Part shown: piece by piece, positions 1 through 64,000 of the stretch | Layout of the letters: each line of letters opens with the position of its first letter | Position numbering within the stretch: position 1 is the stretch's first letter | NCBI GenBank assembly: GCA_023663725.1 | Contig: JAMPGX010000017.1 | Coordinates: 21,189 to 85,188, forward strand | DNA length: 64,000 nucleotides | Direction: 5' to 3' | DNA from: a bacterium | GTDB taxonomy: Bacteria > Bacillota > Clostridia > Lachnospirales > Lachnospiraceae | Position numbers and translations under genes: made by a program | The notes under the pieces: model-generated | Databases searched by the model: none | Told to the model about the DNA's origin: nothing | What the model saw: the letters and a program-made list of their open reading frames with translations, nothing else

Positions 1-4
1 TGCA

Positions 5-36
5 TTTAGGCGATTGTGAAAGTAGCTGGCTTTCTC
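5..36. repeat. Possible partial copy of the dispersed palindromic repeat (outer arm)
   Basis: The stretch starting TTTAGGCGATTGTGAAA resembles the outer arm seen near 11286 (TTAGGCGCTTGCGAAAA) and 63944 (TTTAGCCGATTGCGAAA). The inner, more conserved part of the element (CCGAATTGTGCA) is not seen here, so this is either a decayed copy or one end of a copy cut by the window edge. Confidence 0.35.
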
Positions 37-60
37 AATAGTTTCCAGCTAGCATTGCGG

Positions 61-104
61 AAAAAGCAGCCCAGGCAGGGCAGATGATGCCTTGCCTGGG
101 CCTG
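61..104 (-). terminator. Rho-independent terminator of the first glgC-glgD operon
   Basis: Read on the minus strand, a GC-rich stem built on CCCAGGCA/TGCCTGGG (roughly 67-81 with 89-104, one bulge) is followed by a run of five T. It lies 25 bp after the glgD stop codon. Confidence 0.7.
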
Positions 105-128
105 TTATTGCAGATATTGTCAGTAGCT

Positions 129-1280
129 CTATATCTCCTTATAGGCAGGGACAAAGATCGGGAAGTTATCATTGCCCTTCAGCTCCTTGCCACTGGAGAC
201 GGTTACTTCCTTGTCTGTGATGATGTATTCCATATCCACATTATCCATAATCGTGGTGTCCTGCATCAGAATGCAATTCTTGACTACGGAACCGCGTCCC
301 ACCTTGACTCCGCGGAACAGGACACAATTTTCTACCTCGCCTTCAATGACACAACCGTCAGCTAACATTGAGTTCTTTACCTTGGACTTTCCGATATAGC
401 GTGTCGGGTTGTCGTCGCGAACTCTGGTATAGATGGGAGAGCGATCAAAGAGCGCGCTCAGGTTCTCGTCCTGCAACAGCCGCATATTTTCATAGAAATA
501 GCTGTTCTTGTCGCTGATACGGGCCGTGTATCCGGTGTACTCGTAGCCGCATACAGCCAGTGTTCCCAGTTGGGGAGCCAGGATATCGCGCTCAAAATAG
601 CTGAAGCCATGAGCGTAGGCGGCTGCAATTTGTTCAATCAACAGTTCCCTGTCAATTAAGTACATATTCATGGAGTAGTTCTGTGGACCGAAATCCTTGG
701 GATTGGTCTTGATCTGGGTCACTCGGCTACTCTGCGAATCCAGCTGCAGCGTATAATACAGATCGCTGGTCAAGGTGGGTTGCAGATTCATGAAGCTGTC
801 AGGGATGACTTCCTTTTTATAAGCGATAGTCACATCTGCGCCGTTGTTTATATGCGCGTCAATCATGGCGTTAAAGTCAAAGTTAGCCACGATGTTGGCA
901 TCGGAGATAATCACATATTTCTCTCGCTGCAGCTTCAAGAACTCCAGAATGCTGGCCAGCGCCTCCACACGCCCATTGTATACCTTGACTGTCTTCTCCG
1001 CAAAGGGAGGGACAATGTTGAGGCCGCCGTTTTTGCGCGTCAAATCCCACTCGCGTCCGGAGCCTAAGTGACGCATCAGAGAGCGGTAGTTTTTGCGTAC
1101 GATCACGGAGACATTGTCAATGCCGCAGTTCACCATGCTGGATAAGATAAAGTCAATCATGCGGTAACGGCTTGCAAAGGGAATGGAAGCCATCAGGCGT
1201 TCGCTGACCAGTTCAGGAACCTGATTGTCATAGCTGTTGGGGAAAATGATACCCAGGGCATCTTGATTCGTATTTACCAT
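129..1280 (-). CDS. glgD: Glucose-1-phosphate adenylyltransferase subunit GlgD (first copy)
   Basis: A 383-residue member of the ADP-glucose pyrophosphorylase family: an N-terminal nucleotidyltransferase fold (about 1-250) and a C-terminal left-handed beta-helix (about 280-370, hexapeptide-like [19 protein letters not shown]). The GGxGxRL nucleotide-binding loop of GlgC is absent; the N-terminus reads [16 protein letters not shown] instead. In Firmicutes GlgD is known as a partner subunit that modulates GlgC, and the missing loop fits a regulatory role. The ATG is 1280; it overlaps the end of glgC by 7 bp, so the two are translationally coupled. A second glgCD pair lies at 43977-46369. Confidence 0.92.
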
Positions 1281-2482
1281 TGTGATTCACCATCCTTTAC
1301 ATCATTTTCGACCATGGCTTTAGGGCCGATCAGGGCTCTTGAGCCGATGTGTATGCCGGGGCCAACGGTGGCTACGCCATTTTCGTCCCCGTCAGGCATG
1401 GCACCCACTACGGCATTGAAACCTATCTCCGCATTTTCTGCTACAATACAATGTTTCACAGTAGCGCCAGCGTGAATTACGCTACCGCCCATCACTACGG
1501 CATCCTCCACAGTAGCGCCGGCTTCCACCTTCACGCCCGCGAAGAGAATCGAGTGCTTCACATGGCCATTGATACGGCAGCCGTCTGTGATCATGGAATT
1601 TTCCACCACGGCGTTGGAGCCGATCTTGTGTCCGGTCATACCGCTGTTGCGGCTGTATATTTTCCAGCTCTCATCAAAGAGATTGATGCCGGAGGTCTCG
1701 GGATCCATAATCTCCATATTGGCTTCCCAGAGAGAGGAGATGGTTCCCACATCCTTCCAATAGCCGCTGAAATGGTAGGCATACATCTGACGGCCATCCC
1801 GCAACAGATTGGGAATGATGTTATTGCCGAAGTCGTTGGAGGAATTGGGATCAGCTTCATCCTCAATTAGGTATTTTTCCAGCACATCCCTGTTAAAGAT
1901 ATAGATGCCCATAGATGCCAGATTGGATTTGGGATTCTTGGGCTTCTCCTGGAATTCCGTTATCTTGTCATTTTCGTCTGCTACCATCAGACCAAAGCGG
2001 GACGCTTCGTCCCAGGGGACCTCCATGACAGCCACGCTGAATTCAGCGCCCTTCTCCTTGTGAAACTGTAGAAAATCATTGTAGTCCTGTTTGCAGATCT
2101 GGTCTCCGGACAGGATAATGACGTATTCCGGATCATATCGTTTGATGAAGGAAAGGTTCTGATAGATCGCATTTGCTGTTCCCTTATACCAGGCGGAACC
2201 TTGCGCCTGCTGATAAGGAGGCAACACATGGACGCCTCCGTAGAGACGATCCAGATCCCAGGGCTGTCCGTTACCGATATATTCATTCAATACCAGAGGC
2301 TGGTACTGGGTCAGTATACCAACGGTGTCAATGCCTGAGTTGACGCAGTTAGATAGGGGGAAGTCGATGATTCGGTACTTTCCGCCAAAAGGAACTGCAG
2401 GTTTAGCCAGCTTTTGAGTCAGAGCATACAGTCTGGAACCTTGTCCGCCGGCCAGAATCATTGCAATCATTTCTTTTGCCAT
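1274..2482 (-). CDS. glgC: Glucose-1-phosphate adenylyltransferase GlgC (first copy)
   Basis: A 402-residue enzyme that forms ADP-glucose from ATP and glucose-1-phosphate, the committed step of bacterial glycogen synthesis. The catalytic features are intact: [12 protein letters not shown] at about residues 10-21, [19 protein letters not shown], the LSGDQ motif, and [13 protein letters not shown]-terminal beta-helix follows. The open frame extends upstream to 2521, but the ATG at 2482 is preceded by AAGGAG at good spacing and gives the family start [15 protein letters not shown]. It overlaps glgD and is driven by the promoter at about 2537-2565. Confidence 0.95.
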
Positions 2483-2536
2483 ACAGATTCTCCTTTTAGA
2501 TATTTTTAGTATAAATTGCATACTATATTTTGTTAT

Positions 2537-2565
2537 ATTCTATCATTTCTGGATAATATATACAA
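2537..2565 (-). promoter_or_regulatory. Likely sigma-A promoter of glgC-glgD
   Basis: On the minus strand TTGTAT is separated by 17 bp from TAGAAT, ending about 55 bp upstream of the glgC start codon. The -35 matches only partly, so confidence is moderate. Confidence 0.45.
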
Positions 2566-2715
2566 GTACTTATTCAAAAAACAGCAGGTGTTATGTATGT
2601 GTATTGCGCTGATACGCTTTCGGGAGTCAAAGTAATCTCCACGATCGGGGAGGGGGATGAGGGAAGCAGCCAGATCCAATCATAAAAACTTAAGAATTGT
2701 TAAGCGCTTCAACGG

Positions 2716-2744
2716 TTGAGACGATCCGGTTTTTCTGATATAGT
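2716..2744 (+). promoter_or_regulatory. Sigma-A promoter of the YdcF-like gene
   Basis: TTGAGA, 17 bp, TATAGT. The -10 lies 23 bp upstream of the ATG at 2768 with GGGAGGA in between. Confidence 0.6.
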
Positions 2745-2767
2745 AGAAAATATGGGAGGATATGCTT

Positions 2768-3607
2768 ATGCGCAGGAGAAAGAGGGAAGGATTGATTCCC
2801 GTTCATAAGACCAAAAGAGTGATCTATGTTTATCGGCGGGGCAAAAATCATCCGGCAAGTGTGAAGGCCGGATGGATTCTGGCTATACTGGGGATGTTAT
2901 GCCTGCTGTATTGTCTGTTTATTCTACTATTCGTGGGCTTTGGCACATGGTTTTTCCTGATTTGGGCATTGGGAGGTCTGATTCTGACAGGGTGGGGTTA
3001 TCTGCTGATCAAGCAGATCACGAGAGAGCTTCCCAGATGGGTCAAGATTGGCTGGGTGGTGTTGGCCGGACTGGGCATAGCGGCATTGGTGACGGTGGAG
3101 AGCTTGATCTTTACGGAGTTCGGCGCCAGGCCCCAGCCGGGGGCGGATTACTGCATCATTCTGGGAGCCCAGATGAAGCCAAGCGGCCCCAGCGATGTGC
3201 TGAAGCGCCGCCTGGACCGGGCGCGGGAATACCTGTTGGAGAATCCGCAGACGCTGGTCGTCGTATCCGGCTGTCAGGGCAGCGATGAGCCGGTGAGCGA
3301 GGCCAGAGGGATGTACGATTATCTGGTGATGGCGGGGATTGCTCCAGAGCGCATTCTGCTGGAGGAGGAATCCCGCAATACCTGTGAAAACTTGGAATTC
3401 AGCGGCAGGCTGTTGGATCGCAAGGAGCATAGGGTGGTCCTGGTGACGAACAATTTCCATATGTATCGGGCGCTGCGCCTGGCGGAGGGCAGCGGCTATG
3501 AGCATGTGGAGGGCTTTGCCGCGAGCTCTTATCCCCTGATGTTACCCAACAATCTGCTTCGGGAGTTTTTGGGTGTAGTCAAGGATTTTATGGCGGGACA
3601 TTTTTAG
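2768..3607 (+). CDS. YdcF/SanA-like DUF218 membrane protein
   Basis: A 279-residue protein. The N-terminus is basic (about residues 1-35) and is followed by about three hydrophobic segments (residues 38-65, 68-85, 95-118). The rest is the DUF218 domain, with YCIILGAQMKPSGPSDVLKR, a central VVVSGCQGSDEPVSEARGM and ESRNTCENLEFS. The family includes SanA and YdcF; members are linked to envelope integrity but most have no proven reaction. ATG 2768 is preferred over ATG 2762 because GGGAGGA ends at 2760, too close to the first one. It stands alone with its own promoter. Confidence 0.8.
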   Translation: MRRRKREGLIPVHKTKRVIYVYRRGKNHPASVKAGWILAILGMLCLLYCLFILLFVGFGTWFFLIWALGGLILTGWGYLLIKQITRELPRWVKIGWVVLAGLGIAALVTVESLIFTEFGARPQPGADYCIILGAQMKPSGPSDVLKRRLDRAREYLLENPQTLVVVSGCQGSDEPVSEARGMYDYLVMAGIAPERILLEEESRNTCENLEFSGRLLDRKEHRVVLVTNNFHMYRALRLAEGSGYEHVEGFAASSYPLMLPNNLLREFLGVVKDFMAGHF

Positions 3608-3652
3608 GGCAGGCGGCCCGTAAAATATTAGGATAGGAAAGAGGCGTGTGTG

Positions 3653-3835
3653 ATGGAGATCAATGTGGGAGATGTTCTGAGATTGAAGAAACAGCATCCC
3701 TGCGGCGGCAGGGAGTGGGAGGTGCTTCGAGTGGGAGCGGATTTTCGGCTGAAATGTCTGGGATGCGGTCATCAGATTATGATTGCGAGAAGACTTCTGG
3801 AGAAAAATATCAGGGAGATTGTTCAGGGAGATTGA
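3653..3835 (+). CDS. DUF951 family protein
   Basis: A 60-residue small basic protein. It matches the conserved Firmicutes DUF951 family: an INVGDVLRLKKQHPCGGREWEV start, a central GADFRLKCLGCGH, and the R-L-E-x-K end (RRLLEKNIREI). The LKCLGCGH motif with two cysteines is diagnostic. No function is established, though the family often sits near ribosomal or translation genes, as here just before rpsF. A GTG directly precedes the ATG; ATG 3653 is chosen for spacing from AGGAAAGAGG. Confidence 0.85.
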   Translation: MEINVGDVLRLKKQHPCGGREWEVLRVGADFRLKCLGCGHQIMIARRLLEKNIREIVQGD

Positions 3836-3882
3836 CTGGCGCGGAATACAGCAAAAAAATGTAGAAAAGATGAAGTAAGTGC

Positions 3883-3911
3883 TTGATTTTCACAGACCGG
3901 TATGCTAATAT
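3883..3911 (+). promoter_or_regulatory. Sigma-A promoter of rpsF-ssb-rpsR
   Basis: TTGATT, 17 bp, TAATAT. The predicted transcript start is near 3918, giving a leader of about 65 nt before rpsF. Confidence 0.6.
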
Positions 3912-3917
3912 AGATAG

Positions 3918-3983
3918 CTGTGATATATTAATTCCTTGCTCCCGGGAGGTCGGGGGCCAGAGACCAGAAGGAGGTAACTATTA
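3918..3983 (+). promoter_or_regulatory. rpsF 5' leader with possible S6:S18 autoregulatory structure
   Basis: The leader holds a CTCCCGGGAG palindrome (about 3939-3948) and GGTC...GACC arms enclosing a G-rich loop, just before AGAAGGAGG. Many bacterial rpsF leaders are known to bind the S6:S18 complex through a hairpin with an exposed CCG. The structure here is suggestive but was not folded or aligned, so this is a weak call. Confidence 0.3.
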
Positions 3984-4274
3984 ATGAACAAGTACGAATT
4001 AGCCGTTGTTGCTAGCGCTAAGATCGAGGACGAGGAAAGAGCACAGATTGTTGAAAAGTGCAAGGCTCTCGTGGAAAGATTTGGCGGTATCATCACAGAG
4101 GTGGATGAGTGGGGCAAGAAGAGACTTGCTTACGAGGTTCAGAAGATGAAGGAAGGCTACTACTACTTCATCAGATTTGACGCAGAGCCCACAGTGCCTG
4201 CGGAGATCGAGAGCCGTGTCCGCATTATGGACAATGTCATCAGATACTTAGTCGTTAGACAGGACGAGGTATAA
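3984..4274 (+). CDS. rpsF: 30S ribosomal protein S6
   Basis: A 96-residue protein of the small-subunit platform, which pairs with S18. It shows the usual N-terminal MNKYELAVVASAKIEDEER, the GG..TEVDEWGKKRLAYEVQKMKEGYY core and the RVRIMDNVIRYLVVR C-terminus. The length is normal. AAGGAGG precedes the ATG. The rpsF-ssb-rpsR order is conserved throughout Firmicutes. Confidence 0.97.
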   Translation: MNKYELAVVASAKIEDEERAQIVEKCKALVERFGGIITEVDEWGKKRLAYEVQKMKEGYYYFIRFDAEPTVPAEIESRVRIMDNVIRYLVVRQDEV

Positions 4275-4291
4275 AGAAAGCGAGATTAAGT

Positions 4292-4756
4292 ATGAACAAA
4301 GTGATTCTTATGGGACGTTTGACCAGAGATCCCGAGGTGAGATATTCACAGGGAGCCAGCCAGACCGCAGTTGCGCGTTTTTCCATCGCGGTAGACCGGA
4401 GATTCAAGCGGGAAGGTGAGCCGGATGCAGACTTCTTCAACTGTACTGCTTTTGGCAAGCAGGCTGAGTTTATTGAGCGCTATCTGCGCAAGGGTGTGAA
4501 GGTGGTAGTCTGTGGCAGGATACAGAACGACAACTACACCAACAAGGATGGTCAGATGGTCTACAGTGTCCGTGTCATGGCAGAGGAAATTGAGTTTGCC
4601 GAGAGCAAGAATGCATCGGCGGGCAATGGAGACAGCGGATACAATAATGGCGGTGGTTACATGGGCGGTGGCAACAGCGCGCCCGCACCGAGCGGCGCAG
4701 GGGACGGCTTCATGAATATTCCCGATGGAATTGATGAGGAGCTGCCGTTTAACTAA
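4292..4756 (+). CDS. ssb: Single-stranded DNA-binding protein
   Basis: A 154-residue protein with an OB-fold domain (about 1-108: MNKVILMGRLTRDPEVRYSQ, FFNCTAFGKQAEFIERYLRKG). A Gly/Asn-rich flexible linker follows (about 110-140). The acidic tip ends DEELPFN, the partner-docking tail of SSB. It coats single-stranded DNA in replication and repair. The gene lies 17 bp after rpsF and 32 bp before rpsR in one operon. Confidence 0.96.
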   Translation: MNKVILMGRLTRDPEVRYSQGASQTAVARFSIAVDRRFKREGEPDADFFNCTAFGKQAEFIERYLRKGVKVVVCGRIQNDNYTNKDGQMVYSVRVMAEEIEFAESKNASAGNGDSGYNNGGGYMGGGNSAPAPSGAGDGFMNIPDGIDEELPFN

Positions 4757-4788
4757 ATGACAATGATTTGAGATAGGAGGCACTGAAA

Positions 4789-5052
4789 ATGGCTTACAAT
4801 AAAACAGAGAAATCTGATTCTCCAATGAAAAAAAAGGGTGGAATCCGCAGAAAGAGGAAGGTCTGCGTATTCTGTGGCAAGGATAATGTGATCGATTACA
4901 AGGATACCAACAAGCTCAAGAGATATGTATCTGAGAGGGGTAAGATTCTTCCTCGCCGCATTACCGGTAACTGTGCAAAGCACCAGAGAGCGTTGACATC
5001 CGCAATCAAGAGAGCGCGTCACGTAGCATTGATGCCTTACGTTCAGGACTAA
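4789..5052 (+). CDS. rpsR: 30S ribosomal protein S18
   Basis: An 87-residue protein. It has a Lys/Arg-rich N-terminus, then [43 protein letters not shown], the S18 signature. It keeps the cysteines (CVFC and NCAKH) that mark zinc-binding S18 forms. It binds next to S6 on the 30S platform. GGAGG precedes the ATG and a terminator follows. Confidence 0.97.
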
Positions 5053-5078
5053 GCTTGAAATGAAATAGCTATCATGCC

Positions 5079-5107
5079 AGGGAACACTTTCACGGTGTTC
5101 CCTTTTT
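5079..5107 (+). terminator. Terminator after rpsR
   Basis: GGGAACAC/GTGTTCCC (5080-5087 and 5095-5102) forms a stem of 8 bp with a short loop, followed by TTTTT. Confidence 0.85.
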
Positions 5108-5254
5108 GCGCGCTACCGTATGATCGGTAATCTCCTGCTTTTTTGAATAAAAAGCGATTTTATTCCAGCATATTCCACGTAAAAAGCGACAATTATGTTT
5201 TTCATCCTTGGATTCTCCCTATAAACAGCGGGATTCGGGAAAAGCTCTAACGAT

Positions 5255-5299
5255 TTGACAAATTAATTAGTGGCATAATGTGCCAAACTATGGTACAAT
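5255..5299 (+). promoter_or_regulatory. Possible promoter region of gdpP
   Basis: A perfect TTGACA (5255-5260) has no good -10 at 17 bp. A separate extended -10, TGGTACAAT (5291-5299), lies 48 bp before the chosen start codon. A small inverted repeat GGCA-TAATG-TGCC lies between them (5272-5284). Which pair is used cannot be decided by eye. Confidence 0.35.
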
Positions 5300-5346
5300 A
5301 TTCGCGAAGGGCTGAGCCAGACGAGTGGCCCGATTGGAGAATAACG

Positions 5347-7410
5347 ATGGCAAGACATATGAAAAAATATATCAGGCTAAAGGGACGTATTAAGACATAT
5401 TTGAATTTTATCATTTATTTGGGTGTTCTGCTGTGCGCTGTATCCGCGGCTGTATTTTTGATTGATATTCGGGCGGGCGGTATTGTTACCTGTTTTACTG
5501 TGTTTTATCTGGCAATAACTTTGTGCCTGTATTTTTATAATAAACCCCTGGTTATGAATGAACTGATCAGCTTTGCCACGGAATATGGGCAGATACAGAA
5601 AAAGCTGCTTCGGGAGCTTGAAATCCCGTATGCGCTGCTGGATGACGGGGGTAAAGTGATCTGGACCAACGCGGCCTTTGAAACGGTAGTACATCAGCCC
5701 AAGGGTTACCGCAAGTCTCTGACCGGTCTGTTTCCCACCCTGACGCGGGATCGACTGCCGGATGACAGCGGACTGGACGAGGCGCAGTATGAGTTGCACT
5801 ATGAGGGCAATGAGTATGTAGTCCGGCTTAAGAGGATTTCCATGAAGGAGATGGCGGAACACAGCGACATGATAGAGGCTGACGGCTACAATGGCTATCT
5901 GATTGCCATGTACCTGTTTGATGAGACGGCGCTGCATATAGCTCTGCAGGAAGTGGACGACCAGTCGCTGGCGGTTGGCATGGTGTATCTGGACAATTAT
6001 GACGAGGCTCTGGAGAGTGTTGAAGAGGTCAGACGCTCCCTGTTGATTGCCCTGATCGACAGAAAGGTGAACAAATATATTTCCTCTCTGGACGGTATAT
6101 CCAAAAAGCTGGAAAAGGATAAATATCTGATTATTCTTCGCAAAAAGGCCATAGCCCAGCTGCAGGAGAATCGATTTGACCTATTGGAGGAGGTTAAGAC
6201 AGTTAATATTGGCAATGAGATGGCTGTAACGATCAGTATTGGTGTGGGACTGGACGGTCTGACCTACGCGCAGAATTATGAATTTGCTCGCAACGCTATT
6301 GATCTGGCTCTGGGCAGGGGGGGCGATCAGGCTGTGATCAAGACGCCGGAGAGTGTGATCTACTATGGTGGTAAGAGCCAGCAGGTGGAGAAAAATACTC
6401 GCGTAAAAGCCCGCGTAAAGGCTCATGCCCTGAGAGAGATCATCACAGCCAAGGACACAGTGCTGGTAATGGGACATCGCATTCCGGATGCGGATAGCTT
6501 TGGCGCCACTGTGGGTATCTACCGGATTGCGCAGACGCTGGGGAGAAAAGCGCATATTGTGCTGAATGACGTTCCTGCCTCCATACAGCCCCTTTTTGAG
6601 TTGTTTCGGAATGATCCGGACTATGAGGAGGACATGATCATCAGCAGTCAGCGGGCTATTGAGATCGCTGGAGGCAACGTGGTGCTGGTGGTGGTGGATG
6701 TGAATAAGCCGTCCATTACGGAATGTCCGGATTTGCTTCGCTTCTGCAAATCAGTGGTGGTATTGGATCACCACAGAGCAGGCAATGAGACGATTGAAAA
6801 TGCCACTTTGTCTTATGTGGAGCCCTATGCATCCTCTGCCTGTGAGATGGTGTCTGAGATCCTGCAATATACATATGATAACATTAAGATACGGCCGGAG
6901 GAAGCGGATTGCCTGTATGCAGGCATCATCATAGATACCAACAATTTTGTCAGCAAGGCAGGGGTGCGTACCTTTGAAGCCGCCGCGTTTTTGCGGCGTA
7001 ATGGTGCAGATGTAACCAGAGTGAGAAAGCTGTTTCGCGAAAATGCCGATGAGTACAAGGCCAAAGCGGATGCAGTCAGTCAGGCGGAGATTTACCGGCA
7101 GAATTTTGCCATCTCGATATGTGCCAGCGAGGATCTGCCCAGTCCTACGATCATCGGGGCTCAGGCTGCAAACGAGCTCCTGAATATCAAGGGGATCAAA
7201 GCCAGCTTTGTGTTGACGGACTATCAGGGCAAGATCTATGTCAGCGCCCGATCCATTGACGAGGTCAATGTGCAGCTGATCATGGAGAGAATGGGCGGTG
7301 GAGGACATATGTCCATTGCCGCCTGCCAGATGGAGGGGACAGGCATTATCGAGGCGATTGGCGTGTTGAAGTCCACAATCGACAGCATGTTAGAAACAGG
7401 AGAAATATAA
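5347..7410 (+). CDS. gdpP: GdpP-type cyclic-di-AMP phosphodiesterase (degenerate GGDEF plus DHH-DHHA1)
   Basis: A 687-residue membrane protein with two TM helices at about residues 17-60. A PAS-like region and a degenerate GGDEF domain follow (about 150-320); the GGDEF motif is replaced by GRGGDQA. Next come a DHH phosphoesterase domain (GHRIPDADSFGA, VVDVNKPS, LDHHRAGNETIENA, DTNNF) and a DHHA1 domain with GGGGHMSIAA. The family hydrolyses c-di-AMP to pApA. ATG 5347 is chosen over the upstream extension because TTGGAGAATAACG precedes it. The gene is followed by rplI and dnaB, the classic yybT-rplI-dnaC order of Bacillus. Confidence 0.93.
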   Translation: MARHMKKYIRLKGRIKTYLNFIIYLGVLLCAVSAAVFLIDIRAGGIVTCFTVFYLAITLCLYFYNKPLVMNELISFATEYGQIQKKLLRELEIPYALLDDGGKVIWTNAAFETVVHQPKGYRKSLTGLFPTLTRDRLPDDSGLDEAQYELHYEGNEYVVRLKRISMKEMAEHSDMIEADGYNGYLIAMYLFDETALHIALQEVDDQSLAVGMVYLDNYDEALESVEEVRRSLLIALIDRKVNKYISSLDGISKKLEKDKYLIILRKKAIAQLQENRFDLLEEVKTVNIGNEMAVTISIGVGLDGLTYAQNYEFARNAIDLALGRGGDQAVIKTPESVIYYGGKSQQVEKNTRVKARVKAHALREIITAKDTVLVMGHRIPDADSFGATVGIYRIAQTLGRKAHIVLNDVPASIQPLFELFRNDPDYEEDMIISSQRAIEIAGGNVVLVVVDVNKPSITECPDLLRFCKSVVVLDHHRAGNETIENATLSYVEPYASSACEMVSEILQYTYDNIKIRPEEADCLYAGIIIDTNNFVSKAGVRTFEAAAFLRRNGADVTRVRKLFRENADEYKAKADAVSQAEIYRQNFAISICASEDLPSPTIIGAQAANELLNIKGIKASFVLTDYQGKIYVSARSIDEVNVQLIMERMGGGGHMSIAACQMEGTGIIEAIGVLKSTIDSMLETGEI

Positions 7411-7486
7411 TGTGTATAATGACACATGTAATGCAACGGGGTTTCGCAAACGCCTGACGGAATTTATTATAGAAAGGATGAGGAGC

Positions 7487-7933
7487 ATGAAGATTATATT
7501 GTTACAGGACGAGAAAAAGCTGGGGAAGAAAGGCGATATCATTGAGGCCAGCGACGGGTATGCGCGCAATTATATTTTGCCAAAGAAAATAGGTGTGGAG
7601 GCTACGCCGAAAAATCTGAATGATCTAAAGCTCCAGAAGGCAAACAGCGAAAAGCTCGCACAGGAGCAGCTGGATGCGGCCAGAGCGCTGGCGGCAGGCC
7701 TGGAGCAGTGTCAGGTGGTGGTGAAAATCAAGGCCGGAGAGGGCGGTAGAACCTTTGGCTCCGTATCGTCAAAGGAGATTGCGGCGGCACTCAAGGAGCA
7801 GCATGGTATCGAGCTGGATAAAAAGAAAATACAGCTGGAGGAAAGTCTGAAAAGCTTCGGGAACTATGAGGTGACGGTCAAGCTACATCCTCAGGTTGTA
7901 GGCAAGTTTACGGTGAAAGTGACTGAAGCGTGA
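7487..7933 (+). CDS. rplI: 50S ribosomal protein L9
   Basis: A 148-residue protein with the L9 N-domain (MKIILLQDEKKLGKKGDIIEASDGYARNYILPKK), a long connecting helix (about 41-75) and a C-domain with AGEGGRTFGSVSSKEIAAAL. It binds 23S rRNA near the L1 stalk base. The open frame reaches back to 7412, but ATG 7487 behind AGGATGAGG gives the universal start. Confidence 0.96.
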   Translation: MKIILLQDEKKLGKKGDIIEASDGYARNYILPKKIGVEATPKNLNDLKLQKANSEKLAQEQLDAARALAAGLEQCQVVVKIKAGEGGRTFGSVSSKEIAAALKEQHGIELDKKKIQLEESLKSFGNYEVTVKLHPQVVGKFTVKVTEA

Positions 7934-7942
7934 GCGTGGAGC

Positions 7943-7967
7943 CATATCGCAGGCCACCTGTGATATG
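7943..7967 (+). repeat. Small hairpin upstream of dnaB (copy 1 of a two-copy motif)
   Basis: CATATCGCAGG pairs with CCTGTGATATG across a 3-nt loop and is followed by CGGG. A very similar hairpin, also shortly before a start codon, occurs at 29242-29265 in front of atpG. No T-run follows, so it is not a standard terminator. It lies 15 nt before dnaB. Confidence 0.55.
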
Positions 7968-7981
7968 CGGGCGGGGTAAAT

Positions 7982-9310
7982 ATGGATGAAATAGCGATTA
8001 AAAGGATTCTGCCTCACAGCGTGGAGGCAGAGCAGGCGGTAATAGGCTCCATGATTATGGACCGCGACGCCATCGTGGTAGCATCGGAGATTGTCAGAGG
8101 CGATGATTTTTATAACAGGCAATACGGCATACTGTTTGAAACGATGGTAGAGCTGAACGATAAGGGATGTCCGGTAGATTTAGTCACTTTGCAGGACAAG
8201 CTCAAAGAAAAGGATGTGCCGCCGGAGGTGAGTAGCCTGGAGTTTGTACGGGACCTGCTGGGAATGGTAACGACCTCTGCCAATATAAAGTACTACGCCA
8301 ATATCGTGGCGGAGAAGTCTACCCTGCGCAGACTGATCAAACTCAATGAGGAAATCGCCAATACCTGCTATGCAGGCAGGGAGAGTCTGGAAAATATATT
8401 GGAGGATACGGAAAAACGCGTTTTTCAGTTGGTACAAAAGCGCAACACAGAGGAATTTACTCCGATACGCCAGGTGGTGATGAACGCTATGGACAGGATT
8501 GAGGCGGCCTCACGTCAGAAGGGGGCGGTAACGGGGATTGCCACTGGCTTTCTGGATCTGGACTATCGAACGGCTGGGCTGCAGCCCTCAGATTTAATTT
8601 TGATTGCAGCCCGCCCGTCCATGGGTAAGACTGCATTTGTACTGAATATTGCCCAGCATATCGCCTTTAGACTGAATCTTACCGTGGCCATCTTCAGCCT
8701 GGAGATGAGCAAGGAACAGTTGGTCAATCGTCTGTTCTCCCTGCAATCGAATGTAGACGCCCAGAACCTGCGCACGGGGCAGCTGAATGACGAAGAGTGG
8801 GAAAAGCTGATCGAGGGCGCAGGAGTGATTGGACGCTCCAACTTATTTATTGATGATACGCCAGGCATCAGTGTCGCGGAGCTACGCTCAAAATGTCGGA
8901 AGCTGAAGCTGGAACACAATCTGTCCATAGTCATTATTGATTATTTGCAGCTGATGTCAGGCAGCGGCAGATCAGATTCGCGCCAGCAGGAGATATCGGA
9001 TATCTCCAGAGCGTTGAAGGGATTGGCCAGAGAGCTGCATGTTCCGGTAGTTGCGCTGTCACAGCTGAGCCGCGCGGTAGAGCAGAGGCCGGATCATCGC
9101 CCTATGATGTCAGACCTGCGAGAATCAGGCGCTATTGAGCAGGATGCAGATGTGGTGATGTTTATCTACCGCGACGATTACTACAATCATGATACGGAAA
9201 AGAAGGGCATAGCAGAGATTATTATTGGCAAGCAGAGAAATGGCCCCATCGGAACCGTGGAGCTGGTGTGGCTGCCCAAAAATACGAGATTTGCCAATAT
9301 GGAAAAATGA
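7982..9310 (+). CDS. dnaB: Replicative DNA helicase DnaB
   Basis: A 442-residue hexameric helicase that unwinds DNA ahead of the fork. The N-terminal domain is RILPHSVEAEQAVIGSMI. The linker (about 150-180) leads to a RecA-like domain with Walker A ARPSMGKTAFVLNIA (about 208-222), Walker B IVIIDYLQLM and the arginine-finger/DnaB motif FRNGPIGT-like KQRNGPIGTVEL near the end. The RDDYYN motif is present. It is the last gene of gdpP-rplI-dnaB. Putative loader partners are encoded at 40044-42057. Confidence 0.97.
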   Translation: MDEIAIKRILPHSVEAEQAVIGSMIMDRDAIVVASEIVRGDDFYNRQYGILFETMVELNDKGCPVDLVTLQDKLKEKDVPPEVSSLEFVRDLLGMVTTSANIKYYANIVAEKSTLRRLIKLNEEIANTCYAGRESLENILEDTEKRVFQLVQKRNTEEFTPIRQVVMNAMDRIEAASRQKGAVTGIATGFLDLDYRTAGLQPSDLILIAARPSMGKTAFVLNIAQHIAFRLNLTVAIFSLEMSKEQLVNRLFSLQSNVDAQNLRTGQLNDEEWEKLIEGAGVIGRSNLFIDDTPGISVAELRSKCRKLKLEHNLSIVIIDYLQLMSGSGRSDSRQQEISDISRALKGLARELHVPVVALSQLSRAVEQRPDHRPMMSDLRESGAIEQDADVVMFIYRDDYYNHDTEKKGIAEIIIGKQRNGPIGTVELVWLPKNTRFANMEK

Positions 9311-9332
9311 TATCGGGAATATGACCTACAGA

Positions 9333-9366
9333 AGAGAATGGAAGAGAAATTTCATTCTCTTTTTAT
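9333..9366 (+). terminator. Terminator after dnaB
   Basis: AGAGAATG (9333-9340) pairs with CATTCTCT (9353-9360), followed by TTTTTAT. Confidence 0.75.
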
Positions 9367-9417
9367 ATGCGGGGTATATGATGTCTGAGTGGAGCTTAAT
9401 TAGGAAAGGGGAAAAAC

Positions 9418-10203
9418 ATGGGGACGTATTTGCTCATATCGGATGCTGCAAAAGAGGTAAAGGTGGAGAGTCATGTGCTGCGGTACTGGGAGGAGGAGTT
9501 GCGTCTGCCAATTAAGCGCAATGAGCTGGGACATCGGTACTACACGCAGGAGGATGTGGAGCGGTTCAGGCAGATTAAGGCGATGAAAGAAAGGGGATTG
9601 CAGTTGAAAGCGATTAAAATGATTTTGAAGGATGGAAGACTGGATGTTCTGCCTCAGGAAGATTTTATGGAGAGAGCCAGCGGAGAAAATTCTGTTGAGC
9701 GGGAAAAGGCGCTGGCTGCGGCGCAGGATACATGCGCGCAAGGTTCTTTGCCTATAGATGTGGTTGCGGTGAGAGATGCGGAGGCAGATAATAAAGAAAG
9801 CGGCTACAGGGAAGATACGGACAAACAGTTTCATGAGCCGATGGAGCGGAGAACGGCGGACATGCAGGCTGAAAGCCGCGAGGAGAAAGCCCGCCGCCTG
9901 CAATGGCTTCTGCAACAGCTTTTTCGGGAGACTCTCAGGGAAAACAACGAGGAGTTATGCCGCAATATCAAGGAAAGTATTATCAAAGAACTGGACTATC
10001 AATTTCGCAACCAGGAGGAGCGAGAGGAGGAGCGGGATCGCCTGGCGCAGCAGCGCAGTGAAGAGTATTATCAAAAAATGGACGAGCTGTTGCGCAAAAA
10101 GAGCCGCAGGAGGGCGGAGAAACCACAGAAAAAATCGGATAAAACCCCACCGTTATCGGCCCCTAAAGCTGAGAACAAGAAAAAAAGGCATTTCGTTTTT
10201 TGA
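9418..10203 (+). CDS. MerR-like helix-turn-helix protein with long charged tail
   Basis: A 261-residue protein. Residues 1-75 form a MerR-type winged helix: LLISDAAKEVKVESHVLRYWEEEL, then HRYYTQEDVERFRQIKAMKERGLQLKAIK. The remainder has no effector domain I recognise: a low-complexity region (about 85-145), then a strongly charged helical stretch rich in Glu, Arg and Gln (about 150-230) likely to form a coiled coil, and a Lys-rich end. Proteins of this build are common in Clostridia; some related ones act in chromosome or spore biology, but the target here is unknown. Its stop codon lies inside the terminator hairpin. Confidence 0.75.
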   Translation: MGTYLLISDAAKEVKVESHVLRYWEEELRLPIKRNELGHRYYTQEDVERFRQIKAMKERGLQLKAIKMILKDGRLDVLPQEDFMERASGENSVEREKALAAAQDTCAQGSLPIDVVAVRDAEADNKESGYREDTDKQFHEPMERRTADMQAESREEKARRLQWLLQQLFRETLRENNEELCRNIKESIIKELDYQFRNQEEREEERDRLAQQRSEEYYQKMDELLRKKSRRRAEKPQKKSDKTPPLSAPKAENKKKRHFVF

Positions 10204-10214
10204 AATGCCTTTCA
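10182..10214. terminator. Bidirectional terminator between the MerR-like gene and ferredoxin
   Basis: AGGCATTTC (10186-10194) pairs with GAAATGCCT (10202-10210). A run of A before it and T after it allow use on both strands. The TGA stop of the plus-strand gene (10201-10203) is at the base of the loop, so the hairpin is partly coding. Confidence 0.8.
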
Positions 10215-10245
10215 CTCTCACAAAGTGTATCTAACGGATATTGGA

Positions 10246-10416
10246 TTACTCCTCGCTGATCGTGCCAACAGGACACTGACCAGCACATGACCCACAGGAG
10301 ATGCAGGTATCGGGATCGATCACTGCAACACCGCTATCCATGCTGATTGCGCCTACAGGACATGCACCGGCACAAGCACCGCAGCCTACACAAGCGTCAC
10401 CTACTACAAATGCCAT
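10246..10416 (-). CDS. 2[4Fe-4S] ferredoxin
   Basis: A 56-residue clostridial-type ferredoxin. The first cluster motif is CVGCGACAGACP (Cys 9, 12, 15, 19) and the second is CISCGSCAGQCP (Cys 38, 41, 44, 48), the pseudo-twofold pattern of low-potential electron carriers. The start ATG at 10416 has GGGAGG upstream. It has its own promoter at 10463-10491. It lies next to pflA, whose radical SAM chemistry needs a low-potential donor; a direct link is inference. Confidence 0.95.
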   Translation of the reverse strand: MAFVVGDACVGCGACAGACPVGAISMDSGVAVIDPDTCISCGSCAGQCPVGTISEE

Positions 10417-10462
10417 AGTCTTATCCTCCCTAAGATTAGAATTTGTTTTTTATACCTCTCTT

Positions 10463-10491
10463 ATTGTAATATAGAATGCGGCTGAATACAA
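10463..10491 (-). promoter_or_regulatory. Sigma-A promoter of the ferredoxin gene
   Basis: Minus strand TTGTAT, 17 bp, TACAAT. It begins immediately after the pflA stop codon, separating ferredoxin transcription from pflA. Confidence 0.55.
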
Positions 10492-10494
10492 GTA

Positions 10495-11250
10495 CTATTT
10501 TTTGTCGGCGCGCCGTTTTTTGATGCCTTCCAGAATCACTTGTTTCTTCTCCACGACCTTGTCCTTGTCCATGGCAGGGACGCCGGCCAGCTTGTAAGGA
10601 AGGCCCAGCTTTTTGTATTTGGCTTCTCCCATTGTGTGATAGGGAAGCACATCCAATGCTTTCAGGTTGTCAAACTGTCCGATGAAGTACCCCAGATCAA
10701 ACAGGTACTTGTCGTCATCAGTAATGCCCGGAACCACCACATGACGAATCCACATATCTACATGCTTCTCATTCAGGTACGCGGCGAATTCCAGAATATG
10801 CTGGTTGGGCTGAGAGGTGAGCTCCTTGTGTTTGTCGGGATCGATGTGTTTGATGTCCAGCATCACCAGATCTGTCAGGGTCATCAGCCGGTCCAGCTTT
10901 TCGAGCCAGGCGGTGTTGGAGGGATTAAAGGCAATGCCAGAGCTGTCGATACAGGTGTGTATATTTTTTTCTTTTGCAAGGGTAAACAGGTCGATCAGGA
11001 AGTCCACTTGCATCAGGGGTTCCCCGCCAGTGACGGTCAGGCCGCCGCCATTTTGATAAAAGGCGCTGTTTCTCTCATATTGCTCAATGATATAGGAGGG
11101 CTCCATCATGGTGCCGCCGTTCATCTCCCAAGTATCCGGATTGTGGCAGTAGGCGCAGCGCATGGGACATCCCTGCACAAACACGACGAAACGCGTGCCG
11201 GGGCCGTCTACTGTGCCAAAGCTCTCCAGTGAATGAATTCTTCCTTGCAT
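10495..11250 (-). CDS. pflA: Pyruvate formate-lyase activating enzyme
   Basis: A 251-residue radical SAM enzyme that uses S-adenosylmethionine and a [4Fe-4S] cluster to place the radical on the glycine of pyruvate formate-lyase. The cluster motif is CPMRCAYC (Cys 28, 32, 35), then HNPDTWEMNGG; GGLTVTGGEPLMQ is the SAM-contacting GGE motif. Length and N-terminus (GRIHSLESFGTVDGPGTRFVVF) are typical of PflA. GAAAGGAG precedes the ATG. Its substrates are the split Pfl proteins encoded 1.1-3.8 kb downstream in window coordinates. Confidence 0.96.
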   Translation of the reverse strand: MQGRIHSLESFGTVDGPGTRFVVFVQGCPMRCAYCHNPDTWEMNGGTMMEPSYIIEQYERNSAFYQNGGGLTVTGGEPLMQVDFLIDLFTLAKEKNIHTCIDSSGIAFNPSNTAWLEKLDRLMTLTDLVMLDIKHIDPDKHKELTSQPNQHILEFAAYLNEKHVDMWIRHVVVPGITDDDKYLFDLGYFIGQFDNLKALDVLPYHTMGEAKYKKLGLPYKLAGVPAMDKDKVVEKKQVILEGIKKRRADKK

Positions 11251-11282
11251 AACAAATGCATCTCCTTTCGTGGAACTTGATA

Positions 11283-11500
11283 TTTTAGGCGCTTGCGAAA
11301 ACCAGTTGCTTTGCGAGTATCATTGTGCATATTGGATATTCCAACGCAAGCACGCTCTCGCTCCGTTCTCACCGTAGCGGTACTAAGCTCGTGGTGTTAC
11401 GGTTGCAAACCGTAACACGAGGCATTGCTTATGGAATATCCAATATGCACAATTCGGTACTGGCAAAAGGACTGTTTCACAATTGTCCAAGCTTGCAATA
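11283..11500. repeat. Dispersed palindromic intergenic element, copy A
   Basis: The core is a perfect 22-bp inverted repeat: ATTGTGCATATTGGATATTC plus CA at 11322-11343 and its complement at 11432-11453. Outside the core both arms carry related sequence (TTGCGAGTATC left; complement of CGGTACTGGCAA right). The 88-bp centre contains another hairpin, GTGTTACGG-TTGCAAA-CCGTAACAC. Related copies occur at 46985-47180 and at the window end. I see no coding sequence in it. Confidence 0.75.
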
Positions 11501-11616
11501 ATATTGGCTCTTGTAAATATTTGTATGCTTTGATTAAGGTCATTATAGCAGAATCCAGGGTAATTGAAAAGATGGAATTGTGCAGGGATTAGTATATCCA
11601 AATTTAGAAAAGAGAC

Positions 11617-11644
11617 TTGATATTTTATGGGGGAGTGCTATAAT
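11617..11644 (+). promoter_or_regulatory. Sigma-A promoter of the DUF1266 gene
   Basis: TTGATA, 16 bp, TATAAT, 48 bp upstream of the start codon. Confidence 0.6.
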
Positions 11645-11692
11645 TTTTATTGGTATAAAAGAAAATAAGAAGTATAAGGAGAGAGGAAGAAC

Positions 11693-12253
11693 ATGGGATT
11701 ATTTGATTTATTCAAGGGCTCTAAAAGTGATCCGGCTGAGTCGATACCCCAGAATGACGCGGAGCGGTGGGCTGTGGCGGCGTATGCTCTGTGGTCGGAG
11801 TATTGTGGAGGGAGCTGCAAGTATTTTGGCGGCTATGAGAAGAATCGTTCTAATGCGAGCATGGCCAGGGGCGTGCTGAACCGTGATTGGGCGGTGACGA
11901 ACAGGCAGGGGGTAATTGAGACGGTTGATTACCTGATCGCTGAGAAAAATAATACAGGGGATGAGGCGGCAAAGGCTGCCTTCAACTATGGCTGTGCTGC
12001 CAATATTGCCGCGAGAGGATATCTGGGAGGGCATCTGACCAAAGAGGAGATGATGGCGGAGACAGCCAAGGTAGCTCGAGTGATCCAGAACCAGTATCAT
12101 TCCTGGGAGGAGTATGCGAAAGCCTACATTCAAGGGGTTGGCATGGAGGGTGGAATCGCGGACAAGGTGTCTGAGTTCGAGGCGATATATCAAAGAATCT
12201 CCGCTATGCCTGGCGGACCGTATACAGTGGCGTGGGAGACTGCCATTGGCTGA
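11693..12253 (+). CDS. DUF1266-like protein
   Basis: A 186-residue protein starting MGLFDLF, with AAGGAGAGAGG upstream. The central part matches the DUF1266 pattern as I know it: a W-x(5)-R-x-G-V-x-E-T-V-D-Y-L segment (about 67-82), an R-containing helix (about 106-112) and YHSWEEYAKAYIQGV (about 143-157). No catalytic residues or membrane segments are evident. The function of the family is unknown. It stands alone with its own promoter and a strong terminator. Confidence 0.65.
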   Translation: MGLFDLFKGSKSDPAESIPQNDAERWAVAAYALWSEYCGGSCKYFGGYEKNRSNASMARGVLNRDWAVTNRQGVIETVDYLIAEKNNTGDEAAKAAFNYGCAANIAARGYLGGHLTKEEMMAETAKVARVIQNQYHSWEEYAKAYIQGVGMEGGIADKVSEFEAIYQRISAMPGGPYTVAWETAIG

Positions 12254-12270
12254 ATGAGATGAGAACATAA

Positions 12271-12303
12271 AAGGGGCGCCCTGTGACGGGGCGCCCCTTT
12301 GTT
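12271..12303. terminator. Terminator after the DUF1266 gene, convergent with the pfl operon
   Basis: AAGGGGCGCC (12271-12280) pairs with GGCGCCCCTT (12290-12299), a very stable stem, followed by TTTGTTT. It may also stop the minus-strand pfl transcript. Confidence 0.85.
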
Positions 12304-12358
12304 TGGCAGACAGCAGTTCATAAAAAGCTGTCTGCCATGAATGATACATGGGCGCTAA

Positions 12359-12601
12359 TCAGATCGCCTCATGGAAGGTACGGGAGATAACATCAGCCTG
12401 CTGCTCCGGAGTCAGCTTGATGAAGTTGACTGCATATCCAGAAACGCGGATTGTGAGCTGCGGATAATTCTCGGGATGAGCCTGAGCATCCAGCAGGGTA
12501 TCTCTGTTCAATACGTTTACATTCAGGTGATGGCCGCCCTTAGTAGCATAACCATCCAATAAATTTACCAGGTTGTCAACCTGTGCTGCACTTGCTGCCA
12601 T
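12359..12601 (-). CDS. Free-standing glycyl radical domain of pyruvate formate-lyase (GrcA-like)
   Basis: An 80-residue protein equal to the C-terminal domain of pyruvate formate-lyase. It contains [18 protein letters not shown], then [15 protein letters not shown] with the radical-bearing Gly at residue 55, and the end [17 protein letters not shown]. coli GrcA (YfiD) is a longer protein able to replace a damaged Pfl C-terminus. Here, however, the main Pfl gene lacks this domain, so the small protein should be the essential radical subunit, not a spare. AGGAGG precedes the ATG. 679 plus 80 residues equals the usual full Pfl length of about 760. Confidence 0.9.
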
Positions 12602-12615
12602 AGTTTTTTCCTCCT

Positions 12616-12647
12616 ATTCATAGTTCCGCTGCGGCTCAACCAGAGCC
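12616..12647. repeat. Direct repeat copy 1 in the pfl operon spacer
   Basis: ATTCATAGTTCCGCTGCGGC with the following TCAACCAGAGCC. A near-identical unit lies at 12721-12751. On the transcribed strand each unit holds the mini-hairpin GGCTC-TGGT-GAGCC. This copy ends just before the ribosome site of the 80-residue gene. Confidence 0.8.
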
Positions 12648-12720
12648 ATAAGGGGATCAATTTCCGGCTGCAAAAAGCACGCATCCGTAAATCGATCCGG
12701 CTCTGTAATGAGCCTAGCTG

Positions 12721-12751
12721 ATTCATAGTTCCGCTGCGGCTCACCAGAGCC
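12721..12751. repeat. Direct repeat copy 2 in the pfl operon spacer
   Basis: Same unit as 12616-12647 apart from one missing base. It begins 12 bp after the stop of the 66-residue gene on the transcribed strand. A third, weaker GGCTC-TGTAAT-GAGCC hairpin lies between the two copies (about 12699-12714). Confidence 0.8.
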
Positions 12752-12762
12752 GCAACAATTGT

Positions 12763-12963
12763 TTACTGGAAATCGTCCAGTCCCTGTTGCAGAGTGGGTA
12801 CGCTGCAGGCCAGAGGGGTGCGGGAGCAATCCGAGCAGCCCATGGTCTGAACGGTTTTGTTGCCCTCGATATCGTCACGGTCTACATTGATATGTCCCGT
12901 GCCGTTTGCAATGCCCTGATCGAGCATCTTTACGAGGTCGTCAATCATCTTGTTCTCGTCCAT
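12763..12963 (-). CDS. Small Cys-rich protein resembling half of a glycyl radical domain
   Basis: A 66-residue protein with an excellent ribosome site (AAGGAGG) 36 nt after the Pfl stop codon. The N-terminal half (MIDDLVKMLDQGIANGTGHINVDRD) aligns by eye with the start of the 80-residue glycyl radical protein ([20 protein letters not shown]): shared L-V-x-x-L-D, G-x-x-H-x-N-V. Where the RVSGYA loop should be there is instead MGCSDCSRTPLACS with Cys 43, 46 and 53. It cannot carry a glycyl radical. I do not recognise a named family; a regulator, a docking competitor or a metal/thiol protein are all possible. Confidence 0.7.
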   Translation of the reverse strand: MDENKMIDDLVKMLDQGIANGTGHINVDRDDIEGNKTVQTMGCSDCSRTPLACSVPTLQQGLDDFQ

Positions 12964-12999
12964 ATATACCTCCTTCTCGGCTTCGCCCCAGTGTAAATC

Positions 13000-15039
13000 T
13001 TACTTGCTCAGATCCAGCTCGATATCTCCGCTGAACACCTGATCCTCCTTGCCCAGAGCGCCGGGAATGATGGTAAAGGTATTGGAGATACCGTCCTGCG
13101 CGTCATTGAAGGGCAGCTTGGATACGGAAGACAGAGATGCCACTGCGCCATGGGTGTCACGGCCGTGCATCGGGTTAGCGCCAGGAGCGAAAGGCTGACC
13201 CTTTCTACGTCCGTCAGGCGTGTTACCGGTTGCCTTACCGTAGGTTACATTGGATGTAATGGTCAGGATGGAAGTGGTCGGGAATCCATCTCTGTAGGTA
13301 TGATGTCTTCTGATCGCGGTCATGAACTTGTGGACAACGTCCTGTGCGATGCTGTCAACGCGGTCGTCATCATTACCATACTTCGGGAAGTCTCCGGTGG
13401 TCTTGAAGTCAACGATGATACCGTCCTCATCACGAACCACTTCAACCTTTGCATACTTGATAGCGGACAGGGAGTCTGCCACGATGGACAGGCCGGCAAC
13501 GCCGGTTGCGAAGTATCTTCTCACATCTCTATCATGCAGAGCCATCTCAGCTCTCTCATAGCAGTATTTGTCATGCATGTAGTGGATGATGTTCAGGGTG
13601 TTTACATAGACATCCGCCTGCCACTCCAGCATGTCGATGAACTTGCTGTACACATCGTCGTAGTCCAGAACATCGCCGACAACGGGACGATACTTGGGGC
13701 CAACCTGTTTCTTGGTAACCTCATCCACACCGCCGTTCAGAGCGTACAACAGACATTTTGCGACATTGGCGCGAGCGCCGAAGAACTGCATCTCCTTACC
13801 GATTCTCATGGAAGATACGCAGCAGGCAATGCCGTAGTCATCTCCGTGTGTCACTCTCATCAGGTCATCATTCTCATACTGGATGGAAGAGGTGTTGATG
13901 GAGGTCTTCGCACAGAAGCGCTTAAAGCCTTCGGGCAGTCTGGTGGACCACAGCACGGTCAGGTTGGGCTCAGGTGAAGCGCCCAGATTGTACAGGGTCT
14001 GCAGATATCTGAAGCTCATTCTGGTAACCATGTGACGTCCGTCAACGCCCACACCGGCCAGAGACTCGGTTACCCATACAGGGTCGCCGGCGAAGATCTG
14101 GTTGTACTCAGGCGTACGGGCAAATTTGATCAGACGCAGCTTCATGATGAAGTGATCTACGAACTCCTGAATCTGCTCCTCGGTAAACACGCCGTTCTTC
14201 AGGTCTCTCTCTGCGTAGCAGTCGATAAAGGTGGAGGTACGTCCCAGGGACATAGCGGCGCCGTTCTGCTCCTTGACGGCGCACAGATAACCAAAGTAAG
14301 TCCACTGGATAGCTTCCTTCACATTGGCGGCGGGCTTGGAGATATCGCAACCATAGGAGGCAGCCATCTCTTTCATCAGCTTCAGGGCCACGATCTGCTC
14401 GGAGATCTCCTCGCGCAGACGGATTACGTCGTCGGTCATCACGCGTCCGGTGGAATCCTTCTGATCCTGCTTATCCTCGATCAGTCTGTCGATACCGTAC
14501 AGGGCAACTCTCCTGTAGTCGCCGATGATACGGCCACGGCCGTATGCGTCCGGCAGACCGGTAATAATATGGGAAGAACGGCAGGCTCTCATCTCCTGAT
14601 TGTATGCATCGAAGCATCCGGCATTGTGTGTCTTTCTGTGTGTGGAGAAGAACTCGCTGATCTCGGGATCAACCTCGTAGCCATTGTCGGCGCAGGCCTT
14701 CTCCGCCATACGGATGCCGCCGTAGGGCTGCAGGGATCTCTTGAAAGGCTTATCGGTCTGGAAGCCTACGATAGTCTCCTTGCTCTTGTCCAGATAGCCG
14801 GGGCCGTGGGAGGTGATGGTGGAGACAACCTTGGTGTCCATATCCAGAACGCCGCCTGCCTCTCTCTCCTGCTTCTGCAGATCCAGTACCTGTGCCCACA
14901 GATCCTTTGTGTTTTGCGTAGGGCCGGCCAGGAAAGCGTCATCCCCGTCATAGGGATGATAGTTCTTCTGGATGAAATCACGGACATTGATTTCTTTTTC
15001 CCATTTGCCGCCTACAAACTCGTTCCATTCAGGTCTCAT
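13000..15039 (-). CDS. pflB: Pyruvate formate-lyase core subunit lacking the glycyl radical domain
   Basis: A 679-residue protein covering the Pfl barrel: pyruvate plus CoA to acetyl-CoA plus formate. The active-site pair Cys406-Cys407 is in [12 protein letters not shown]. The N-terminus ([19 protein letters not shown]) and the region up to [19 protein letters not shown] match full-length Pfl. The protein then ends at DIELDLSK with a TAA, exactly where the C-terminal glycyl-radical domain would begin; the RVSGYA motif is absent. That domain is encoded separately at 12359-12601. GGAGG precedes the ATG. Transcribed from a consensus promoter at 15107-15135. Confidence 0.93.
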
Positions 15040-15106
15040 TTGAAATAGCCTCCTATAAGATATTGAATTAGTGAATGTGGTTGGTAACTACTAATCCTAT
15101 GCCCTT

Positions 15107-15135
15107 ATTATAGGAGAAAGCTTCGGGATAGTCAA
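15107..15135 (-). promoter_or_regulatory. Strong sigma-A promoter of the pfl operon
   Basis: Minus strand TTGACT, 17 bp, TATAAT. A short inverted repeat TGTAC-(7)-GTACA lies just upstream of it (about 15146-15162), a candidate regulator site shared with the divergent DUF1858 gene. The leader before the pfl start is about 60 nt. Confidence 0.75.
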
Positions 15136-15226
15136 GGCTGGTAGTGTACTTTTTCCTGTACATAATTGCTATTTTGGGCTTGGTTTTTATTAAAATTTTA
15201 TAAAAACTGTCCATAAAAGGTTAGGC

Positions 15227-15255
15227 TTGCCAGAAGTGGGGAAAAGTACTATACT
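15227..15255 (+). promoter_or_regulatory. Sigma-A promoter of the DUF1858 gene
   Basis: TTGCCA, 17 bp, TATACT, 45 bp before the ATG. It is divergent from the pfl promoter. Confidence 0.7.
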
Positions 15256-15300
15256 GTAGAGAGAAGTTCAGACATTTTACGACAAGGAGGTATAAAGAAT

Positions 15301-15492
15301 ATGGAAGGAATTACGAAGGAGATGACCATCGGCGAGATTCTGCGCACTAATCCGGATGTGGCTCCGATTCTGATGGAGGCGGGAATGCACTGCCTGGGCT
15401 GTCCGTCCGCTCAGGGCGAAAGTCTGGAGGACGCCGCAATGGTGCACGGCATTGACATTGATGTGTTGATGAAAAATATTAGCGAAGCATAG
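15301..15492 (+). CDS. DUF1858 redox-disulfide domain protein
   Basis: A 63-residue single-domain protein. It begins [31 protein letters not shown], with the CLGC motif at residues 31-34 and a helical tail ([21 protein letters not shown]). The family (DUF1858, also described as the hybrid-cluster-protein-associated redox disulfide domain) is frequent in anaerobes and probably does thiol or metal redox chemistry. AAGGAGG precedes the ATG. It is divergent from the pfl operon, so shared oxygen or redox control is plausible but inferred. Confidence 0.9.
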
Positions 15493-15557
15493 AGTAAACA
15501 GTACTTCCAACCGCTCGCAGCAAAGACGGCTTCGCGTAAGAAGTACTAAGCTTTACA

Positions 15558-15597
15558 CCAAAAAATGCCCGTGGAATAGTCCACAGGCATTTTTTAT
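15558..15597. terminator. Bidirectional terminator between DUF1858 and mecA
   Basis: AAAAATGCC-C-GTGGA pairs with TCCAC-A-GGCATTTTT (about 15560-15575 and 15580-15595) around an ATAG loop, with A- and T-runs on both sides. Confidence 0.9.
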
Positions 15598-15617
15598 ATG
15601 CGTCAGGATGCATGTGT

Positions 15618-16343
15618 TTAGATCTGGGACAATACCTGCAGGGCGTTGTCGGGGATCACAGTCTCACAGTGCTCCTCCAGATAGGCTGGGGTGGAAGGCT
15701 GTACCTTTAAAAATGAACCGTATTCCGATAAGGCATTACAGCATTTGTTAAAGTCGATCGCCTCCTTCTGCGGATGAGTAAGGAGCAGCAGGTAACAACC
15801 CTCTCGGGAATCCCTGTACAGGGAACTGGTTCCCGCAATGCTGCAGGAGATGGCGGAGGTCGCCGTCAGCAGCCTGTGCAGAGAAGGAAATCGCAGCATT
15901 CGCATCAGCAGAGGGCTCTTGGAATCCTCTGATATCTCCGCGTCTGGTACAAGGGGGGAAGCCTCACTTTCGCTGTCCTGAAGTCTGCGGAACAGATCCA
16001 GCACCTCATCGGCGGCCGAATCATCTTCCTCGGATTCATCCAAATCCTCATGTACGGATGGCGCAAAACGCGCAAAGCGCGTATCCAGTTCCTCGGGGTC
16101 CTCCACCTTGGTGATAATCAATACGATGCATTCCGCGTTCATGGGGATGGCTTCGATCATCAGGGGAATGTCCTCAGCCTCAAAGCCAAATTCAAAATTG
16201 GCCTGCTGCATCATGTCACGGAACAGATTTTTGGCTTTTTCCGTGCCATAAGCCAGTTCGCTGATCTTGAGTTCACGGCTGACCAGATCCTCTCTGGTCA
16301 GGGTGCAGCGAATCTGATTGTCGCTTACTTTCTCTATTTTCAT
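15618..16343 (-). CDS. mecA: Adaptor protein MecA
   Basis: A 241-residue ClpC adaptor that hands substrate proteins to the ClpCP protease. The N-terminal domain is MKIEKVSDNQIRCTLTREDLVSRELKISELAYGTEKAKNLFRDMMQQA. An acidic linker follows (about 105-145, DESEEDDSAADEV). The C-terminal ClpC-binding domain spans about 155-241. Length is normal for the family. GAAAGGAG precedes the ATG and a promoter lies at 16386-16414. In Bacillus MecA controls competence; the substrates in this organism are unknown. Confidence 0.9.
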   Translation of the reverse strand: MKIEKVSDNQIRCTLTREDLVSRELKISELAYGTEKAKNLFRDMMQQANFEFGFEAEDIPLMIEAIPMNAECIVLIITKVEDPEELDTRFARFAPSVHEDLDESEEDDSAADEVLDLFRRLQDSESEASPLVPDAEISEDSKSPLLMRMLRFPSLHRLLTATSAISCSIAGTSSLYRDSREGCYLLLLTHPQKEAIDFNKCCNALSEYGSFLKVQPSTPAYLEEHCETVIPDNALQVLSQI

Positions 16344-16385
16344 AGGATCGACTCCTTTCAGTCAAATACCACCTGATTCTTTAAC

Positions 16386-16414
16386 AGCATATACTTTCCC
16401 AGGTTTTTCGTCAA
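16386..16414 (-). promoter_or_regulatory. Sigma-A promoter of mecA
   Basis: Minus strand TTGACG, 17 bp, TATGCT, about 43 bp upstream of the mecA ATG. Confidence 0.6.
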
Positions 16415-16851
16415 TAGACAAGGGAGAGTTTTAAGAAAAAATTTAAATTTTCTCTTGCCAAAATCTGCCATATGGAATATAATGCAAATCAGAGATGCTT
16501 CCGATAATCCGTACAGGAAGGGAGGCAGGCGGTTAAAATATCTTTATTTATTCCGAAGATCCGGAACTTTTCGTTCCTCTCATCCTTTTTATTTTATAGT
16601 ATGAGTCAGACTGTTTTTCTGCTAAAGGTAACTGGGATGTCTTACAAGCGGTAATGCGTGCTTGATCGGTCTATATAATATATTTCCCACTTTTTATTTT
16701 TAAGTCACATTATAATTCAAAATCTACGTTTATATTTTTTGTATTGTACTGTCGGAGCTCTCTACGCCAACTATTCCCTGCGTTTTCCCAACAAATCTAT
16801 AGAATTGCTGACATAATATATCACATTTTTCCTTTTGGTTGTGCAGCGAAT
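16415..16851. other. Gene-free AT-rich intergenic stretch
   Basis: About 440 bp with no open frame supported by a ribosome site. It is AT-rich, with several T-runs and TATAAT-like strings (for example near 16673-16682 and 16811-16817) that could start transcription of the small gene at 16868. No repeat, tRNA or riboswitch was recognised. Confidence 0.5.
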
Positions 16852-16867
16852 TGGGAGGAGGGATAAC

Positions 16868-17089
16868 TTGAACGAAGAAGAAGTCCAAAGCGTCCGGGAG
16901 ATGATTCGGATGCAATTGCAGAAAGTGCAGGAGCGAGGTGTGTGCCTGTATGTGGATGACCAGCCTGCTTCACCGGATGAGGTGGCCTGCAAATGTGTGC
17001 AGGAACAGAATGTCTACATGCCCGATTATGTTCTGAACGATATGGGCATTCTTGAACAGGTGAGGTTTGACAGAATTGATCCGCAGTAA
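16868..17089 (+). CDS. Small hypothetical protein with a TTG start
   Basis: A 73-residue acidic protein. The start is set by GGGAGGAGG, which is 5 nt before TTG 16868; no ATG fits. It has a helical N-terminus (EEEVQSVREMIRMQLQKVQERG), then VCLYVDDQPASPDEVACKCVQEQ with a CKC pair, and ends FDRIDPQ. No signal peptide or membrane segment is seen. I do not recognise the family. The first reading-frame residues upstream of TTG are excluded because they overlap the ribosome site. Confidence 0.6.
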   Translation: MNEEEVQSVREMIRMQLQKVQERGVCLYVDDQPASPDEVACKCVQEQNVYMPDYVLNDMGILEQVRFDRIDPQ

Positions 17090-17111
17090 GCCGCGGACCA
17101 GTGCCTCTACA

Positions 17112-17191
17112 CCGGCAGAACAGATATCTGCGGCGGGGAATGCCTCTCTGACACAAGGGTAGTTTAAGAAATAACATTTGTGTTCTGCCGT
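17112..17191. repeat. Widely spaced inverted repeat before the GH18 gene
   Basis: CGGCAGAACA (17112-17121) recurs as its complement TGTTCTGCCG (about 17181-17190). The 59-bp spacing is too long for a normal terminator. It lies between the 73-residue gene and the extended -10 promoter of the next gene. Confidence 0.5.
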
Positions 17192-17209
17192 ATTTTGTCA
17201 AAATAGGTG

Positions 17210-17238
17210 ATGACGTTGCGTGAATAGTCTGGTATACT
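17210..17238 (+). promoter_or_regulatory. Promoter of the GH18 gene with extended -10
   Basis: ATGACG, 17 bp, TATACT, with TGG directly before the -10 (extended -10 type). The leader to the ATG at 17344 is about 100 nt. Confidence 0.55.
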
Positions 17239-17343
17239 ATTACATATCGGGGAAAAGGATTGTCTCCTTTCCCCCGGTATGTATGGCAGCGCGGGGACGC
17301 GCAGGACGATGGTTTATTTGAGAAGGGAAAGGTATACATTCTT

Positions 17344-19062
17344 ATGAAAAAAGCGATTCCGGTTATTGTTGCGCTTCTGCTGATTGTTGTGATTGGCGCA
17401 GTGACTCTGGGCAGTATGCTGGCAGAAAAATATTCTTACTCTAAGGAGAGAGTGGATCTGGAGGAGTACTACGGTCTGGACACCGGCGATATGCAGGGTG
17501 GGGACGACAAGGTGGCGGTGTATCTTCAGGACGAGAGAATGGAGCAGATGGCGCCCATGAGAGAGGGAAAATGTTACTTTCCGATGGATATGGTGCATCA
17601 GTATTTTAATGACACCTTTTATGCGGACCGGACGGAGGGGCTGCTGTTGTACGCGCTGCCCATGGAGGTGGTGCGTGTCAGGCTGGGAAGCTCCGTGGAG
17701 GAGCGGGACGGCGGCAGCGAGGATTTGGGCTATGTGATCGCCTACGAGCACGAGGGTCAGGTCTATATAGCGGCGGATTATGTACAGCGCTACAGCAATA
17801 TGGCGGTGCAGTATGCCCAGTATCACGTGCAGGTCTACACGCAGTGGGGGGCGGCTACGATGGCCAGGGTGACCAAGGACACAGCGGCGCGTATAAAAGG
17901 GGGTATTAAGAGCGAGATTCTCTGTGATGTGGCGGCGGACAGCCAGGTGAAGGTGTTAGAGCAGATGGAGACCTGGAGTAAGGTGCGGACAGAGGACGGC
18001 TTCATTGGCTATGTGGAGAATAAGTTGTTGACGGATATGAGCGAGGTGCAGGAGATTCCGGAGGAACACTATGTGGAGCCGGAGTACAGCTCCATTCATC
18101 TCCCAGGCAAGGTGAGTATGGGGTGGCATTCTATTGGAGGCGTGGGCGGAAACGACACCTTGGAGTCCATGGTGGCAGGCACTAAGGGGATGAACGTGAT
18201 CGCCCCCACATGGTATAGCCTCAGCGATAACGAAGGGAATTTCCAGAGCTTTGCCAGCAGCTCCTACGTGGAGCGCGCGCATGCCATGGGTCTACAGGTG
18301 TGGGGGGTTCTGGATGATTTCAATTATAATAAGACCAATCAGGCGGGGATCAATGACTATCAGATTCTGTCCTCGACAACGATCCGCGGCAGACTGATTG
18401 ACAATATTGTAAATGAGGCGCTGACTCGGGGGTTGGACGGTCTCAACATCGATTTTGAGAAGGTGACGACAGAGTGCGGGGAGCATTATGCGCAGTTTAT
18501 CCGCGAGCTGTCAATTGCCTGCAGAAAAAACAGCCTGATCCTGTCCTTTGACAACTATGTGCCCTTCAATTTCAACGATCATTATCGGCGGGATGTACAG
18601 GGGAAGGTTGCAGACTATGTGATTATCATGGGTTATGACGAACACTGGCATGGCAGCGGCGACCCTGGCTCTGTGGCCAGCATCGGCTACGTGAGCAACG
18701 GTATCGACCGCACTCTGGAGCAGGTGCCTAAGGAGAAGGTGATCAATGCTTTGCCCTTCTATACGATCCTGTGGACAATTGACGGAGTCACAGTGACCGA
18801 TGAGTATCTGCTTCTGTCTAATACCAAGGAATACCTGCAGCGAGTCGGCGTGGAGGCTGCATGGGACGAGGAGACTTCCCAGCTGTACGCGGAGTGGCAG
18901 AGTGGCAGTAAGACTCATAAGGTGTGGGCTGAGACGGAGGAATCGATACAGGTGAAGCTGAGTGTGATGCAGAACCGAGGAATCGCGGGAGTGGCTGTGT
19001 GGCAGATCAGCTATGGTAATCCGGAGGCGTGGGAGATGATCAGCGCCTATGCGAATTCATAA
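17344..19062 (+). CDS. Membrane-anchored GH18 glycosidase with SH3 domain
   Basis: A 572-residue protein with an N-terminal signal-anchor (MKKAIPVIVALLLIVVIGAV). A copper-amine-oxidase-N-like region follows (about 48-135), then a bacterial SH3 domain (about 180-235, KVLEQMETWSKVRTEDGFIGYVENKLL). The GH18 barrel spans about 255-570 and contains the catalytic DGLNIDFEKV (DxxDxDxE-type signature, Glu as acid). It probably cuts N-acetylglucosamine linkages in peptidoglycan outside the membrane, like SleL/YaaH relatives. ATG 17344 is chosen for the signal sequence and GAAAGG upstream. An amidase gene follows. Confidence 0.88.
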   Translation: MKKAIPVIVALLLIVVIGAVTLGSMLAEKYSYSKERVDLEEYYGLDTGDMQGGDDKVAVYLQDERMEQMAPMREGKCYFPMDMVHQYFNDTFYADRTEGLLLYALPMEVVRVRLGSSVEERDGGSEDLGYVIAYEHEGQVYIAADYVQRYSNMAVQYAQYHVQVYTQWGAATMARVTKDTAARIKGGIKSEILCDVAADSQVKVLEQMETWSKVRTEDGFIGYVENKLLTDMSEVQEIPEEHYVEPEYSSIHLPGKVSMGWHSIGGVGGNDTLESMVAGTKGMNVIAPTWYSLSDNEGNFQSFASSSYVERAHAMGLQVWGVLDDFNYNKTNQAGINDYQILSSTTIRGRLIDNIVNEALTRGLDGLNIDFEKVTTECGEHYAQFIRELSIACRKNSLILSFDNYVPFNFNDHYRRDVQGKVADYVIIMGYDEHWHGSGDPGSVASIGYVSNGIDRTLEQVPKEKVINALPFYTILWTIDGVTVTDEYLLLSNTKEYLQRVGVEAAWDEETSQLYAEWQSGSKTHKVWAETEESIQVKLSVMQNRGIAGVAVWQISYGNPEAWEMISAYANS

Positions 19063-19090
19063 GACCGCATATGGGAATGGCGGCGCACAT

Positions 19091-19130
19091 ATATTGATAA
19101 TAATGAAGTCAGAGGACGTATTATCAATAT
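19091..19130 (+). promoter_or_regulatory. Inverted repeat occluding the amidase start codon
   Basis: ATATTGATAATA (19091-19102) and its perfect complement TATTATCAATAT (19119-19130) enclose 16 nt. The right arm includes the first two bases of the ATG (19129). The only purine-rich ribosome-site candidate (CAGAGGA) is in the loop. It could be an RNA hairpin limiting translation or a DNA operator. Confidence 0.5.
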
Positions 19131-19860
19131 GCAGAAGTGGAAAGAAAAAGTTTTTTCACTCACTTTGGGATTGTTGCTGGCTGTAACCATGATCTATGTG
19201 GCTCGCGGCGCGGCGCTATTGGTCAGTGGGATAGGCGTGGCGGACGACGGGAGCGCTGCGGAGACAGAGAGGGAGCAGATATGTGTTGTCATCGATGCGG
19301 GACACGGAGGCGATGATCCGGGCAAGGTCGGTATTAATCAGGTGCTTGAGAAGGATGTGAATCTGAGTATTGCCCGCAAGGTGAGACAGTATTTGGAGGC
19401 GCAGGATATACGGGTAGTTATGACCAGGGAGGACGAAAACGGTCTGTATGACAGCGACGCCACCAACAGGAAGGTGCAGGATATGAAGCGGCGGGTAGCT
19501 CTGATCGAGGAAGTTCATCCGGCTATTACCGTCAGCATCCACCAGAACAGCTACCCGGAGGAGTATGTGCACGGCGCTCAGGTCTTCTATTATGAGAGCA
19601 GCAGAGAGGGCCAGAGGCTGGCTGATCTGGTGCAGGGCCAGCTGCTGGAAAAGCTGGATCCGGAGAATCACAGACAGATTAAGGCCAATGACAGCTACTA
19701 TCTGTTGAAGAAGACTGACATTCCCATCGTCATCGTGGAATGTGGCTTTCTGTCCAACCAGACCGAGGCGGCGCTTTTGAGTCAGGAGGACTATCAGGAC
19801 AGGGTGGCATGGGCGATACATATGGGGATCATGCAATATCTGGCAGGGAGTGAAAGATAA
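19129..19860 (+). CDS. cwlD: N-acetylmuramoyl-L-alanine amidase, CwlD-like
   Basis: A 243-residue exported amidase_3 enzyme that removes stem peptides from muramic acid. It has an N-terminal TM/signal (residues 8-32) and zinc ligands in VVIDAGHGGDDPGK (His 54 region), with a Glu following (EKDVNLSIARKVRQYL). It also has SIHQNSY and the catalytic Glu in VIVECGFLSNQTE. Length and single-domain build are those of CwlD, which makes muramic-delta-lactam in the spore cortex; a vegetative amidase is possible. It starts 66 bp after the GH18 gene. Confidence 0.85.
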   Translation: MQKWKEKVFSLTLGLLLAVTMIYVARGAALLVSGIGVADDGSAAETEREQICVVIDAGHGGDDPGKVGINQVLEKDVNLSIARKVRQYLEAQDIRVVMTREDENGLYDSDATNRKVQDMKRRVALIEEVHPAITVSIHQNSYPEEYVHGAQVFYYESSREGQRLADLVQGQLLEKLDPENHRQIKANDSYYLLKKTDIPIVIVECGFLSNQTEAALLSQEDYQDRVAWAIHMGIMQYLAGSER

Positions 19861-19939
19861 TCTCAGGCGCTACGTTGGATGGACGCTACGCGGTGCGCGG
19901 GCAAGACGGGATTAATCAGATGCGAAAGGATGTTCATAT

Positions 19940-19968
19940 TAGACAAATCAAACAAAGTGTGCTATGAT
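19940..19968 (+). promoter_or_regulatory. Sigma-A promoter of tsaC
   Basis: TAGACA, 17 bp, TATGAT, about 80 nt upstream of the start codon. Confidence 0.55.
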
Positions 19969-20049
19969 AAGTACGGTATTAGAACTCTTTTAATGGAGGT
20001 ATGCGAAGTTGCCGTACGCCTGAGCGTATGACAGGATGGCATAGTTGTG

Positions 20050-21126
20050 ATGGACACAAGGATAATCAGAATACAGGGGGGAGGAGACAGCTTATCCCCT
20101 GAGGAGGAGCAGGCTTTGCGGGAGGCCGGAGAGGTGCTGCGCAGAGGCGGTCTGGTGGCCTTTCCCACGGAGACGGTATATGGTCTGGGCGGGGATGCGC
20201 TCAACCCTGAGTCTTCTCGAAAAATTTATGCCGCCAAGGGCAGGCCGTCTGACAATCCGCTGATTGTCCACATTGCCCGTATGGATGATTTGGACAATAT
20301 TGTCAGACGGGTGCCGCAGGAGGCCGTATGTCTGGCTGAAGCCTTCTGGCCGGGGCCACTGACGATGATTCTGCCCAAGGCGGACAATGTTCCCGATGAG
20401 ACCACAGGGGGGCTTGGCACGGTGGCGGTGCGTATGCCTGCTCATCCGGTGGCGCGCAGATTGATCAGCTGTGGCGGGGGGTATGTGGCGGCGCCCAGCG
20501 CCAACCTCTCCGGTCGGCCCAGTCCTACGGCGGCCAAATATGTGATAGAAGATATGGAAGGGCATGTGGATATCATTATTGATGGCGGAGAGGGAGATAT
20601 CGGGCTCGAGTCTACTATTGTGGACCTGACTGTCAGTCCGCCTCAGCTTCTCCGTCCCGGATATATCACTCAGGACATGTTGACGGAGGTGTTGGGGCAG
20701 ATCAGCGTAGATCAGACGATTCTGAAGTCTGACAGCGGACAGGCTCCCAGAGCTCCTGGGATGAAGTACAGACATTATGCTCCCAGAGGGGAACTCACTA
20801 TTGTATCGGGCCCTGTCAGGCAGGTGACGGATTACATCAATTGCCATGCGGCCTTGGACAGGGAGCAGGGGCGCAAGGTTGGGGTTATCGGCACGGATGA
20901 GGTCCTGGCAAAGTATCGGGCGGACGTGGTCCGCAGCCTGGGCAGCAGGCGGGATGAGGAGAGCATCGCCAGGCATCTGTACGGCATTCTGAGAGAATTT
21001 GACGATGAGAATGTAGACACAATCTATTCGGAGTGCTTTGAGGCTACAGGTTTGGGACAAGCGATTATGAACCGTCTGCTGAAGGCGGCGGGACACAGAT
21101 TAGTGGAATTGGATGGTAACTGGTGA
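20050..21126 (+). CDS. L-threonylcarbamoyladenylate synthase (Sua5 type)
   Basis: A 358-residue enzyme making threonylcarbamoyl-AMP from threonine, bicarbonate and ATP, for the t6A base of tRNAs. The YrdC domain (about 20-205) has RRGGLVAFPTETVYGLGGDAL, AAKGRPSDNPLIVHI, and PSANLSGRPSPTAA. An interdomain linker (APGMKYRHYAPRGEL) leads to the C-terminal Sua5 domain (about 235-345). This long form equals Bacillus YwlC. A GTG directly precedes the ATG; ATG 20050 is taken as the start. It is followed at 52 bp by rpiB. Confidence 0.93.
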   Translation: MDTRIIRIQGGGDSLSPEEEQALREAGEVLRRGGLVAFPTETVYGLGGDALNPESSRKIYAAKGRPSDNPLIVHIARMDDLDNIVRRVPQEAVCLAEAFWPGPLTMILPKADNVPDETTGGLGTVAVRMPAHPVARRLISCGGGYVAAPSANLSGRPSPTAAKYVIEDMEGHVDIIIDGGEGDIGLESTIVDLTVSPPQLLRPGYITQDMLTEVLGQISVDQTILKSDSGQAPRAPGMKYRHYAPRGELTIVSGPVRQVTDYINCHAALDREQGRKVGVIGTDEVLAKYRADVVRSLGSRRDEESIARHLYGILREFDDENVDTIYSECFEATGLGQAIMNRLLKAAGHRLVELDGNW

Positions 21127-21178
21127 CAGGCGGAATGAGGATGGAGCGCCATACTCTCAGAAGCAGAAGGAGGTAAAA

Positions 21179-21607
21179 ATGATAGCGATTGGAAGTGATC
21201 ACGGCGGTTATGATTTGAAACAGAGGGTGATTCAATATCTGGAGGAAAAGAAGATACCCTATCAGGATATGGGGTGCGATAGCAAGGCCTCTGTGGATTA
21301 CCCCATCTATGGCAAGGCTGTGGCGGCTGCGGTGGCCGCTGGCAGCTGCGAGAAGGGGATCGTGATCTGCACCACGGGAATTGGTATCAGCATTGCTGCC
21401 AACAAGGTGCCGGGAATCCGTTGCGCATTGTGCTCGGATACCCTGTCGGCCAAGATGACGCGTCTGCACAATGATGCCAACGTGTTGGCTCTGGGCGGTG
21501 GCATGCTTGGAGACAATCTGGCGCTTGACATTGTGGAAACTTTTTTGAATACGCCTTTTTCCGAGGAGGAAAAGCATCAGAGAAGAGTGGATATGCTGAA
21601 TTCGTAG
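21179..21607 (+). CDS. rpiB: Ribose-5-phosphate isomerase B
   Basis: A 142-residue enzyme interconverting ribose-5-phosphate and ribulose-5-phosphate. Signature parts are MIAIGSDHGGYDLKQ, DYPIYGKAVAAAV, GIVICTTGIGISIAANKVPGIRCAL (the anion-binding CxTGxG loop with active Cys) and HNDANVLALGGGMLG. The frame is open back to 21113, inside tsaC, but AAGGAGG before ATG 21179 and the family N-terminus fix the start. The tsaC-rpiB-upp-comEB order is common in Clostridia and in part in Bacillus. Confidence 0.96.
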   Translation: MIAIGSDHGGYDLKQRVIQYLEEKKIPYQDMGCDSKASVDYPIYGKAVAAAVAAGSCEKGIVICTTGIGISIAANKVPGIRCALCSDTLSAKMTRLHNDANVLALGGGMLGDNLALDIVETFLNTPFSEEEKHQRRVDMLNS

Positions 21608-21657
21608 AGACACGACTGGACTTATGACAGAGTAATACGCAATGGGAGGAAGGTAAG

Positions 21658-22287
21658 ATGGCTAAGGTAGTGATCATGGATCATCCGTTGATCCAGCACA
21701 AGATTGGATTTATCAGAAGAACGGAGACAGGCACCAAGGATTTCCGGCAGACGATCAGTGAGATTGCCATGCTGATTTGTTATGAGGCTACCAGAAACCT
21801 GCAGTTGGATGATGTTCAGATTGAGACACCTATCTGCAAGACGACGGTGAAGGAGCTGCGGGGCAAAAAGATGGCAATCGTTCCTATCCTGCGCGCTGGC
21901 CTGGGCATGGTGGACGGCATGTTGGGACTGATTCCAGCGGCAAAGGTGGGACATATTGGTCTCTACCGCGATCCGGAGACGCTTAAGCCGGTGGAGTATT
22001 ACTGTAAGCTTCCCGCCGACTGTGCGGAGAGAGAAGTGTTTGTGGTGGATCCCATGCTGGCCACCGGCGGCTCTTCTGTGGCGGCGATCCAGATGCTGAA
22101 GGACAAGGGATGCAAAAATATTCATTTCATGTGTATTATTGCGGCTCCGGAAGGCGTGAAGATGATGGAGAAGGAGCATCCGGATGTGGATCTGTATATT
22201 GGAGCGCTGGATGAGAAGCTGAATGATCACGGCTATATTGTGCCTGGCCTTGGAGATGCAGGGGATCGCATATTTGGCACGAGGTAA
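21658..22287 (+). CDS. upp: Uracil phosphoribosyltransferase
   Basis: A 209-residue pyrimidine salvage enzyme (uracil plus PRPP to UMP). It shows [23 protein letters not shown], the [15 protein letters not shown] flap, the PRPP loop [15 protein letters not shown] and the uracil-binding [29 protein letters not shown]. Length is standard. GGGAGGAAGG precedes the ATG. Confidence 0.97.
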
Positions 22288-22298
22288 GAGGGTGGGCT

Positions 22299-22787
22299 AT
22301 GAACGGCAAGAGAAAAGATTATATCAGCTGGGATGAATATTTTATGGGAGTTGCGCAGCTGTCGGGTATGCGCTCCAAGGATCCCGGCACTCAGGTTGGG
22401 GCATGTATTGTCAGCAGAGATAACAAGATTCTCTCCATGGGATATAACGGTTTTCCCAACGGCTGCTCGGACGACGACTTCCCGTGGGAGCGCGAGGGCG
22501 AGAGTGAGCTGGATACCAAATATCCGTTTGTGACCCACAGTGAGCTCAATGCCATCCTGAACTATCGGGGCGGTTCGCTGGAGGGTACTAAGCTGTACGT
22601 GTCACTCTTTCCCTGCAACGAGTGCGCCAAGGCCATTATACAGGCCGGCATCAAGACCGTGGTTTACGCCAGCGACAAATATAATGGCATCCCCTCCAAT
22701 ACAGCGTCCAAGAGGATGCTTGAGGCGGCAGGAGTGGAATGTGTCCCCTATCTCAGAGCAGGGAGAAAAGTTGAATTGGAACTGTGA
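22299..22787 (+). CDS. dCMP deaminase (ComEB family)
   Basis: A 162-residue zinc deaminase converting dCMP to dUMP for dTMP synthesis. Zinc and catalytic motifs are THSELNAI (His and Glu) and PCNECAK (two Cys). The HSE variant replaces the more usual HAE. The N-terminus ([30 protein letters not shown]) is typical. It lies 11 bp after upp and 6 bp before the next gene, so the cluster is one transcription unit. Confidence 0.92.
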
Positions 22788-22793
22788 GAATAT

Positions 22794-23966
22794 ATGAGAG
22801 GATATCATAGGAGAGGCATAAAACGAATCATATCTCTTTGGGTGGCGGTAGTTCTGGCGTTTGTGAGTGTACCGTCTACTTCGTATGCAACCAGCTCCAC
22901 CAGACAGGAGATTGCGGACAAGGAAAACGAAAAAAATGAGTTGGAGGGTCAGCAGAAGGAGAATGAGCAGGAGCTCAACCAGCTAAAGGGGGAGCAGAAG
23001 AGTCTGAAGAGACAGTTGGCCGAGTTGAATGAGCAGCTCACAGAGGTCAGTGATCATCTTGCAGAGCTCGAACAGCAGATCAGGGAGAAGGAACAGGATA
23101 TCATAGAGACCATGCAGGCCTTGGAACAGGCTAAAGACAAGGAGGCTTGGCAGTATGACTGCATGGAGAAACGCATTCAGTATGCCTACGAGAAGGGACA
23201 GGACAACCTGTTGGACGCCTTTTTTAGCTGGGAGAGCTTTGCCAGGTTTCTAAACCTTTCCACCTATACGGAACGCATCGCCGAGGCGGATGACGAAATG
23301 CTGGACCAGATTATTGAAACGCGGGAATTCATTGAGTCGGAGGAGGCCAGACTGCAACAGGAGAAGGAGGAGCTGGATTATCTGAAGCTGCAGGCGGAGG
23401 TGGAGAAGAGCAGGGTGTCCGGTCTGATCAGTCAGACCAGCAGCCGAATAGCGGATTATGCAGACCAGATATCGGAGGCGGAGGAGGAGGCCAGAGAATA
23501 TGAGGCCAATCTCAAAAAGCTGGAGGAGGATCTGGAGTATCTTAAGAAGAAGCTGCAACAGGAGATCGCCATGTCCCAGCGGGCAGCCAACGCTACCTGG
23601 CGGAACATCTCCGATGTGTCCTTTGCGGAGGATGATCTGTATCTGCTGGCCAACCTGATCTACTGTGAAGCGGGCGGCGAGCCCTATGACGGCAAGCTGG
23701 CGGTGGGTGCGGTAGTGATCAACAGGGTTTTAAGCAGCGTGTATCCTGATACGGTGCTGGGTGTGATATACCAGAGGAAGCAGTTTTCTCCTGTGGGCAG
23801 CGGCAGGCTGGCGCTGGCTCTCGAGGCTAACAAGGCCAATGCCGACTGCTACAGAGCGGCGCAGGAGGCGATGGCAGGCATGAGCAATGTGGGAAACTGC
23901 GTGTATTTTCGCACTCCGATTGAGGGGCTGACGGGAATCTCCATCGGGGGACATATCTTTTACTGA
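22794..23966 (+). CDS. Secreted coiled-coil protein with SleB-type cell wall hydrolase domain
   Basis: A 390-residue protein. A signal peptide (residues about 10-33, VAVVLAFVSVPSTSYA) precedes a long coiled coil (about 35-265) like the PcsB/YgcG N-terminal helical region. The last 115 residues are the Hydrolase_2 (SleB/CwlJ) domain: DDLYLLANLIYCEAGGEPYDGKLAVGAVVINRV, with the catalytic Glu in CEAGGE, and KQFSPV. SleB enzymes are lytic transglycosylases acting on cortex or wall. The coiled coil may keep the enzyme inactive until docked, as known for PcsB with FtsX; for this fusion that is inference. Confidence 0.88.
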   Translation: MRGYHRRGIKRIISLWVAVVLAFVSVPSTSYATSSTRQEIADKENEKNELEGQQKENEQELNQLKGEQKSLKRQLAELNEQLTEVSDHLAELEQQIREKEQDIIETMQALEQAKDKEAWQYDCMEKRIQYAYEKGQDNLLDAFFSWESFARFLNLSTYTERIAEADDEMLDQIIETREFIESEEARLQQEKEELDYLKLQAEVEKSRVSGLISQTSSRIADYADQISEAEEEAREYEANLKKLEEDLEYLKKKLQQEIAMSQRAANATWRNISDVSFAEDDLYLLANLIYCEAGGEPYDGKLAVGAVVINRVLSSVYPDTVLGVIYQRKQFSPVGSGRLALALEANKANADCYRAAQEAMAGMSNVGNCVYFRTPIEGLTGISIGGHIFY

Positions 23967-23995
23967 TACTGCCCGACTATTATGAGACAATGCAG

Positions 23996-24023
23996 GAGCC
24001 TCGGATGTCACAGTCCGAGGCTC
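23996..24023. terminator. Convergent hairpin between the SleB gene and DUF402 gene
   Basis: GAGCCTCGGA (23996-24005) pairs with TCCGAGGCTC (24014-24023). The stop codon of the minus-strand gene lies in the 8-nt loop. There is no clear T-run on either side, so termination may be weak. Confidence 0.55.
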
Positions 24024-24487
24024 TCCAGATGTATCTGCAGACAGTCAAACTTGTCGCCGTATATGTAAGTCAGAAGATGATGGAGCTGACGCAGGGCAGC
24101 AGTTAATTGATTTTTTGACAGCAGGCCGTCCTCGAAGGCCTGGGCCAGTTCATCCAGGTCCGTTACCTCGGTGCGCCCATCGGGATAGACGATCACATCC
24201 GCCAGCAGATCTGTGACGGTCAGTGCATGGGCCTGCTCATCGAGGGTATACTCTATAATATCGCAGTACCAGCACAGCAGGGAACCGTCCTGGCGGTAGA
24301 ATTTGCTGACCTTGAAGCCCTCCTTCAGAAAATAACAGGAGCACCCATGGCTGAAGGCAGTCTTGGGGTTCAGCGTCTTCCAGGAGGTGACGAGCAACTC
24401 CTCTGTCTGCTTCAAGATCAGATCGTCTTTCAGCAGAATACATTCATCGGGAATCAAACGCCGGCGGTATAAGTGTAATATGCTCAT
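24008..24487 (-). CDS. DUF402 domain protein
   Basis: A 159-residue protein. The DUF402 (FomD-like) core includes the region YRRRLIPDECILLKDD, a W near residue 35, HGCSCYFLKEGFKVSKFYRQDGSLLCWYCDI, and VTDLLADVIVYPDGRTEVTDLDEL. Family members include nucleoside phosphatase-like proteins and the cytidylyl hydrolase FomD; the substrate here is unknown. The frame opens at 24580, but AGGAGG just before ATG 24487 decides the start. It is a single gene facing the preceding operon. Confidence 0.8.
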   Translation of the reverse strand: MSILHLYRRRLIPDECILLKDDLILKQTEELLVTSWKTLNPKTAFSHGCSCYFLKEGFKVSKFYRQDGSLLCWYCDIIEYTLDEQAHALTVTDLLADVIVYPDGRTEVTDLDELAQAFEDGLLSKNQLTAALRQLHHLLTYIYGDKFDCLQIHLESLGL

Positions 24488-24619
24488 GGAAGCCTCCTGT
24501 TTTTGACATGGGAACGAGTTCCTGCCTGTTAAAATGATACTACAATGTTCTCGCTGATAAGTCAACTTTCTTTTTGACAAAAATTTATAGATTTTTCACA
24601 GGATATCGTCGGCATATAC

Positions 24620-24648
24620 TGGACTTTTCTGGAAAAAAAATATATAAT
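24620..24648 (+). promoter_or_regulatory. Possible promoter of the ATP synthase operon
   Basis: TGGACT, 17 bp, TATAAT. The predicted start point coincides with the ATG at 24655, which would make a nearly leaderless message. A perfect TTGACA further upstream (24574-24579) has no matching -10. Confidence 0.35.
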
Positions 24649-24654
24649 AGGAAA

Positions 24655-25005
24655 ATGAGTAAAAAAGCGCCTTATGACAGAAAGGGAAAACAGGATAAAA
24701 GTGCGTACAGGGCTCTGGTCATGCTGATGCAGTTTGGCATTAACATGCTGGTGCCTATCGGAATTATGTCCTGGCTGGGGATCTTGTTGGACCGCAGATG
24801 CGACACATCCTTTTTTATGATTCTGTTCTTTTTTGTCGGGGCCATTGCGGGGTTTCAGAATATTTGGAGGATGGCAAAATCCATCTATGAGGATAAGCCC
24901 CCGGGAGAGAAGCCATCGGCACAGGCAAGGCAGGAGAACGGACAGGGGAAGCCGGACTGCGGCGAGAGCTGTTCGGGCGGGTGGAAGGAGTCAGATGACA
25001 AATAG
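24655..25005 (+). CDS. atpZ: AtpZ-like membrane protein of the ATP synthase operon
   Basis: A 116-residue protein with two hydrophobic segments (about 25-48 and 53-75, FMILFFFVGAIAGFQNIWRM) between charged ends, the AtpZ/AtpI build. Members near atp operons are described as cation-transport or assembly helpers. The C-terminus is a hydrophilic, low-complexity tail. The ribosome site is weak (AGGAAA). It overlaps the next gene by 11 bp. Confidence 0.75.
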   Translation: MSKKAPYDRKGKQDKSAYRALVMLMQFGINMLVPIGIMSWLGILLDRRCDTSFFMILFFFVGAIAGFQNIWRMAKSIYEDKPPGEKPSAQARQENGQGKPDCGESCSGGWKESDDK

Positions 25006-25456
25006 ATTGAGAGAGATGAACAGGGCTCTTCTGGAATTAGATGTGGGCATTATTTTTTGCGGTGTGATATGTCAGCTGGCAGGCGTGTGGTTTGTCTCGC
25101 ACAAAGCATTGTATACGGTGTCTCTGTGGATGGGGGTAGCGCTGGCGCTGCTGGGAAGCTGGCATATGTATCGAACGCTGGACAGGGCGCTTGATCTGGG
25201 AGACGGGGCCTCCAAGGTGGTGGTCGCCGGTACCCTGTTGCGCTATGGTATACTGGCTATTGTCCTGGGGATCGTAGCGATTACGGATATATTGAATCCG
25301 CTGGTCGTATTCCTGGGCTATATGACGATGAAAGTAGCGGCGTATATACAGCCGTTTACCCATAAAGTATGTAATATGTTTTTTCATGAGACCGACCCAA
25401 TTCCCGAGCCTATGCCGGACGAGGAGACTGCTGAGGCATCAAACGCTCTGGAGTGA
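24995..25456 (+). CDS. atpI: ATP synthase subunit I
   Basis: A 153-residue membrane protein with four hydrophobic helices (about 17-38, 42-62, 75-98, 100-122). It fits the ATP_synt_I family, thought to help c-ring assembly. ATG 24995 lies within the end of atpZ behind GGAAGGAG; the longer frame starting at 24833 is rejected because it runs antiphase through atpZ. The C-terminus is acidic. Confidence 0.78.
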   Translation: MTNRLREMNRALLELDVGIIFCGVICQLAGVWFVSHKALYTVSLWMGVALALLGSWHMYRTLDRALDLGDGASKVVVAGTLLRYGILAIVLGIVAITDILNPLVVFLGYMTMKVAAYIQPFTHKVCNMFFHETDPIPEPMPDEETAEASNALE

Positions 25457-25503
25457 AGGAAGGACTCAGGAAAGCGAATAAATAAGTAGAGGGAGGTGAG
25501 TGT

Positions 25504-26238
25504 ATGCAAATTGGACCCGTGTTATCCTCGGCCGATGAGATTGACTTTATGATCCATGGCCTGTTTCAATATAGCTTTTTTGGCCATACGGTGTGGATAA
25601 CAACATCGCATGTATGCATTCTGATCGTCATGCTGATCATTGTCGGCTTTGCTATCGCGGCAAACATAGCCATGAGGAAAGCGACAGAAGTGCCGACAGG
25701 ATTTCAGAATGTGGTGGAACTGATGGTGGAAAAGCTAGACGGTGTAGTGAACGGTCCCATGGGGAAAAACGCGCCCCGATTCTACAATTATATCGGGACA
25801 GTGTTTATCTTTATCCTGCTGTCCAATATATCGGGCCTGCTGGGACTGAGGCCGCCTACGGCTGACTACGGAGTGACGTTGCCGCTGGGTATTCTCACTT
25901 TTGTGCTGATTCATTTTAATCAGTTCAAATACCAGAAGCTGAAGGATATCTGGGTGGATATGTGTTCGCCGCTGCCGCCGTGGTTGCCCATCTGGTTTCC
26001 CATCAACCTGATCAGTGAGATTGCCGTGCCAGTGTCCCTGTCTCTGCGTTTGTTCGCCAATGTGCTGTCGGGCACTGTGATGATGGCGCTGGTATATGGG
26101 TTGCTGAAGTGGTTTGCCATCATATGGCCTGCGGCGTTGCATGTGTATTTTGATTTGTTCTCCGGAGCAATTCAGACTTATGTATTCTGTATGCTGACTA
26201 TGACATATATCAACAATGCCATAGGTAGCGAAAATTAA
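25504..26238 (+). CDS. atpB: ATP synthase F0 subunit a
   Basis: A 244-residue membrane protein forming the ion half-channels. It has about five to six TM helices. The essential stator Arg is in PVSLSLRLFANVLSGTVMM (about residue 183), followed by FSGAIQTYVFCMLTMTYI with the conserved Gln near the C-terminus. GGGAGGTGAG precedes the ATG. Confidence 0.95.
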   Translation: MQIGPVLSSADEIDFMIHGLFQYSFFGHTVWITTSHVCILIVMLIIVGFAIAANIAMRKATEVPTGFQNVVELMVEKLDGVVNGPMGKNAPRFYNYIGTVFIFILLSNISGLLGLRPPTADYGVTLPLGILTFVLIHFNQFKYQKLKDIWVDMCSPLPPWLPIWFPINLISEIAVPVSLSLRLFANVLSGTVMMALVYGLLKWFAIIWPAALHVYFDLFSGAIQTYVFCMLTMTYINNAIGSEN

Positions 26239-26258
26239 ATGAAAAGAAAGATATGTAA

Positions 26259-26537
<279 letters not shown>

Positions 26538-26608
26538 GCCTCTGAGACCAATAAAATTTACGCCGATTGGCGCATATATGGAATAATTGATGAGAAAGGA
26601 GGCAGAGA

Positions 26609-27138
26609 ATGGTACTTTTAACGGCCCAGGAGCCCATGGAAAGACTCTTTGATCTCGACTTCCAGCTGTTGGCGGACTCCACGCTGATGATTATCGCAAT
26701 CTTTATACTGTTCCTGCTGCTGAGTTATTTTCTGTTTAATCCGGCGAGAAAGCTGCTTCAGGATCGTCAAAGCAAGATCAGGAACGAGTTGGAGGACGCA
26801 CAGAACAATATGGAGCAGGCCGCCAGACTGAGGGAGCAATATGAGGCGAAGCTGCAAGGCATTGACAAGGAGGCGGAGGAAATTCTCAGCGATGCTCGCA
26901 GGCGCGCGCTGGAGAATGAGAACGAGATCATCGCCAATGCCAGAGAGGAAGCGTCGCGGATCATGGAGAGAGCTCGCAACGAAGCTCAGCTGGAGAAGCA
27001 GAAGATGGCGGATGAGGTGAAGCGGGAGATGATAGGCATTGCCACCGCGATGGCTGGCAAGGCTGTCGCAGCCTCGATGAGCCCCAATATTCAGGATAGT
27101 CTGGTGAATGAGACTTTGAAGGAGATAGGTGACAAGAC

Positions 27139-27151
<13 letters not shown>
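26609..27151 (+). CDS. atpF: ATP synthase F0 subunit b
   Basis: A 180-residue peripheral-stalk protein. One N-terminal TM helix (about 20-42, LMIIAIFILFLLLSYFLF) is followed by NPARKLLQDRQSKIRNEL and a long charged helix to the end. It links the membrane sector to subunit delta. It overlaps atpH by 13 bp. AAAGGAGG precedes the ATG. Confidence 0.95.
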
Positions 27152-29230
<2,079 letters not shown>

Positions 29231-29241
29231 ACAGTGAGGCA

Positions 29242-29265
29242 ATATCGCGGGCAAGCCCGCGATAT
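29242..29265 (+). repeat. Small hairpin upstream of atpG (copy 2 of a two-copy motif)
   Basis: ATATCGCGGGC pairs perfectly with GCCCGCGATAT across AA and is followed by GCGG, then the ribosome site and ATG of atpG at 29282. Similar in sequence and placement to 7943-7967 before dnaB. It could tune translation of gamma relative to alpha or act as an mRNA-stability hairpin. Confidence 0.65.
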
Positions 29266-29281
29266 GCGGAAAGAGGTATAT

Positions 29282-31577
<2,296 letters not shown>

Positions 31578-31593
31578 GGAAAGGCGGTTTTCG

Positions 31594-31998
31594 ATGGCAG
31601 ACAACAAATGCTTGACATTAAAGATTATCACGCCTACAAGGGTCTTTTACGAGGGCCAGGCGGAGATGGTGGAATTTAATACCTCCGAGGGAGAGATCGG
31701 TGTGCTGCCGGGCCATCTGCCCATGACGGTGATTGTGAAGCCCGGTGTATTAACCATCACGGAGCCGGAGGGGGATAAGGAAGCGGCGCTTCATGCGGGC
31801 TTTGCGGAGATACAATCGGATCGGGTCACTATCCTGGCGGAGATTATCGAGTGGCCGAATGAGATTGACGCGGCCAGGGCGGAGGCGGCCAGGGAGCGTG
31901 CTCAGGAACGCATTCATGAGAATGCCCGCGACACAGATATAGCCAGGGCGGAGACGGCTCTGCTGCGCGCTATGGCCCGTATACAGGTACTGAAGTAG
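31594..31998 (+). CDS. atpC: ATP synthase F1 subunit epsilon
   Basis: A 134-residue protein. An N-terminal beta-sandwich (LKIITPTRVFYEGQAEMVEFNTSEGEIGVLPGHLPM) is followed by a two-helix C-terminal domain rich in Ala, Arg and Glu (about 88-134). It contacts gamma and the c-ring and can inhibit hydrolysis. It closes the ten-gene atp operon. Confidence 0.95.
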   Translation: MADNKCLTLKIITPTRVFYEGQAEMVEFNTSEGEIGVLPGHLPMTVIVKPGVLTITEPEGDKEAALHAGFAEIQSDRVTILAEIIEWPNEIDAARAEAARERAQERIHENARDTDIARAETALLRAMARIQVLK

Positions 31999-32066
31999 GG
32001 CGGACGCTATGTCACGTGCAGTACGCTGGATGCATATGTTATAGAAAAAGAAAAGGTATTGTGAGC

Positions 32067-32480
32067 ATGGATTTTGAACGCAGGATTTTACCTTTTTATA
32101 TGACATATCCAGAGGCAGGTTATGGTAATGCTCCCCTTTACGGACGGCAGGACGCGGACGTGCTGCGTGATCTGGAATATTTTCGTCAGATGTATCCCGC
32201 GGAGGCTCGGCGCTATCAGGGCAGAGTTGCGGAGATTCTGGATAAGATGGACTATGAGGGCAGTGTGATCTATGATGAATATCCCGACCGCTATACGCTG
32301 GAACGCCTGGCGACAAATATAGCGGACGTAATCCGTCGCGAGGAGAGACAAGGGAATCCCGAGCAGGAGGATTCGGATGAGAGTTGGGGAGTGAGGCGTT
32401 CCCTGATATTTGTACTTTTGATTGATGAAGTGTATAAGCGTCGGCGAGGCGGCAGAAGAGGATTTTTCAGCTTTCGCTGA
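32067..32480 (+). CDS. Hypothetical protein downstream of the atp operon
   Basis: A 137-residue soluble protein starting MDFERRILPFYMTYP. It has a conserved-looking middle (DVLRDLEYFRQMYPAEARRYQGRVAEILDKMDYEGSVIYDEYPDRYTLERLATNIADVI) and a basic tail (YKRRRGGRRGFFSFR). The D-E-Y-P-D-R-Y pattern with downstream helix looks like a small helical domain; I do not recognise a named family. A GTG at 32061 is an alternative start nearer AAAAGG. The 68-bp gap suggests co-transcription with atpC. Confidence 0.7.
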   Translation: MDFERRILPFYMTYPEAGYGNAPLYGRQDADVLRDLEYFRQMYPAEARRYQGRVAEILDKMDYEGSVIYDEYPDRYTLERLATNIADVIRREERQGNPEQEDSDESWGVRRSLIFVLLIDEVYKRRRGGRRGFFSFR

Positions 32481-32485
32481 TACAC

Positions 32486-32527
32486 AGGCAGAGCCACGGG
32501 AACCCAGTGTTCTCCGTGGCTCTGCCT
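32486..32527 (+). other. Strong hairpin before the methyltransferase ribosome site
   Basis: AGGCAGAGCCACGG (32486-32499) pairs perfectly with CCGTGGCTCTGCCT (32514-32527); the loop itself can form GAAC/GTTC. It is followed by GAAAGGAG, not by T, so it is not a classic terminator. It may limit read-through or shield the downstream ribosome site. Confidence 0.7.
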
Positions 32528-32544
32528 GAAAGGAGAGATATAGG

Positions 32545-33741
32545 ATGGATGAACTGGGCAGGCTGCTTAAGGATATGATCAATGAGAGACTCGTACAGGT
32601 GACGCTGAGCAACAGCCGCAATCCTGCCTGGGGGGACAAGCTGAAGCTTCGTCCGGTGCTGCTTCAGAATAAGCTGATGTTTCAGAGTACCCGTTACACA
32701 GGCCCCCAGGTATTTCATCAGAATCATACGCCGGAGGAGGCAGGCCGTTTGATTGAGGATATGCTGCGGACACAATTCCGACAATGTGAGATGACTGCAC
32801 GCGATCGAAGCGCAACCGTGCTGGTCAGTAAGAAGGGAAAGATGACCGTCAAGGTCCGGCAGGCTGTCTGTGACATTCCGACGGAGCTGTCCCACAATCG
32901 GGAGAAGCAATATATCTTAAAAGAGGGGGAGCCGGTGGACTTTCTGGTTGGCTTGGGCGTTCAGACGCCGGAGGGGAGAGTCGCCAGGAATAAATATGAC
33001 AAATTTCGCCAGATCAATCGGTATCTGGAGTTTATTGAGGATATTTTGGACCAGCTGCCCTCACGGGAGACGATCCATGTGGTCGATTTTGGATGTGGAA
33101 AGTCCTATCTGACCTTTGCCATGTACTATTATCTGCACGTGCTGCAGGGGAGAGATATCTGTGTCACGGGACTGGATCTCAAGGAGGACGTGATCAGACG
33201 CTGCAATGACCTGGCAGGGCAGTGCGGATATGAGAAGCTGCGTTTTCAGGTCGGGGATATCAGCACCTATGAGGGGATGGAGCGGGTGGATATGGTGGTG
33301 TCTCTTCACGCGTGTGATACCGCTACAGATTACGCGCTGGAGAAGGCAGTACGCTGGGGCGCCAAGGTAATTCTTGCGGTGCCCTGCTGTCAGCACGAGG
33401 TAAACCGACAGATACATTGTGCCAAGTTGTCTCCGATTCTGCGTTACGGTGTGATCAGGGAGCGAATGTCCGCCCTGATCACGGATGCGGTTCGTGCCAA
33501 TCTGCTGGAGCAGCAGGGTTATGATACACAGATTCTTGAGTTTATTGATATGGAGCACACGCCCAAAAATCTGTTGATTCGAGCCGTCAGGAGAACGGCA
33601 AAGAACGCCTGTCCTGGCGGAGGACAACCACGCATGCAGAAGAGACAGGCAGCCGCGATGCAGGAGGCATCTCTGGCGGAGGTGCTGGAGCTGCTGGGGA
33701 TAGAGCCTAAGCTGGCCAGTCTGTTGGGCGTAAGGGACTAG
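32545..33741 (+). CDS. SAM-dependent methyltransferase, METTL25-like
   Basis: A 398-residue protein. An N-terminal region (about 1-150) of unknown fold precedes a Rossmann methyltransferase: motif I VVDFGCGKSYLTFAMYYYL (about 174-192), acidic motif GLDLKEDVI, motif LHACDTATDYAL, and VPCCQHEVNRQI. The DFGCGKS and PCCQHE pair is typical of a METTL25/RRNAD1-related group; one eukaryotic relative methylates a ribosomal protein, but the bacterial target is not known to me. It begins the three-gene group with the 843-residue protein and acyltransferase. Confidence 0.8.
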   Translation: MDELGRLLKDMINERLVQVTLSNSRNPAWGDKLKLRPVLLQNKLMFQSTRYTGPQVFHQNHTPEEAGRLIEDMLRTQFRQCEMTARDRSATVLVSKKGKMTVKVRQAVCDIPTELSHNREKQYILKEGEPVDFLVGLGVQTPEGRVARNKYDKFRQINRYLEFIEDILDQLPSRETIHVVDFGCGKSYLTFAMYYYLHVLQGRDICVTGLDLKEDVIRRCNDLAGQCGYEKLRFQVGDISTYEGMERVDMVVSLHACDTATDYALEKAVRWGAKVILAVPCCQHEVNRQIHCAKLSPILRYGVIRERMSALITDAVRANLLEQQGYDTQILEFIDMEHTPKNLLIRAVRRTAKNACPGGGQPRMQKRQAAAMQEASLAEVLELLGIEPKLASLLGVRD

Positions 33742-33796
33742 GGCTATGGGAGATGAGACGGTATCGGTCTAAGCTGTGCGGGAGAAACAGGGAAGC

Positions 33797-36328
33797 ATGA
33801 AAAAAACAATCATCAAATCAGTGATCTTCCTGCTGACTTTTTTGGTAGCATTATTGGTGGCAGGTCGGGTCATGAATCATGACAATCAGAATATGACAAT
33901 GGAGCTGTCAGAGGCCAGTTTTCCCATCATCACTCTGGAAAAAGGCGATATCTCATACAATGAACTTCATGGGTACGCCCGAGAGATGGATGTCGCCTAT
34001 CAGAGAGGAACCATTGCGGAATTAGGCGAAAACAGGGAGCTCGTGTTTCGGATCGAAACCTATGGACTGCCGATTGAGTCGATAGATATGGAGGTGCGCA
34101 GTCGTGATGGCAGTCGTCTGATTGAAAATACCCCGATCAGGGAATATGAACCCGGGAACACGATCAGGGTAGAGACGGCGCTGAAGGATCTGATTGAGAA
34201 GGATACGGAATATTCTCTGGTTCTGGTGTTGACGGACGGCAGCAGTCGGGAGATACGCTATTATACCAGGGTGATATGGAGCGATAACACCTGCGGGTAT
34301 GAGAAGCTGGAGTATGTGCGTGATTTTCACGAAAAAACATTTGACAGGGAAGCGGCCAGGGACTTGATTAAATACCTGGAGAGCAATTCGCAGGGGGACA
34401 ATACAAGCTTTCACAAAGTGGATATACACAGCAGCTTTCATCAGATTACCTGGGGGGAGCTGGATGTGCGACGGTTGACGGAGCCTGCCATCAACCTGAT
34501 GGAGCTTGCCACTCAGACTGCCGCCATGCAGCTCAGCTATCTGGTGTCGACGGGAAGTGGAAAAGACCAGGTCTGTTATCTGGTGGAAGAGCTTTACCGG
34601 ATCCGCTATACCCCCGACAGGGTATATCTGTTGGGGTTTGAGAGGACAATGGACCAGATTCCCGCTATAAAGGGAAATATCTACGCCAACGACAAGATCA
34701 TGCTGGGAATAGTGGGCGAGGATGTTGCCCTGTTGGAAAGTGAGGACGGCAATATCGTGGTATTCGAGGCGGCAGGGAGGCTGTGCAGCTACAATGCGGC
34801 CAGCAACAGGCTCGCGCTGCTGTTTTCCTTCTATGAGGATACTTCTCAGAATGCCAAGCCGCAATGGGATGCCCGCGACCTGTATCAGCAGTATGGATTG
34901 AAAATATTGGGAGTGGACGAGGGGAATAACGTTCAGTTTGCCGTCTATGGATATATGAACAGAGGGCGGCATGAGGGGGAAGTGGGCATTCAGCTATACA
35001 CCTACAACAGCGCTCACAATACGATTGAGGAGATTGTATATATTCCCTATGACAAATCGTATGAGATACTGGCGGCCGAACTGGAGCAGCTTCTGTACAT
35101 GAACAGAGAGGGTAAGCTTTACCTGTATCTGAATCATGGCATCTATGAGGTGAATACCCTGGAGCGCACCAGTGAGAGAATCGCTCTGGTGGAAACGGAT
35201 GAGGCTATGGTGATCTCTGACAACCACAAGATTATTGTGTGGTGGCAGGAACAGGGGTTGCAGATGATGGATCTGGGAACGGAGCAGTTGCTCCAGATCG
35301 AGGTGGGAGCGGACGAGATAGCCAGGCCGCTTGGTTTTATGGGAGAAGATATTATCTACGGTGTGGCAAGGCGAGAGGATGTGGTGGCGGATGCGGTAGG
35401 TCGGCAAATATTTCCCATGTACCAGGTGTGCATCCGGAATTCCTCCGGAAAGCTGATGAAAGCGTATGAGCAGGAGAACATATACACCCTGTCCTGCCGG
35501 GTAGAGGAAAATCAGATTATCCTGGAGCGGGTGCTGAGGCGGGAGGACGGCAGCTATGTGAACACAACCAGAGAACAAATCATGAACAGCGCTCCGCAGG
35601 AGACGGGCAGAAACCAACTGGTGATTGCAGCGGTGGATGTCTATGAGAAGCTGGTGCAGCTTCAGGTGCGGGACGAAATCAATGTCAAGGGCTTGCAGGT
35701 GTTGACGCCCAAGGAGGTTGTATTTGAGGGTGGAAGAAATGTCGATTTGCAGACAGATATCCGACAGGAGCGGTACTATGTGTATGACCTGGGCCGCATA
35801 GAAGGAATCTACTATGAGCCGGCCCAGGCTATCAATCAGGCCAATGCCTGCTTTGGCGTGGTGGTAAACGACAGGGGAAGAACCATTTGGATCAGAGGAA
35901 ACAGAGCGGTCCGCAATCAGATCATGGCGATCAAGGCCCCGGCAATGATGGAGGAAAAGAGCAGTCTCGCAGTATGTCTGGATACCATGCTGGAGCTGGA
36001 GGGTATCGTGAGAAATACAGAGCAGCAGCTAAGGCGGGGAAGGACAGCACTGCAGATTCTGGAACAGGAATTGGACGGGAAGGCCCAGGTGATGGATCTG
36101 AGTGGGTGCAGTCTGGACGCCATGTTGTATTTCATCAATCAGGATATTCCCGTGTTGGCGATACAAAGGAGTGGAGAGGCTGTTCTACTCACAGGCTTCA
36201 ACGAGTTTAACGTAGTGGTTATGGAGCCTTCCTCAGGTAAGCTATACAAAAAGGGCATGAACGATACTCGGGAATGGATGGAAGAGAACGGTAATCCTTT
36301 TATTGCCTATATCAGGATGGAGGACTAG
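33797..36328 (+). CDS. Large extracytoplasmic protein with propeller-like middle and C39-like end
   Basis: An 843-residue protein with one N-terminal TM helix (about residues 7-25) and the rest outside the cell. Residues 30-140 are beta-rich. Residues about 250-620 contain repeated short strands of the type seen in beta-propellers (YSLKI-, IYGVARRED-like repeats). The last 80 residues (DLSGCSLDAMLYFINQDIPVLAIQ, then AVLLTGFNEFNVVVMEPSSGK) resemble the C-terminal half of C39-like peptidase folds; the usual N-terminal catalytic Cys is replaced or missing, so activity is doubtful. No named family recognised. ATG 33797 is set by AGGGA upstream and the signal-anchor. Confidence 0.72.
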   Translation: MKKTIIKSVIFLLTFLVALLVAGRVMNHDNQNMTMELSEASFPIITLEKGDISYNELHGYAREMDVAYQRGTIAELGENRELVFRIETYGLPIESIDMEVRSRDGSRLIENTPIREYEPGNTIRVETALKDLIEKDTEYSLVLVLTDGSSREIRYYTRVIWSDNTCGYEKLEYVRDFHEKTFDREAARDLIKYLESNSQGDNTSFHKVDIHSSFHQITWGELDVRRLTEPAINLMELATQTAAMQLSYLVSTGSGKDQVCYLVEELYRIRYTPDRVYLLGFERTMDQIPAIKGNIYANDKIMLGIVGEDVALLESEDGNIVVFEAAGRLCSYNAASNRLALLFSFYEDTSQNAKPQWDARDLYQQYGLKILGVDEGNNVQFAVYGYMNRGRHEGEVGIQLYTYNSAHNTIEEIVYIPYDKSYEILAAELEQLLYMNREGKLYLYLNHGIYEVNTLERTSERIALVETDEAMVISDNHKIIVWWQEQGLQMMDLGTEQLLQIEVGADEIARPLGFMGEDIIYGVARREDVVADAVGRQIFPMYQVCIRNSSGKLMKAYEQENIYTLSCRVEENQIILERVLRREDGSYVNTTREQIMNSAPQETGRNQLVIAAVDVYEKLVQLQVRDEINVKGLQVLTPKEVVFEGGRNVDLQTDIRQERYYVYDLGRIEGIYYEPAQAINQANACFGVVVNDRGRTIWIRGNRAVRNQIMAIKAPAMMEEKSSLAVCLDTMLELEGIVRNTEQQLRRGRTALQILEQELDGKAQVMDLSGCSLDAMLYFINQDIPVLAIQRSGEAVLLTGFNEFNVVVMEPSSGKLYKKGMNDTREWMEENGNPFIAYIRMED

Positions 36329-36329
36329 G

Positions 36330-37397
36330 TTGGCTGGTATGCAAAAGAACAGAATGCGGTATCTGGATATTTATAAAGGGATCGGGATTGTTCTGGTACT
36401 GCTGGGGCATATTGGCACAACGCCTTATTATCTGGGGTTGTGGCTCAATGCCTTTCATATGCCATTGTTTTTTGTCGCCGCGGGACTGTTGATCGGCGAA
36501 AACAAGCTGTATAACAGAGATGCGATGTCCATTGTCAGAGGGCGACTCCGCGCGGTCATGCTTCCCTATATGTGGTTCAGCCTCATTGCCATTGTATGGG
36601 ACGGAGTGAAGGCATTTCTTACTCCGGCGCAGCACTTTAAGCTTGACATGATTGGCAAGCTGTGGGATAGTCTTTCACTGTTTGGTGTTTCAGTGCTGTG
36701 GTTTCTGCCTGCATTCTTTGTGGGGGCGACTGGATACCAGCTGCTGCGCAAAAAGGCAGCCTTCAGCTTGGCGCTGCCCGTGCTGACCGCTTTGACAGTG
36801 GCGCTTCTTTTTCTCGATGGGACGGTGGAGAGGCTTGCGGCAACGGAGATGTCAGCGAAGATATTTCTGCTGAAGCTGCTCTGTGTGATTCCGCGGGGAT
36901 GCCTGGGTGCCTTTTTCTGTGCCGTGGGGGAGGGAATGGGTATTCTGGTCCGCTGTTTGGAGCGGAAAAAATGGAGCTTGCTGTTGACAGGACTTGTGGC
37001 AACGTTAGTTGGCTCCTACTGTGCTGTAAGTAATGTGTTGGTTTCCGTGCGTTATCTGGTCTTTGGAAATATGGCGTTGTTTTTGGGGGCCGCCGTATGT
37101 CTGACAGGCGGAATTCTGCTGCTGTGCCGTTTTGTGGAGCATTTGCCTCCTCTGGAGTACCTTGGTAAATATTCCCTGATCATCATGGTGACGCACCTGG
37201 ACCTGCGAGTGTTCAACATTGCGCTGAAGGTTGGCGGCAAGGTATTGGAATGGACAGGGCTTGCTCTCGCCTATGACATTGTGGTAGCGGTAGTGATTAT
37301 CGTTCTGGAGCTGTTCTGGATATGGTTGCTGGATGGCCGTCTGAGTTTTCTGCTTGGCAGGAAGGGCAGAAAGAACACTGGCGAAAAGAGAAAATAA
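36330..37397 (+). CDS. Acyltransferase 3 family membrane protein
   Basis: A 355-residue integral membrane protein with about ten TM helices. The N-terminal motif RYLDIYKGIGIVLVLLGHIG carries the conserved His, and FFVAAGLLIG and R..R..LPYMWFS follow, the Acyl_transf_3 signature. Such enzymes move acetyl or succinyl groups onto sugars or envelope polymers. The start is probably TTG 36330, 6 nt after GGAGG and 1 nt after the previous stop; ATG 36339 is the alternative. Tight coupling to the 843-residue gene suggests a shared envelope job. Confidence 0.85.
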   Translation: MAGMQKNRMRYLDIYKGIGIVLVLLGHIGTTPYYLGLWLNAFHMPLFFVAAGLLIGENKLYNRDAMSIVRGRLRAVMLPYMWFSLIAIVWDGVKAFLTPAQHFKLDMIGKLWDSLSLFGVSVLWFLPAFFVGATGYQLLRKKAAFSLALPVLTALTVALLFLDGTVERLAATEMSAKIFLLKLLCVIPRGCLGAFFCAVGEGMGILVRCLERKKWSLLLTGLVATLVGSYCAVSNVLVSVRYLVFGNMALFLGAAVCLTGGILLLCRFVEHLPPLEYLGKYSLIIMVTHLDLRVFNIALKVGGKVLEWTGLALAYDIVVAVVIIVLELFWIWLLDGRLSFLLGRKGRKNTGEKRK

Positions 37398-37425
37398 TGT
37401 TGCAGGAGAAGGCGGCTTAGCGGCA

Positions 37426-37941
37426 TTATTCGCCCTTGACAGGGAAAATGTATTTCTTATATTTTTGCAGCGTGAGGAGCAATAGCATTCCCAACACTCC
37501 ACAGGAGAGTATCTCGCCAATTCCCACGGTCAACATGAAAAAGGGAACGGAGCCGGGGATATGATAGGCGTAGTACAGTACGAATGGTACAATGAGCGTA
37601 TTGGCGACAATGGGGGGAAGCGGCGCGATCCAGCTGTGTTGGCTCGGCCATTGGCGGCGGCACAGCAGCCATGTGCCCACGGCGCCCAGCAGTGTGGCAA
37701 GGCTGCCAAAGATCACATCCCAGATGATGGCGCCGGTCAGCAGGTTGCTGATCAGGCATCCCAGAAACAGCCCGGGTATGGCAGCGGGCGTAAAAAAAGG
37801 CAAAATGGTAAGCGCTTCAGAGAATCGAAGCTGGACAGCATAATTGGCCAATCCGAGAGCATTGGCCAACAAAGTTAAAACCACATAAAGAGCGGCGATA
37901 ATAGCCGCCTGAGCGATAAAAAGTGTCTTGCTGATTTTCAT
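37426..37941 (-). CDS. queT: QueT-family transporter (queuosine precursor uptake)
   Basis: A 171-residue membrane protein of about five TM helices. It has the QueT/DUF988 N-terminal signature IAALYVVLTLLANALGLANYAVQLRFSEALTILPFF with the R-x-S-E-A motif, and ...IPGLFLGCLISNLLTGA. QueT is an ECF-type substrate-binding subunit for a queuosine precursor. The preQ1-I-like leader at 37952-37993 supports this. AAAGGAG precedes the ATG. Confidence 0.88.
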   Translation of the reverse strand: MKISKTLFIAQAAIIAALYVVLTLLANALGLANYAVQLRFSEALTILPFFTPAAIPGLFLGCLISNLLTGAIIWDVIFGSLATLLGAVGTWLLCRRQWPSQHSWIAPLPPIVANTLIVPFVLYYAYHIPGSVPFFMLTVGIGEILSCGVLGMLLLLTLQKYKKYIFPVKGE

Positions 37942-37951
37942 GATCTAATCT

Positions 37952-37993
37952 CCTTTAGTATTTTTTTAACGAGTGGAAGGTCTCGAACACTCG
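37952..37993 (-). promoter_or_regulatory. Putative preQ1-I riboswitch of queT
   Basis: On the minus strand: stem CGAGTG/CACTCG (37988-37993 with 37970-37975) closes a 12-nt loop beginning TTC, then the A-rich tail TTAAAAAAATACTAAAGG runs into the ribosome site. This equals the known preQ1-I layout (P1, 12-nt L1 starting UUC, A-rich strand, CUAA, then SD). The exact L1-tail pairing differs from the textbook example; CCTT in the loop could pair with AAGG of the ribosome site. Confidence 0.55.
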
Positions 37994-38039
37994 GTTTGGC
38001 AGCCTGCCGCCTGGCTTATAAGGCTCCTGCAACGAAAAC

Positions 38040-38068
38040 AGTGTAGCACACTTTTTCAGGAATGGCAA
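38040..38068 (-). promoter_or_regulatory. Sigma-A promoter of queT
   Basis: Minus strand TTGCCA, 17 bp, TACACT, just after the bioY stop. It places the transcript start near 38033, about 40 nt before the riboswitch, so queT can be transcribed independently of bioY. Confidence 0.65.
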
Positions 38069-38088
38069 GTGGATGTATGCGTAAAGGC

Positions 38089-38631
38089 TCAGTTCAACAG
38101 TCCCGCCTTTCCAAGCTGTCTGCGGATCGGAATGCCCAGCATCAGCGTGAGCGCGATCTTAAACAGGTCGGCAGGAATGTAGGGAATCACGCCAATCCAC
38201 AGGGCTTCTATAAAGGAGCGGTTGAGCAGATGTCCCAGCCACAGAGTCCCGAACAGATACATAGCGGCTGTCCCCAGCGTCATACCGACCAGGTGTAGCG
38301 GCCATCTGGCGGGCCAGCAATGGATGAAAAAGCCCGCGATCAGGGACAGGAAGATGTAACCGAGGAGGTATCCGCCGGTAGGCCCCAGCACCTTGCCGAC
38401 ACCGCCGGAGAATCCTGTGAATACAGGCATACCTGCCAGGCCGAGCAGCAGATATGCAAGGCAACTCACCGTACCCCATTTCATTCCCAGCAGATATACG
38501 GCCAACAATATACCAAGAACACCCAGAGAGATGGGAACGGGGCTGAAGGGCAGCGGGAAAGCGAGAGGCCCCAGCAGACAGATCACAGCGGTCATCAAGC
38601 CAATCAATGCAATTTTCTTTGTTTTCATCAT
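38089..38631 (-). CDS. bioY: Biotin transporter BioY
   Basis: A 180-residue membrane protein of about six TM helices. BioY signatures are FPLPFSPVPISLGVLGILLAVYLLG, YLLLGLAGMPVFTGFSGGVGKVLGPTGGYLLGY. BioY is the substrate-binding S component for biotin, working alone or with ECF ATPases. GAGGAG precedes a double ATG; 38631 is used. The BirA-type operator at 38787-38817 supports the substrate. Confidence 0.94.
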   Translation of the reverse strand: MMKTKKIALIGLMTAVICLLGPLAFPLPFSPVPISLGVLGILLAVYLLGMKWGTVSCLAYLLLGLAGMPVFTGFSGGVGKVLGPTGGYLLGYIFLSLIAGFFIHCWPARWPLHLVGMTLGTAAMYLFGTLWLGHLLNRSFIEALWIGVIPYIPADLFKIALTLMLGIPIRRQLGKAGLLN

Positions 38632-38764
38632 GATTTTCTCCTCGTATTGAATTGCTGCGCGATAGCTCTAAAGTGTAAAGCCCTGAAATTACAGAAAAAC
38701 TCTGTGGGTCACTTTAATAGGGCAGCTAAGTTCTACCGTGTAATGTAAACTGGATTTCAATATG

Positions 38765-38817
38765 AGTATACAATTGAAAGACAAGAATGTCAACCATTTT
38801 GAACAATAAGTTAACAT
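38765..38817 (-). promoter_or_regulatory. bioY promoter overlapped by a BirA-type operator
   Basis: Minus strand promoter TTGACA, 17 bp, TATACT (38788-38793 and 38765-38770). ATGTTAAC, 15 bp, GTTGACAT (38810-38817 and 38787-38794) is a near-perfect match in sequence and spacing to Firmicutes biotin operators (TTGTTAAC-15-GTTAACAA in Bacillus). The inner half overlaps the -35, so binding of biotin-loaded BirA would block transcription. Confidence 0.8.
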
Positions 38818-38826
38818 TATAGATAT

Positions 38827-38858
38827 AAAACGGGCAGCCCTTGAAGGACTGCCTGTTC
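38827..38858 (-). terminator. Terminator of the dnaD-dnaI-prs operon
   Basis: Minus strand AACAGGCAG...CTGCCCGTT stem followed by TTTAT, directly after the prs stop codon and just upstream of the bioY operator. Confidence 0.8.
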
Positions 38859-38866
38859 AAATTCCT

Positions 38867-40057
38867 TTAATCCAGCGTTTCTCCGCTTCGATACCTGGAC
38901 ACGATGCTTTGAATTCTCTCATTAGGATTCAGCAGATCACTGATGGAGGAATCGTGGTTCAAGGTATCAATAATATAGGCGATATATTTGCTCATGTCAC
39001 AGTTGATATACCATTCTCTCTCCAGAAGCTCCGGAGTCTGGTAGATCAGATTGGTAGTCAGAATCCTGGTGAACAAACCGCTCTGATAGGCATTGTCGAA
39101 TTTGTCCAGACCGTCGGTAAACAGGCCGAAGGTCGAGAAGACAAATATCTTTTCCGCCTTGCGCTGCTTCAGAGCAGCGGCAGTCTCCAGGATGCTGTCA
39201 CCGGAGGATATCATATCATCGATAATTATGACGTCCTTACCCTCCACACTGGAGCCCAGAAACTCATGGGCTATGATGGGATTGCGTCCATTTTCAATGC
39301 GGGTATAATCACGGCGCTTGTAGAACATGCCCATGTCCAATCCCAACACGTTGGCAATATAGATCGCGCGCTTCATACCGCCCTCGTCGGGGCTGATGAC
39401 CATCATGTGTCCGCTGTCGATCTGAAGATTTCTCTCATGGTGAAGCAGCCCCTTGATAAACTGATAAGCGGGCTGTACCGTCTCAAAGCCATGCAGGGGA
39501 ATAGCGTTCTGCACCCGGGGATCGTGAGCGTCGAAGGTGATGATATTGTCCACGCCCATACCTACCAGTTCCTGCAGGGCCAGAGCGCAATCCAGAGATT
39601 CACGGGTTGTTCTCTTGTGCTGGCGGCTCTCATACAGATAGGGCATGATCACCGTAATTCGGCGAGCCTTACCGCCCACAGCGGCAATGATGCGCTTGAG
39701 ATCCTGATAGTGATCGTCGGGGGACATGCGGTTCACATTGCCGCAGAGAGAATAGGTCAGGCTGTAATTACAGACATCCACCAACAGATATAGATCGCAG
39801 CCTCTGACAGATTCCAGAATCACCCCCTTGGCTTCGCCTGAACCGAAGCGGGGAACCTTGGCGCTCAGCAGATAGGAGCTTCTCTGATAGCCGGAGAAGG
39901 CCAGAGAATCCTTATGCTCATTCTCACGTTCCGTTCTCCAGCGGACCAGATACTTGTCCACTTGATCGCCCAGCACCCGACAACCCTCCAGAGCGATGAT
40001 TCCCAGAGAGCCTACGGGAATAGTTTCCAGGTTGCGCTTCTCCTCACGATTTGGCAT
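38867..40057 (-). CDS. prs: Ribose-phosphate pyrophosphokinase (long form)
   Basis: A 396-residue PRPP synthetase making PRPP from ribose-5-phosphate and ATP, for nucleotides, His, Trp and NAD. It shows the PRPP-binding loop VIIIDDMISSGDSILETAAAL, the ATP-site MPYLYESRQHKRTTRESLDC and FDAHDPRVQNAI. It is about 75 residues longer than the usual 315-320: extra N-terminal part and inserts (GDQVDKYLVRWR; ERIENGRNPIIAHEFLGS), as in a clostridial subgroup. It overlaps the upstream loader gene by 14 bp. Confidence 0.93.
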   Translation of the reverse strand: MPNREEKRNLETIPVGSLGIIALEGCRVLGDQVDKYLVRWRTERENEHKDSLAFSGYQRSSYLLSAKVPRFGSGEAKGVILESVRGCDLYLLVDVCNYSLTYSLCGNVNRMSPDDHYQDLKRIIAAVGGKARRITVIMPYLYESRQHKRTTRESLDCALALQELVGMGVDNIITFDAHDPRVQNAIPLHGFETVQPAYQFIKGLLHHERNLQIDSGHMMVISPDEGGMKRAIYIANVLGLDMGMFYKRRDYTRIENGRNPIIAHEFLGSSVEGKDVIIIDDMISSGDSILETAAALKQRKAEKIFVFSTFGLFTDGLDKFDNAYQSGLFTRILTTNLIYQTPELLEREWYINCDMSKYIAYIIDTLNHDSSISDLLNPNERIQSIVSRYRSGETLD

Positions 40058-41015
40058 TAATTCTCCTCCTGTACATTCGTATATCCGGACCTGTCAGCTT
40101 ACACAATGAATAATTGCTGGTGATACGGGAAAAGATACGGTCGGAGTAACGGTCCCGTATTTCCTCCAAATTCAAATTGGTGGATATGATTGTGGCCTTC
40201 TGCCGTAGATGTCGTTCATTGAGCAGAGAAAACAGCTGAGAGGTTACAAAGCTGTTAGTTACCTCCGTTCCCAGATCGTCAATGATCACCAGATCATTAT
40301 TGTAAATGTCTTTGCAGAAATTGTAAAGGGTTTCTTTTGCTTTTGCATCAAAACTATAGCGGGCAAGGTTTTCAAACAGTCCATTAGCGCTGAAGTAGAT
40401 TACAGCTAAGCCCTGTGACAATAGTTCCCTGGCGATACATCCGGACAAAAAGCTTTTACCTGTACCTACTGTACCATAAAATAGAAGATTTTGATAGCTA
40501 TTTTTGAAATTATCTACAAATTTATGACTGATTGAGACGGCGTTTTCAAAACGCTGCAGATCCTCCCCCTCGTAGTATGCGGTGGAAAGGGTATCGAAAT
40601 TCTCCCGGGAAAGCATCTCCTGGATTCCCGATTGCTCGTATAGCAGTGTGATCTCCTGTTGCCGGAAGCAGTGGCATTTCTCTCCTCCGATATAGCCAGT
40701 ATCCTGACAATCCGGACACTCGTAGGAGGGCTCCAGATAGTCCTCAGGGTATCCGGCCTGTGTCAGCAACGCTCTGCGTTGCTGCGCGTTCTGGGCCAGG
40801 CGTTGCTTCAGGTCGTCCAGTGCGCCGCTGTCTCCCTCCAGCAGAAGGCGCGCGTGGGCGACAGAGACAGCGCCCACGGAGGCCTCCAACTCCTGATATT
40901 GTGGCAGCAGCGCGTAGATCTGCTGGCGGCGCTGCATCAGCTGCCGCATATTGCGGGTTCGCTTTTCTTCATAACTGCGACTTATAGTGTCATATTGAGC
41001 TTTGGTCAAGGCCAT
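40044..41015 (-). CDS. DnaC/DnaI-like helicase loader ATPase
   Basis: A 323-residue AAA+ protein. An N-terminal helical region (about 1-95) and a zinc-finger-like YECPDCQDTGYIGGEKCHC (about 112-130, Cys-x2-Cys...Cys-x-Cys) precede the ATPase domain: Walker A YGTVGTGKSFLSG (about 185-197), Walker B LVIIDDLGTE and sensor-like IISTNLNLEEIRDRYSDRIFSRI. This matches the DnaI/DnaC/IstB group that loads DnaB. Gene order with a DnaD protein supports a replication-initiation role. Confidence 0.88.
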   Translation of the reverse strand: MALTKAQYDTISRSYEEKRTRNMRQLMQRRQQIYALLPQYQELEASVGAVSVAHARLLLEGDSGALDDLKQRLAQNAQQRRALLTQAGYPEDYLEPSYECPDCQDTGYIGGEKCHCFRQQEITLLYEQSGIQEMLSRENFDTLSTAYYEGEDLQRFENAVSISHKFVDNFKNSYQNLLFYGTVGTGKSFLSGCIARELLSQGLAVIYFSANGLFENLARYSFDAKAKETLYNFCKDIYNNDLVIIDDLGTEVTNSFVTSQLFSLLNERHLRQKATIISTNLNLEEIRDRYSDRIFSRITSNYSLCKLTGPDIRMYRRRINAKS

Positions 41016-41037
41016 AATGATTCTCCTGATTTTCAGA

Positions 41038-42057
41038 CTAATTGCTGATCAGCTCTCTCTCCAGCTCCTCAAAATCATAGGCATTCTGCTTGAACTGGTT
41101 GAATTTATTGCTGACGATGCCACTGCGGGAGGGAGTGCCCTTCTGCTTCTGATACTGCTCGTCCACTCGTTTGATATCGGCCTTGTGCTGGACATTCTCG
41201 CGATGCCAGCTGCTGAGTATGCCCTCGGCATACTCAAAGCGGTGCTTATCCACCGCCAGCACGGTGCGCTCGCAGGCCTCAAAGATAATATCCGTACTGA
41301 AGCCGTATTCTCGGGTCCAGCGATTGATGTATTCCAGCTCCTTGCTGGTCGGAGAGGTGGATTTGCCGAGCTCGTTCATGATCGCATAGACGGATTTGTC
41401 ATATTTGAGAGCGGCTTTCTGGGCCTGCTTGGGGGTGGAGATGCCCTGCTGCGCCCAGCTCACGGCTACCTTCTCCATATACCGGAAGTCCTTCTTGCCC
41501 AGATCCACACAATATTGAATCAGATAGTCGATCAGGTCGTCAGAGAAATGCAGCACATCCGACAGATACAGGATCGTCTTCATGTCCGATGCCGTCAGCG
41601 TTCTCCCCACATACACCTGAGCCACAAACAATAGCTGAGCAATATTGTCCTGCTCCTTGAAGCTGCGGAGACGATCCGCGCTGTATGAGGGCTTGGCATA
41701 GGGGTCCGTCTCAGGCGGCTGCAAGGCCGCGGCTGCTCCCTGCCCCGCACTGACTCCGGCAGGGCTCTGTTCGCACAGATGGATTCCCACCAGATTCTTG
41801 TCGTCATCATAATCCAGAGTCAGGAGCTTCTGCTTCTCCCAGTATATCAGAGCGCGCAGAACGTCCTTCTCCGTATGATTGAATTTGTCCGCTATATCAG
41901 ATACGCTGAAAGGCAGATTGGCATGTATCATGCGCAACAGATAAAGGTATATCTTCAATTGCGCGTCATTGGCATCTTTCATGTATTTATCGATAAACGA
42001 GTTGGAAACAGCAGTAGATTCAATATAATTGTCCTTATAAATTGTTAAACCAGCCAT
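41038..42057 (-). CDS. DnaD domain protein
   Basis: A 339-residue protein. The N-terminal winged-helix part (about 1-95: FIDKYMKDANDAQLKIYLYLLRMI, FSVSDIADKFNHTEKDVLRALIYWEKQKLL) resembles the DnaD N-domain. A spacer follows, then DnaB_2/DnaD domains (about 130-210 and 230-300, SKELEYINRWTREYGFSTDIIFEACERTV, YAEGILSSWHRENV with the YxxxI-x-W motif). DnaD-type proteins recruit the helicase loader at origins and restart forks. It is 22 bp upstream of the loader ATPase. Its promoter region carries DnaA-box-like sites. Confidence 0.88.
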   Translation of the reverse strand: MAGLTIYKDNYIESTAVSNSFIDKYMKDANDAQLKIYLYLLRMIHANLPFSVSDIADKFNHTEKDVLRALIYWEKQKLLTLDYDDDKNLVGIHLCEQSPAGVSAGQGAAAALQPPETDPYAKPSYSADRLRSFKEQDNIAQLLFVAQVYVGRTLTASDMKTILYLSDVLHFSDDLIDYLIQYCVDLGKKDFRYMEKVAVSWAQQGISTPKQAQKAALKYDKSVYAIMNELGKSTSPTSKELEYINRWTREYGFSTDIIFEACERTVLAVDKHRFEYAEGILSSWHRENVQHKADIKRVDEQYQKQKGTPSRSGIVSNKFNQFKQNAYDFEELERELISN

Positions 42058-42087
42058 AAAATCATCCCTTCAGTGTCAGTGGTTCAA

Positions 42088-42096
42088 AGTATAGCA
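42088..42096 (-). promoter_or_regulatory. Extended -10 promoter of the dnaD operon
   Basis: Minus strand TGCTATACT, an extended -10, about 31 bp before the dnaD ATG. The -35 region (T-rich) is poor, as is usual for extended -10 promoters. Confidence 0.5.
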
Positions 42097-42159
42097 CAGG
42101 AATGATAAAAAGAAAATAGGCACTTTGCAACAAAAATTTTGCCGGATTGGGAGGCTGCT

Positions 42160-42352
42160 TCTGGATAAAAAATGTGCCTTGGTTTGTGGAAACGGTGGAA
42201 ATGGTGGATAAAAAAGCAGGCGCAAGATATGAGGCCCGCTATTTGGGCGTTTTCAATGAGGCGGGGTTGGAAGGTTATCCACATCCAGAAACGAAATATC
42301 CACAATTTTTTTACTGCCCTGACAGCAAAAAAATTGTGGATATGGTGGATAA
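42160..42352. promoter_or_regulatory. Cluster of DnaA-box-like 9-mers
   Basis: One perfect box TTATCCACA (42275-42283, plus). Single-mismatch boxes: TTATCCAGA (42160-42168, minus), TTATCCACC (42203-42211, minus), ATATCCACA (42296-42304, plus), ATATCCACA (42335-42343, minus), TTATCCACC (42344-42352, minus). Six sites in 193 bp between murC and the dnaD promoter. Likely bound by DnaA; a regulatory or titration site is inferred. Confidence 0.6.
42296..42343 (-). terminator. Long perfect hairpin after murC containing two DnaA-like boxes
   Basis: ATATCCACAATTTTTTT (42296-42312) and its complement AAAAAAATTGTGGATAT (42327-42343) form a 17-bp perfect stem with a 14-nt loop. Read from murC it contains a T-run in the stem but is AT-rich, so it may act both as terminator and as paired protein sites. 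Confidence 0.55.
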
Positions 42353-43732
42353 TTATTTCCCCAGAAGAGATTCCCCGATTTTGTATACGTCTCCGGCTCC
42401 CATAGTTATCAACAGGTCATCCTTTATGCAATTTTTTCTGAGAAAATTTTCAGCCTCCTCGAATGAGGAGCAATAGTCGCATGCCCCGCCGAGCTTCTGG
42501 ATGGCCTCCTGCAGATCCCGGGAGCTGATTCCAAGAGTGTCCTTCTCGCGGGCCGCATAGATATCCGTCAGCACCACCCTGTCAGCCAGGGTCAGAGCCT
42601 GCGCGAACTGCGGCATAAATGCCTTGACTCGGCTGTAGGTATGGGGCTGGAAGACGCACCACAGGGTCTTGTGAGGATAATTTTGCGCTGCCTTCAAGGT
42701 TGCAGTAATTTCCGTGGGGTGATGTGCATAATCATCTATTATAGTGACGCCGTCCATATTGCCCTTGTACTCAAAGCGCCGATCGGTTCCGTGGAAGCTC
42801 TTTAATGCTGTCAGGATGATTTCGCGGTCGATGCTGAGCAGATCGGCAGTGGCTATGGCGGCCATGGCATTGCAGACATTGTGATCGCCGGGCACCGACA
42901 GGGTGACAGGCCACGGGGCGCCGTGGGGGACATGCAGCACAAAAGACACATTGCCCTCGGCGTCATAGGTGATGGAGTCGGCATAATAATCGCAGTCCTG
43001 GCTACGACCGTAGGTGATCGTTCGGCAGGGCAGAGCCTGGGTAAGCTCCCAGGCATCCCTGATCTCTCCGTTGATGATCAGTATGCCGTCTTCGGGCAAG
43101 AGCTCGGCAAATTTCCGGAAAGAGCGGCGGATGGCTGCCAGATCCTTAAAGAAGTCCGGATGATCCTCCTCCACATTCAGGATGACGCCAATCTTGGGAA
43201 AAAAGCTCAGAAAGCTGTTGGTGTACTCGTCAGCCTCGGTCAGAAAATAGCCGCTTTTTCCAACGCGCATATTTCCGCTGATGGACTTCAGGATGCCGCC
43301 GATAGACAGAGTGGGATCCGTGCCTGCCCTGAGCAGAATCTCCGCGAGCATGGAAGTGGTAGTGGTCTTGCCGTGGGTGCCGCTGACAGCGATGGGAAGT
43401 TCATAATTCTTCATGATCTGCCCCAGAAGCTGGGCCCTGGACAAGAAGGGGATGTTGCGCTGGCGAATGGCCATAAATTCCAGATTGTCCTCATGGACGG
43501 CGCTGGTCAACACCGCGCAGTCTATTGACTCCGGCACATGAGCTGCGTCTTCGCCGTAAGAGATTTGGATGCCCTGCCGCTCAAGCGCCTGAGTGATGGG
43601 GGAGGATCTCCAGTCCGAGCCGGACACAGTAAAGCCTGCCTGATGCAGGAGCTGCGCCAGACCGCTCATGCTGATGCCGCCGATACCAATAAAATAAACA
43701 GAAACCGGATGATTAAAATCTATCTGATACAT
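42353..43732 (-). CDS. murC: UDP-N-acetylmuramate--L-alanine ligase
   Basis: A 459-residue cytoplasmic ligase adding L-Ala to UDP-MurNAc in peptidoglycan synthesis. N-domain VYFIGIGGISMSGLAQLL, ATP loop AVSGTHGKTTTTSMLAEIL (about 110-128), EADEYTNSFL, the central HNVCNAMAAIATA and DDYAHHPTEI of the C-domain are all present. Normal length. GAGGAG is 12 nt before the ATG, rather far. Confidence 0.97.
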   Translation of the reverse strand: MYQIDFNHPVSVYFIGIGGISMSGLAQLLHQAGFTVSGSDWRSSPITQALERQGIQISYGEDAAHVPESIDCAVLTSAVHEDNLEFMAIRQRNIPFLSRAQLLGQIMKNYELPIAVSGTHGKTTTTSMLAEILLRAGTDPTLSIGGILKSISGNMRVGKSGYFLTEADEYTNSFLSFFPKIGVILNVEEDHPDFFKDLAAIRRSFRKFAELLPEDGILIINGEIRDAWELTQALPCRTITYGRSQDCDYYADSITYDAEGNVSFVLHVPHGAPWPVTLSVPGDHNVCNAMAAIATADLLSIDREIILTALKSFHGTDRRFEYKGNMDGVTIIDDYAHHPTEITATLKAAQNYPHKTLWCVFQPHTYSRVKAFMPQFAQALTLADRVVLTDIYAAREKDTLGISSRDLQEAIQKLGGACDYCSSFEEAENFLRKNCIKDDLLITMGAGDVYKIGESLLGK

Positions 43733-43782
43733 AGCAGTGCATAACTCCTCTTTTAAATTGTTCTACAATTATTATATTCCTT

Positions 43783-43811
43783 ATTATATACTTTGTGGGT
43801 AGAAAAAACAA
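43783..43811 (-). promoter_or_regulatory. Promoter of murC
   Basis: Minus strand TTGTTT, 17 bp, TATAAT, about 50 bp upstream of the start codon. Confidence 0.55.
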
Positions 43812-43889
43812 ATGTATTTTGATAAAGTACAATTTCTGTTAAAATTGAATAAAAATTTTACTAAAAACAACTTTTTTCTGTAAAAAACA

Positions 43890-43918
43890 TTCACAATTTA
43901 TATGAGATATGCTATAAT
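43890..43918 (+). promoter_or_regulatory. Sigma-A promoter of the second glgC-glgD pair
   Basis: TTCACA, 17 bp, TATAAT; 58 bp before the ATG at 43977. Confidence 0.7.
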
Positions 43919-43976
43919 ATGTACAAGACAAGGCGCAATTAAGCTTTGTTTATTATGCTAGATTGAGGTGATGGAC

Positions 43977-45248
43977 ATGATTAAGAAAGAGATGATAGCC
44001 ATGCTGCTGGCTGGGGGGCAGGGCAGCCGTCTGGGTGTTCTTACGGCCAAGGTAGCCAAGCCTGCTGTTGCGTTCGGCGGAAAATATCGGATTATCGATT
44101 TTCCCCTGAGCAATTGCATCAATTCGGGCGTGGATACGGTAGGTGTGCTGACCCAGTATCAGCCGTTGCGACTGAACACTCATATCGGGATCGGCATTCC
44201 CTGGGATCTTGACCGGAATATCGGCGGGGTCACAGTGCTTCCTCCCTATGAGAAGAGCACCAACAGCGAGTGGTATACGGGAACGGCCAACGCGATCTTT
44301 CAGAATCTGGACTATATGGAGAGCTTTAATCCGGAATATGTCCTGATCCTGTCCGGCGACCATATCTATAAGATGGATTATGAGGCAATGCTGGATTTCC
44401 ACAAGTCGAACAATGCGGAGGTGACGATTGCGGTTATGCCCGTCCCCATGGAGGACGCAAGCAGATTCGGCATCATGATCACCGACGAGAATCGAAGAAT
44501 CACTGACTTCGAGGAAAAACCAGAGCATCCCAGAAGCAATCTTGCCAGTATGGGCATATACATATTCAGCTGGAAGACGTTGAAGGAGTCGTTGCTGGCT
44601 ATGGCGGAGCAGCCTGCCCTGGATTTTGGCAAGCATGTGATTCCCTACTGTCGGGACAAGGGGGCGCCCCTGTATGCCTATGAGTTCAATGGCTACTGGA
44701 AGGACGTCGGTACCCTGTATTCTTACTGGGAAGCCAACATGGAGCTGATTGATATTGTGCCGGAGTTCAACCTGTATGAGGAATATTGGAAGATCTATAC
44801 CAAGAGTGAGATCCTGCCCCCCCAGTATATGTCGGAGGGCAGTGTGGTGGAGCGCTGTATTATCGGCGAGGGAACGGATGTCAGCGGCAAGGTGTACAAC
44901 TCTGTGATCGGCTGCGGTGTGACCATCGGGGAAGGCGCGGTGATTCGGGATTCGATTATCATGAACAATGTCGTCGTCGGCGCCGGATGTGAGATCTATA
45001 AGGCCATCATAGCGGAGAACGTGCAGATTGGCAATGGAGTGAAGCTGGGGGTAGGCGAGGAGGCGGAGAATGACACGGCGCCTCATATATACAATCACGG
45101 ACTGGTGACAGTGGGGGAGAAGAGCGTGATTCCCGAGGGCGTCAGCGTGGGCAAGAACACGGTGATTTCCGGAGTGACTACGCCACAGGACTATGAGAAC
45201 GCTTATCTGGAGAGCGGCAAGACTTTAATTAAAGCAGAGGAGAGATAA
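43977..45248 (+). CDS. glgC: Glucose-1-phosphate adenylyltransferase GlgC (second copy)
   Basis: A 423-residue paralogue of the enzyme at 1274-2482. It has [46 protein letters not shown] and [20 protein letters not shown], so catalysis should be intact. The C-terminal beta-helix ends with a slightly longer tail than copy one. It keeps the classical [10 protein letters not shown] motif, where copy one has [13 protein letters not shown] 43977 is chosen over GTG 43968 and ATG 43971 because GAGGTG is then correctly spaced. Confidence 0.95.
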
Positions 45249-45250
45249 CA

Positions 45251-46369
45251 GTGAGAGCAATAGGAATCGTTTTGGCAGGCGGCAATAACCACCGAATGAA
45301 AGAGTTGTCGCAGAAGCGAGCCATCTGTGCCATGCCGATAGCCGGCAGCTATCGAAGCATTGATTTTACACTCAGCAATATGTCCAATTCCCATATTCAG
45401 AGAGTGGCGGTATTTACCCAGTACAATTCCCGAAGCCTGAATGAACATTTGAGTTCTTCCAAATGGTGGGATTTCGGACGTAAGCAAGGAGGCCTGTACG
45501 TCTTCACGCCGGCCGTGACCGTGAACAACAGCAATTGGTACAGAGGGACGGCGGACGCTATCGCTCAGAATCTGTCCTGGTTAAAGGACAGCCATGAGCC
45601 CTATGTGGTGATCGCCTCAGGCGACGGGGTGTACAAGATGGACTTCAACAAGCTGCTGGAGTACCACATCGACAAAAAAGCCGATATCACGGTGGTCTGT
45701 CGGGATATGGAGCCCGGCACAGAGATTGAGCGCTTTGGCACGATGAAGATGAACGAGGATTTCCGCGTCACAGAGTTTGAGGAGAAGCCGCTGCAGGCCA
45801 AGAGCAATACCATCTCCTGCGGAATCTATGTGATTCGTCGCCGCAACCTGATCGAGATGATTGAGAGGTGTATGGAGGAGGAGCGCTATGATTTTGTGCG
45901 GGATATTCTGATCCGCTACAAGGATATCAAGCGTATCTATGGCTATAAGATGAAGTCTTATTGGCGCAACATCGCGTCGGTGGAGGACTATTACGGGACA
46001 AACATGGATTTCCTGAAGCCCGAGGTGAGAGACTTCTTCTTCAAGCAGTATCCGGATATCTATTCCAAGGTGGACGACCTGCCGCCCGCGAAATATAATC
46101 CGGGCGCTCAGATACGCAACAGCCTGATCTCCAGCGGCTGCATCGTCAACGGCATCGTGGAGAACTCAGTGCTCTTCAAGAAGAGCTACATAGGGAACAA
46201 CTGCGTGATCAAGAATTCTGTGATCCTCAATGATGTCTATATCGGTGACAACAGCTATATTGAGAACTGCATTGTGGAGAGCCGTGACACGATTCGGAGT
46301 GGATCGCGCTTTGTAGGTGAGCATGGCGTAAAAATTGTTCTGGAGAAGAATGACAGGTATAACTTATAA
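45251..46369 (+). CDS. glgD: Glucose-1-phosphate adenylyltransferase subunit GlgD (second copy)
   Basis: A 372-residue GlgD-type subunit with a GTG start 2 bp after glgC and AGGAGA upstream. Its loop reads GIVLAGGNNHRMKELSQKRAICAMPIAGSYRSIDFTLSN: the GG and Arg remain but GxGxRL is altered to GGNNHRM. The sugar-binding region is FEEKPLQAKSNTISCGIYVI. The beta-helix C-terminus is present. It differs clearly from the first GlgD, which lost the loop entirely, so the two pairs are probably old paralogues. Confidence 0.92.
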   Translation: MRAIGIVLAGGNNHRMKELSQKRAICAMPIAGSYRSIDFTLSNMSNSHIQRVAVFTQYNSRSLNEHLSSSKWWDFGRKQGGLYVFTPAVTVNNSNWYRGTADAIAQNLSWLKDSHEPYVVIASGDGVYKMDFNKLLEYHIDKKADITVVCRDMEPGTEIERFGTMKMNEDFRVTEFEEKPLQAKSNTISCGIYVIRRRNLIEMIERCMEEERYDFVRDILIRYKDIKRIYGYKMKSYWRNIASVEDYYGTNMDFLKPEVRDFFFKQYPDIYSKVDDLPPAKYNPGAQIRNSLISSGCIVNGIVENSVLFKKSYIGNNCVIKNSVILNDVYIGDNSYIENCIVESRDTIRSGSRFVGEHGVKIVLEKNDRYNL

Positions 46370-46474
46370 AGCGCGCAGACCGGAATGTTCCGCATTTATC
46401 TTTTATGAACAGAATGAGCGCCAGGGCGCACAGGAAAAGTACATTAGGATCATTTAGCTAAGGAGGTTGGTTAT

Positions 46475-46753
46475 ATGCAGATTACAGATGTACGGGTTCG
46501 TAAGATAACAAAGGAAGGCAAGATGAAAGCCGTTGTGTCCATCACGCTGGATGATGAGTTCGTGGTGCACGATATCAAGGTGATTGAGGGCGAGAAGGGT
46601 ATGTTTATCGCCATGCCCAGCAAGAAGTCGGCTGACGGGGAGCATCGCGATATAGCGCATCCCATCAGTTCGTCGGCCAGGGAACGCATTCAGCGGACGA
46701 TTCTGGAGAGCTACCAGAAGGCGCTGGAGACTCCGGATGACAGCCCAGAGTAA
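46475..46753 (+). CDS. spoVG: Septation protein SpoVG
   Basis: A 92-residue nucleic-acid-binding regulator. The N-terminus [65 protein letters not shown] is the family hallmark. SpoVG influences sporulation septation and many other genes in Firmicutes. AAGGAGG precedes the ATG, and a strong terminator follows. Confidence 0.96.
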
Positions 46754-46850
46754 GCTCTTATTTCTGCGGGCAATGAGCCAAGTGCCGTGCTTGCACGAGC
46801 ATTTGGCGAATGCCGCGGGGTATTTGATTTGGAAAATATAATGTGCGAGA

Positions 46851-46884
46851 AGAGCTGCCGCAGCGCTGCGGCGGCTCTTTTTGA
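46851..46884 (+). terminator. Terminator after spoVG
   Basis: AGAGCTGCCGCAG (46851-46863) pairs with CTGCGGCGGCTCT (46866-46878) and is followed by TTTTT. Confidence 0.85.
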
Positions 46885-46984
46885 GCTATGTGGCATAGTC
46901 GCTGGCATTAATGGATATTTATATAATTTGAGCTTGAATTCAGGAACAGTTATGGAGTATCATTAGGATGCTGAGTAAATCGGC

Positions 46985-47180
46985 AAAGACAATCGTAAAC
47001 TAGCTTTTCTAGTACCGAATTGTGCATGTTGTATATTCCATAAGTAGGCTCTTGAAAAACGTCAGTGCTTAGTGAGGTCTGCCGAATTCATTCGGCACGA
47101 GCTTAGCACTGTTACGTTTTTCACGAAGCGAAAGCGTGCCTACGTTGGAGTATACAACGTGTACAATGACACTTGCATGG
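46985..47180. repeat. Dispersed palindromic intergenic element, copy B
   Basis: Outer arms ATTGTGCATGTTGTATATTC (47019 on) and GAGTATACAACGTGTACAAT (to 47167) are inverted repeats with a few mismatches. Inside are nested arms: GTAGGC/GCCTAC, GAAAAACGT/ACGTTTTTC, GTGCT/AGCAC and the central TGCCGA-ATTCA-TTCGGCA. It shares TAGTACCGAATTGTGCA with the copy at 63943 and, inverted, with copy A. Non-coding. Confidence 0.75.
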
Positions 47181-47219
47181 TTATTGGGTTTTATAATCGT
47201 ATAATAGATGGAGGAAACT

Positions 47220-47819
47220 ATGTATATTGTTGCAGGCCTGGGCAATCCAGGCAGAGAATATGAAAATACCAGACATAATGTCGGATTCTGTGTCATAGAT
47301 GAGCTTGCGAAGAAATACCAGATCGCCATGCTGGAGAGAAAGCACAGGGCAGTCATCGGCAGGGGGTATATCGACGGACAGAGGGTAATTCTGTTGAAGC
47401 CGCTCACCTATATGAATCTGAGCGGGGAGAGCATCCGAGAGGCGGTGAATTACTACAAGGTGGACGAGAGCTCTCAGCTGGTGGTCATTTCAGATGACAT
47501 CAGCCTGGATGTGGGTCAGCTGCGGATACGCAAAAAAGGCAGCGCGGGAGGCCATAACGGGCTCAAGAATATTATCGGGCAGCTCGGACATGAGAACTTC
47601 ATCCGCATCCGTATGGGCGTCAGCGATAAGCCGCAGGGATATGATCTGCGGGACTATGTGCTGGGCCATTTCACAGATGGGGAAAAAGAGGCGCTCAGGG
47701 AGTCCTGTGAAAAAGCGGCGGACGCCGTCCGCATGATTCTGCGGGGGGACGTGGACGGCGCCATGAACAGATACAATGCCAAAAAGAAAGTGCAACACGG
47801 GGAAAACATGGAGGAATGA
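47220..47819 (+). CDS. pth: Peptidyl-tRNA hydrolase
   Basis: A 199-residue enzyme that frees tRNA from stalled peptidyl-tRNA. N-terminal YIVAGLGNPGREYENTRHNVGF carries the catalytic His; KPLTYMNLSGE, SDDISLDVGQLRIRKKGSAGGHNGLKNI and FIRIRMGV follow. ATG 47220 is preferred to ATG 47208 because GGAGG lies between them. It is 4 bp from mfd, the spoVG-pth-mfd neighbourhood of Firmicutes. Confidence 0.96.
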   Translation: MYIVAGLGNPGREYENTRHNVGFCVIDELAKKYQIAMLERKHRAVIGRGYIDGQRVILLKPLTYMNLSGESIREAVNYYKVDESSQLVVISDDISLDVGQLRIRKKGSAGGHNGLKNIIGQLGHENFIRIRMGVSDKPQGYDLRDYVLGHFTDGEKEALRESCEKAADAVRMILRGDVDGAMNRYNAKKKVQHGENMEE

Positions 47820-47823
47820 CAGG

Positions 47824-50800
47824 ATGCAGGCATTATTGGCGCCGTTACGGGAGCTGGCGGAATACGAACAGGTCAGGGAGGATATTCGCAAGGGCAGGAC
47901 ACCGGTTGCACTCAGCGGGTGTGTGGACTCTCAGAAGCTCCATATGATATACGGCCTGTCGGACGGCATACGCTTCAAAGTGATCGTGACCTACAGTGAT
48001 TTAAAGGCCAGAGAACTGTACGAGGAATATCGTTTTTACGACAGAAACGCCCAGCTCTATCCGGCCAAGGATCTGATCTTTTTTCAGGCGGATATCCACG
48101 GCAATCAGTTGACCAGGGAAAGAGTGCGGGTGCTGCGCCGGATTGCGGAGGGTAAGCCGCTGACATTGATCACCACCTTCGCGGCGTTGATGACGCCCCA
48201 GGTGCAGTGGAATCCCTGCGAGGATATCCTGACGGTAGAGAACGGAGGCACTCTGGACGCGGCGCAGTTTGCCAGGCGGCTGGTGGATCTGGGGTACGAG
48301 AAAGCTCCTCAGGTGGAGAGCAGCGGACAGTTCTCGGTCAGAGGCGGTATCATAGACATCTTTGATCTGACCGAGGAGAATCCCTACCGCATCGAGCTGT
48401 GGGGAGATCAGGTGGAGTCTCTGCGCTCCTTTGATGTGCTCAGTCAGCGCTCCCTGGAAAAACTGGAGAGCGTGACCATCTATCCGGCGGCCGAGTTTGT
48501 CATGAGCAGGGAGCGCCTGGAGGCGGGAGTGAGGAGGATTGAGGCGGATGCCGCAGTTCAGGAGAAGAAGCTGAGAGAGGCCTTCGAGACGGAGGCGGCG
48601 CATCGGATCCGCACGCAGATCGAGGAGCTGAAGGAACAGCTGTTAGAGTTTCAGGTCAGGGTGAATCTGGAGAGCTATATCCGCTATTTTTACGAGGATA
48701 CAGTGACGCTGCCGGAGCTGCTGCAGCGTATGGGGAGGCAGAGCGGCGGCAACAATCTGATCTTCTTCATGGATGAGCCTGCGCGCATTGCCGAGCATGC
48801 GGATGCGGTGGAATTGGAATTTCGGGAGAGCATGGGACAGCGGGCGCAGAAGGGCTATGTGCTGCCGGGGCAGATGGATATTCTCTATGGAAAAGATCAG
48901 GTCATGGCGCGCTGTCTGGCGTCCGCCGTGGTGTCGCTGGCCACCATGGATGGGAAGAACAGCCTGATCAAGCCCACCTCGCGCGTCATGGTGTCCGCCC
49001 GCAATGTATCCTCCTACAACAACAGCTTTGACGCGCTGGTCAAGGATCTGACCCGCTACCGGAAGCAGGGCTATCGGGTGCTGCTGCTGTCCGGCTCCCG
49101 AACCAGAGCCAGCCGCCTGGCGGAAGACCTGCGGGACTTTGAACTGACCGCCATCTACACGGAGGATCCGCTGCGGGAGGTGCAGCAGGGGGAGATACTG
49201 ACCTATTACGGCCATGTGAACAAGGGCTTTGAGTATCCTCTGATCAAATATGTGGTGATCGCCGAATCAGACATTTTTGGGGCTGAGAAAAAGAAGAAAA
49301 ACAAAAAGCGTTATCAGGGACAGAAAATCAACGACTTCCACGAGCTGAAGGTGGGAGATTTTGTGGTGCATGAATCCCACGGGCTTGGAATCTACCGCGG
49401 CATCGAGAAAGTCGAGGTGGAGAAGGTGGTCAAGGATTACATGAAGATCGAGTACCGGGACGGCGGCAATCTCTATGTGCTGGCGACGGGCCTGAATGTG
49501 ATCCAGAAGTACGCGGCCGCGGAAAGCGGCAAGCCCAGGCTGAACAAGCTGGGCGCCAAGGAGTGGGAGCGCACCAAGAGCAAGGTGCGCTCGGCTGTGG
49601 ACGAGGTGGCGGCAGATCTGGTGGAGCTCTATGCTCTGCGCCAGCAGAGCCAGGGCTATCAGTATGGCAAGGACACGGTCTGGCAGCGTGAGTTTGAGGA
49701 GATGTTTCCCTTTGAGGAGACGGAGGACCAACTGGCGGCCATCGCGGACACCAAGGCGGACATGGAGAGCGGCAAGATCATGGACCGGCTGATCTGCGGC
49801 GACGTGGGCTATGGCAAGACCGAGATCGCGATCAGAGCGGCCTTCAAAGCGGTGCAGGAGGGCAAGCAGGTGGTGTACCTGGTGCCCACCACGATTCTGG
49901 CCCAGCAGCACTACAATACATTTACCCAGCGGATGAAGAATTTTCCAGTGCGGGTGGAGCTGTTTTCGAGGTTCCGAACGCCGGGGGAGATCAGAAAGGC
50001 CATTGCCGATCTGCAAAAAGGGCTGGTCGATATTGTCATCGGCACCCATCGGGTGTTGTCCGCAGACGTGCAATTCAAGGATCTGGGGCTGCTGATCATT
50101 GATGAGGAGCAGCGCTTTGGCGTGGCTCACAAGGAGAAGATCAAGAAGCTCAAGGAGAATGTGGACGTGTTGACGCTGACGGCAACGCCCATCCCCCGAA
50201 CGCTTCACATGAGTCTCATCGGAATACGGGATATGAGTGTGCTGGAGGAGGCGCCGGATGAGCGTCTGCCCATACAAACCTATGTAATGGAATATAACGA
50301 GCAAATGGTCAGAGAGGCCATCGTCCGTGAACTGGGGCGGGGTGGACAGGTCTTCTATGTGTACAACCGCGTGAACAATATCGCGGATGTCACGGCGGGG
50401 GTTGCGGAGCTGGTGCCGGAGGCTACGGTGGCCTACGCCCACGGGCAGATGAAGGAGCATGAGCTGGAGAGGATCATGGTGGATTTCATCGCCGGAGAGA
50501 TTGATGTGCTGGTGTCCACGACGATCATTGAGACCGGACTGGACATCTCCAATGTCAATACCATGATCATCCACGACTCGGACAATCTGGGACTGGCTCA
50601 GCTGTATCAGCTGCGAGGGCGGGTGGGGCGCTCCAACCGGACGGCCTACGCCTTCCTGATGTACAAGCGGGACAAGTTACTCAAGGAGGTGGCCGAGAAG
50701 CGCCTGGCGGCCATAAGGGAATTCACGGATCTGGGCAGCGGCTTTAAGATCGCGATGCGCGACCTGGAGATACGCGGAGCGGGCAATCTGCTGGGCATGC

Positions 50801-51393
50801 GTCAGCACGGTCACATGGCGGCGGTGGGATATGATCTGTACTGCAAGATGTTGAATGAGGCGGTGCAGCGCAGAAAAGGAATCTCCACGCAGGAGGACTT
50901 TGTGACTGCGGTAGATCTGGACGTGGACGCATTCATCCCGCCGGAATATATTGTCAACGAGGTGCAGAAGCTCGATATCTACAAGAGAATTGCGGGGATT
51001 GAGACGGTCAGGGAGCGGGATGATATGCGGGATGAACTGTTGGACCGCTTTGGCTCTATTCCGGTCTCGGTGGAGAATCTGCTGCGGATTGCCCTGATTC
51101 GGGTGTCCGCCCACAGGCTGTATATGACGGAACTCAAGGGGAAAAACGAGCGGATTATCTTCACCTTCCGGCCCGACGCTCCCATCGCGCCGGAGCGAAT
51201 CCCCGCATTTATGAAGCCCCACGGGGACAGGCTGCTGTTCACGGCCTACGGCAATCCCTTTTTTACCTATAAATATAAAAAGTGTAATGTCATCGAGAAA
51301 GATGCGCAGACTTTACTTGCGGATACAGAGCGGTTGCTGGAGGAGATGAGCGTGCTGGTGGATGAGAGCCTTAAAGCTCTTAAAATTTTATAA
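47824..51393 (+). CDS. mfd: Transcription-repair coupling factor Mfd
   Basis: An 1189-residue DNA translocase that removes stalled RNA polymerase and recruits UvrA. Domains: UvrB-like N-terminus (about 1-380), RNA-polymerase-interaction domain (about 505-580, VGDFVVHESHGLGIYRG), RecG-like helicase (Walker A CGDVGYGKTEIA, DEEQRFGV box, TATPIPRTLH, and RGRVGRSNRTAYAF), and the C-terminal TRCF domain. ATG 47824 follows GGAGG, which lies at the end of pth. Normal length. Confidence 0.97.
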   Translation: MQALLAPLRELAEYEQVREDIRKGRTPVALSGCVDSQKLHMIYGLSDGIRFKVIVTYSDLKARELYEEYRFYDRNAQLYPAKDLIFFQADIHGNQLTRERVRVLRRIAEGKPLTLITTFAALMTPQVQWNPCEDILTVENGGTLDAAQFARRLVDLGYEKAPQVESSGQFSVRGGIIDIFDLTEENPYRIELWGDQVESLRSFDVLSQRSLEKLESVTIYPAAEFVMSRERLEAGVRRIEADAAVQEKKLREAFETEAAHRIRTQIEELKEQLLEFQVRVNLESYIRYFYEDTVTLPELLQRMGRQSGGNNLIFFMDEPARIAEHADAVELEFRESMGQRAQKGYVLPGQMDILYGKDQVMARCLASAVVSLATMDGKNSLIKPTSRVMVSARNVSSYNNSFDALVKDLTRYRKQGYRVLLLSGSRTRASRLAEDLRDFELTAIYTEDPLREVQQGEILTYYGHVNKGFEYPLIKYVVIAESDIFGAEKKKKNKKRYQGQKINDFHELKVGDFVVHESHGLGIYRGIEKVEVEKVVKDYMKIEYRDGGNLYVLATGLNVIQKYAAAESGKPRLNKLGAKEWERTKSKVRSAVDEVAADLVELYALRQQSQGYQYGKDTVWQREFEEMFPFEETEDQLAAIADTKADMESGKIMDRLICGDVGYGKTEIAIRAAFKAVQEGKQVVYLVPTTILAQQHYNTFTQRMKNFPVRVELFSRFRTPGEIRKAIADLQKGLVDIVIGTHRVLSADVQFKDLGLLIIDEEQRFGVAHKEKIKKLKENVDVLTLTATPIPRTLHMSLIGIRDMSVLEEAPDERLPIQTYVMEYNEQMVREAIVRELGRGGQVFYVYNRVNNIADVTAGVAELVPEATVAYAHGQMKEHELERIMVDFIAGEIDVLVSTTIIETGLDISNVNTMIIHDSDNLGLAQLYQLRGRVGRSNRTAYAFLMYKRDKLLKEVAEKRLAAIREFTDLGSGFKIAMRDLEIRGAGNLLGMRQHGHMAAVGYDLYCKMLNEAVQRRKGISTQEDFVTAVDLDVDAFIPPEYIVNEVQKLDIYKRIAGIETVRERDDMRDELLDRFGSIPVSVENLLRIALIRVSAHRLYMTELKGKNERIIFTFRPDAPIAPERIPAFMKPHGDRLLFTAYGNPFFTYKYKKCNVIEKDAQTLLADTERLLEEMSVLVDESLKALKIL

Positions 51394-51477
51394 AGCTATT
51401 GCGAACCGTAACATAATGTGTGATAATGAAAAGAGATTTGTTTTGACGCATACAGCGGTAGGTTTGGAGTCAAGTCG

Positions 51478-52869
51478 ATGAATGAGAATATGAGTAATGC
51501 GGGGCTGAGTGAGCAATTTCGGCAAGCTTTGACGGAGGGACTCAACAGCGGTGATTTTAAAAATCTGAATGAACTGGTTGGCCAGACGGTGAGCAATGCG
51601 CTGAATGAGGCCAATTACACCTTTTCAGGGGGAAGTCAGGCGGGGAATGACAGGCATAATCGGCAGAAGGCCCAGATGAGGCAGAACTGGCAGAATTGGC
51701 AGGAGCAGCATGACAATTTCAGCGCAAGCTGGAGCACCCAAGGGAGACCTGGACAGAACGGTCAGCCAGGCAGAGGCTTTTTTGGCGGGCCAGGCGGACA
51801 GGGCGGAGCAGGCACAGTCCCGAACGGTCAGCCGGGCAGAGGCGCTTTTGTCGCGGGGAATGTACCGGGACGGGTCCTGCCGATGCCCCCGAGACCGATC
51901 GTCAGAACCAGACGTGTGGGCAATGTGGCAGGTGTTTTATACAAGGTCTTTGGCGGCATTGGCATGGGGTTCTTCGGTATGATACTGCTGGTAACTATGC
52001 TGGCGTGGGAGGTCCCGGCCATGATGGTGACAGCGCTGATCATGCTGTTCTTCTTTGGCATGATTCAACTGGGAAGCTCCAAGCATCATCGTCTCAAGCG
52101 GGCGGACCGCTATATCCAGCTCTGCGGCAGCAAGATGTACGGGGAGATATCTCAGCTGGCCGCAGGGATACAGAGGAGTAAGGGCTGGGTGCTGCGGGAC
52201 ATCAGGCGCATGCTGCAGATGGGTATCTTCCCCACCGGACATCTGGATGAACAGGGCACCACATTTATGCTCAACGATGTGATCTATAAACAATACAGGG
52301 ATGCGGAGGCCGCCCGCCAGGTCAGAGAGCGGGAGGCGCTGCCGATGCAGGAGGAGCGTCCGCTGACGCCGGGCGAGCTGGTGGAGAGAGAGCAGCAGGC
52401 CCGTGCGCAGGAGCTCAACCAGATGGTTGCCGAGGGCATGGAATGCATCCGCAAGCTACGGGATATGAATGACGCCATCGAGGGGGAGGTGATCTCCGCC
52501 AAGCTCTACCAGCTGGAGGACTTGCTCAAGGAGATATTTGACAAGGTGAGGGAGTATCCCGACCAGATGTCCCAGATGCACAAGCTGATGGACTATTACC
52601 TGCCCACCACGCTCAAGCTTGTGGAGGCATACAGGGAGTTTGATGATGTCAGCGTGCCAGGGGAGGACATCCTCTCGGCCAAGACGCAGATAGAGAAGAC
52701 GCTGGATACGATCAATGCGGCATTTTCCGAGCTTCTAAACAATCTGTTTAGAAACAGAGTGTTCGATGTGACGACGGATGCCCAGGTGCTGGAGACCATG
52801 CTGGTTCAGGAGGGACTGGCCAAGGAGAGCATCAGCAAGGAGCTGGAATACGCGAAGCTGGAACAGTGA
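51478..52869 (+). CDS. xpaC: XpaC-like membrane protein with Gly/Pro-rich linker
   Basis: A 463-residue protein. Residues about 1-60 are helical; about 75-125 form a Gly/Pro/Gln-rich linker with two copies of NGQPGRG. Two TM helices lie at about 155-195 (GMGFFGMILLVTMLAWEV, MMVTALIMLFFFGMI). A winged-helix-like part follows (SKGWVLRDIRRMLQMGIFPTGHLDEQGTTFML), then an XpaC domain (about 305-450, DQMSQMHKLMDYYLPTTLKLVEAY). XpaC was named from hydrolysis of a chromogenic phosphate; its true role is unknown. It is paired with telA as in Bacillus xpaC-yaaN. Confidence 0.82.
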   Translation: MNENMSNAGLSEQFRQALTEGLNSGDFKNLNELVGQTVSNALNEANYTFSGGSQAGNDRHNRQKAQMRQNWQNWQEQHDNFSASWSTQGRPGQNGQPGRGFFGGPGGQGGAGTVPNGQPGRGAFVAGNVPGRVLPMPPRPIVRTRRVGNVAGVLYKVFGGIGMGFFGMILLVTMLAWEVPAMMVTALIMLFFFGMIQLGSSKHHRLKRADRYIQLCGSKMYGEISQLAAGIQRSKGWVLRDIRRMLQMGIFPTGHLDEQGTTFMLNDVIYKQYRDAEAARQVREREALPMQEERPLTPGELVEREQQARAQELNQMVAEGMECIRKLRDMNDAIEGEVISAKLYQLEDLLKEIFDKVREYPDQMSQMHKLMDYYLPTTLKLVEAYREFDDVSVPGEDILSAKTQIEKTLDTINAAFSELLNNLFRNRVFDVTTDAQVLETMLVQEGLAKESISKELEYAKLEQ

Positions 52870-52981
52870 AGTTACGCGCGACTGCATGGATTCGATCAGA
52901 TAATCAATGGCCGTTGGAGCGGCAAAATGAGATGATATGCCACTGCAGGTACAGCCTGCGGCGGACGGAAGGAGGAAGAAA

Positions 52982-54154
52982 ATGAGTGAACTGGATACAA
53001 TGTTAAAAGCGGCCCCCACCCTGACGCTGGAGCCCTTTGCGGAGCCCAAGCAGGAGGTTGCCCCCGCGGTGAGTGAGGCACAGGTGACTGAGGCGGTGAA
53101 GGAGCAGATGAATGTGGAGCTGACGCCGGAAGAGCAGAAGATGGTGGATGACTTTGTCGAGCAGATCGATCTGAACAACACGCAGATGATCCTGCAGTAC
53201 GGCGCCGGAAGCCAGAAGAAGATCGCGGACTTCTCTGAGAATGCATTGAGCAGCGTGCGCACCAAGGATATGGGTGAGATCGGCCAACTGTTGACGGATG
53301 TGGTGGGCCAGCTGCGGTCCTTTGAGGAGGGCGAGGACGAGAAGGGCTTCCTGGGTATCTTTAAGAAGAGCAGCAACAAGCTGTCCAATATGAAAGCGAA
53401 GTATGACAAGGCGGAGGTCAACATCAATAAGGTGTGCAAGGTCATGCAGGAGCATCAGATCACGCTGCTCAAGGATGTGGCTATGCTGGACAAGATGTAT
53501 GAGCTGAACCTGAACTATTTCAAGGAGCTCTCCATGTACATACTGGCCGGCAAGAAGAAGCTGGAGCAGGCCCGCAATGTGGAGCTGGCGGAGCTCGTGG
53601 CCAAGGCGGAGCAGAGCGGTCTGCCGGAGGATGCGCAGAAGGCCAAGGATTTCTCCAGCATGTGCGAGCGCTTTGAGAAAAAGCTCTACGACCTGGAGCT
53701 GACCAGGACCATCTCCCTGCAGATGGCGCCCCAGATTCGTCTGATTCAGAGCAACGATACGACGATGTCCGAGAAGATTCAGTCCACGCTGGTCAACACG
53801 ATTCCCCTGTGGAAGAGCCAGATGGTGATCGCCATCGGACTGGACCACTCCGCGGATGCGGCCAAGGCGCAGCGTGAGGTCAGCAATATGACCAACGAGC
53901 TGCTCAAGAAGAATGCGGATGCGCTGAAGATTGCTACCGTTGAGACGGCGAAGGAGGCGGAGAGAGGTATTGTGGATATCGAGACATTGACCGCTACCAA
54001 TCAGACCCTGATCAGCACGCTGGACGAGGTGAGAAAGATTCAGGACGAGGGCCGTATCAAGCGCCAGAACGCCGAGCAGGAGCTGCTCAGGATCGAGACG
54101 GAGATGCGCAATAAGCTGCTTGAGATGAGCCGTCAGGAGAAACCAGGCGCATGA
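52982..54154 (+). CDS. telA: TelA family (toxic anion resistance) protein
   Basis: A 390-residue, largely alpha-helical cytoplasmic protein. It matches TelA/YaaN: QIDLNNTQMILQYGAGSQKKIADFSENALSSVRTKDMGEIG, then LDKMYELNLNYFKELSMYILAGKKKLEQAR and the C-terminal LKIATVETAKEAERGIVDIETLTATNQTLISTLDEVRKIQDEGRIKRQNAEQELL. Family members are linked to tellurite, envelope stress and lantibiotic resistance. AAGGAGG precedes ATG 52982. 112 bp after xpaC. Confidence 0.92.
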   Translation: MSELDTMLKAAPTLTLEPFAEPKQEVAPAVSEAQVTEAVKEQMNVELTPEEQKMVDDFVEQIDLNNTQMILQYGAGSQKKIADFSENALSSVRTKDMGEIGQLLTDVVGQLRSFEEGEDEKGFLGIFKKSSNKLSNMKAKYDKAEVNINKVCKVMQEHQITLLKDVAMLDKMYELNLNYFKELSMYILAGKKKLEQARNVELAELVAKAEQSGLPEDAQKAKDFSSMCERFEKKLYDLELTRTISLQMAPQIRLIQSNDTTMSEKIQSTLVNTIPLWKSQMVIAIGLDHSADAAKAQREVSNMTNELLKKNADALKIATVETAKEAERGIVDIETLTATNQTLISTLDEVRKIQDEGRIKRQNAEQELLRIETEMRNKLLEMSRQEKPGA

Positions 54155-54227
54155 GTGAGTGCGCAGAGCGGGAAGACTGATAGCTGCAAGATAGAATGTA
54201 CATTGAGATTAGCCTCAATATAAGCAG

Positions 54228-54259
54228 GGAAGCGATGATGTTGTCATTGCTTCCTTTAC
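54228..54259 (+). terminator. Terminator after xpaC-telA
   Basis: GGAAGCGATGA (54228-54238) pairs with TCATTGCTTCC (54244-54254) with one mismatch, followed by TTTACTT. A smaller ATTGAG/CTCAAT hairpin lies just upstream. Confidence 0.65.
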
Positions 54260-54307
54260 TTATCGAAGGCATGTGGACTGTTGAATTCACGAAAGGGTGG
54301 ACTGATT

Positions 54308-56752
54308 ATGGAGAGATGGGCAAGGGCATGGTATCAGCCGGTTCTTCCGCTGGGGGAGGATGGTCGCAGGGTTACAGGAAGCAGGGAGCATATTGCGCTG
54401 TCCAAAGAGGCGGCCAGGGAAGGCATGGTCCTGCTTAAAAATGAAGGGAATGTGTTGCCGCTTGCTAAGGGCAGCAGGGTTGCGCTGTTTGGCAAGGCGA
54501 CCTTTGACTATGTGAAGGGCGGCGGGGGCAGCGGCGACGTGACAGTAGCCTACGCCCGCAATCTGTACGAGGGCCTGAGACAGAAGGCCGGATATGTGGA
54601 AGTGTTTGAGGAGCTTGCCAGCTTTTACAGGGAGAATGTGAAGGCGCAGTATGCCAGAGGTATAGGGCCAGGCATGACGGTGGAGCCCGCGCTGCCCGAG
54701 GAGCTGCTGAAAAAGGCGCGCGCTTATACCGATACGGCAATCATCAGTGTCTGCCGTTATTCCGGCGAGGGCTGGGACCGTAAGAGCATCTATGACAAAA
54801 GGAATGACGACAAAGAGGAAAAGAGAGACGACACGGTCATTGCGGGTCTGGAACAGAAGCAGGAGAGCGAAAGTGAAGTGTTTGAGGACGGCGACTTTTA
54901 TCTGTCCCGCAGGGAAAAGGCCATGGTGGAGTCGGTAAAGAGCTGCTTTCCCAAGGTGATCGTGGTTATGAACGTGGGCGGCATGGTGGACACGGATTGG
55001 TTCGCCCGCGAGGACAGGATACAGGCCGTTCTGATGGCGTGGCAGGGCGGTATCGAGGGCGGGCTGGCGGCGGCGGAGCTGCTGGTCGGCGAGGACAATC
55101 CCAGCGGCAAGCTCTCGGATACTTTTGCAAAGCGGCTGGAGGACTATCCCTCCACCTGCAATTTCCATGAGTCGGACGACTATGTGGAGTATACCGACGA
55201 TATCTATGTGGGATACCGTTATTTTGAGACGATTCCAGGGGCCGCGGAGAAGGTCAATTATCCTTTCGGTTACGGGCTGTCTTACACGAGATTCCTGCTG
55301 TCTGCGCCCACTGTGGAGAAGAGGGGAGATCAGATTCAGGTCACGGTGGACGTGTGCAATATCGGACAGATGGCTGGCAGAGAGGTGGTGCAGGTCTATT
55401 ACAGCGCGCCCCAGGGCAGGCTGGGGAAGCCGGCCAGAGAGCTGGCGGCTTTTCAAAAGACCAGGGTGCTGCAGTCCGGTGAGACGCAGACCGTTGCGCT
55501 GCATTTTGATGTGAGCGAGATGGCTTCCTACGACGATCTGGGCAAGGTGGCGAGAGCCGCCTATGTTCTGGAAAAGGGCGAATACCACTTTTATGTGGGC
55601 ACATCTGTGAGAGACACCGTGGAGAGCTGCTATGTGATGGCGCTGGAGGAGGATGTAATCGCGCAGCAGCTTACTTCCAAGATGGTTCCCACGCAGCTAC
55701 CTAAGCGTATGCTGGCGGATGGCAGCTTCGAGGAGCTGCCCCAGGGAGAGCCTGTGGATACGGACGCCAGCGTATTTCCGGCCAAGCTGCCTGAGCGGGA
55801 GACCGGCGGCGTCACGCCGGTGGTAAAGGGCCGCGCGAGCTATCCGCTGTGGGGGTATGTGGATGAGCGGCCGAAGCTGATTGATGTGGCGGAAGGCCGG
55901 ATGACACTTCAGGAGTTTGTGGCGCAGTTGCCCGATCAACAGCTGGCGGAGCTCCTGGGAGGGCAGCCCAACACCGGAGTGGCCAACACCTTTGGCTATG
56001 GCAATCTGCCGGAATACGGCGTGCCTGATATCATGACCGCGGACGGCCCAGCGGGGGTGAGGATTGCGCCCCAGTGCGGCGTCTGCACCACCGCCTGGCC
56101 CTGCTCCACCCTGCTGGCCTGCACCTGGAATCCGTCTATGGCAGAGCGGGTCGGAGCGGCAGGAGGCGCGGAGGCCAAGGAGAACAATATCGGCGTATGG
56201 CTGACTCCCGCCATTAATATCCACCGCAGTCCCCTCTGCGGCCGGAATTTTGAGTACTATTCCGAGGACCCTTATCTCACCGCTAAGATGGCGGGCGCCA
56301 TGGTGACGGGCATCCAGAGCAACCATGTTGCGGCCACGGTCAAGCATTTCGCGCTGAACAACAAGGAGACGAACCGCACGGAAAGCGACTCCAGAGCCTC
56401 TGAGCGCGCGATACGGGAAATCTATCTCAAGGCCTTTGAGAGAATTGTGAAAGAGGCAAAGCCGTGGAGCATCATGTCCTCCTACAATATCGTCAACGGG
56501 CATCGCGCCTCCGAGAACAGGGAGCTGCTGGAGGATATCCTGCGGGGTGAGTGGGGCTTTGAGGGCATGGTGACGACAGACTGGTGGACCCACGGAGAGC
56601 ATTACAAGGAGACGAAGGCGGGCAATGATATCAAGATGGCATGTGGGTTCCCCGCGAGACTTCTGGAGGCCAGGGAGAAGGGAGCGCTTACCAGGGAGGA
56701 GATGGAGATCTGCGCCCGCAGGATACTGGGGCTGATCCTGAAGATAGACTGA
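54308..56752 (+). CDS. GH3 beta-glucosidase with permuted domains
   Basis: An 814-residue cytoplasmic-looking enzyme without signal peptide. The GH3 C-terminal alpha/beta domain comes first (about 25-290: LVKNEGNVLPLAKGSRVALFG-like start, VIVVMNVGGMVDTDWF, MAWQGGIEGGLAAAELLVGEDNPSGKLSDTF). A fibronectin-III-like domain follows (about 320-430, AGREVVQVYYSAP). The TIM barrel comes last (about 535-814): MTADGPAGVR, the substrate-binding KHFALNNKETNR and the nucleophile Asp in EGMVTTDWW. This permuted order is known in some Ruminococcus and Butyrivibrio beta-glucosidases. ATG 54308 is chosen over the TTG at 54281. GAAAGGG lies upstream. Confidence 0.9.
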   Translation: MERWARAWYQPVLPLGEDGRRVTGSREHIALSKEAAREGMVLLKNEGNVLPLAKGSRVALFGKATFDYVKGGGGSGDVTVAYARNLYEGLRQKAGYVEVFEELASFYRENVKAQYARGIGPGMTVEPALPEELLKKARAYTDTAIISVCRYSGEGWDRKSIYDKRNDDKEEKRDDTVIAGLEQKQESESEVFEDGDFYLSRREKAMVESVKSCFPKVIVVMNVGGMVDTDWFAREDRIQAVLMAWQGGIEGGLAAAELLVGEDNPSGKLSDTFAKRLEDYPSTCNFHESDDYVEYTDDIYVGYRYFETIPGAAEKVNYPFGYGLSYTRFLLSAPTVEKRGDQIQVTVDVCNIGQMAGREVVQVYYSAPQGRLGKPARELAAFQKTRVLQSGETQTVALHFDVSEMASYDDLGKVARAAYVLEKGEYHFYVGTSVRDTVESCYVMALEEDVIAQQLTSKMVPTQLPKRMLADGSFEELPQGEPVDTDASVFPAKLPERETGGVTPVVKGRASYPLWGYVDERPKLIDVAEGRMTLQEFVAQLPDQQLAELLGGQPNTGVANTFGYGNLPEYGVPDIMTADGPAGVRIAPQCGVCTTAWPCSTLLACTWNPSMAERVGAAGGAEAKENNIGVWLTPAINIHRSPLCGRNFEYYSEDPYLTAKMAGAMVTGIQSNHVAATVKHFALNNKETNRTESDSRASERAIREIYLKAFERIVKEAKPWSIMSSYNIVNGHRASENRELLEDILRGEWGFEGMVTTDWWTHGEHYKETKAGNDIKMACGFPARLLEAREKGALTREEMEICARRILGLILKID

Positions 56753-56777
56753 GGGATTTAGGATGATGTAGTTTAGG

Positions 56778-57992
56778 TTAGCTGTACGGTATGGGCACTC
56801 GCTCCAGGCGGGGGCCCAGACAGCTGAGCAATTCATTGGTGATAGTGCCGCAGGCATCTGCCAGGTCCGCCGCACAGATATATTCCTGGCCGTCTCTGCC
56901 GATCAAGGTGGCGATATCCCCAGGTTCCACACCGGGTATGGCAGTCACATCCGCCAATAGCTGATCCATACAGATGCGGCCCACAATAGGGGCGTACTGC
57001 CCGTGAATCAGCACTTTTCCCGCGTGCTCTGACAGGCTTCGGGGGAGGCCGTCCGCGTAACCGATGGTGATCGTGGCTATGACGGCTGGACGGCTGGCTG
57101 TAAAAGCCATATTGTAGCCGGCGGATTCCCCGGCGGAAAGCTGGCGCACGGAGGCTATCCTGGCCCGCAGGGAGAGAACCGGACGCAGCTTGCCAGCCAG
57201 CGCGCGGGTGTCCTGCGCATTGGCGAGCAGACCGTACAGCGCGATGCCAGGGCGGGCACAGTCCATATCTGGCAGGGGATAGCGAAGAATGCCATAGCTG
57301 GCCTGGACATGAAGCTTTACACTTGTTTTCACCTGTGCTGTCAGCTTATAGAAAGTGTCGATCTGTCTGTGTGTAAAGTCCTGGGATATGGCGTCCGTTC
57401 CGTCAGCGGCAGCCAGATGCGTATATATTCCGGTGACTTGCAGGCCGGGAAGAGCGAATATATTCTGAATCTGCGCTACATGTTCCGCGGGCTCGCCCAG
57501 ACGGTGCATTCCGGTGTCCACCGCAATGTGTACGGGAAGCGGCGAAGACTGCGCGGGGGATAAACGCCTTGAGGACGAGCAGGAATAGGTACTCAGCGCC
57601 TGTGCATGGACATGATCCACCACTGTCTGGGTCAGGGCATACTGGTCCAGGAGCGGAAACTGGTCAGGGTGAGTATAGCCCAGCACCAGAATCTCTCCTG
57701 TGACATTCTGCTGGCGCAGGCTGACTCCCTCGCTGACGCAGGCCACACAGAAGGAGTCGATTCCCAGCGCATTCAGTTCACGGGCGATCAGCCCATCTCC
57801 GTGTCCATAGGCGTTAGCCTTGACTACCGGCATCAGAGCGCAGTGAGCGGGCAGCAGGGATTGCAGGTACCGAACATTGTGTGCCAGAGCAGCCATGCTG
57901 ATCTCGGCCCAGGCTCGACTGCGGGATGACGCGCATTCTGCCTCGGCGTTTTCTGTGGATATATATTTTTTCTGTTCCATTGTGTTAGTCAT
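56778..57992 (-). CDS. PLP-dependent alanine/serine racemase (VanT racemase half)
   Basis: A 404-residue racemase. The PLP lysine is in VVKANAYGHGDGLIA (about residue 58), the Tyr base region is ESAGYNMAF, and PIVGRICMDQLLADVT and TIGYADGLPRSL are present. It is the last gene of the van cluster, at the place of the racemase half of VanT, which supplies D-Ser. In VanT proteins of vanG and vanC clusters this domain is fused to a membrane acyltransferase domain; here it is separate, with its own GAAGGA site. A housekeeping alanine racemase recruited here is the alternative. Confidence 0.85.
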   Translation of the reverse strand: MTNTMEQKKYISTENAEAECASSRSRAWAEISMAALAHNVRYLQSLLPAHCALMPVVKANAYGHGDGLIARELNALGIDSFCVACVSEGVSLRQQNVTGEILVLGYTHPDQFPLLDQYALTQTVVDHVHAQALSTYSCSSSRRLSPAQSSPLPVHIAVDTGMHRLGEPAEHVAQIQNIFALPGLQVTGIYTHLAAADGTDAISQDFTHRQIDTFYKLTAQVKTSVKLHVQASYGILRYPLPDMDCARPGIALYGLLANAQDTRALAGKLRPVLSLRARIASVRQLSAGESAGYNMAFTASRPAVIATITIGYADGLPRSLSEHAGKVLIHGQYAPIVGRICMDQLLADVTAIPGVEPGDIATLIGRDGQEYICAADLADACGTITNELLSCLGPRLERVPIPYS

Positions 57993-58039
57993 CTATTTTC
58001 TGTCCTTCTCTCTGTCATATGTTCTTGTGGGTTCGCGGC

Positions 58040-59113
58040 TTATTCTTCCCCATGATTACGTCTGCGCGCGGACTTTGCGCCGCGCCAGTTGGCCGGAATG
58101 GTAAGCAGCCATGCGGCAGCAAGGGAGCATACGCACACAGCCAGATAATGAATAAGGCTTTGCTCCTTGAGAGGCAGCAGGTAAGGCAGACGGGCGCAGA
58201 GCCTCACTGCCACAATGAAAGCGGGATGGAGGATATATATCAGCATGGCGACTTGGCGTAACCTTGGACTGGCAGGGCAGGGCCAGCGCAGAAGCAGGCC
58301 ATAGAGACAGTACATCACCGGAATCAGCATCAGATACATGCTGTCGTGACGCTGAGCCTCCAGGCCGCGCAGCCCAAAAGCTTCCCCTGTCAGGAGAAGC
58401 AGGGAGAGAGCCAGTCCCGCCGCAAGTACGGGAGAGCCAGGCAGATGATTGGCGCGATTGTCAGAATCAGAAGTCTGACGGTGCAGTTCCCCCAGATAGG
58501 TTCCCATCAGCAAAAACAGCGGGGCCAGAAACAGGCCGTTGCGCGTGTAGGACCAGACGTGGAAGCCCCAGTCACACAGACTTCGCAGCGGGGGGAGGTA
58601 TGTGGTCAAGCCATAGTAGCTGTCACCTGACAGTCCCAGCAGATAGAGGAGAATGCACACTGCTGTCAGGGCATGCGGCCGTAACCGACGGCTGAGCAGA
58701 AACAACAGCAGCATTCCCAGCATACAGGCGGGAAAATACCACAGGTGATAGAAGGTGCCATCCCAGAACAGCATGCGCATTATTTCTGCCAGGCCCAGTC
58801 CTTTATAATGTCCCGCGTAGATGCCCAGCGGCAGATACAGCAGGATGCATATCAGATAGAGCATTCCGGTGCGGGCCAGATAATGGAATAGTCTGCGGGC
58901 AGCCCGCGGTCCAGGTTCCAGGATCCGTGGCAGCACAAACTGTCCGGTCACCATCAGGAAAAAAGGCACGGCTACTCTTGCCACGACGCGGGTGAGCAGG
59001 AAATCCGCTTCCGCGGACAGACAGGTCAGCGGGGAGGTATGGATGGCGACGACCAACAAGGCGGCCCATATGCGAAAGCGGTCCAAGCCGCCGGTATTGC
59101 TTGTTTGATTCAT
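58040..59113 (-). CDS. Membrane acyltransferase-like protein (VanT membrane half)
   Basis: A 357-residue protein with about ten TM helices of the acyltransferase-3 type: GLDRFRIWAALLVVAIHTSPL, RVAVPFFLMVTGQFVLP and FYHLWYFPACMLGMLLL. The same domain forms the N-terminal half of VanT, thought to take part in serine uptake. AAGGAG before ATG 59113 fixes the start. It ends with TAA 47 bp before the racemase gene, which is in another frame. Confidence 0.85.
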   Translation of the reverse strand: MNQTSNTGGLDRFRIWAALLVVAIHTSPLTCLSAEADFLLTRVVARVAVPFFLMVTGQFVLPRILEPGPRAARRLFHYLARTGMLYLICILLYLPLGIYAGHYKGLGLAEIMRMLFWDGTFYHLWYFPACMLGMLLLFLLSRRLRPHALTAVCILLYLLGLSGDSYYGLTTYLPPLRSLCDWGFHVWSYTRNGLFLAPLFLLMGTYLGELHRQTSDSDNRANHLPGSPVLAAGLALSLLLLTGEAFGLRGLEAQRHDSMYLMLIPVMYCLYGLLLRWPCPASPRLRQVAMLIYILHPAFIVAVRLCARLPYLLPLKEQSLIHYLAVCVCSLAAAWLLTIPANWRGAKSARRRNHGEE

Positions 59114-59159
59114 GATAAACTCCTTCTTTCTCATGGAATGTGCTCTGCGGTCTTCTGTC

Positions 59160-59921
59160 TCATAGTAGTCCTGAAGAGTATGGCGCCCACTGGGTCAGCA
59201 CAAAGCCGTCCACATTGTTGCCGGATATCTGGTACGGAGCGGCTTCATTGACCTCGATCACGGTCTGCTCTGAGTTGGCCGGTATATAGGAGATATAGAT
59301 GGCGCGTCCTCCGATTCGGATACAGTAGGGATGCAGGCGGCTGTCAAATTGCTTGATATACTCCGTGTACTCCTCCAGCGTCTGATTGTTTTCCTCCATG
59401 ATCCGCGCATGAGGGACACCTACATAGCGGAAGTGCCAGGGCTCGCATCCTATGCCAGTGACTGCTTCCTTGCCGGCGGGATAGCGCAGGATGAAACCGT
59501 GACTGGCGGCCTGGCGCTTAAACTGTCCACATACGCCAACGTCAGGGAATTCAGGACAGATAAAATCGATATGCTCCTGGCGCAGGCCCAGATCGATGGC
59601 CAGCCCCGTCTGATGCTCGCTGTGGCCGGGAACCGCCACATAGGTTCGAGTATATTCCGGACCGTTTTCCTTGAGACAGGAGTTCCAGATGGCCTGCTGC
59701 TCAGCCATAGAGCGCCATCCACTGACCAGGGCGATGAGGCGTTGCCCGTCGAGCTCCTGTATCAGCTCCCTGAGCAATCGGGCTGCCTGGCGCTCCAGCT
59801 GTATTCCGTCAGCCACACACACCAAATCCTTTGGGGCATCCCAGGCCATGCTGTGTCTGCCATTTACAAGGATCAGCGTGCCTGTGTGCAGGGCTTCCCG
59901 TCTTAGAGTAATCTGTTTCAT
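59160..59921 (-). CDS. vanXY: D,D-dipeptidase/D,D-carboxypeptidase VanXY type
   Basis: A 253-residue zinc peptidase without signal peptide. Zinc and catalytic residues: His103 and Asp110 in SEHQTGLAIDLG, Glu160 and His163 in EPWHFRYVG. VanXY proteins hydrolyse D-Ala-D-Ala and remove terminal D-Ala from UDP-precursors in the cytoplasm, leaving D-Ser-ended ones. It is preceded by the ligase with an ATGA overlap of 4 bp. Confidence 0.9.
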   Translation of the reverse strand: MKQITLRREALHTGTLILVNGRHSMAWDAPKDLVCVADGIQLERQAARLLRELIQELDGQRLIALVSGWRSMAEQQAIWNSCLKENGPEYTRTYVAVPGHSEHQTGLAIDLGLRQEHIDFICPEFPDVGVCGQFKRQAASHGFILRYPAGKEAVTGIGCEPWHFRYVGVPHARIMEENNQTLEEYTEYIKQFDSRLHPYCIRIGGRAIYISYIPANSEQTVIEVNEAAPYQISGNNVDGFVLTQWAPYSSGLL

Positions 59922-61009
59922 GTCCGCTTCTCCTTTGCTTCCTGCTGTAGAGCCTGGGACAGGATGCGGTCTAACACCTCCGAAAAAGGGATGCCGGCGG
60001 CGCGCATCATGCCAGGATATCGGCTGTGCTCGGTAAATCCAGGTATCGTGTTTACCTCGTTAAACACGATGCGACCTTCCGGCGTCAGGAACATATCTAC
60101 GCGGGCAAAGCCGCTGCAGCCCAGGGCTCGATAGATTTTTGCGGCGGTCAGCTTAAGCTCCCTCGCCTTGTCCGGAGCGATTCGGGCGGGAACATGGATG
60201 GCCGCAGTCTGTAGCGTGTATTTCTCTGTATAGTCAAAAAAACCGCCGGACAGTTCGATCTCGTCCACTTCGCCTGTGATCAGCTCCCTGGTTCCCAGCA
60301 CGGCACAGCCCACCTCAAAGCCAGCAATGCTTTCTTCCAGAATAACCTGGTCATCATAGCAAAATGCCAGTTCCAGAGCTGTTTGCAGCTGCTCTGATGA
60401 GAGAGCTCTGCTCACGCCGTAGGAGGAGCCAGCTTTTACAGGCTTTACATATAGCGGGAAGCCAGCTTGATGGGCAAAGGCTTCTGCCTGTTCCACAAGG
60501 GAGGAGAGCTGATCTGTATCAGGGCGATCCAGCACCAATGCTCTGGGCGTGCAGATACCTGCCAGAGAGACCAGGCGGTGGGCCCGGTCCTTATCCATAC
60601 AGAGAGCGGAGGCGAGGGTGCCGCAGCCTGCCAGAGGGATTCCGGCCAGCTCGATCAGGCCCTGGAGGGTGCCGTCCTCACCGCCTTTTCCGTGGAGGAT
60701 GGGCAATGCCACATCCACAGGAAGCCTCTCCAGGAGTTCTGCCTTGTATACCAGCAGCTCATGAGCGCTGCGGCTGGGAGAGAGCGCGGCGGGAACGCAA
60801 TGTGTATGATCCTCATGCCAGGTATCTGCCGGTATCCGCTCCAGATCACCGGTGTAGTGATACCAGTCGCCCTGGCGGGTGATTCCCACCAGGATGAGAT
60901 GATAGCGCTCCCGATTCAAGCCGCGGATCACACTGCTTGCGGACTCCAGGGAGACGCTGTACTCGGAGGAACAGCCACCGAAAAAAATAGCAACATTTAT
61001 CTTGTTCAT
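59918..61009 (-). CDS. vanG: D-alanine--D-serine ligase, VanG type
   Basis: A 363-residue ATP-grasp ligase. It has FFGGCSSEYSVSLESA (residues 9-24), HGKGGEDGTLQGLIELAGIP, KPVKAGSSYGVSR, FDYTEKYTLQTAAIHVPARI and the metal motif FNEVNTIPGFTEHSRYP. The EKYT(L) segment at residues 262-266 is that of D-Ser ligases (VanC/E/G), not the EKG-type of D-Lac ligases or the AKY of housekeeping Ddl. It would make D-Ala-D-Ser for peptidoglycan precursors that bind vancomycin poorly. Specificity is inferred from the motif. Confidence 0.88.
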   Translation of the reverse strand: MNKINVAIFFGGCSSEYSVSLESASSVIRGLNRERYHLILVGITRQGDWYHYTGDLERIPADTWHEDHTHCVPAALSPSRSAHELLVYKAELLERLPVDVALPILHGKGGEDGTLQGLIELAGIPLAGCGTLASALCMDKDRAHRLVSLAGICTPRALVLDRPDTDQLSSLVEQAEAFAHQAGFPLYVKPVKAGSSYGVSRALSSEQLQTALELAFCYDDQVILEESIAGFEVGCAVLGTRELITGEVDEIELSGGFFDYTEKYTLQTAAIHVPARIAPDKARELKLTAAKIYRALGCSGFARVDMFLTPEGRIVFNEVNTIPGFTEHSRYPGMMRAAGIPFSEVLDRILSQALQQEAKEKRT

Positions 61010-61049
61010 GAAGAATGCTCCTTTCTTATCTTATATGGGTCTAAAGGGT

Positions 61050-61877
61050 TCAGCAACTTTCGTCAGCGATAGGCGTACCCTCTGGAAGCGTATAGCCGAT
61101 GCGACAGACATTGCGGTACAGCGTTCGCGTGTCACGGACCTGACCGCTTTCCCTGTCGATGCGGGACTGCACCACATCCACCTCCTCCCAGATGTTGCCC
61201 TGCCTGCGCAGGTAGCGCACGGGTCCATTGCTGACAGTGTAGCACAGTGGATCCTGACGGTCGGCATAGAGATATCCCCAAATTCGCTCTGCGTCAAAGG
61301 CAATGTGGAGCTGGAATGTGTAATCTGTGTCGTTGCGCACCTTCAGATCCTTCCAGCCCTCGGCCAGAGTAGCGTCTACGCCCATGGGGGCGTCGCTGGG
61401 CGGCTCGGGAAAATCCTTGCTGCCATGGCCATGGCGCTCCACAACGGTCAGCGGAGAGTGGAGGAATATCCAGAATAACAGATTGCTCAGCTGGCACATG
61501 CCGCCTCCGGAGGCTGTAGTCAATTGTCCGTTTATCACGGTCAAGCCGTCGCGGTAGGGCTCCCTGCGGTCGGCGTGGCGGGTTGCCAGGCTGAACGAGA
61601 AGGTCTCCCCAGGACGGATCAACAGACAGTCCAGCGTGGCTGCCGCCAGCTTCAGATTGTGGACCTTATTTTCCTGATAGATCATGTCAAAGCCGGTATC
61701 CCGATTGTACATGGGACAGCTGGAGGAAAAGACCTCCATCGGCAGCCGCTCTCTGGCAACAGTGGCGGCGTAATGGTTGCGGTCCAACCGCATTCCCAGA
61801 TAAAAGCATACCTTGCGCTGCCAGACGCGCAGAGGGATAAGCCAGGGAAAAAGCTGTGTGATGCGTTTTCGTGTCAT
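61050..61877 (-). CDS. vanW: VanW family protein
   Basis: A 275-residue protein. The VanW domain covers most of it: NRDTGFDMIYQENKVHNLKLAAATLDCLLIRPGETFSFS and INGQLTTASGGGMCQLSNLLFWIFLHSPL with the GGGxCQxS motif. VanW proteins accompany vanB and vanG clusters; their function is unknown. AAAGAGG before ATG 61877 is used; an in-frame ATG at 61919 lacks a good site. It is first of the structural van genes. Confidence 0.9.
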   Translation of the reverse strand: MTRKRITQLFPWLIPLRVWQRKVCFYLGMRLDRNHYAATVARERLPMEVFSSSCPMYNRDTGFDMIYQENKVHNLKLAAATLDCLLIRPGETFSFSLATRHADRREPYRDGLTVINGQLTTASGGGMCQLSNLLFWIFLHSPLTVVERHGHGSKDFPEPPSDAPMGVDATLAEGWKDLKVRNDTDYTFQLHIAFDAERIWGYLYADRQDPLCYTVSNGPVRYLRRQGNIWEEVDVVQSRIDRESGQVRDTRTLYRNVCRIGYTLPEGTPIADESC

Positions 61878-61940
61878 AATATCCTCTTTTCTGCTAAAAG
61901 ATAGATTGTGTCCGTCCATGCGGGGGACTCAATAAGGGTA

Positions 61941-61974
61941 AGTATAGCAGGCCTTCGTGACAATTTCGTGACAA
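61941..61974 (-). promoter_or_regulatory. vanW promoter with tandem repeat, putative VanR operator
   Basis: Minus strand: TTGTCACGAA occurs twice, perfectly, with an 11-bp period (61965-61974 and 61954-61963), ending 7 bp before TATACT (61941-61946). Direct repeats at helical phase over a weak -35 are the typical arrangement of OmpR/VanR-type activators. It lies between the VanRS terminator and vanW, the position where VanR acts in known clusters. Confidence 0.7.
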
Positions 61975-61981
61975 CCCGCAC

Positions 61982-62023
61982 AAAAAAACCTCCCTGATAC
62001 GCTCATTGTATCAAGGAGGTTAG
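61982..62023 (-). terminator. Terminator separating vanRS from vanW-G-XY-T
   Basis: AACCTCC-C-TGATAC pairs with GTATCA-A-GGAGGTT (about 61988-62001 and 62009-62022). On the minus strand it is followed by TTTTTTTG. It ends the vanR-vanS transcript. Confidence 0.85.
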
Positions 62024-62087
62024 AGGGATGTTTGTGGTATTCCTCATGAATTTCTTATTTTTTTCTGACAAATTGAGGAAGAAAAAA

Positions 62088-63221
62088 TTAGCTTTGGGGC
62101 AGCAGGACGGTAAAGGCAATCTCTTCGTCGGCGCTTTCCGCCTGTATGCTGCCTCCATGGAGTTCCACGATCTCCCTGGAGATGGCCAGTCCAAGTCCTG
62201 CGCCGCCTGTGGAGGCACTGCGGGAATTGTCCAGTCGGAAGAACTGCTCAAAGATCCGTCCCAGCTTCTCAGGGGGAATGGTACGACCGCGGTTGCTGAT
62301 CCGTACCTCCATGCAGGGGGCTTGCCCTGGTTTGACGCCCGCTGTCTCCTTTTCGCTCGTCTCCACACTGCGCATGGTCAGTGTGATGGCAGTGTCGGGA
62401 TAGCTGTAATTCACGGCATTGCGGATCAGATTGTCGAACACCCGCTGTAGCTTGTCAGGGTCCCCGTTTATCGGTTTGTCCGGCTCCAGCTCAAGCTGCC
62501 AGGACAGTCCCTTCTCCGCCAGAACGGGGAGAAATTCATAGGTGATCTGCTCCAGCATCCGGCTTAAATTGATCTGTTCAAGCTCCAACGTCAGAGTACT
62601 TAGGTTAAAGCGAGTGATGTCGAAGAACTCGTTGGTCAGCTCCTCCAGGCGCAGCGCCTTGTCCAGAGCGATGCCGGTGTACCGGGCGCGCAGCTCGGGG
62701 GAGATCTGCGGCTCATCCTGCAATAGGCTCAGATAGCCGATCACGCTGGTCAGGGGTGTCTTCAGATCGTGAGCCAGGTAGATGACCAGATCATTCTTTC
62801 TCTTTTCTGCTTCCCGGGCCATAGCCTCCGCCTGCAGGCCCTCGAGCCGGAAACGGTTCAATTGTTCTTCCACTTCGATCATCAGCTTCGAGAGCCGCAC
62901 CGGTTCGTCGCGGGAGGTAATCAGCTTGCCCGAGGCGTTTACGATCTCATCCAGATACCGCAGAGGCCGCGTAATGAAATGGTAAGTGATGAATGTCCAG
63001 CCTGTCAGAATGAGCAGTGTCAGGAAAAAGGGCAGATAACTTTTAAATATTTTGAGAATTTGGTACAGGGGTTCATATTCGTACCAGGTGCGCAGTCCGC
63101 ATACGAACCAGGCCAGCAGGATCAATAGGATCAGCGCGACTACAAAGCCCAGCATGGATAGCAGATAACGCAGCATGATTCGTCGGGAGATCCGGCTTCT
63201 CTGTAAGATATGGTTACTCAA
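62088..63221 (-). CDS. vanS: Sensor histidine kinase VanS-like
   Basis: A 377-residue membrane kinase. TM helices at about 18-42 and 62-82 bracket a very short outer loop (about 20 residues). An HAMP-like linker follows, then the H-box IYLAHDLKTPLTSVIGYLSLL with His151, N-box DNLIRNAVNYSYPD and G-boxes with GGAGLGLAISREIVELHGG. The H-box sequence is that of VanS of the vanB/G groups. It overlaps vanR by 8 bp. Confidence 0.9.
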   Translation of the reverse strand: MSNHILQRSRISRRIMLRYLLSMLGFVVALILLILLAWFVCGLRTWYEYEPLYQILKIFKSYLPFFLTLLILTGWTFITYHFITRPLRYLDEIVNASGKLITSRDEPVRLSKLMIEVEEQLNRFRLEGLQAEAMAREAEKRKNDLVIYLAHDLKTPLTSVIGYLSLLQDEPQISPELRARYTGIALDKALRLEELTNEFFDITRFNLSTLTLELEQINLSRMLEQITYEFLPVLAEKGLSWQLELEPDKPINGDPDKLQRVFDNLIRNAVNYSYPDTAITLTMRSVETSEKETAGVKPGQAPCMEVRISNRGRTIPPEKLGRIFEQFFRLDNSRSASTGGAGLGLAISREIVELHGGSIQAESADEEIAFTVLLPQS

Positions 63222-63906
63222 TGGTATATCCCACCCCCCATACAGTCTTCACATATTTGGGCCGTCTGGCCGGCTCCTTTAATTTTTCTCGAATTCGAGC
63301 GATATGCGCCATCACCGTATTGTTGTTGTCCAGATATTTCTCGCCCCATACGGCTTCAAAGAGCTCCTCTGAGGATACCACACTGCCCTGATGCTCGCAG
63401 AGATACCAGAGAATGTTGAATTCTATCGGAGTGAGGATGATCTCCTGTCCGTTGATGCTGCAGTGGTGGGCGTCCCTGTCCATGTGCAGTCCCCGAATAT
63501 CCCGTTCGGTTTGCTCCTGCTGGGGAACGGCGGTGTTGTACCGGGTGTAGCGTCTGAGCTGAGTGCGTACTCTGGCGGTGAGTTCCAGTGGGTTGAAGGG
63601 CTTGGTGATATAATCGTCCGCTCCCAGAGTCAGACCGGTGATCTTGTCCAGATCCTCGCCGCGGGCTGTCAGCATGATGATGGGAAACAGATGATGCTCC
63701 CGTATCTGCTGGCACAGAGCGAAGCCGTCCATATCCGGCAGCATCACATCCAGTATGGCCAGGCTGAGGTGCTCGCGATCCACACAGGCCAGAGCGTCGG
63801 TGGCGGTATAACATGTGAACACCTCATATCCCTCATTTTTCAGATAGACAGTCACCAGATCCGCAATGGCCGTCTCATCGTCTACAATCATGATTTTGTC
63901 CTGCAT
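63214..63906 (-). CDS. vanR: Response regulator VanR-like
   Basis: A 230-residue OmpR-family regulator. Receiver domain (about 1-120) with acidic pocket DDE at 9-11, phosphoacceptor Asp53 (ILDVMLPD) and the conserved Lys in DYITKPF. The winged helix is at about 135-228, ending RPKYVKTVWGVGYTIE. It is first of the cluster and would activate the vanW promoter at 61941-61974. GAAAGGAG lies upstream. Confidence 0.92.
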   Translation of the reverse strand: MQDKIMIVDDETAIADLVTVYLKNEGYEVFTCYTATDALACVDREHLSLAILDVMLPDMDGFALCQQIREHHLFPIIMLTARGEDLDKITGLTLGADDYITKPFNPLELTARVRTQLRRYTRYNTAVPQQEQTERDIRGLHMDRDAHHCSINGQEIILTPIEFNILWYLCEHQGSVVSSEELFEAVWGEKYLDNNNTVMAHIARIREKLKEPARRPKYVKTVWGVGYTIE

Positions 63907-63942
63907 CTTTACCCTGCGCGCTCCTTTCCTGGGTTTATTTCA

Positions 63943-64000
63943 TTTTAGCCGATTGCGAAACTGCCTTTTCCCAGTACCGAATTGTGCAAATTGTATATTC
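63943..64000. repeat. Dispersed palindromic intergenic element, copy C (cut by window end)
   Basis: Contains GCCGATTGCGAAACTGCC, then CAGTACCGAATTGTGCA and TTGTATATTC, matching the left arm of copy B at 46990-47038 and the inverted right arm of copy A. It stands upstream of vanR and continues beyond the window. Confidence 0.65.

Follow-up and report, generated by a model that had tools for sequence, protein, structure and literature searches.

A cysteine element carried in cis or in trans by the split pyruvate formate-lyases of Lachnospiraceae

Organization of the pfl locus

The window, the whole stretch of 64,000 nucleotides that was analysed, contains three genes in a row, encoding a pyruvate formate-lyase (PFL) core, a protein of 66 amino acids (hereafter s66) and a free glycyl-radical subunit (GrcA3). 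All three open reading frames lie on the minus strand at the positions assigned to them by an earlier reading of the letters alone (hereafter the sequence-only reading), and the strong ribosome sites claimed there for all three genes were confirmed, an AGGAGG-type site preceding the core, s66 and GrcA3 alike. The features of the region are:

15301..15492, plus strand: protein of 63 amino acids of the DUF1858 or 'redox disulfide domain' type, divergent from the pfl row
13000..15039, minus strand: PFL core, 679 amino acids, with active-site Cys406-Cys407, a natural stop just short of the glycyl-radical domain and a Cys-free end
12763..12963, minus strand: s66, 66 amino acids, without a glycyl loop; N-terminal half (residues 3-32) homologous to the beginning of the radical domain (helix and GHxNV strand), C-terminal half with Cys43, Cys46, Cys53 and ACSVPTL..GLD
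12602..12762, minus strand: spacer between s66 and GrcA3, in which a 23-nt direct repeat occurs and the RNA folds into very stable hairpins (12602-12765 was used for folding, s66 stop codon included)
12359..12601, minus strand: GrcA3, 80 amino acids, free glycyl-radical subunit with an RVSGYA loop (Gly55)
10495..11250, minus strand: pflA, PFL-activating radical-SAM enzyme (TIGR02493, 295.8 bits, cut-off 231.75)
10246..10416, minus strand: small 2x[4Fe-4S] ferredoxin, matched in 64 of the 80 named s66 loci described below

A scan of the whole window against Rfam gave no match. The frame leading from the core into s66 is open beyond a single TAA in the window, and some in-frame gaps at other loci contain further stops.

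Core and GrcA3 as one divided PFL

The core scored 1089.2 bits against TIGR01255 (cut-off 994.2) and covered profile positions 2-665 of 744, while the 80-residue protein covered positions 665-743. According to this profile, the glycyl-radical domain is not in the core chain and is provided by the 80-residue protein, just as the sequence-only reading had held in describing a Pfl gene that stops where the radical domain should begin and a separate gene that supplies the missing part. The 80-residue protein, with its SGYA loop intact, also passed the cut-off of the GrcA3 family, autonomous glycyl radical cofactor (NF038360; 160.6 bits, cut-off 158), from which s66 differs (14.3 bits) and of which it is not a member. 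Residues 4-669 of the core aligned with residues 10-681 of Escherichia coli PFL (1H16), and residues 9-79 of the 80-residue protein with residues 683-758; since these segments are consecutive, the two proteins tile one enzyme, with the split point just before the radical domain. The catalytic pair Cys406-Cys407 was present in 100/100 cores compared, and SGYAV in 96/96 GrcA3 proteins from split loci, as RVSGYAV in 91 and with I or L preceding S in 5.

A second full-length Pfl elsewhere in the genome, an outcome considered in the sequence-only reading, was not found: the 3.63 Mb assembly of the window's genome, 96% complete, held no other core match at E<=0.001. The only other Gly_radical family match in this genome was NrdD (565.2 bits, cut-off 326.35). 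The sole PFL match in the genome thus lacks a radical domain, and the locus departs from the GrcA/YfiD spare-part system, in which the main PFL is encoded complete and the free domain serves for repair alone.

Conservation and homology of s66

Homologues of s66 were identified in 64 of 250 family genomes at E<=0.01, the window's own counted, and 62 of the 64 genes sit between the core and GrcA3 genes on the same strand. The search for this protein and gene order across the family, proposed in the sequence-only reading, has accordingly found the frame conserved in relatives rather than lost. Programmed read-through from the core into s66 was considered as a candidate and rejected, the gap being in frame in only 23/57 loci with a full core, about the chance proportion. 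The two unlinked s66 genes are those of G002, on a contig other than that of its pfl row, and of G006, whose 4.7-kb locus includes neither core nor GrcA3, the 67%-complete genome also giving no match to either; going by the latter locus, s66 is not necessarily linked and might serve some other purpose. When a genome collection was scanned with a narrow s66 alignment, 449 encoding stretches were obtained, 80 of which, titled mostly Lachnospiraceae, Acetatifactor or Eisenbergiella, were kept as the named set.

Profile-profile comparison aligned s66 residues 3-32 with GrcA3 residues 4-33 at a probability of 96.3 and a score of 50.8, as against 15.3 for the best of 100 column shuffles. This bears out the sequence-only reading, which took s66 for a partial copy of that domain. 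In a search of 291 class genomes the s66 profile also matched, at about its positions 1-40, the radical domains of full-length open reading frames (739-779 amino acids), in support of homology of the N-terminal half. No cut-off was passed by s66 in a search against curated families, and a PDB search with the s66 profile gave nothing at E<=0.1 (best E 0.16). Besides M1, residues D15, G23 and C46 are invariant in s66, and L14, H24, N26, A52, C53, P56 and T57 are conserved at 90% or more. The VSGYA glycyl loop was found in 0/64 s66 proteins. At least two cysteines were present in 64/64, three in 43/64 and only two in 20/64; the last two are separated by six residues in 58/64, and two s66 proteins stop directly after CxxC, without ACxVPTL.

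The dN/dS values of s66 ranged from 0.01 to 0.21 (28 pairs among eight near copies), and in these eight copies s66 is, judged by these ratios, under purifying selection. Explanation of s66 as a chance open reading frame or a relic was rejected on account of its occurrence in 64/250 genomes, the 449 encoding stretches and these dN/dS values. As a partial copy of that domain, s66 might be taken for a decayed and functionless tandem duplicate, but this is highly improbable in view of the same ratios and the yield of a single genome scan, and also of the ribosome site that s66 has of its own and its exclusive pattern with core tails.

A Cys element in cis or in trans, never both

For the family set 120 regions were fetched, and the core ends of 103 loci were compared. 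Among the 96 split loci, 62 combined s66 with a core end free of Cys, 32 had a Cys tail on the core without s66, two had neither adjacent and none had both (Fisher p 2e-23 for the exclusion, kinship not being corrected for). The number of split genomes, 96 of 250, is a lower bound, contig-cut cores (for example, that of G089) and matches beyond those listed having been left out. Cores with an adjacent s66 end about 15 residues (median) past the ALGK motif and have no cysteine there in 62/62 cases. Tailed cores extend a median of 34 residues, and two or three cysteines were present in 32 of the 34 loci without an adjacent s66, under a rule of at least two cysteines that was fixed after the family data had been seen. 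The two loci with neither form adjacent were G002, with its s66 elsewhere, and G130, in which pflA lies between core and GrcA3.

The tails resemble the C-terminal half of s66, with a profile-profile probability of 95.7 and a score of 43.1 (17.7 for the best of 96 shuffles). Only two cysteines are found in 22/32 tails; the last two are 0-6 residues apart, with a distance of 3-6 in 18/32 and adjacent cysteines (0) in 9/32, as in CACCEPN. In its strict form, Cys-x(1-2)-P-[TN], the motif occurs in 26/32 tails and 62/64 s66 proteins. By these comparisons s66 is not alone in having a Cys part of this kind. At the level of sequence they show s66 to be a predicted radical-domain-like dock joined to a Cys-pair peptide, which alternates with the core's own Cys-pair tail.

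In the named set, 79/79 loci with a readable core end had the order core-s66-GrcA3 and a Cys-free core end, the 80th being without a core; this set had been selected by s66 and therefore tests only that both forms never occur together. Among the 291 class genomes, 13 that lie outside the family encode a free GrcA3, with a frame length of 78-106 amino acids (G403, with a radical-domain match in a 191-residue frame, was left out of this count). Four of these split loci had s66 only, with a Cys-free core end (G301, G355, G398, in which s66 comes after GrcA3, and G508), six had a tail only (G328, G352, G354, G442, with CC only, G451 and G533), three had neither form in the fetched locus (G401, G439 and G501) and none had both. 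The rule that both forms never occur together thus holds in every set, and the rule that at least one is adjacent fails in 5/109 split loci (2/96 in the family, 3/13 outside), from which it follows that the element is not strictly needed. Among fused PFLs, 12/12 readable linkers from the 13 class-level fused loci kept had no cysteine, and in the family set the motif was absent in 6/7, the exception being the fused protein of G096, whose core and radical domain are joined by a Cys-rich linker.

The sequence-only reading had offered, among other roles, that the Cys-rich protein might compete with GrcA3 for its place on the core. Simple competition is less likely, as a similar motif forms the core tail in most loci without s66: tethered in cis where the radical domain would begin, such a tail is always present and would not be able to act only by displacing GrcA3. 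Competition as the only role of the element was rejected because of these cis tails.

The tracking of the split by the motif, including its absence from the class-level fused linkers, would also be expected of an assembly handle. In this case s66 or the tail would bind to GrcA3 or PflA, so that the detachable subunit has a higher effective affinity, and the Cys pair would be structural. In E. coli, according to PMC8683613, residues 696-733 left on cut PFL and the disordered N-terminal half of YfiD both aid YfiD binding or activation. Within the VPTL..GLD stretch of s66, some parts come close to the cysteines in conservation. However, a handle would not need two near-invariant cysteines, some tails retain only ACCEPN or CC, and the resemblance of the s66 dock to the N-terminal half of GrcA3 would lead one to expect competition for the same edge, not a second contact. 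We regard a handle as possible, if rather unlikely.

Core phylogeny and core cysteines

A careful tree of 99 cores implied about 9 changes between s66 and tail, and a quick tree 10. Supported branches force at least six changes of the s66 label and at least five of the tail label. In independent pairs the tail changed in the direction opposite to s66 or remained unchanged, never in the same direction; on supported branches there were five such pairs (p 0.125), too few for significance. Five fused PFLs without the motif nest within the split clade, and an alternative placing them with the fused outgroup was not rejected in the AU test (p 0.145). On these trees, a re-fusion of split PFL may have taken place.

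The core residue C429 was found in 88/89 split cores as against 0/5 ordinary fused PFLs compared. It is retained in all six fused relatives of the split clade, five of which are without the motif, and the idea of a special core cysteine linked to the Cys element was rejected because of this persistence. C116 showed a similar distribution but was not counted since four of the five ordinary fused rows were partial and gapped at this position.

These cysteines bear on the question of whether the element is a metal site, its cysteines binding Zn or an Fe-S cluster alone or together with core residues, for stabilising the open site or for oxygen sensing. There is precedent in the Cys4 zinc site next to the glycyl loop of NrdD, and the three cysteines of most s66 proteins (43/64) and the near-constant C429 of split cores would suit such a site. 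It is unlikely all the same, given that 22/32 tails and 20/64 s66 proteins offer only two cysteines, that C429 also occurs in fused relatives without the motif, and that s66 matched no metal family.

Structure models

Residues 1-728 of an AlphaFold2 (AF2) read-through model overlaid residues 7-718 of E. coli PFL (2PFL) with an r.m.s.d. of 5.4 Å over 648 residues, as obtained with a linked chain and a shallow alignment of 41 rows. The Cys region had a pLDDT of about 25-35 in both AF2 models, which do not place the Cys residues. The homology of s66 to the initial segment of this domain makes its docking at the radical-domain surface of the core, that is, at the same surface as GrcA3, plausible on sequence grounds, the model overlay being weak evidence for it.

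Gene neighbourhood and additional GrcA3 genes

Where a named s66 locus extended for at least 2500 nt past GrcA3, pflA was usually present (65 of 76). Of the 50 named s66 loci in which the core was preceded by more than 900 nt, 48 had a match to the redox-disulfide gene (DUF1858/TIGR03980), which was divergent in 42 of these 48; in the shorter flanks of loci outside the named set, for which fetched upstream sequence only was used, it was present at 32/55 s66 loci vs 5/32 tail loci. Fifteen extra GrcA3 genes away from the pfl row were fetched, all of which keep RVSGYAV; that of G097 lies at a contig edge, and its linkage is unsure. These extra genes would fit a spare-part role, that is, the exchange of damaged GrcA3. 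One of them adjoins thioredoxin and rubrerythrin genes, which shows a link to oxygen stress for GrcA3 only.

This gene, from one genome, may be set beside a further possibility, that the dithiol gives a hydrogen atom to the glycyl radical upon the arrival of oxygen, quenching it before the chain is cleaved. A dithiol near the radical site would be suitable for such a task. There is, however, no placement of the cysteines near Gly55 of docked GrcA3, and an element of this kind permanently present in cis would drain the radical during normal turnover; a fuse of this sort seems decidedly improbable.

Proposed role of the Cys element

The best reading of these data is that a dithiol element would be held at the vacated radical-domain site, either tethered in cis or docked in trans. 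Because the element sits either at the end of the core itself or on a protein whose predicted dock resembles the radical domain, its job may be sought at the radical-domain opening of the core. In cis, the element is attached to the core and would require no dock; in trans, the radical-domain-like helix and strand would bring s66 to the opening. GrcA3 would be off during radical installation by PflA or during its replacement after oxygen damage. The dithiol could then reach the opened barrel, and Cys406-Cys407 would be kept reduced or reversibly capped. The model is class I ribonucleotide reductase, in which a flexible C-terminal dithiol services the active-site Cys pair, used here as an analogy with no homology claimed. 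We know of no reductase step needed for PFL turnover.

We tentatively favour, on these grounds, a three-polypeptide PFL consisting of the core, an exchangeable GrcA3 and the s66 dithiol element acting as a guard of Cys406-Cys407. The presence of the redox-disulfide gene upstream in most named s66 loci was counted in favour of this guard, together with the exclusive pattern, the changes on the core tree, the similarity of the s66 C-terminal half to the tails, the homology of the dock and the absence of the motif from most fused PFLs. Its rarity at tail loci and the different spacing of the last two cysteines in s66 and tails were counted against it, and so were the AF2 models that leave the Cys part unplaced, the five loci with neither form adjacent, the unlinked s66 of G006, the linker of G096, the late choice of the two-cysteine rule and the small number of independent pairs. 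A wider statement, that the dithiol subunit or tail of split PFLs is interchangeable in cis and in trans and services the catalytic Cys pair while the radical subunit is off, is made with more reserve and should be taken as doubtful. The element may also act as a cap, as suggested in the sequence-only reading. In our ranking the dithiol guard comes before the handle for GrcA3 or PflA, followed by the metal site and then by quenching of the radical.

Relation to known systems

PDB entries 38LB and 38LA, described as 'Formate acetyltransferase', scored 1127 and 1096 bits to the window core vs 963 for E. coli PFL. The chain of 38LA ends with ...SLGKED without a radical domain, and that of 38LB continues with ECDMCEM in the part of its tail that was read. 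Fifteen GrcA3 matches in the PDB included no free chain of the GrcA3 type except YfiD, and 38LA and 38LB were absent among the best 50 structural matches of the read-through model (library to 2026-04-08). The split itself is not new, as GrcA3 is a curated family and split-type cores are present in the PDB (38LA, 38LB). Among the titles listed in searches of open-licence full-text literature, none dealt with such a split or with a Cys element of this type. The comparisons point to the Cys element of s66 and tails as the new part, an apparently unrecognised component of split PFL.

Small Cys-rich accessory proteins are also known beside other glycyl-radical enzymes, namely BssB/BssC and HpdC, which bind [4Fe-4S] clusters and dock elsewhere. 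Unlike these, s66 has a radical-domain-like dock, mostly two or three cysteines and no family match. To our knowledge, E. coli YfiD has no Cys-pair partner. YfiD/GrcA of E. coli (6OWR; PMC8683613) is likewise a free radical domain that can complete a PFL without its C-terminus, and PMC8683613 describes it as repairing an enzyme made whole and as disordered in its N-terminal half. The difference is that the main PFL of E. coli is whole until cut by oxygen, whereas the core in the window is made without the domain, the radical subunit being a separate protein at this locus.

Implications for glycyl-radical enzymes of strict anaerobes

In many gut anaerobes PFL is one of the main enzymes turning pyruvate into acetyl-CoA and formate, and a classic weakness of it is the radical domain, which oxygen cuts. 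A PFL with a detachable radical piece is encoded in at least 96 of the 250 family genomes sampled. With the split PFL and the switch of its Cys element between tail and subunit, it can be tested directly by what means a radical enzyme stays open to repair in strict anaerobes. The alternation in cis and in trans is a built-in experiment, in which the tail and s66 should be interchangeable. If the wider statement made above is true, the element would represent a general solution for a modular, repairable glycyl-radical enzyme in strict anaerobes, and s66 would be a new family of PFL subunits.

Genes beside and apart from the pfl row

The row encoding the PFL core, s66 (the 66-residue Cys protein) and GrcA3 (the free glycyl-radical subunit) is accompanied in the window by the following gene:

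15301-15492, plus strand, gene of the DUF1858 / TIGR03980 family ('hybrid cluster protein-associated redox disulfide domain'), oriented divergently to the pfl row

Of the 50 named s66 loci (a set chosen by s66 presence) that had enough upstream DNA, 48 gave a match to this gene, and in 42 of the 48 it was divergent from the row.

Genes apart from a pfl row were also seen. Two s66 genes, L094:3195-3401 and L097:3146-3346 (genomes G002 and G006), stood apart from any pfl core or GrcA3, the mutual similarity of the two loci being confined to s66. In genome G190, the stretch L149:3049-4241 carried an extra GrcA3 outside the row with thioredoxin and rubrerythrin genes following it, apparently an oxygen-stress spare part. 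In G096, a Cys-rich linker joined core and radical domain in a fused PFL (L132:524-2821). Judged by radical-domain matches, the family genomes G154 (22), G214 (17) and G229 (15) are predicted to be very rich in glycyl-radical enzymes. Split-type cores, which lack the radical domain, are represented in the PDB by 38LB_A and 38LA_A, deposited as 'Formate acetyltransferase' chains.

Spacer preceding GrcA3

Two features were identified here:

12602-12765, minus strand, spacer preceding GrcA3, predicted fold -70 kcal/mol, z -6
12616-12638 and 12721-12743, two identical copies of a 23-nt direct repeat, both within this spacer

A genome search with a 22-nt pattern taken from the repeat, allowing ≤2 mismatches, returned the two spacer copies only. 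Folding of the corresponding spacer from near relatives (n=6) gave GC-rich hairpins of differing sequence, with z from -1.8 to -5.3. Across the wider s66 set, z<-2 was obtained for only 4 of 28 folded s66-GrcA3 spacers but for 15 of 26 folded core-s66 spacers; in tail loci, where a Cys tail ends the split core and s66 is absent, 6 of 21 folded core-GrcA3 spacers had such values. The spacer hairpin may set subunit ratios by affecting processing or stability of the mRNA.
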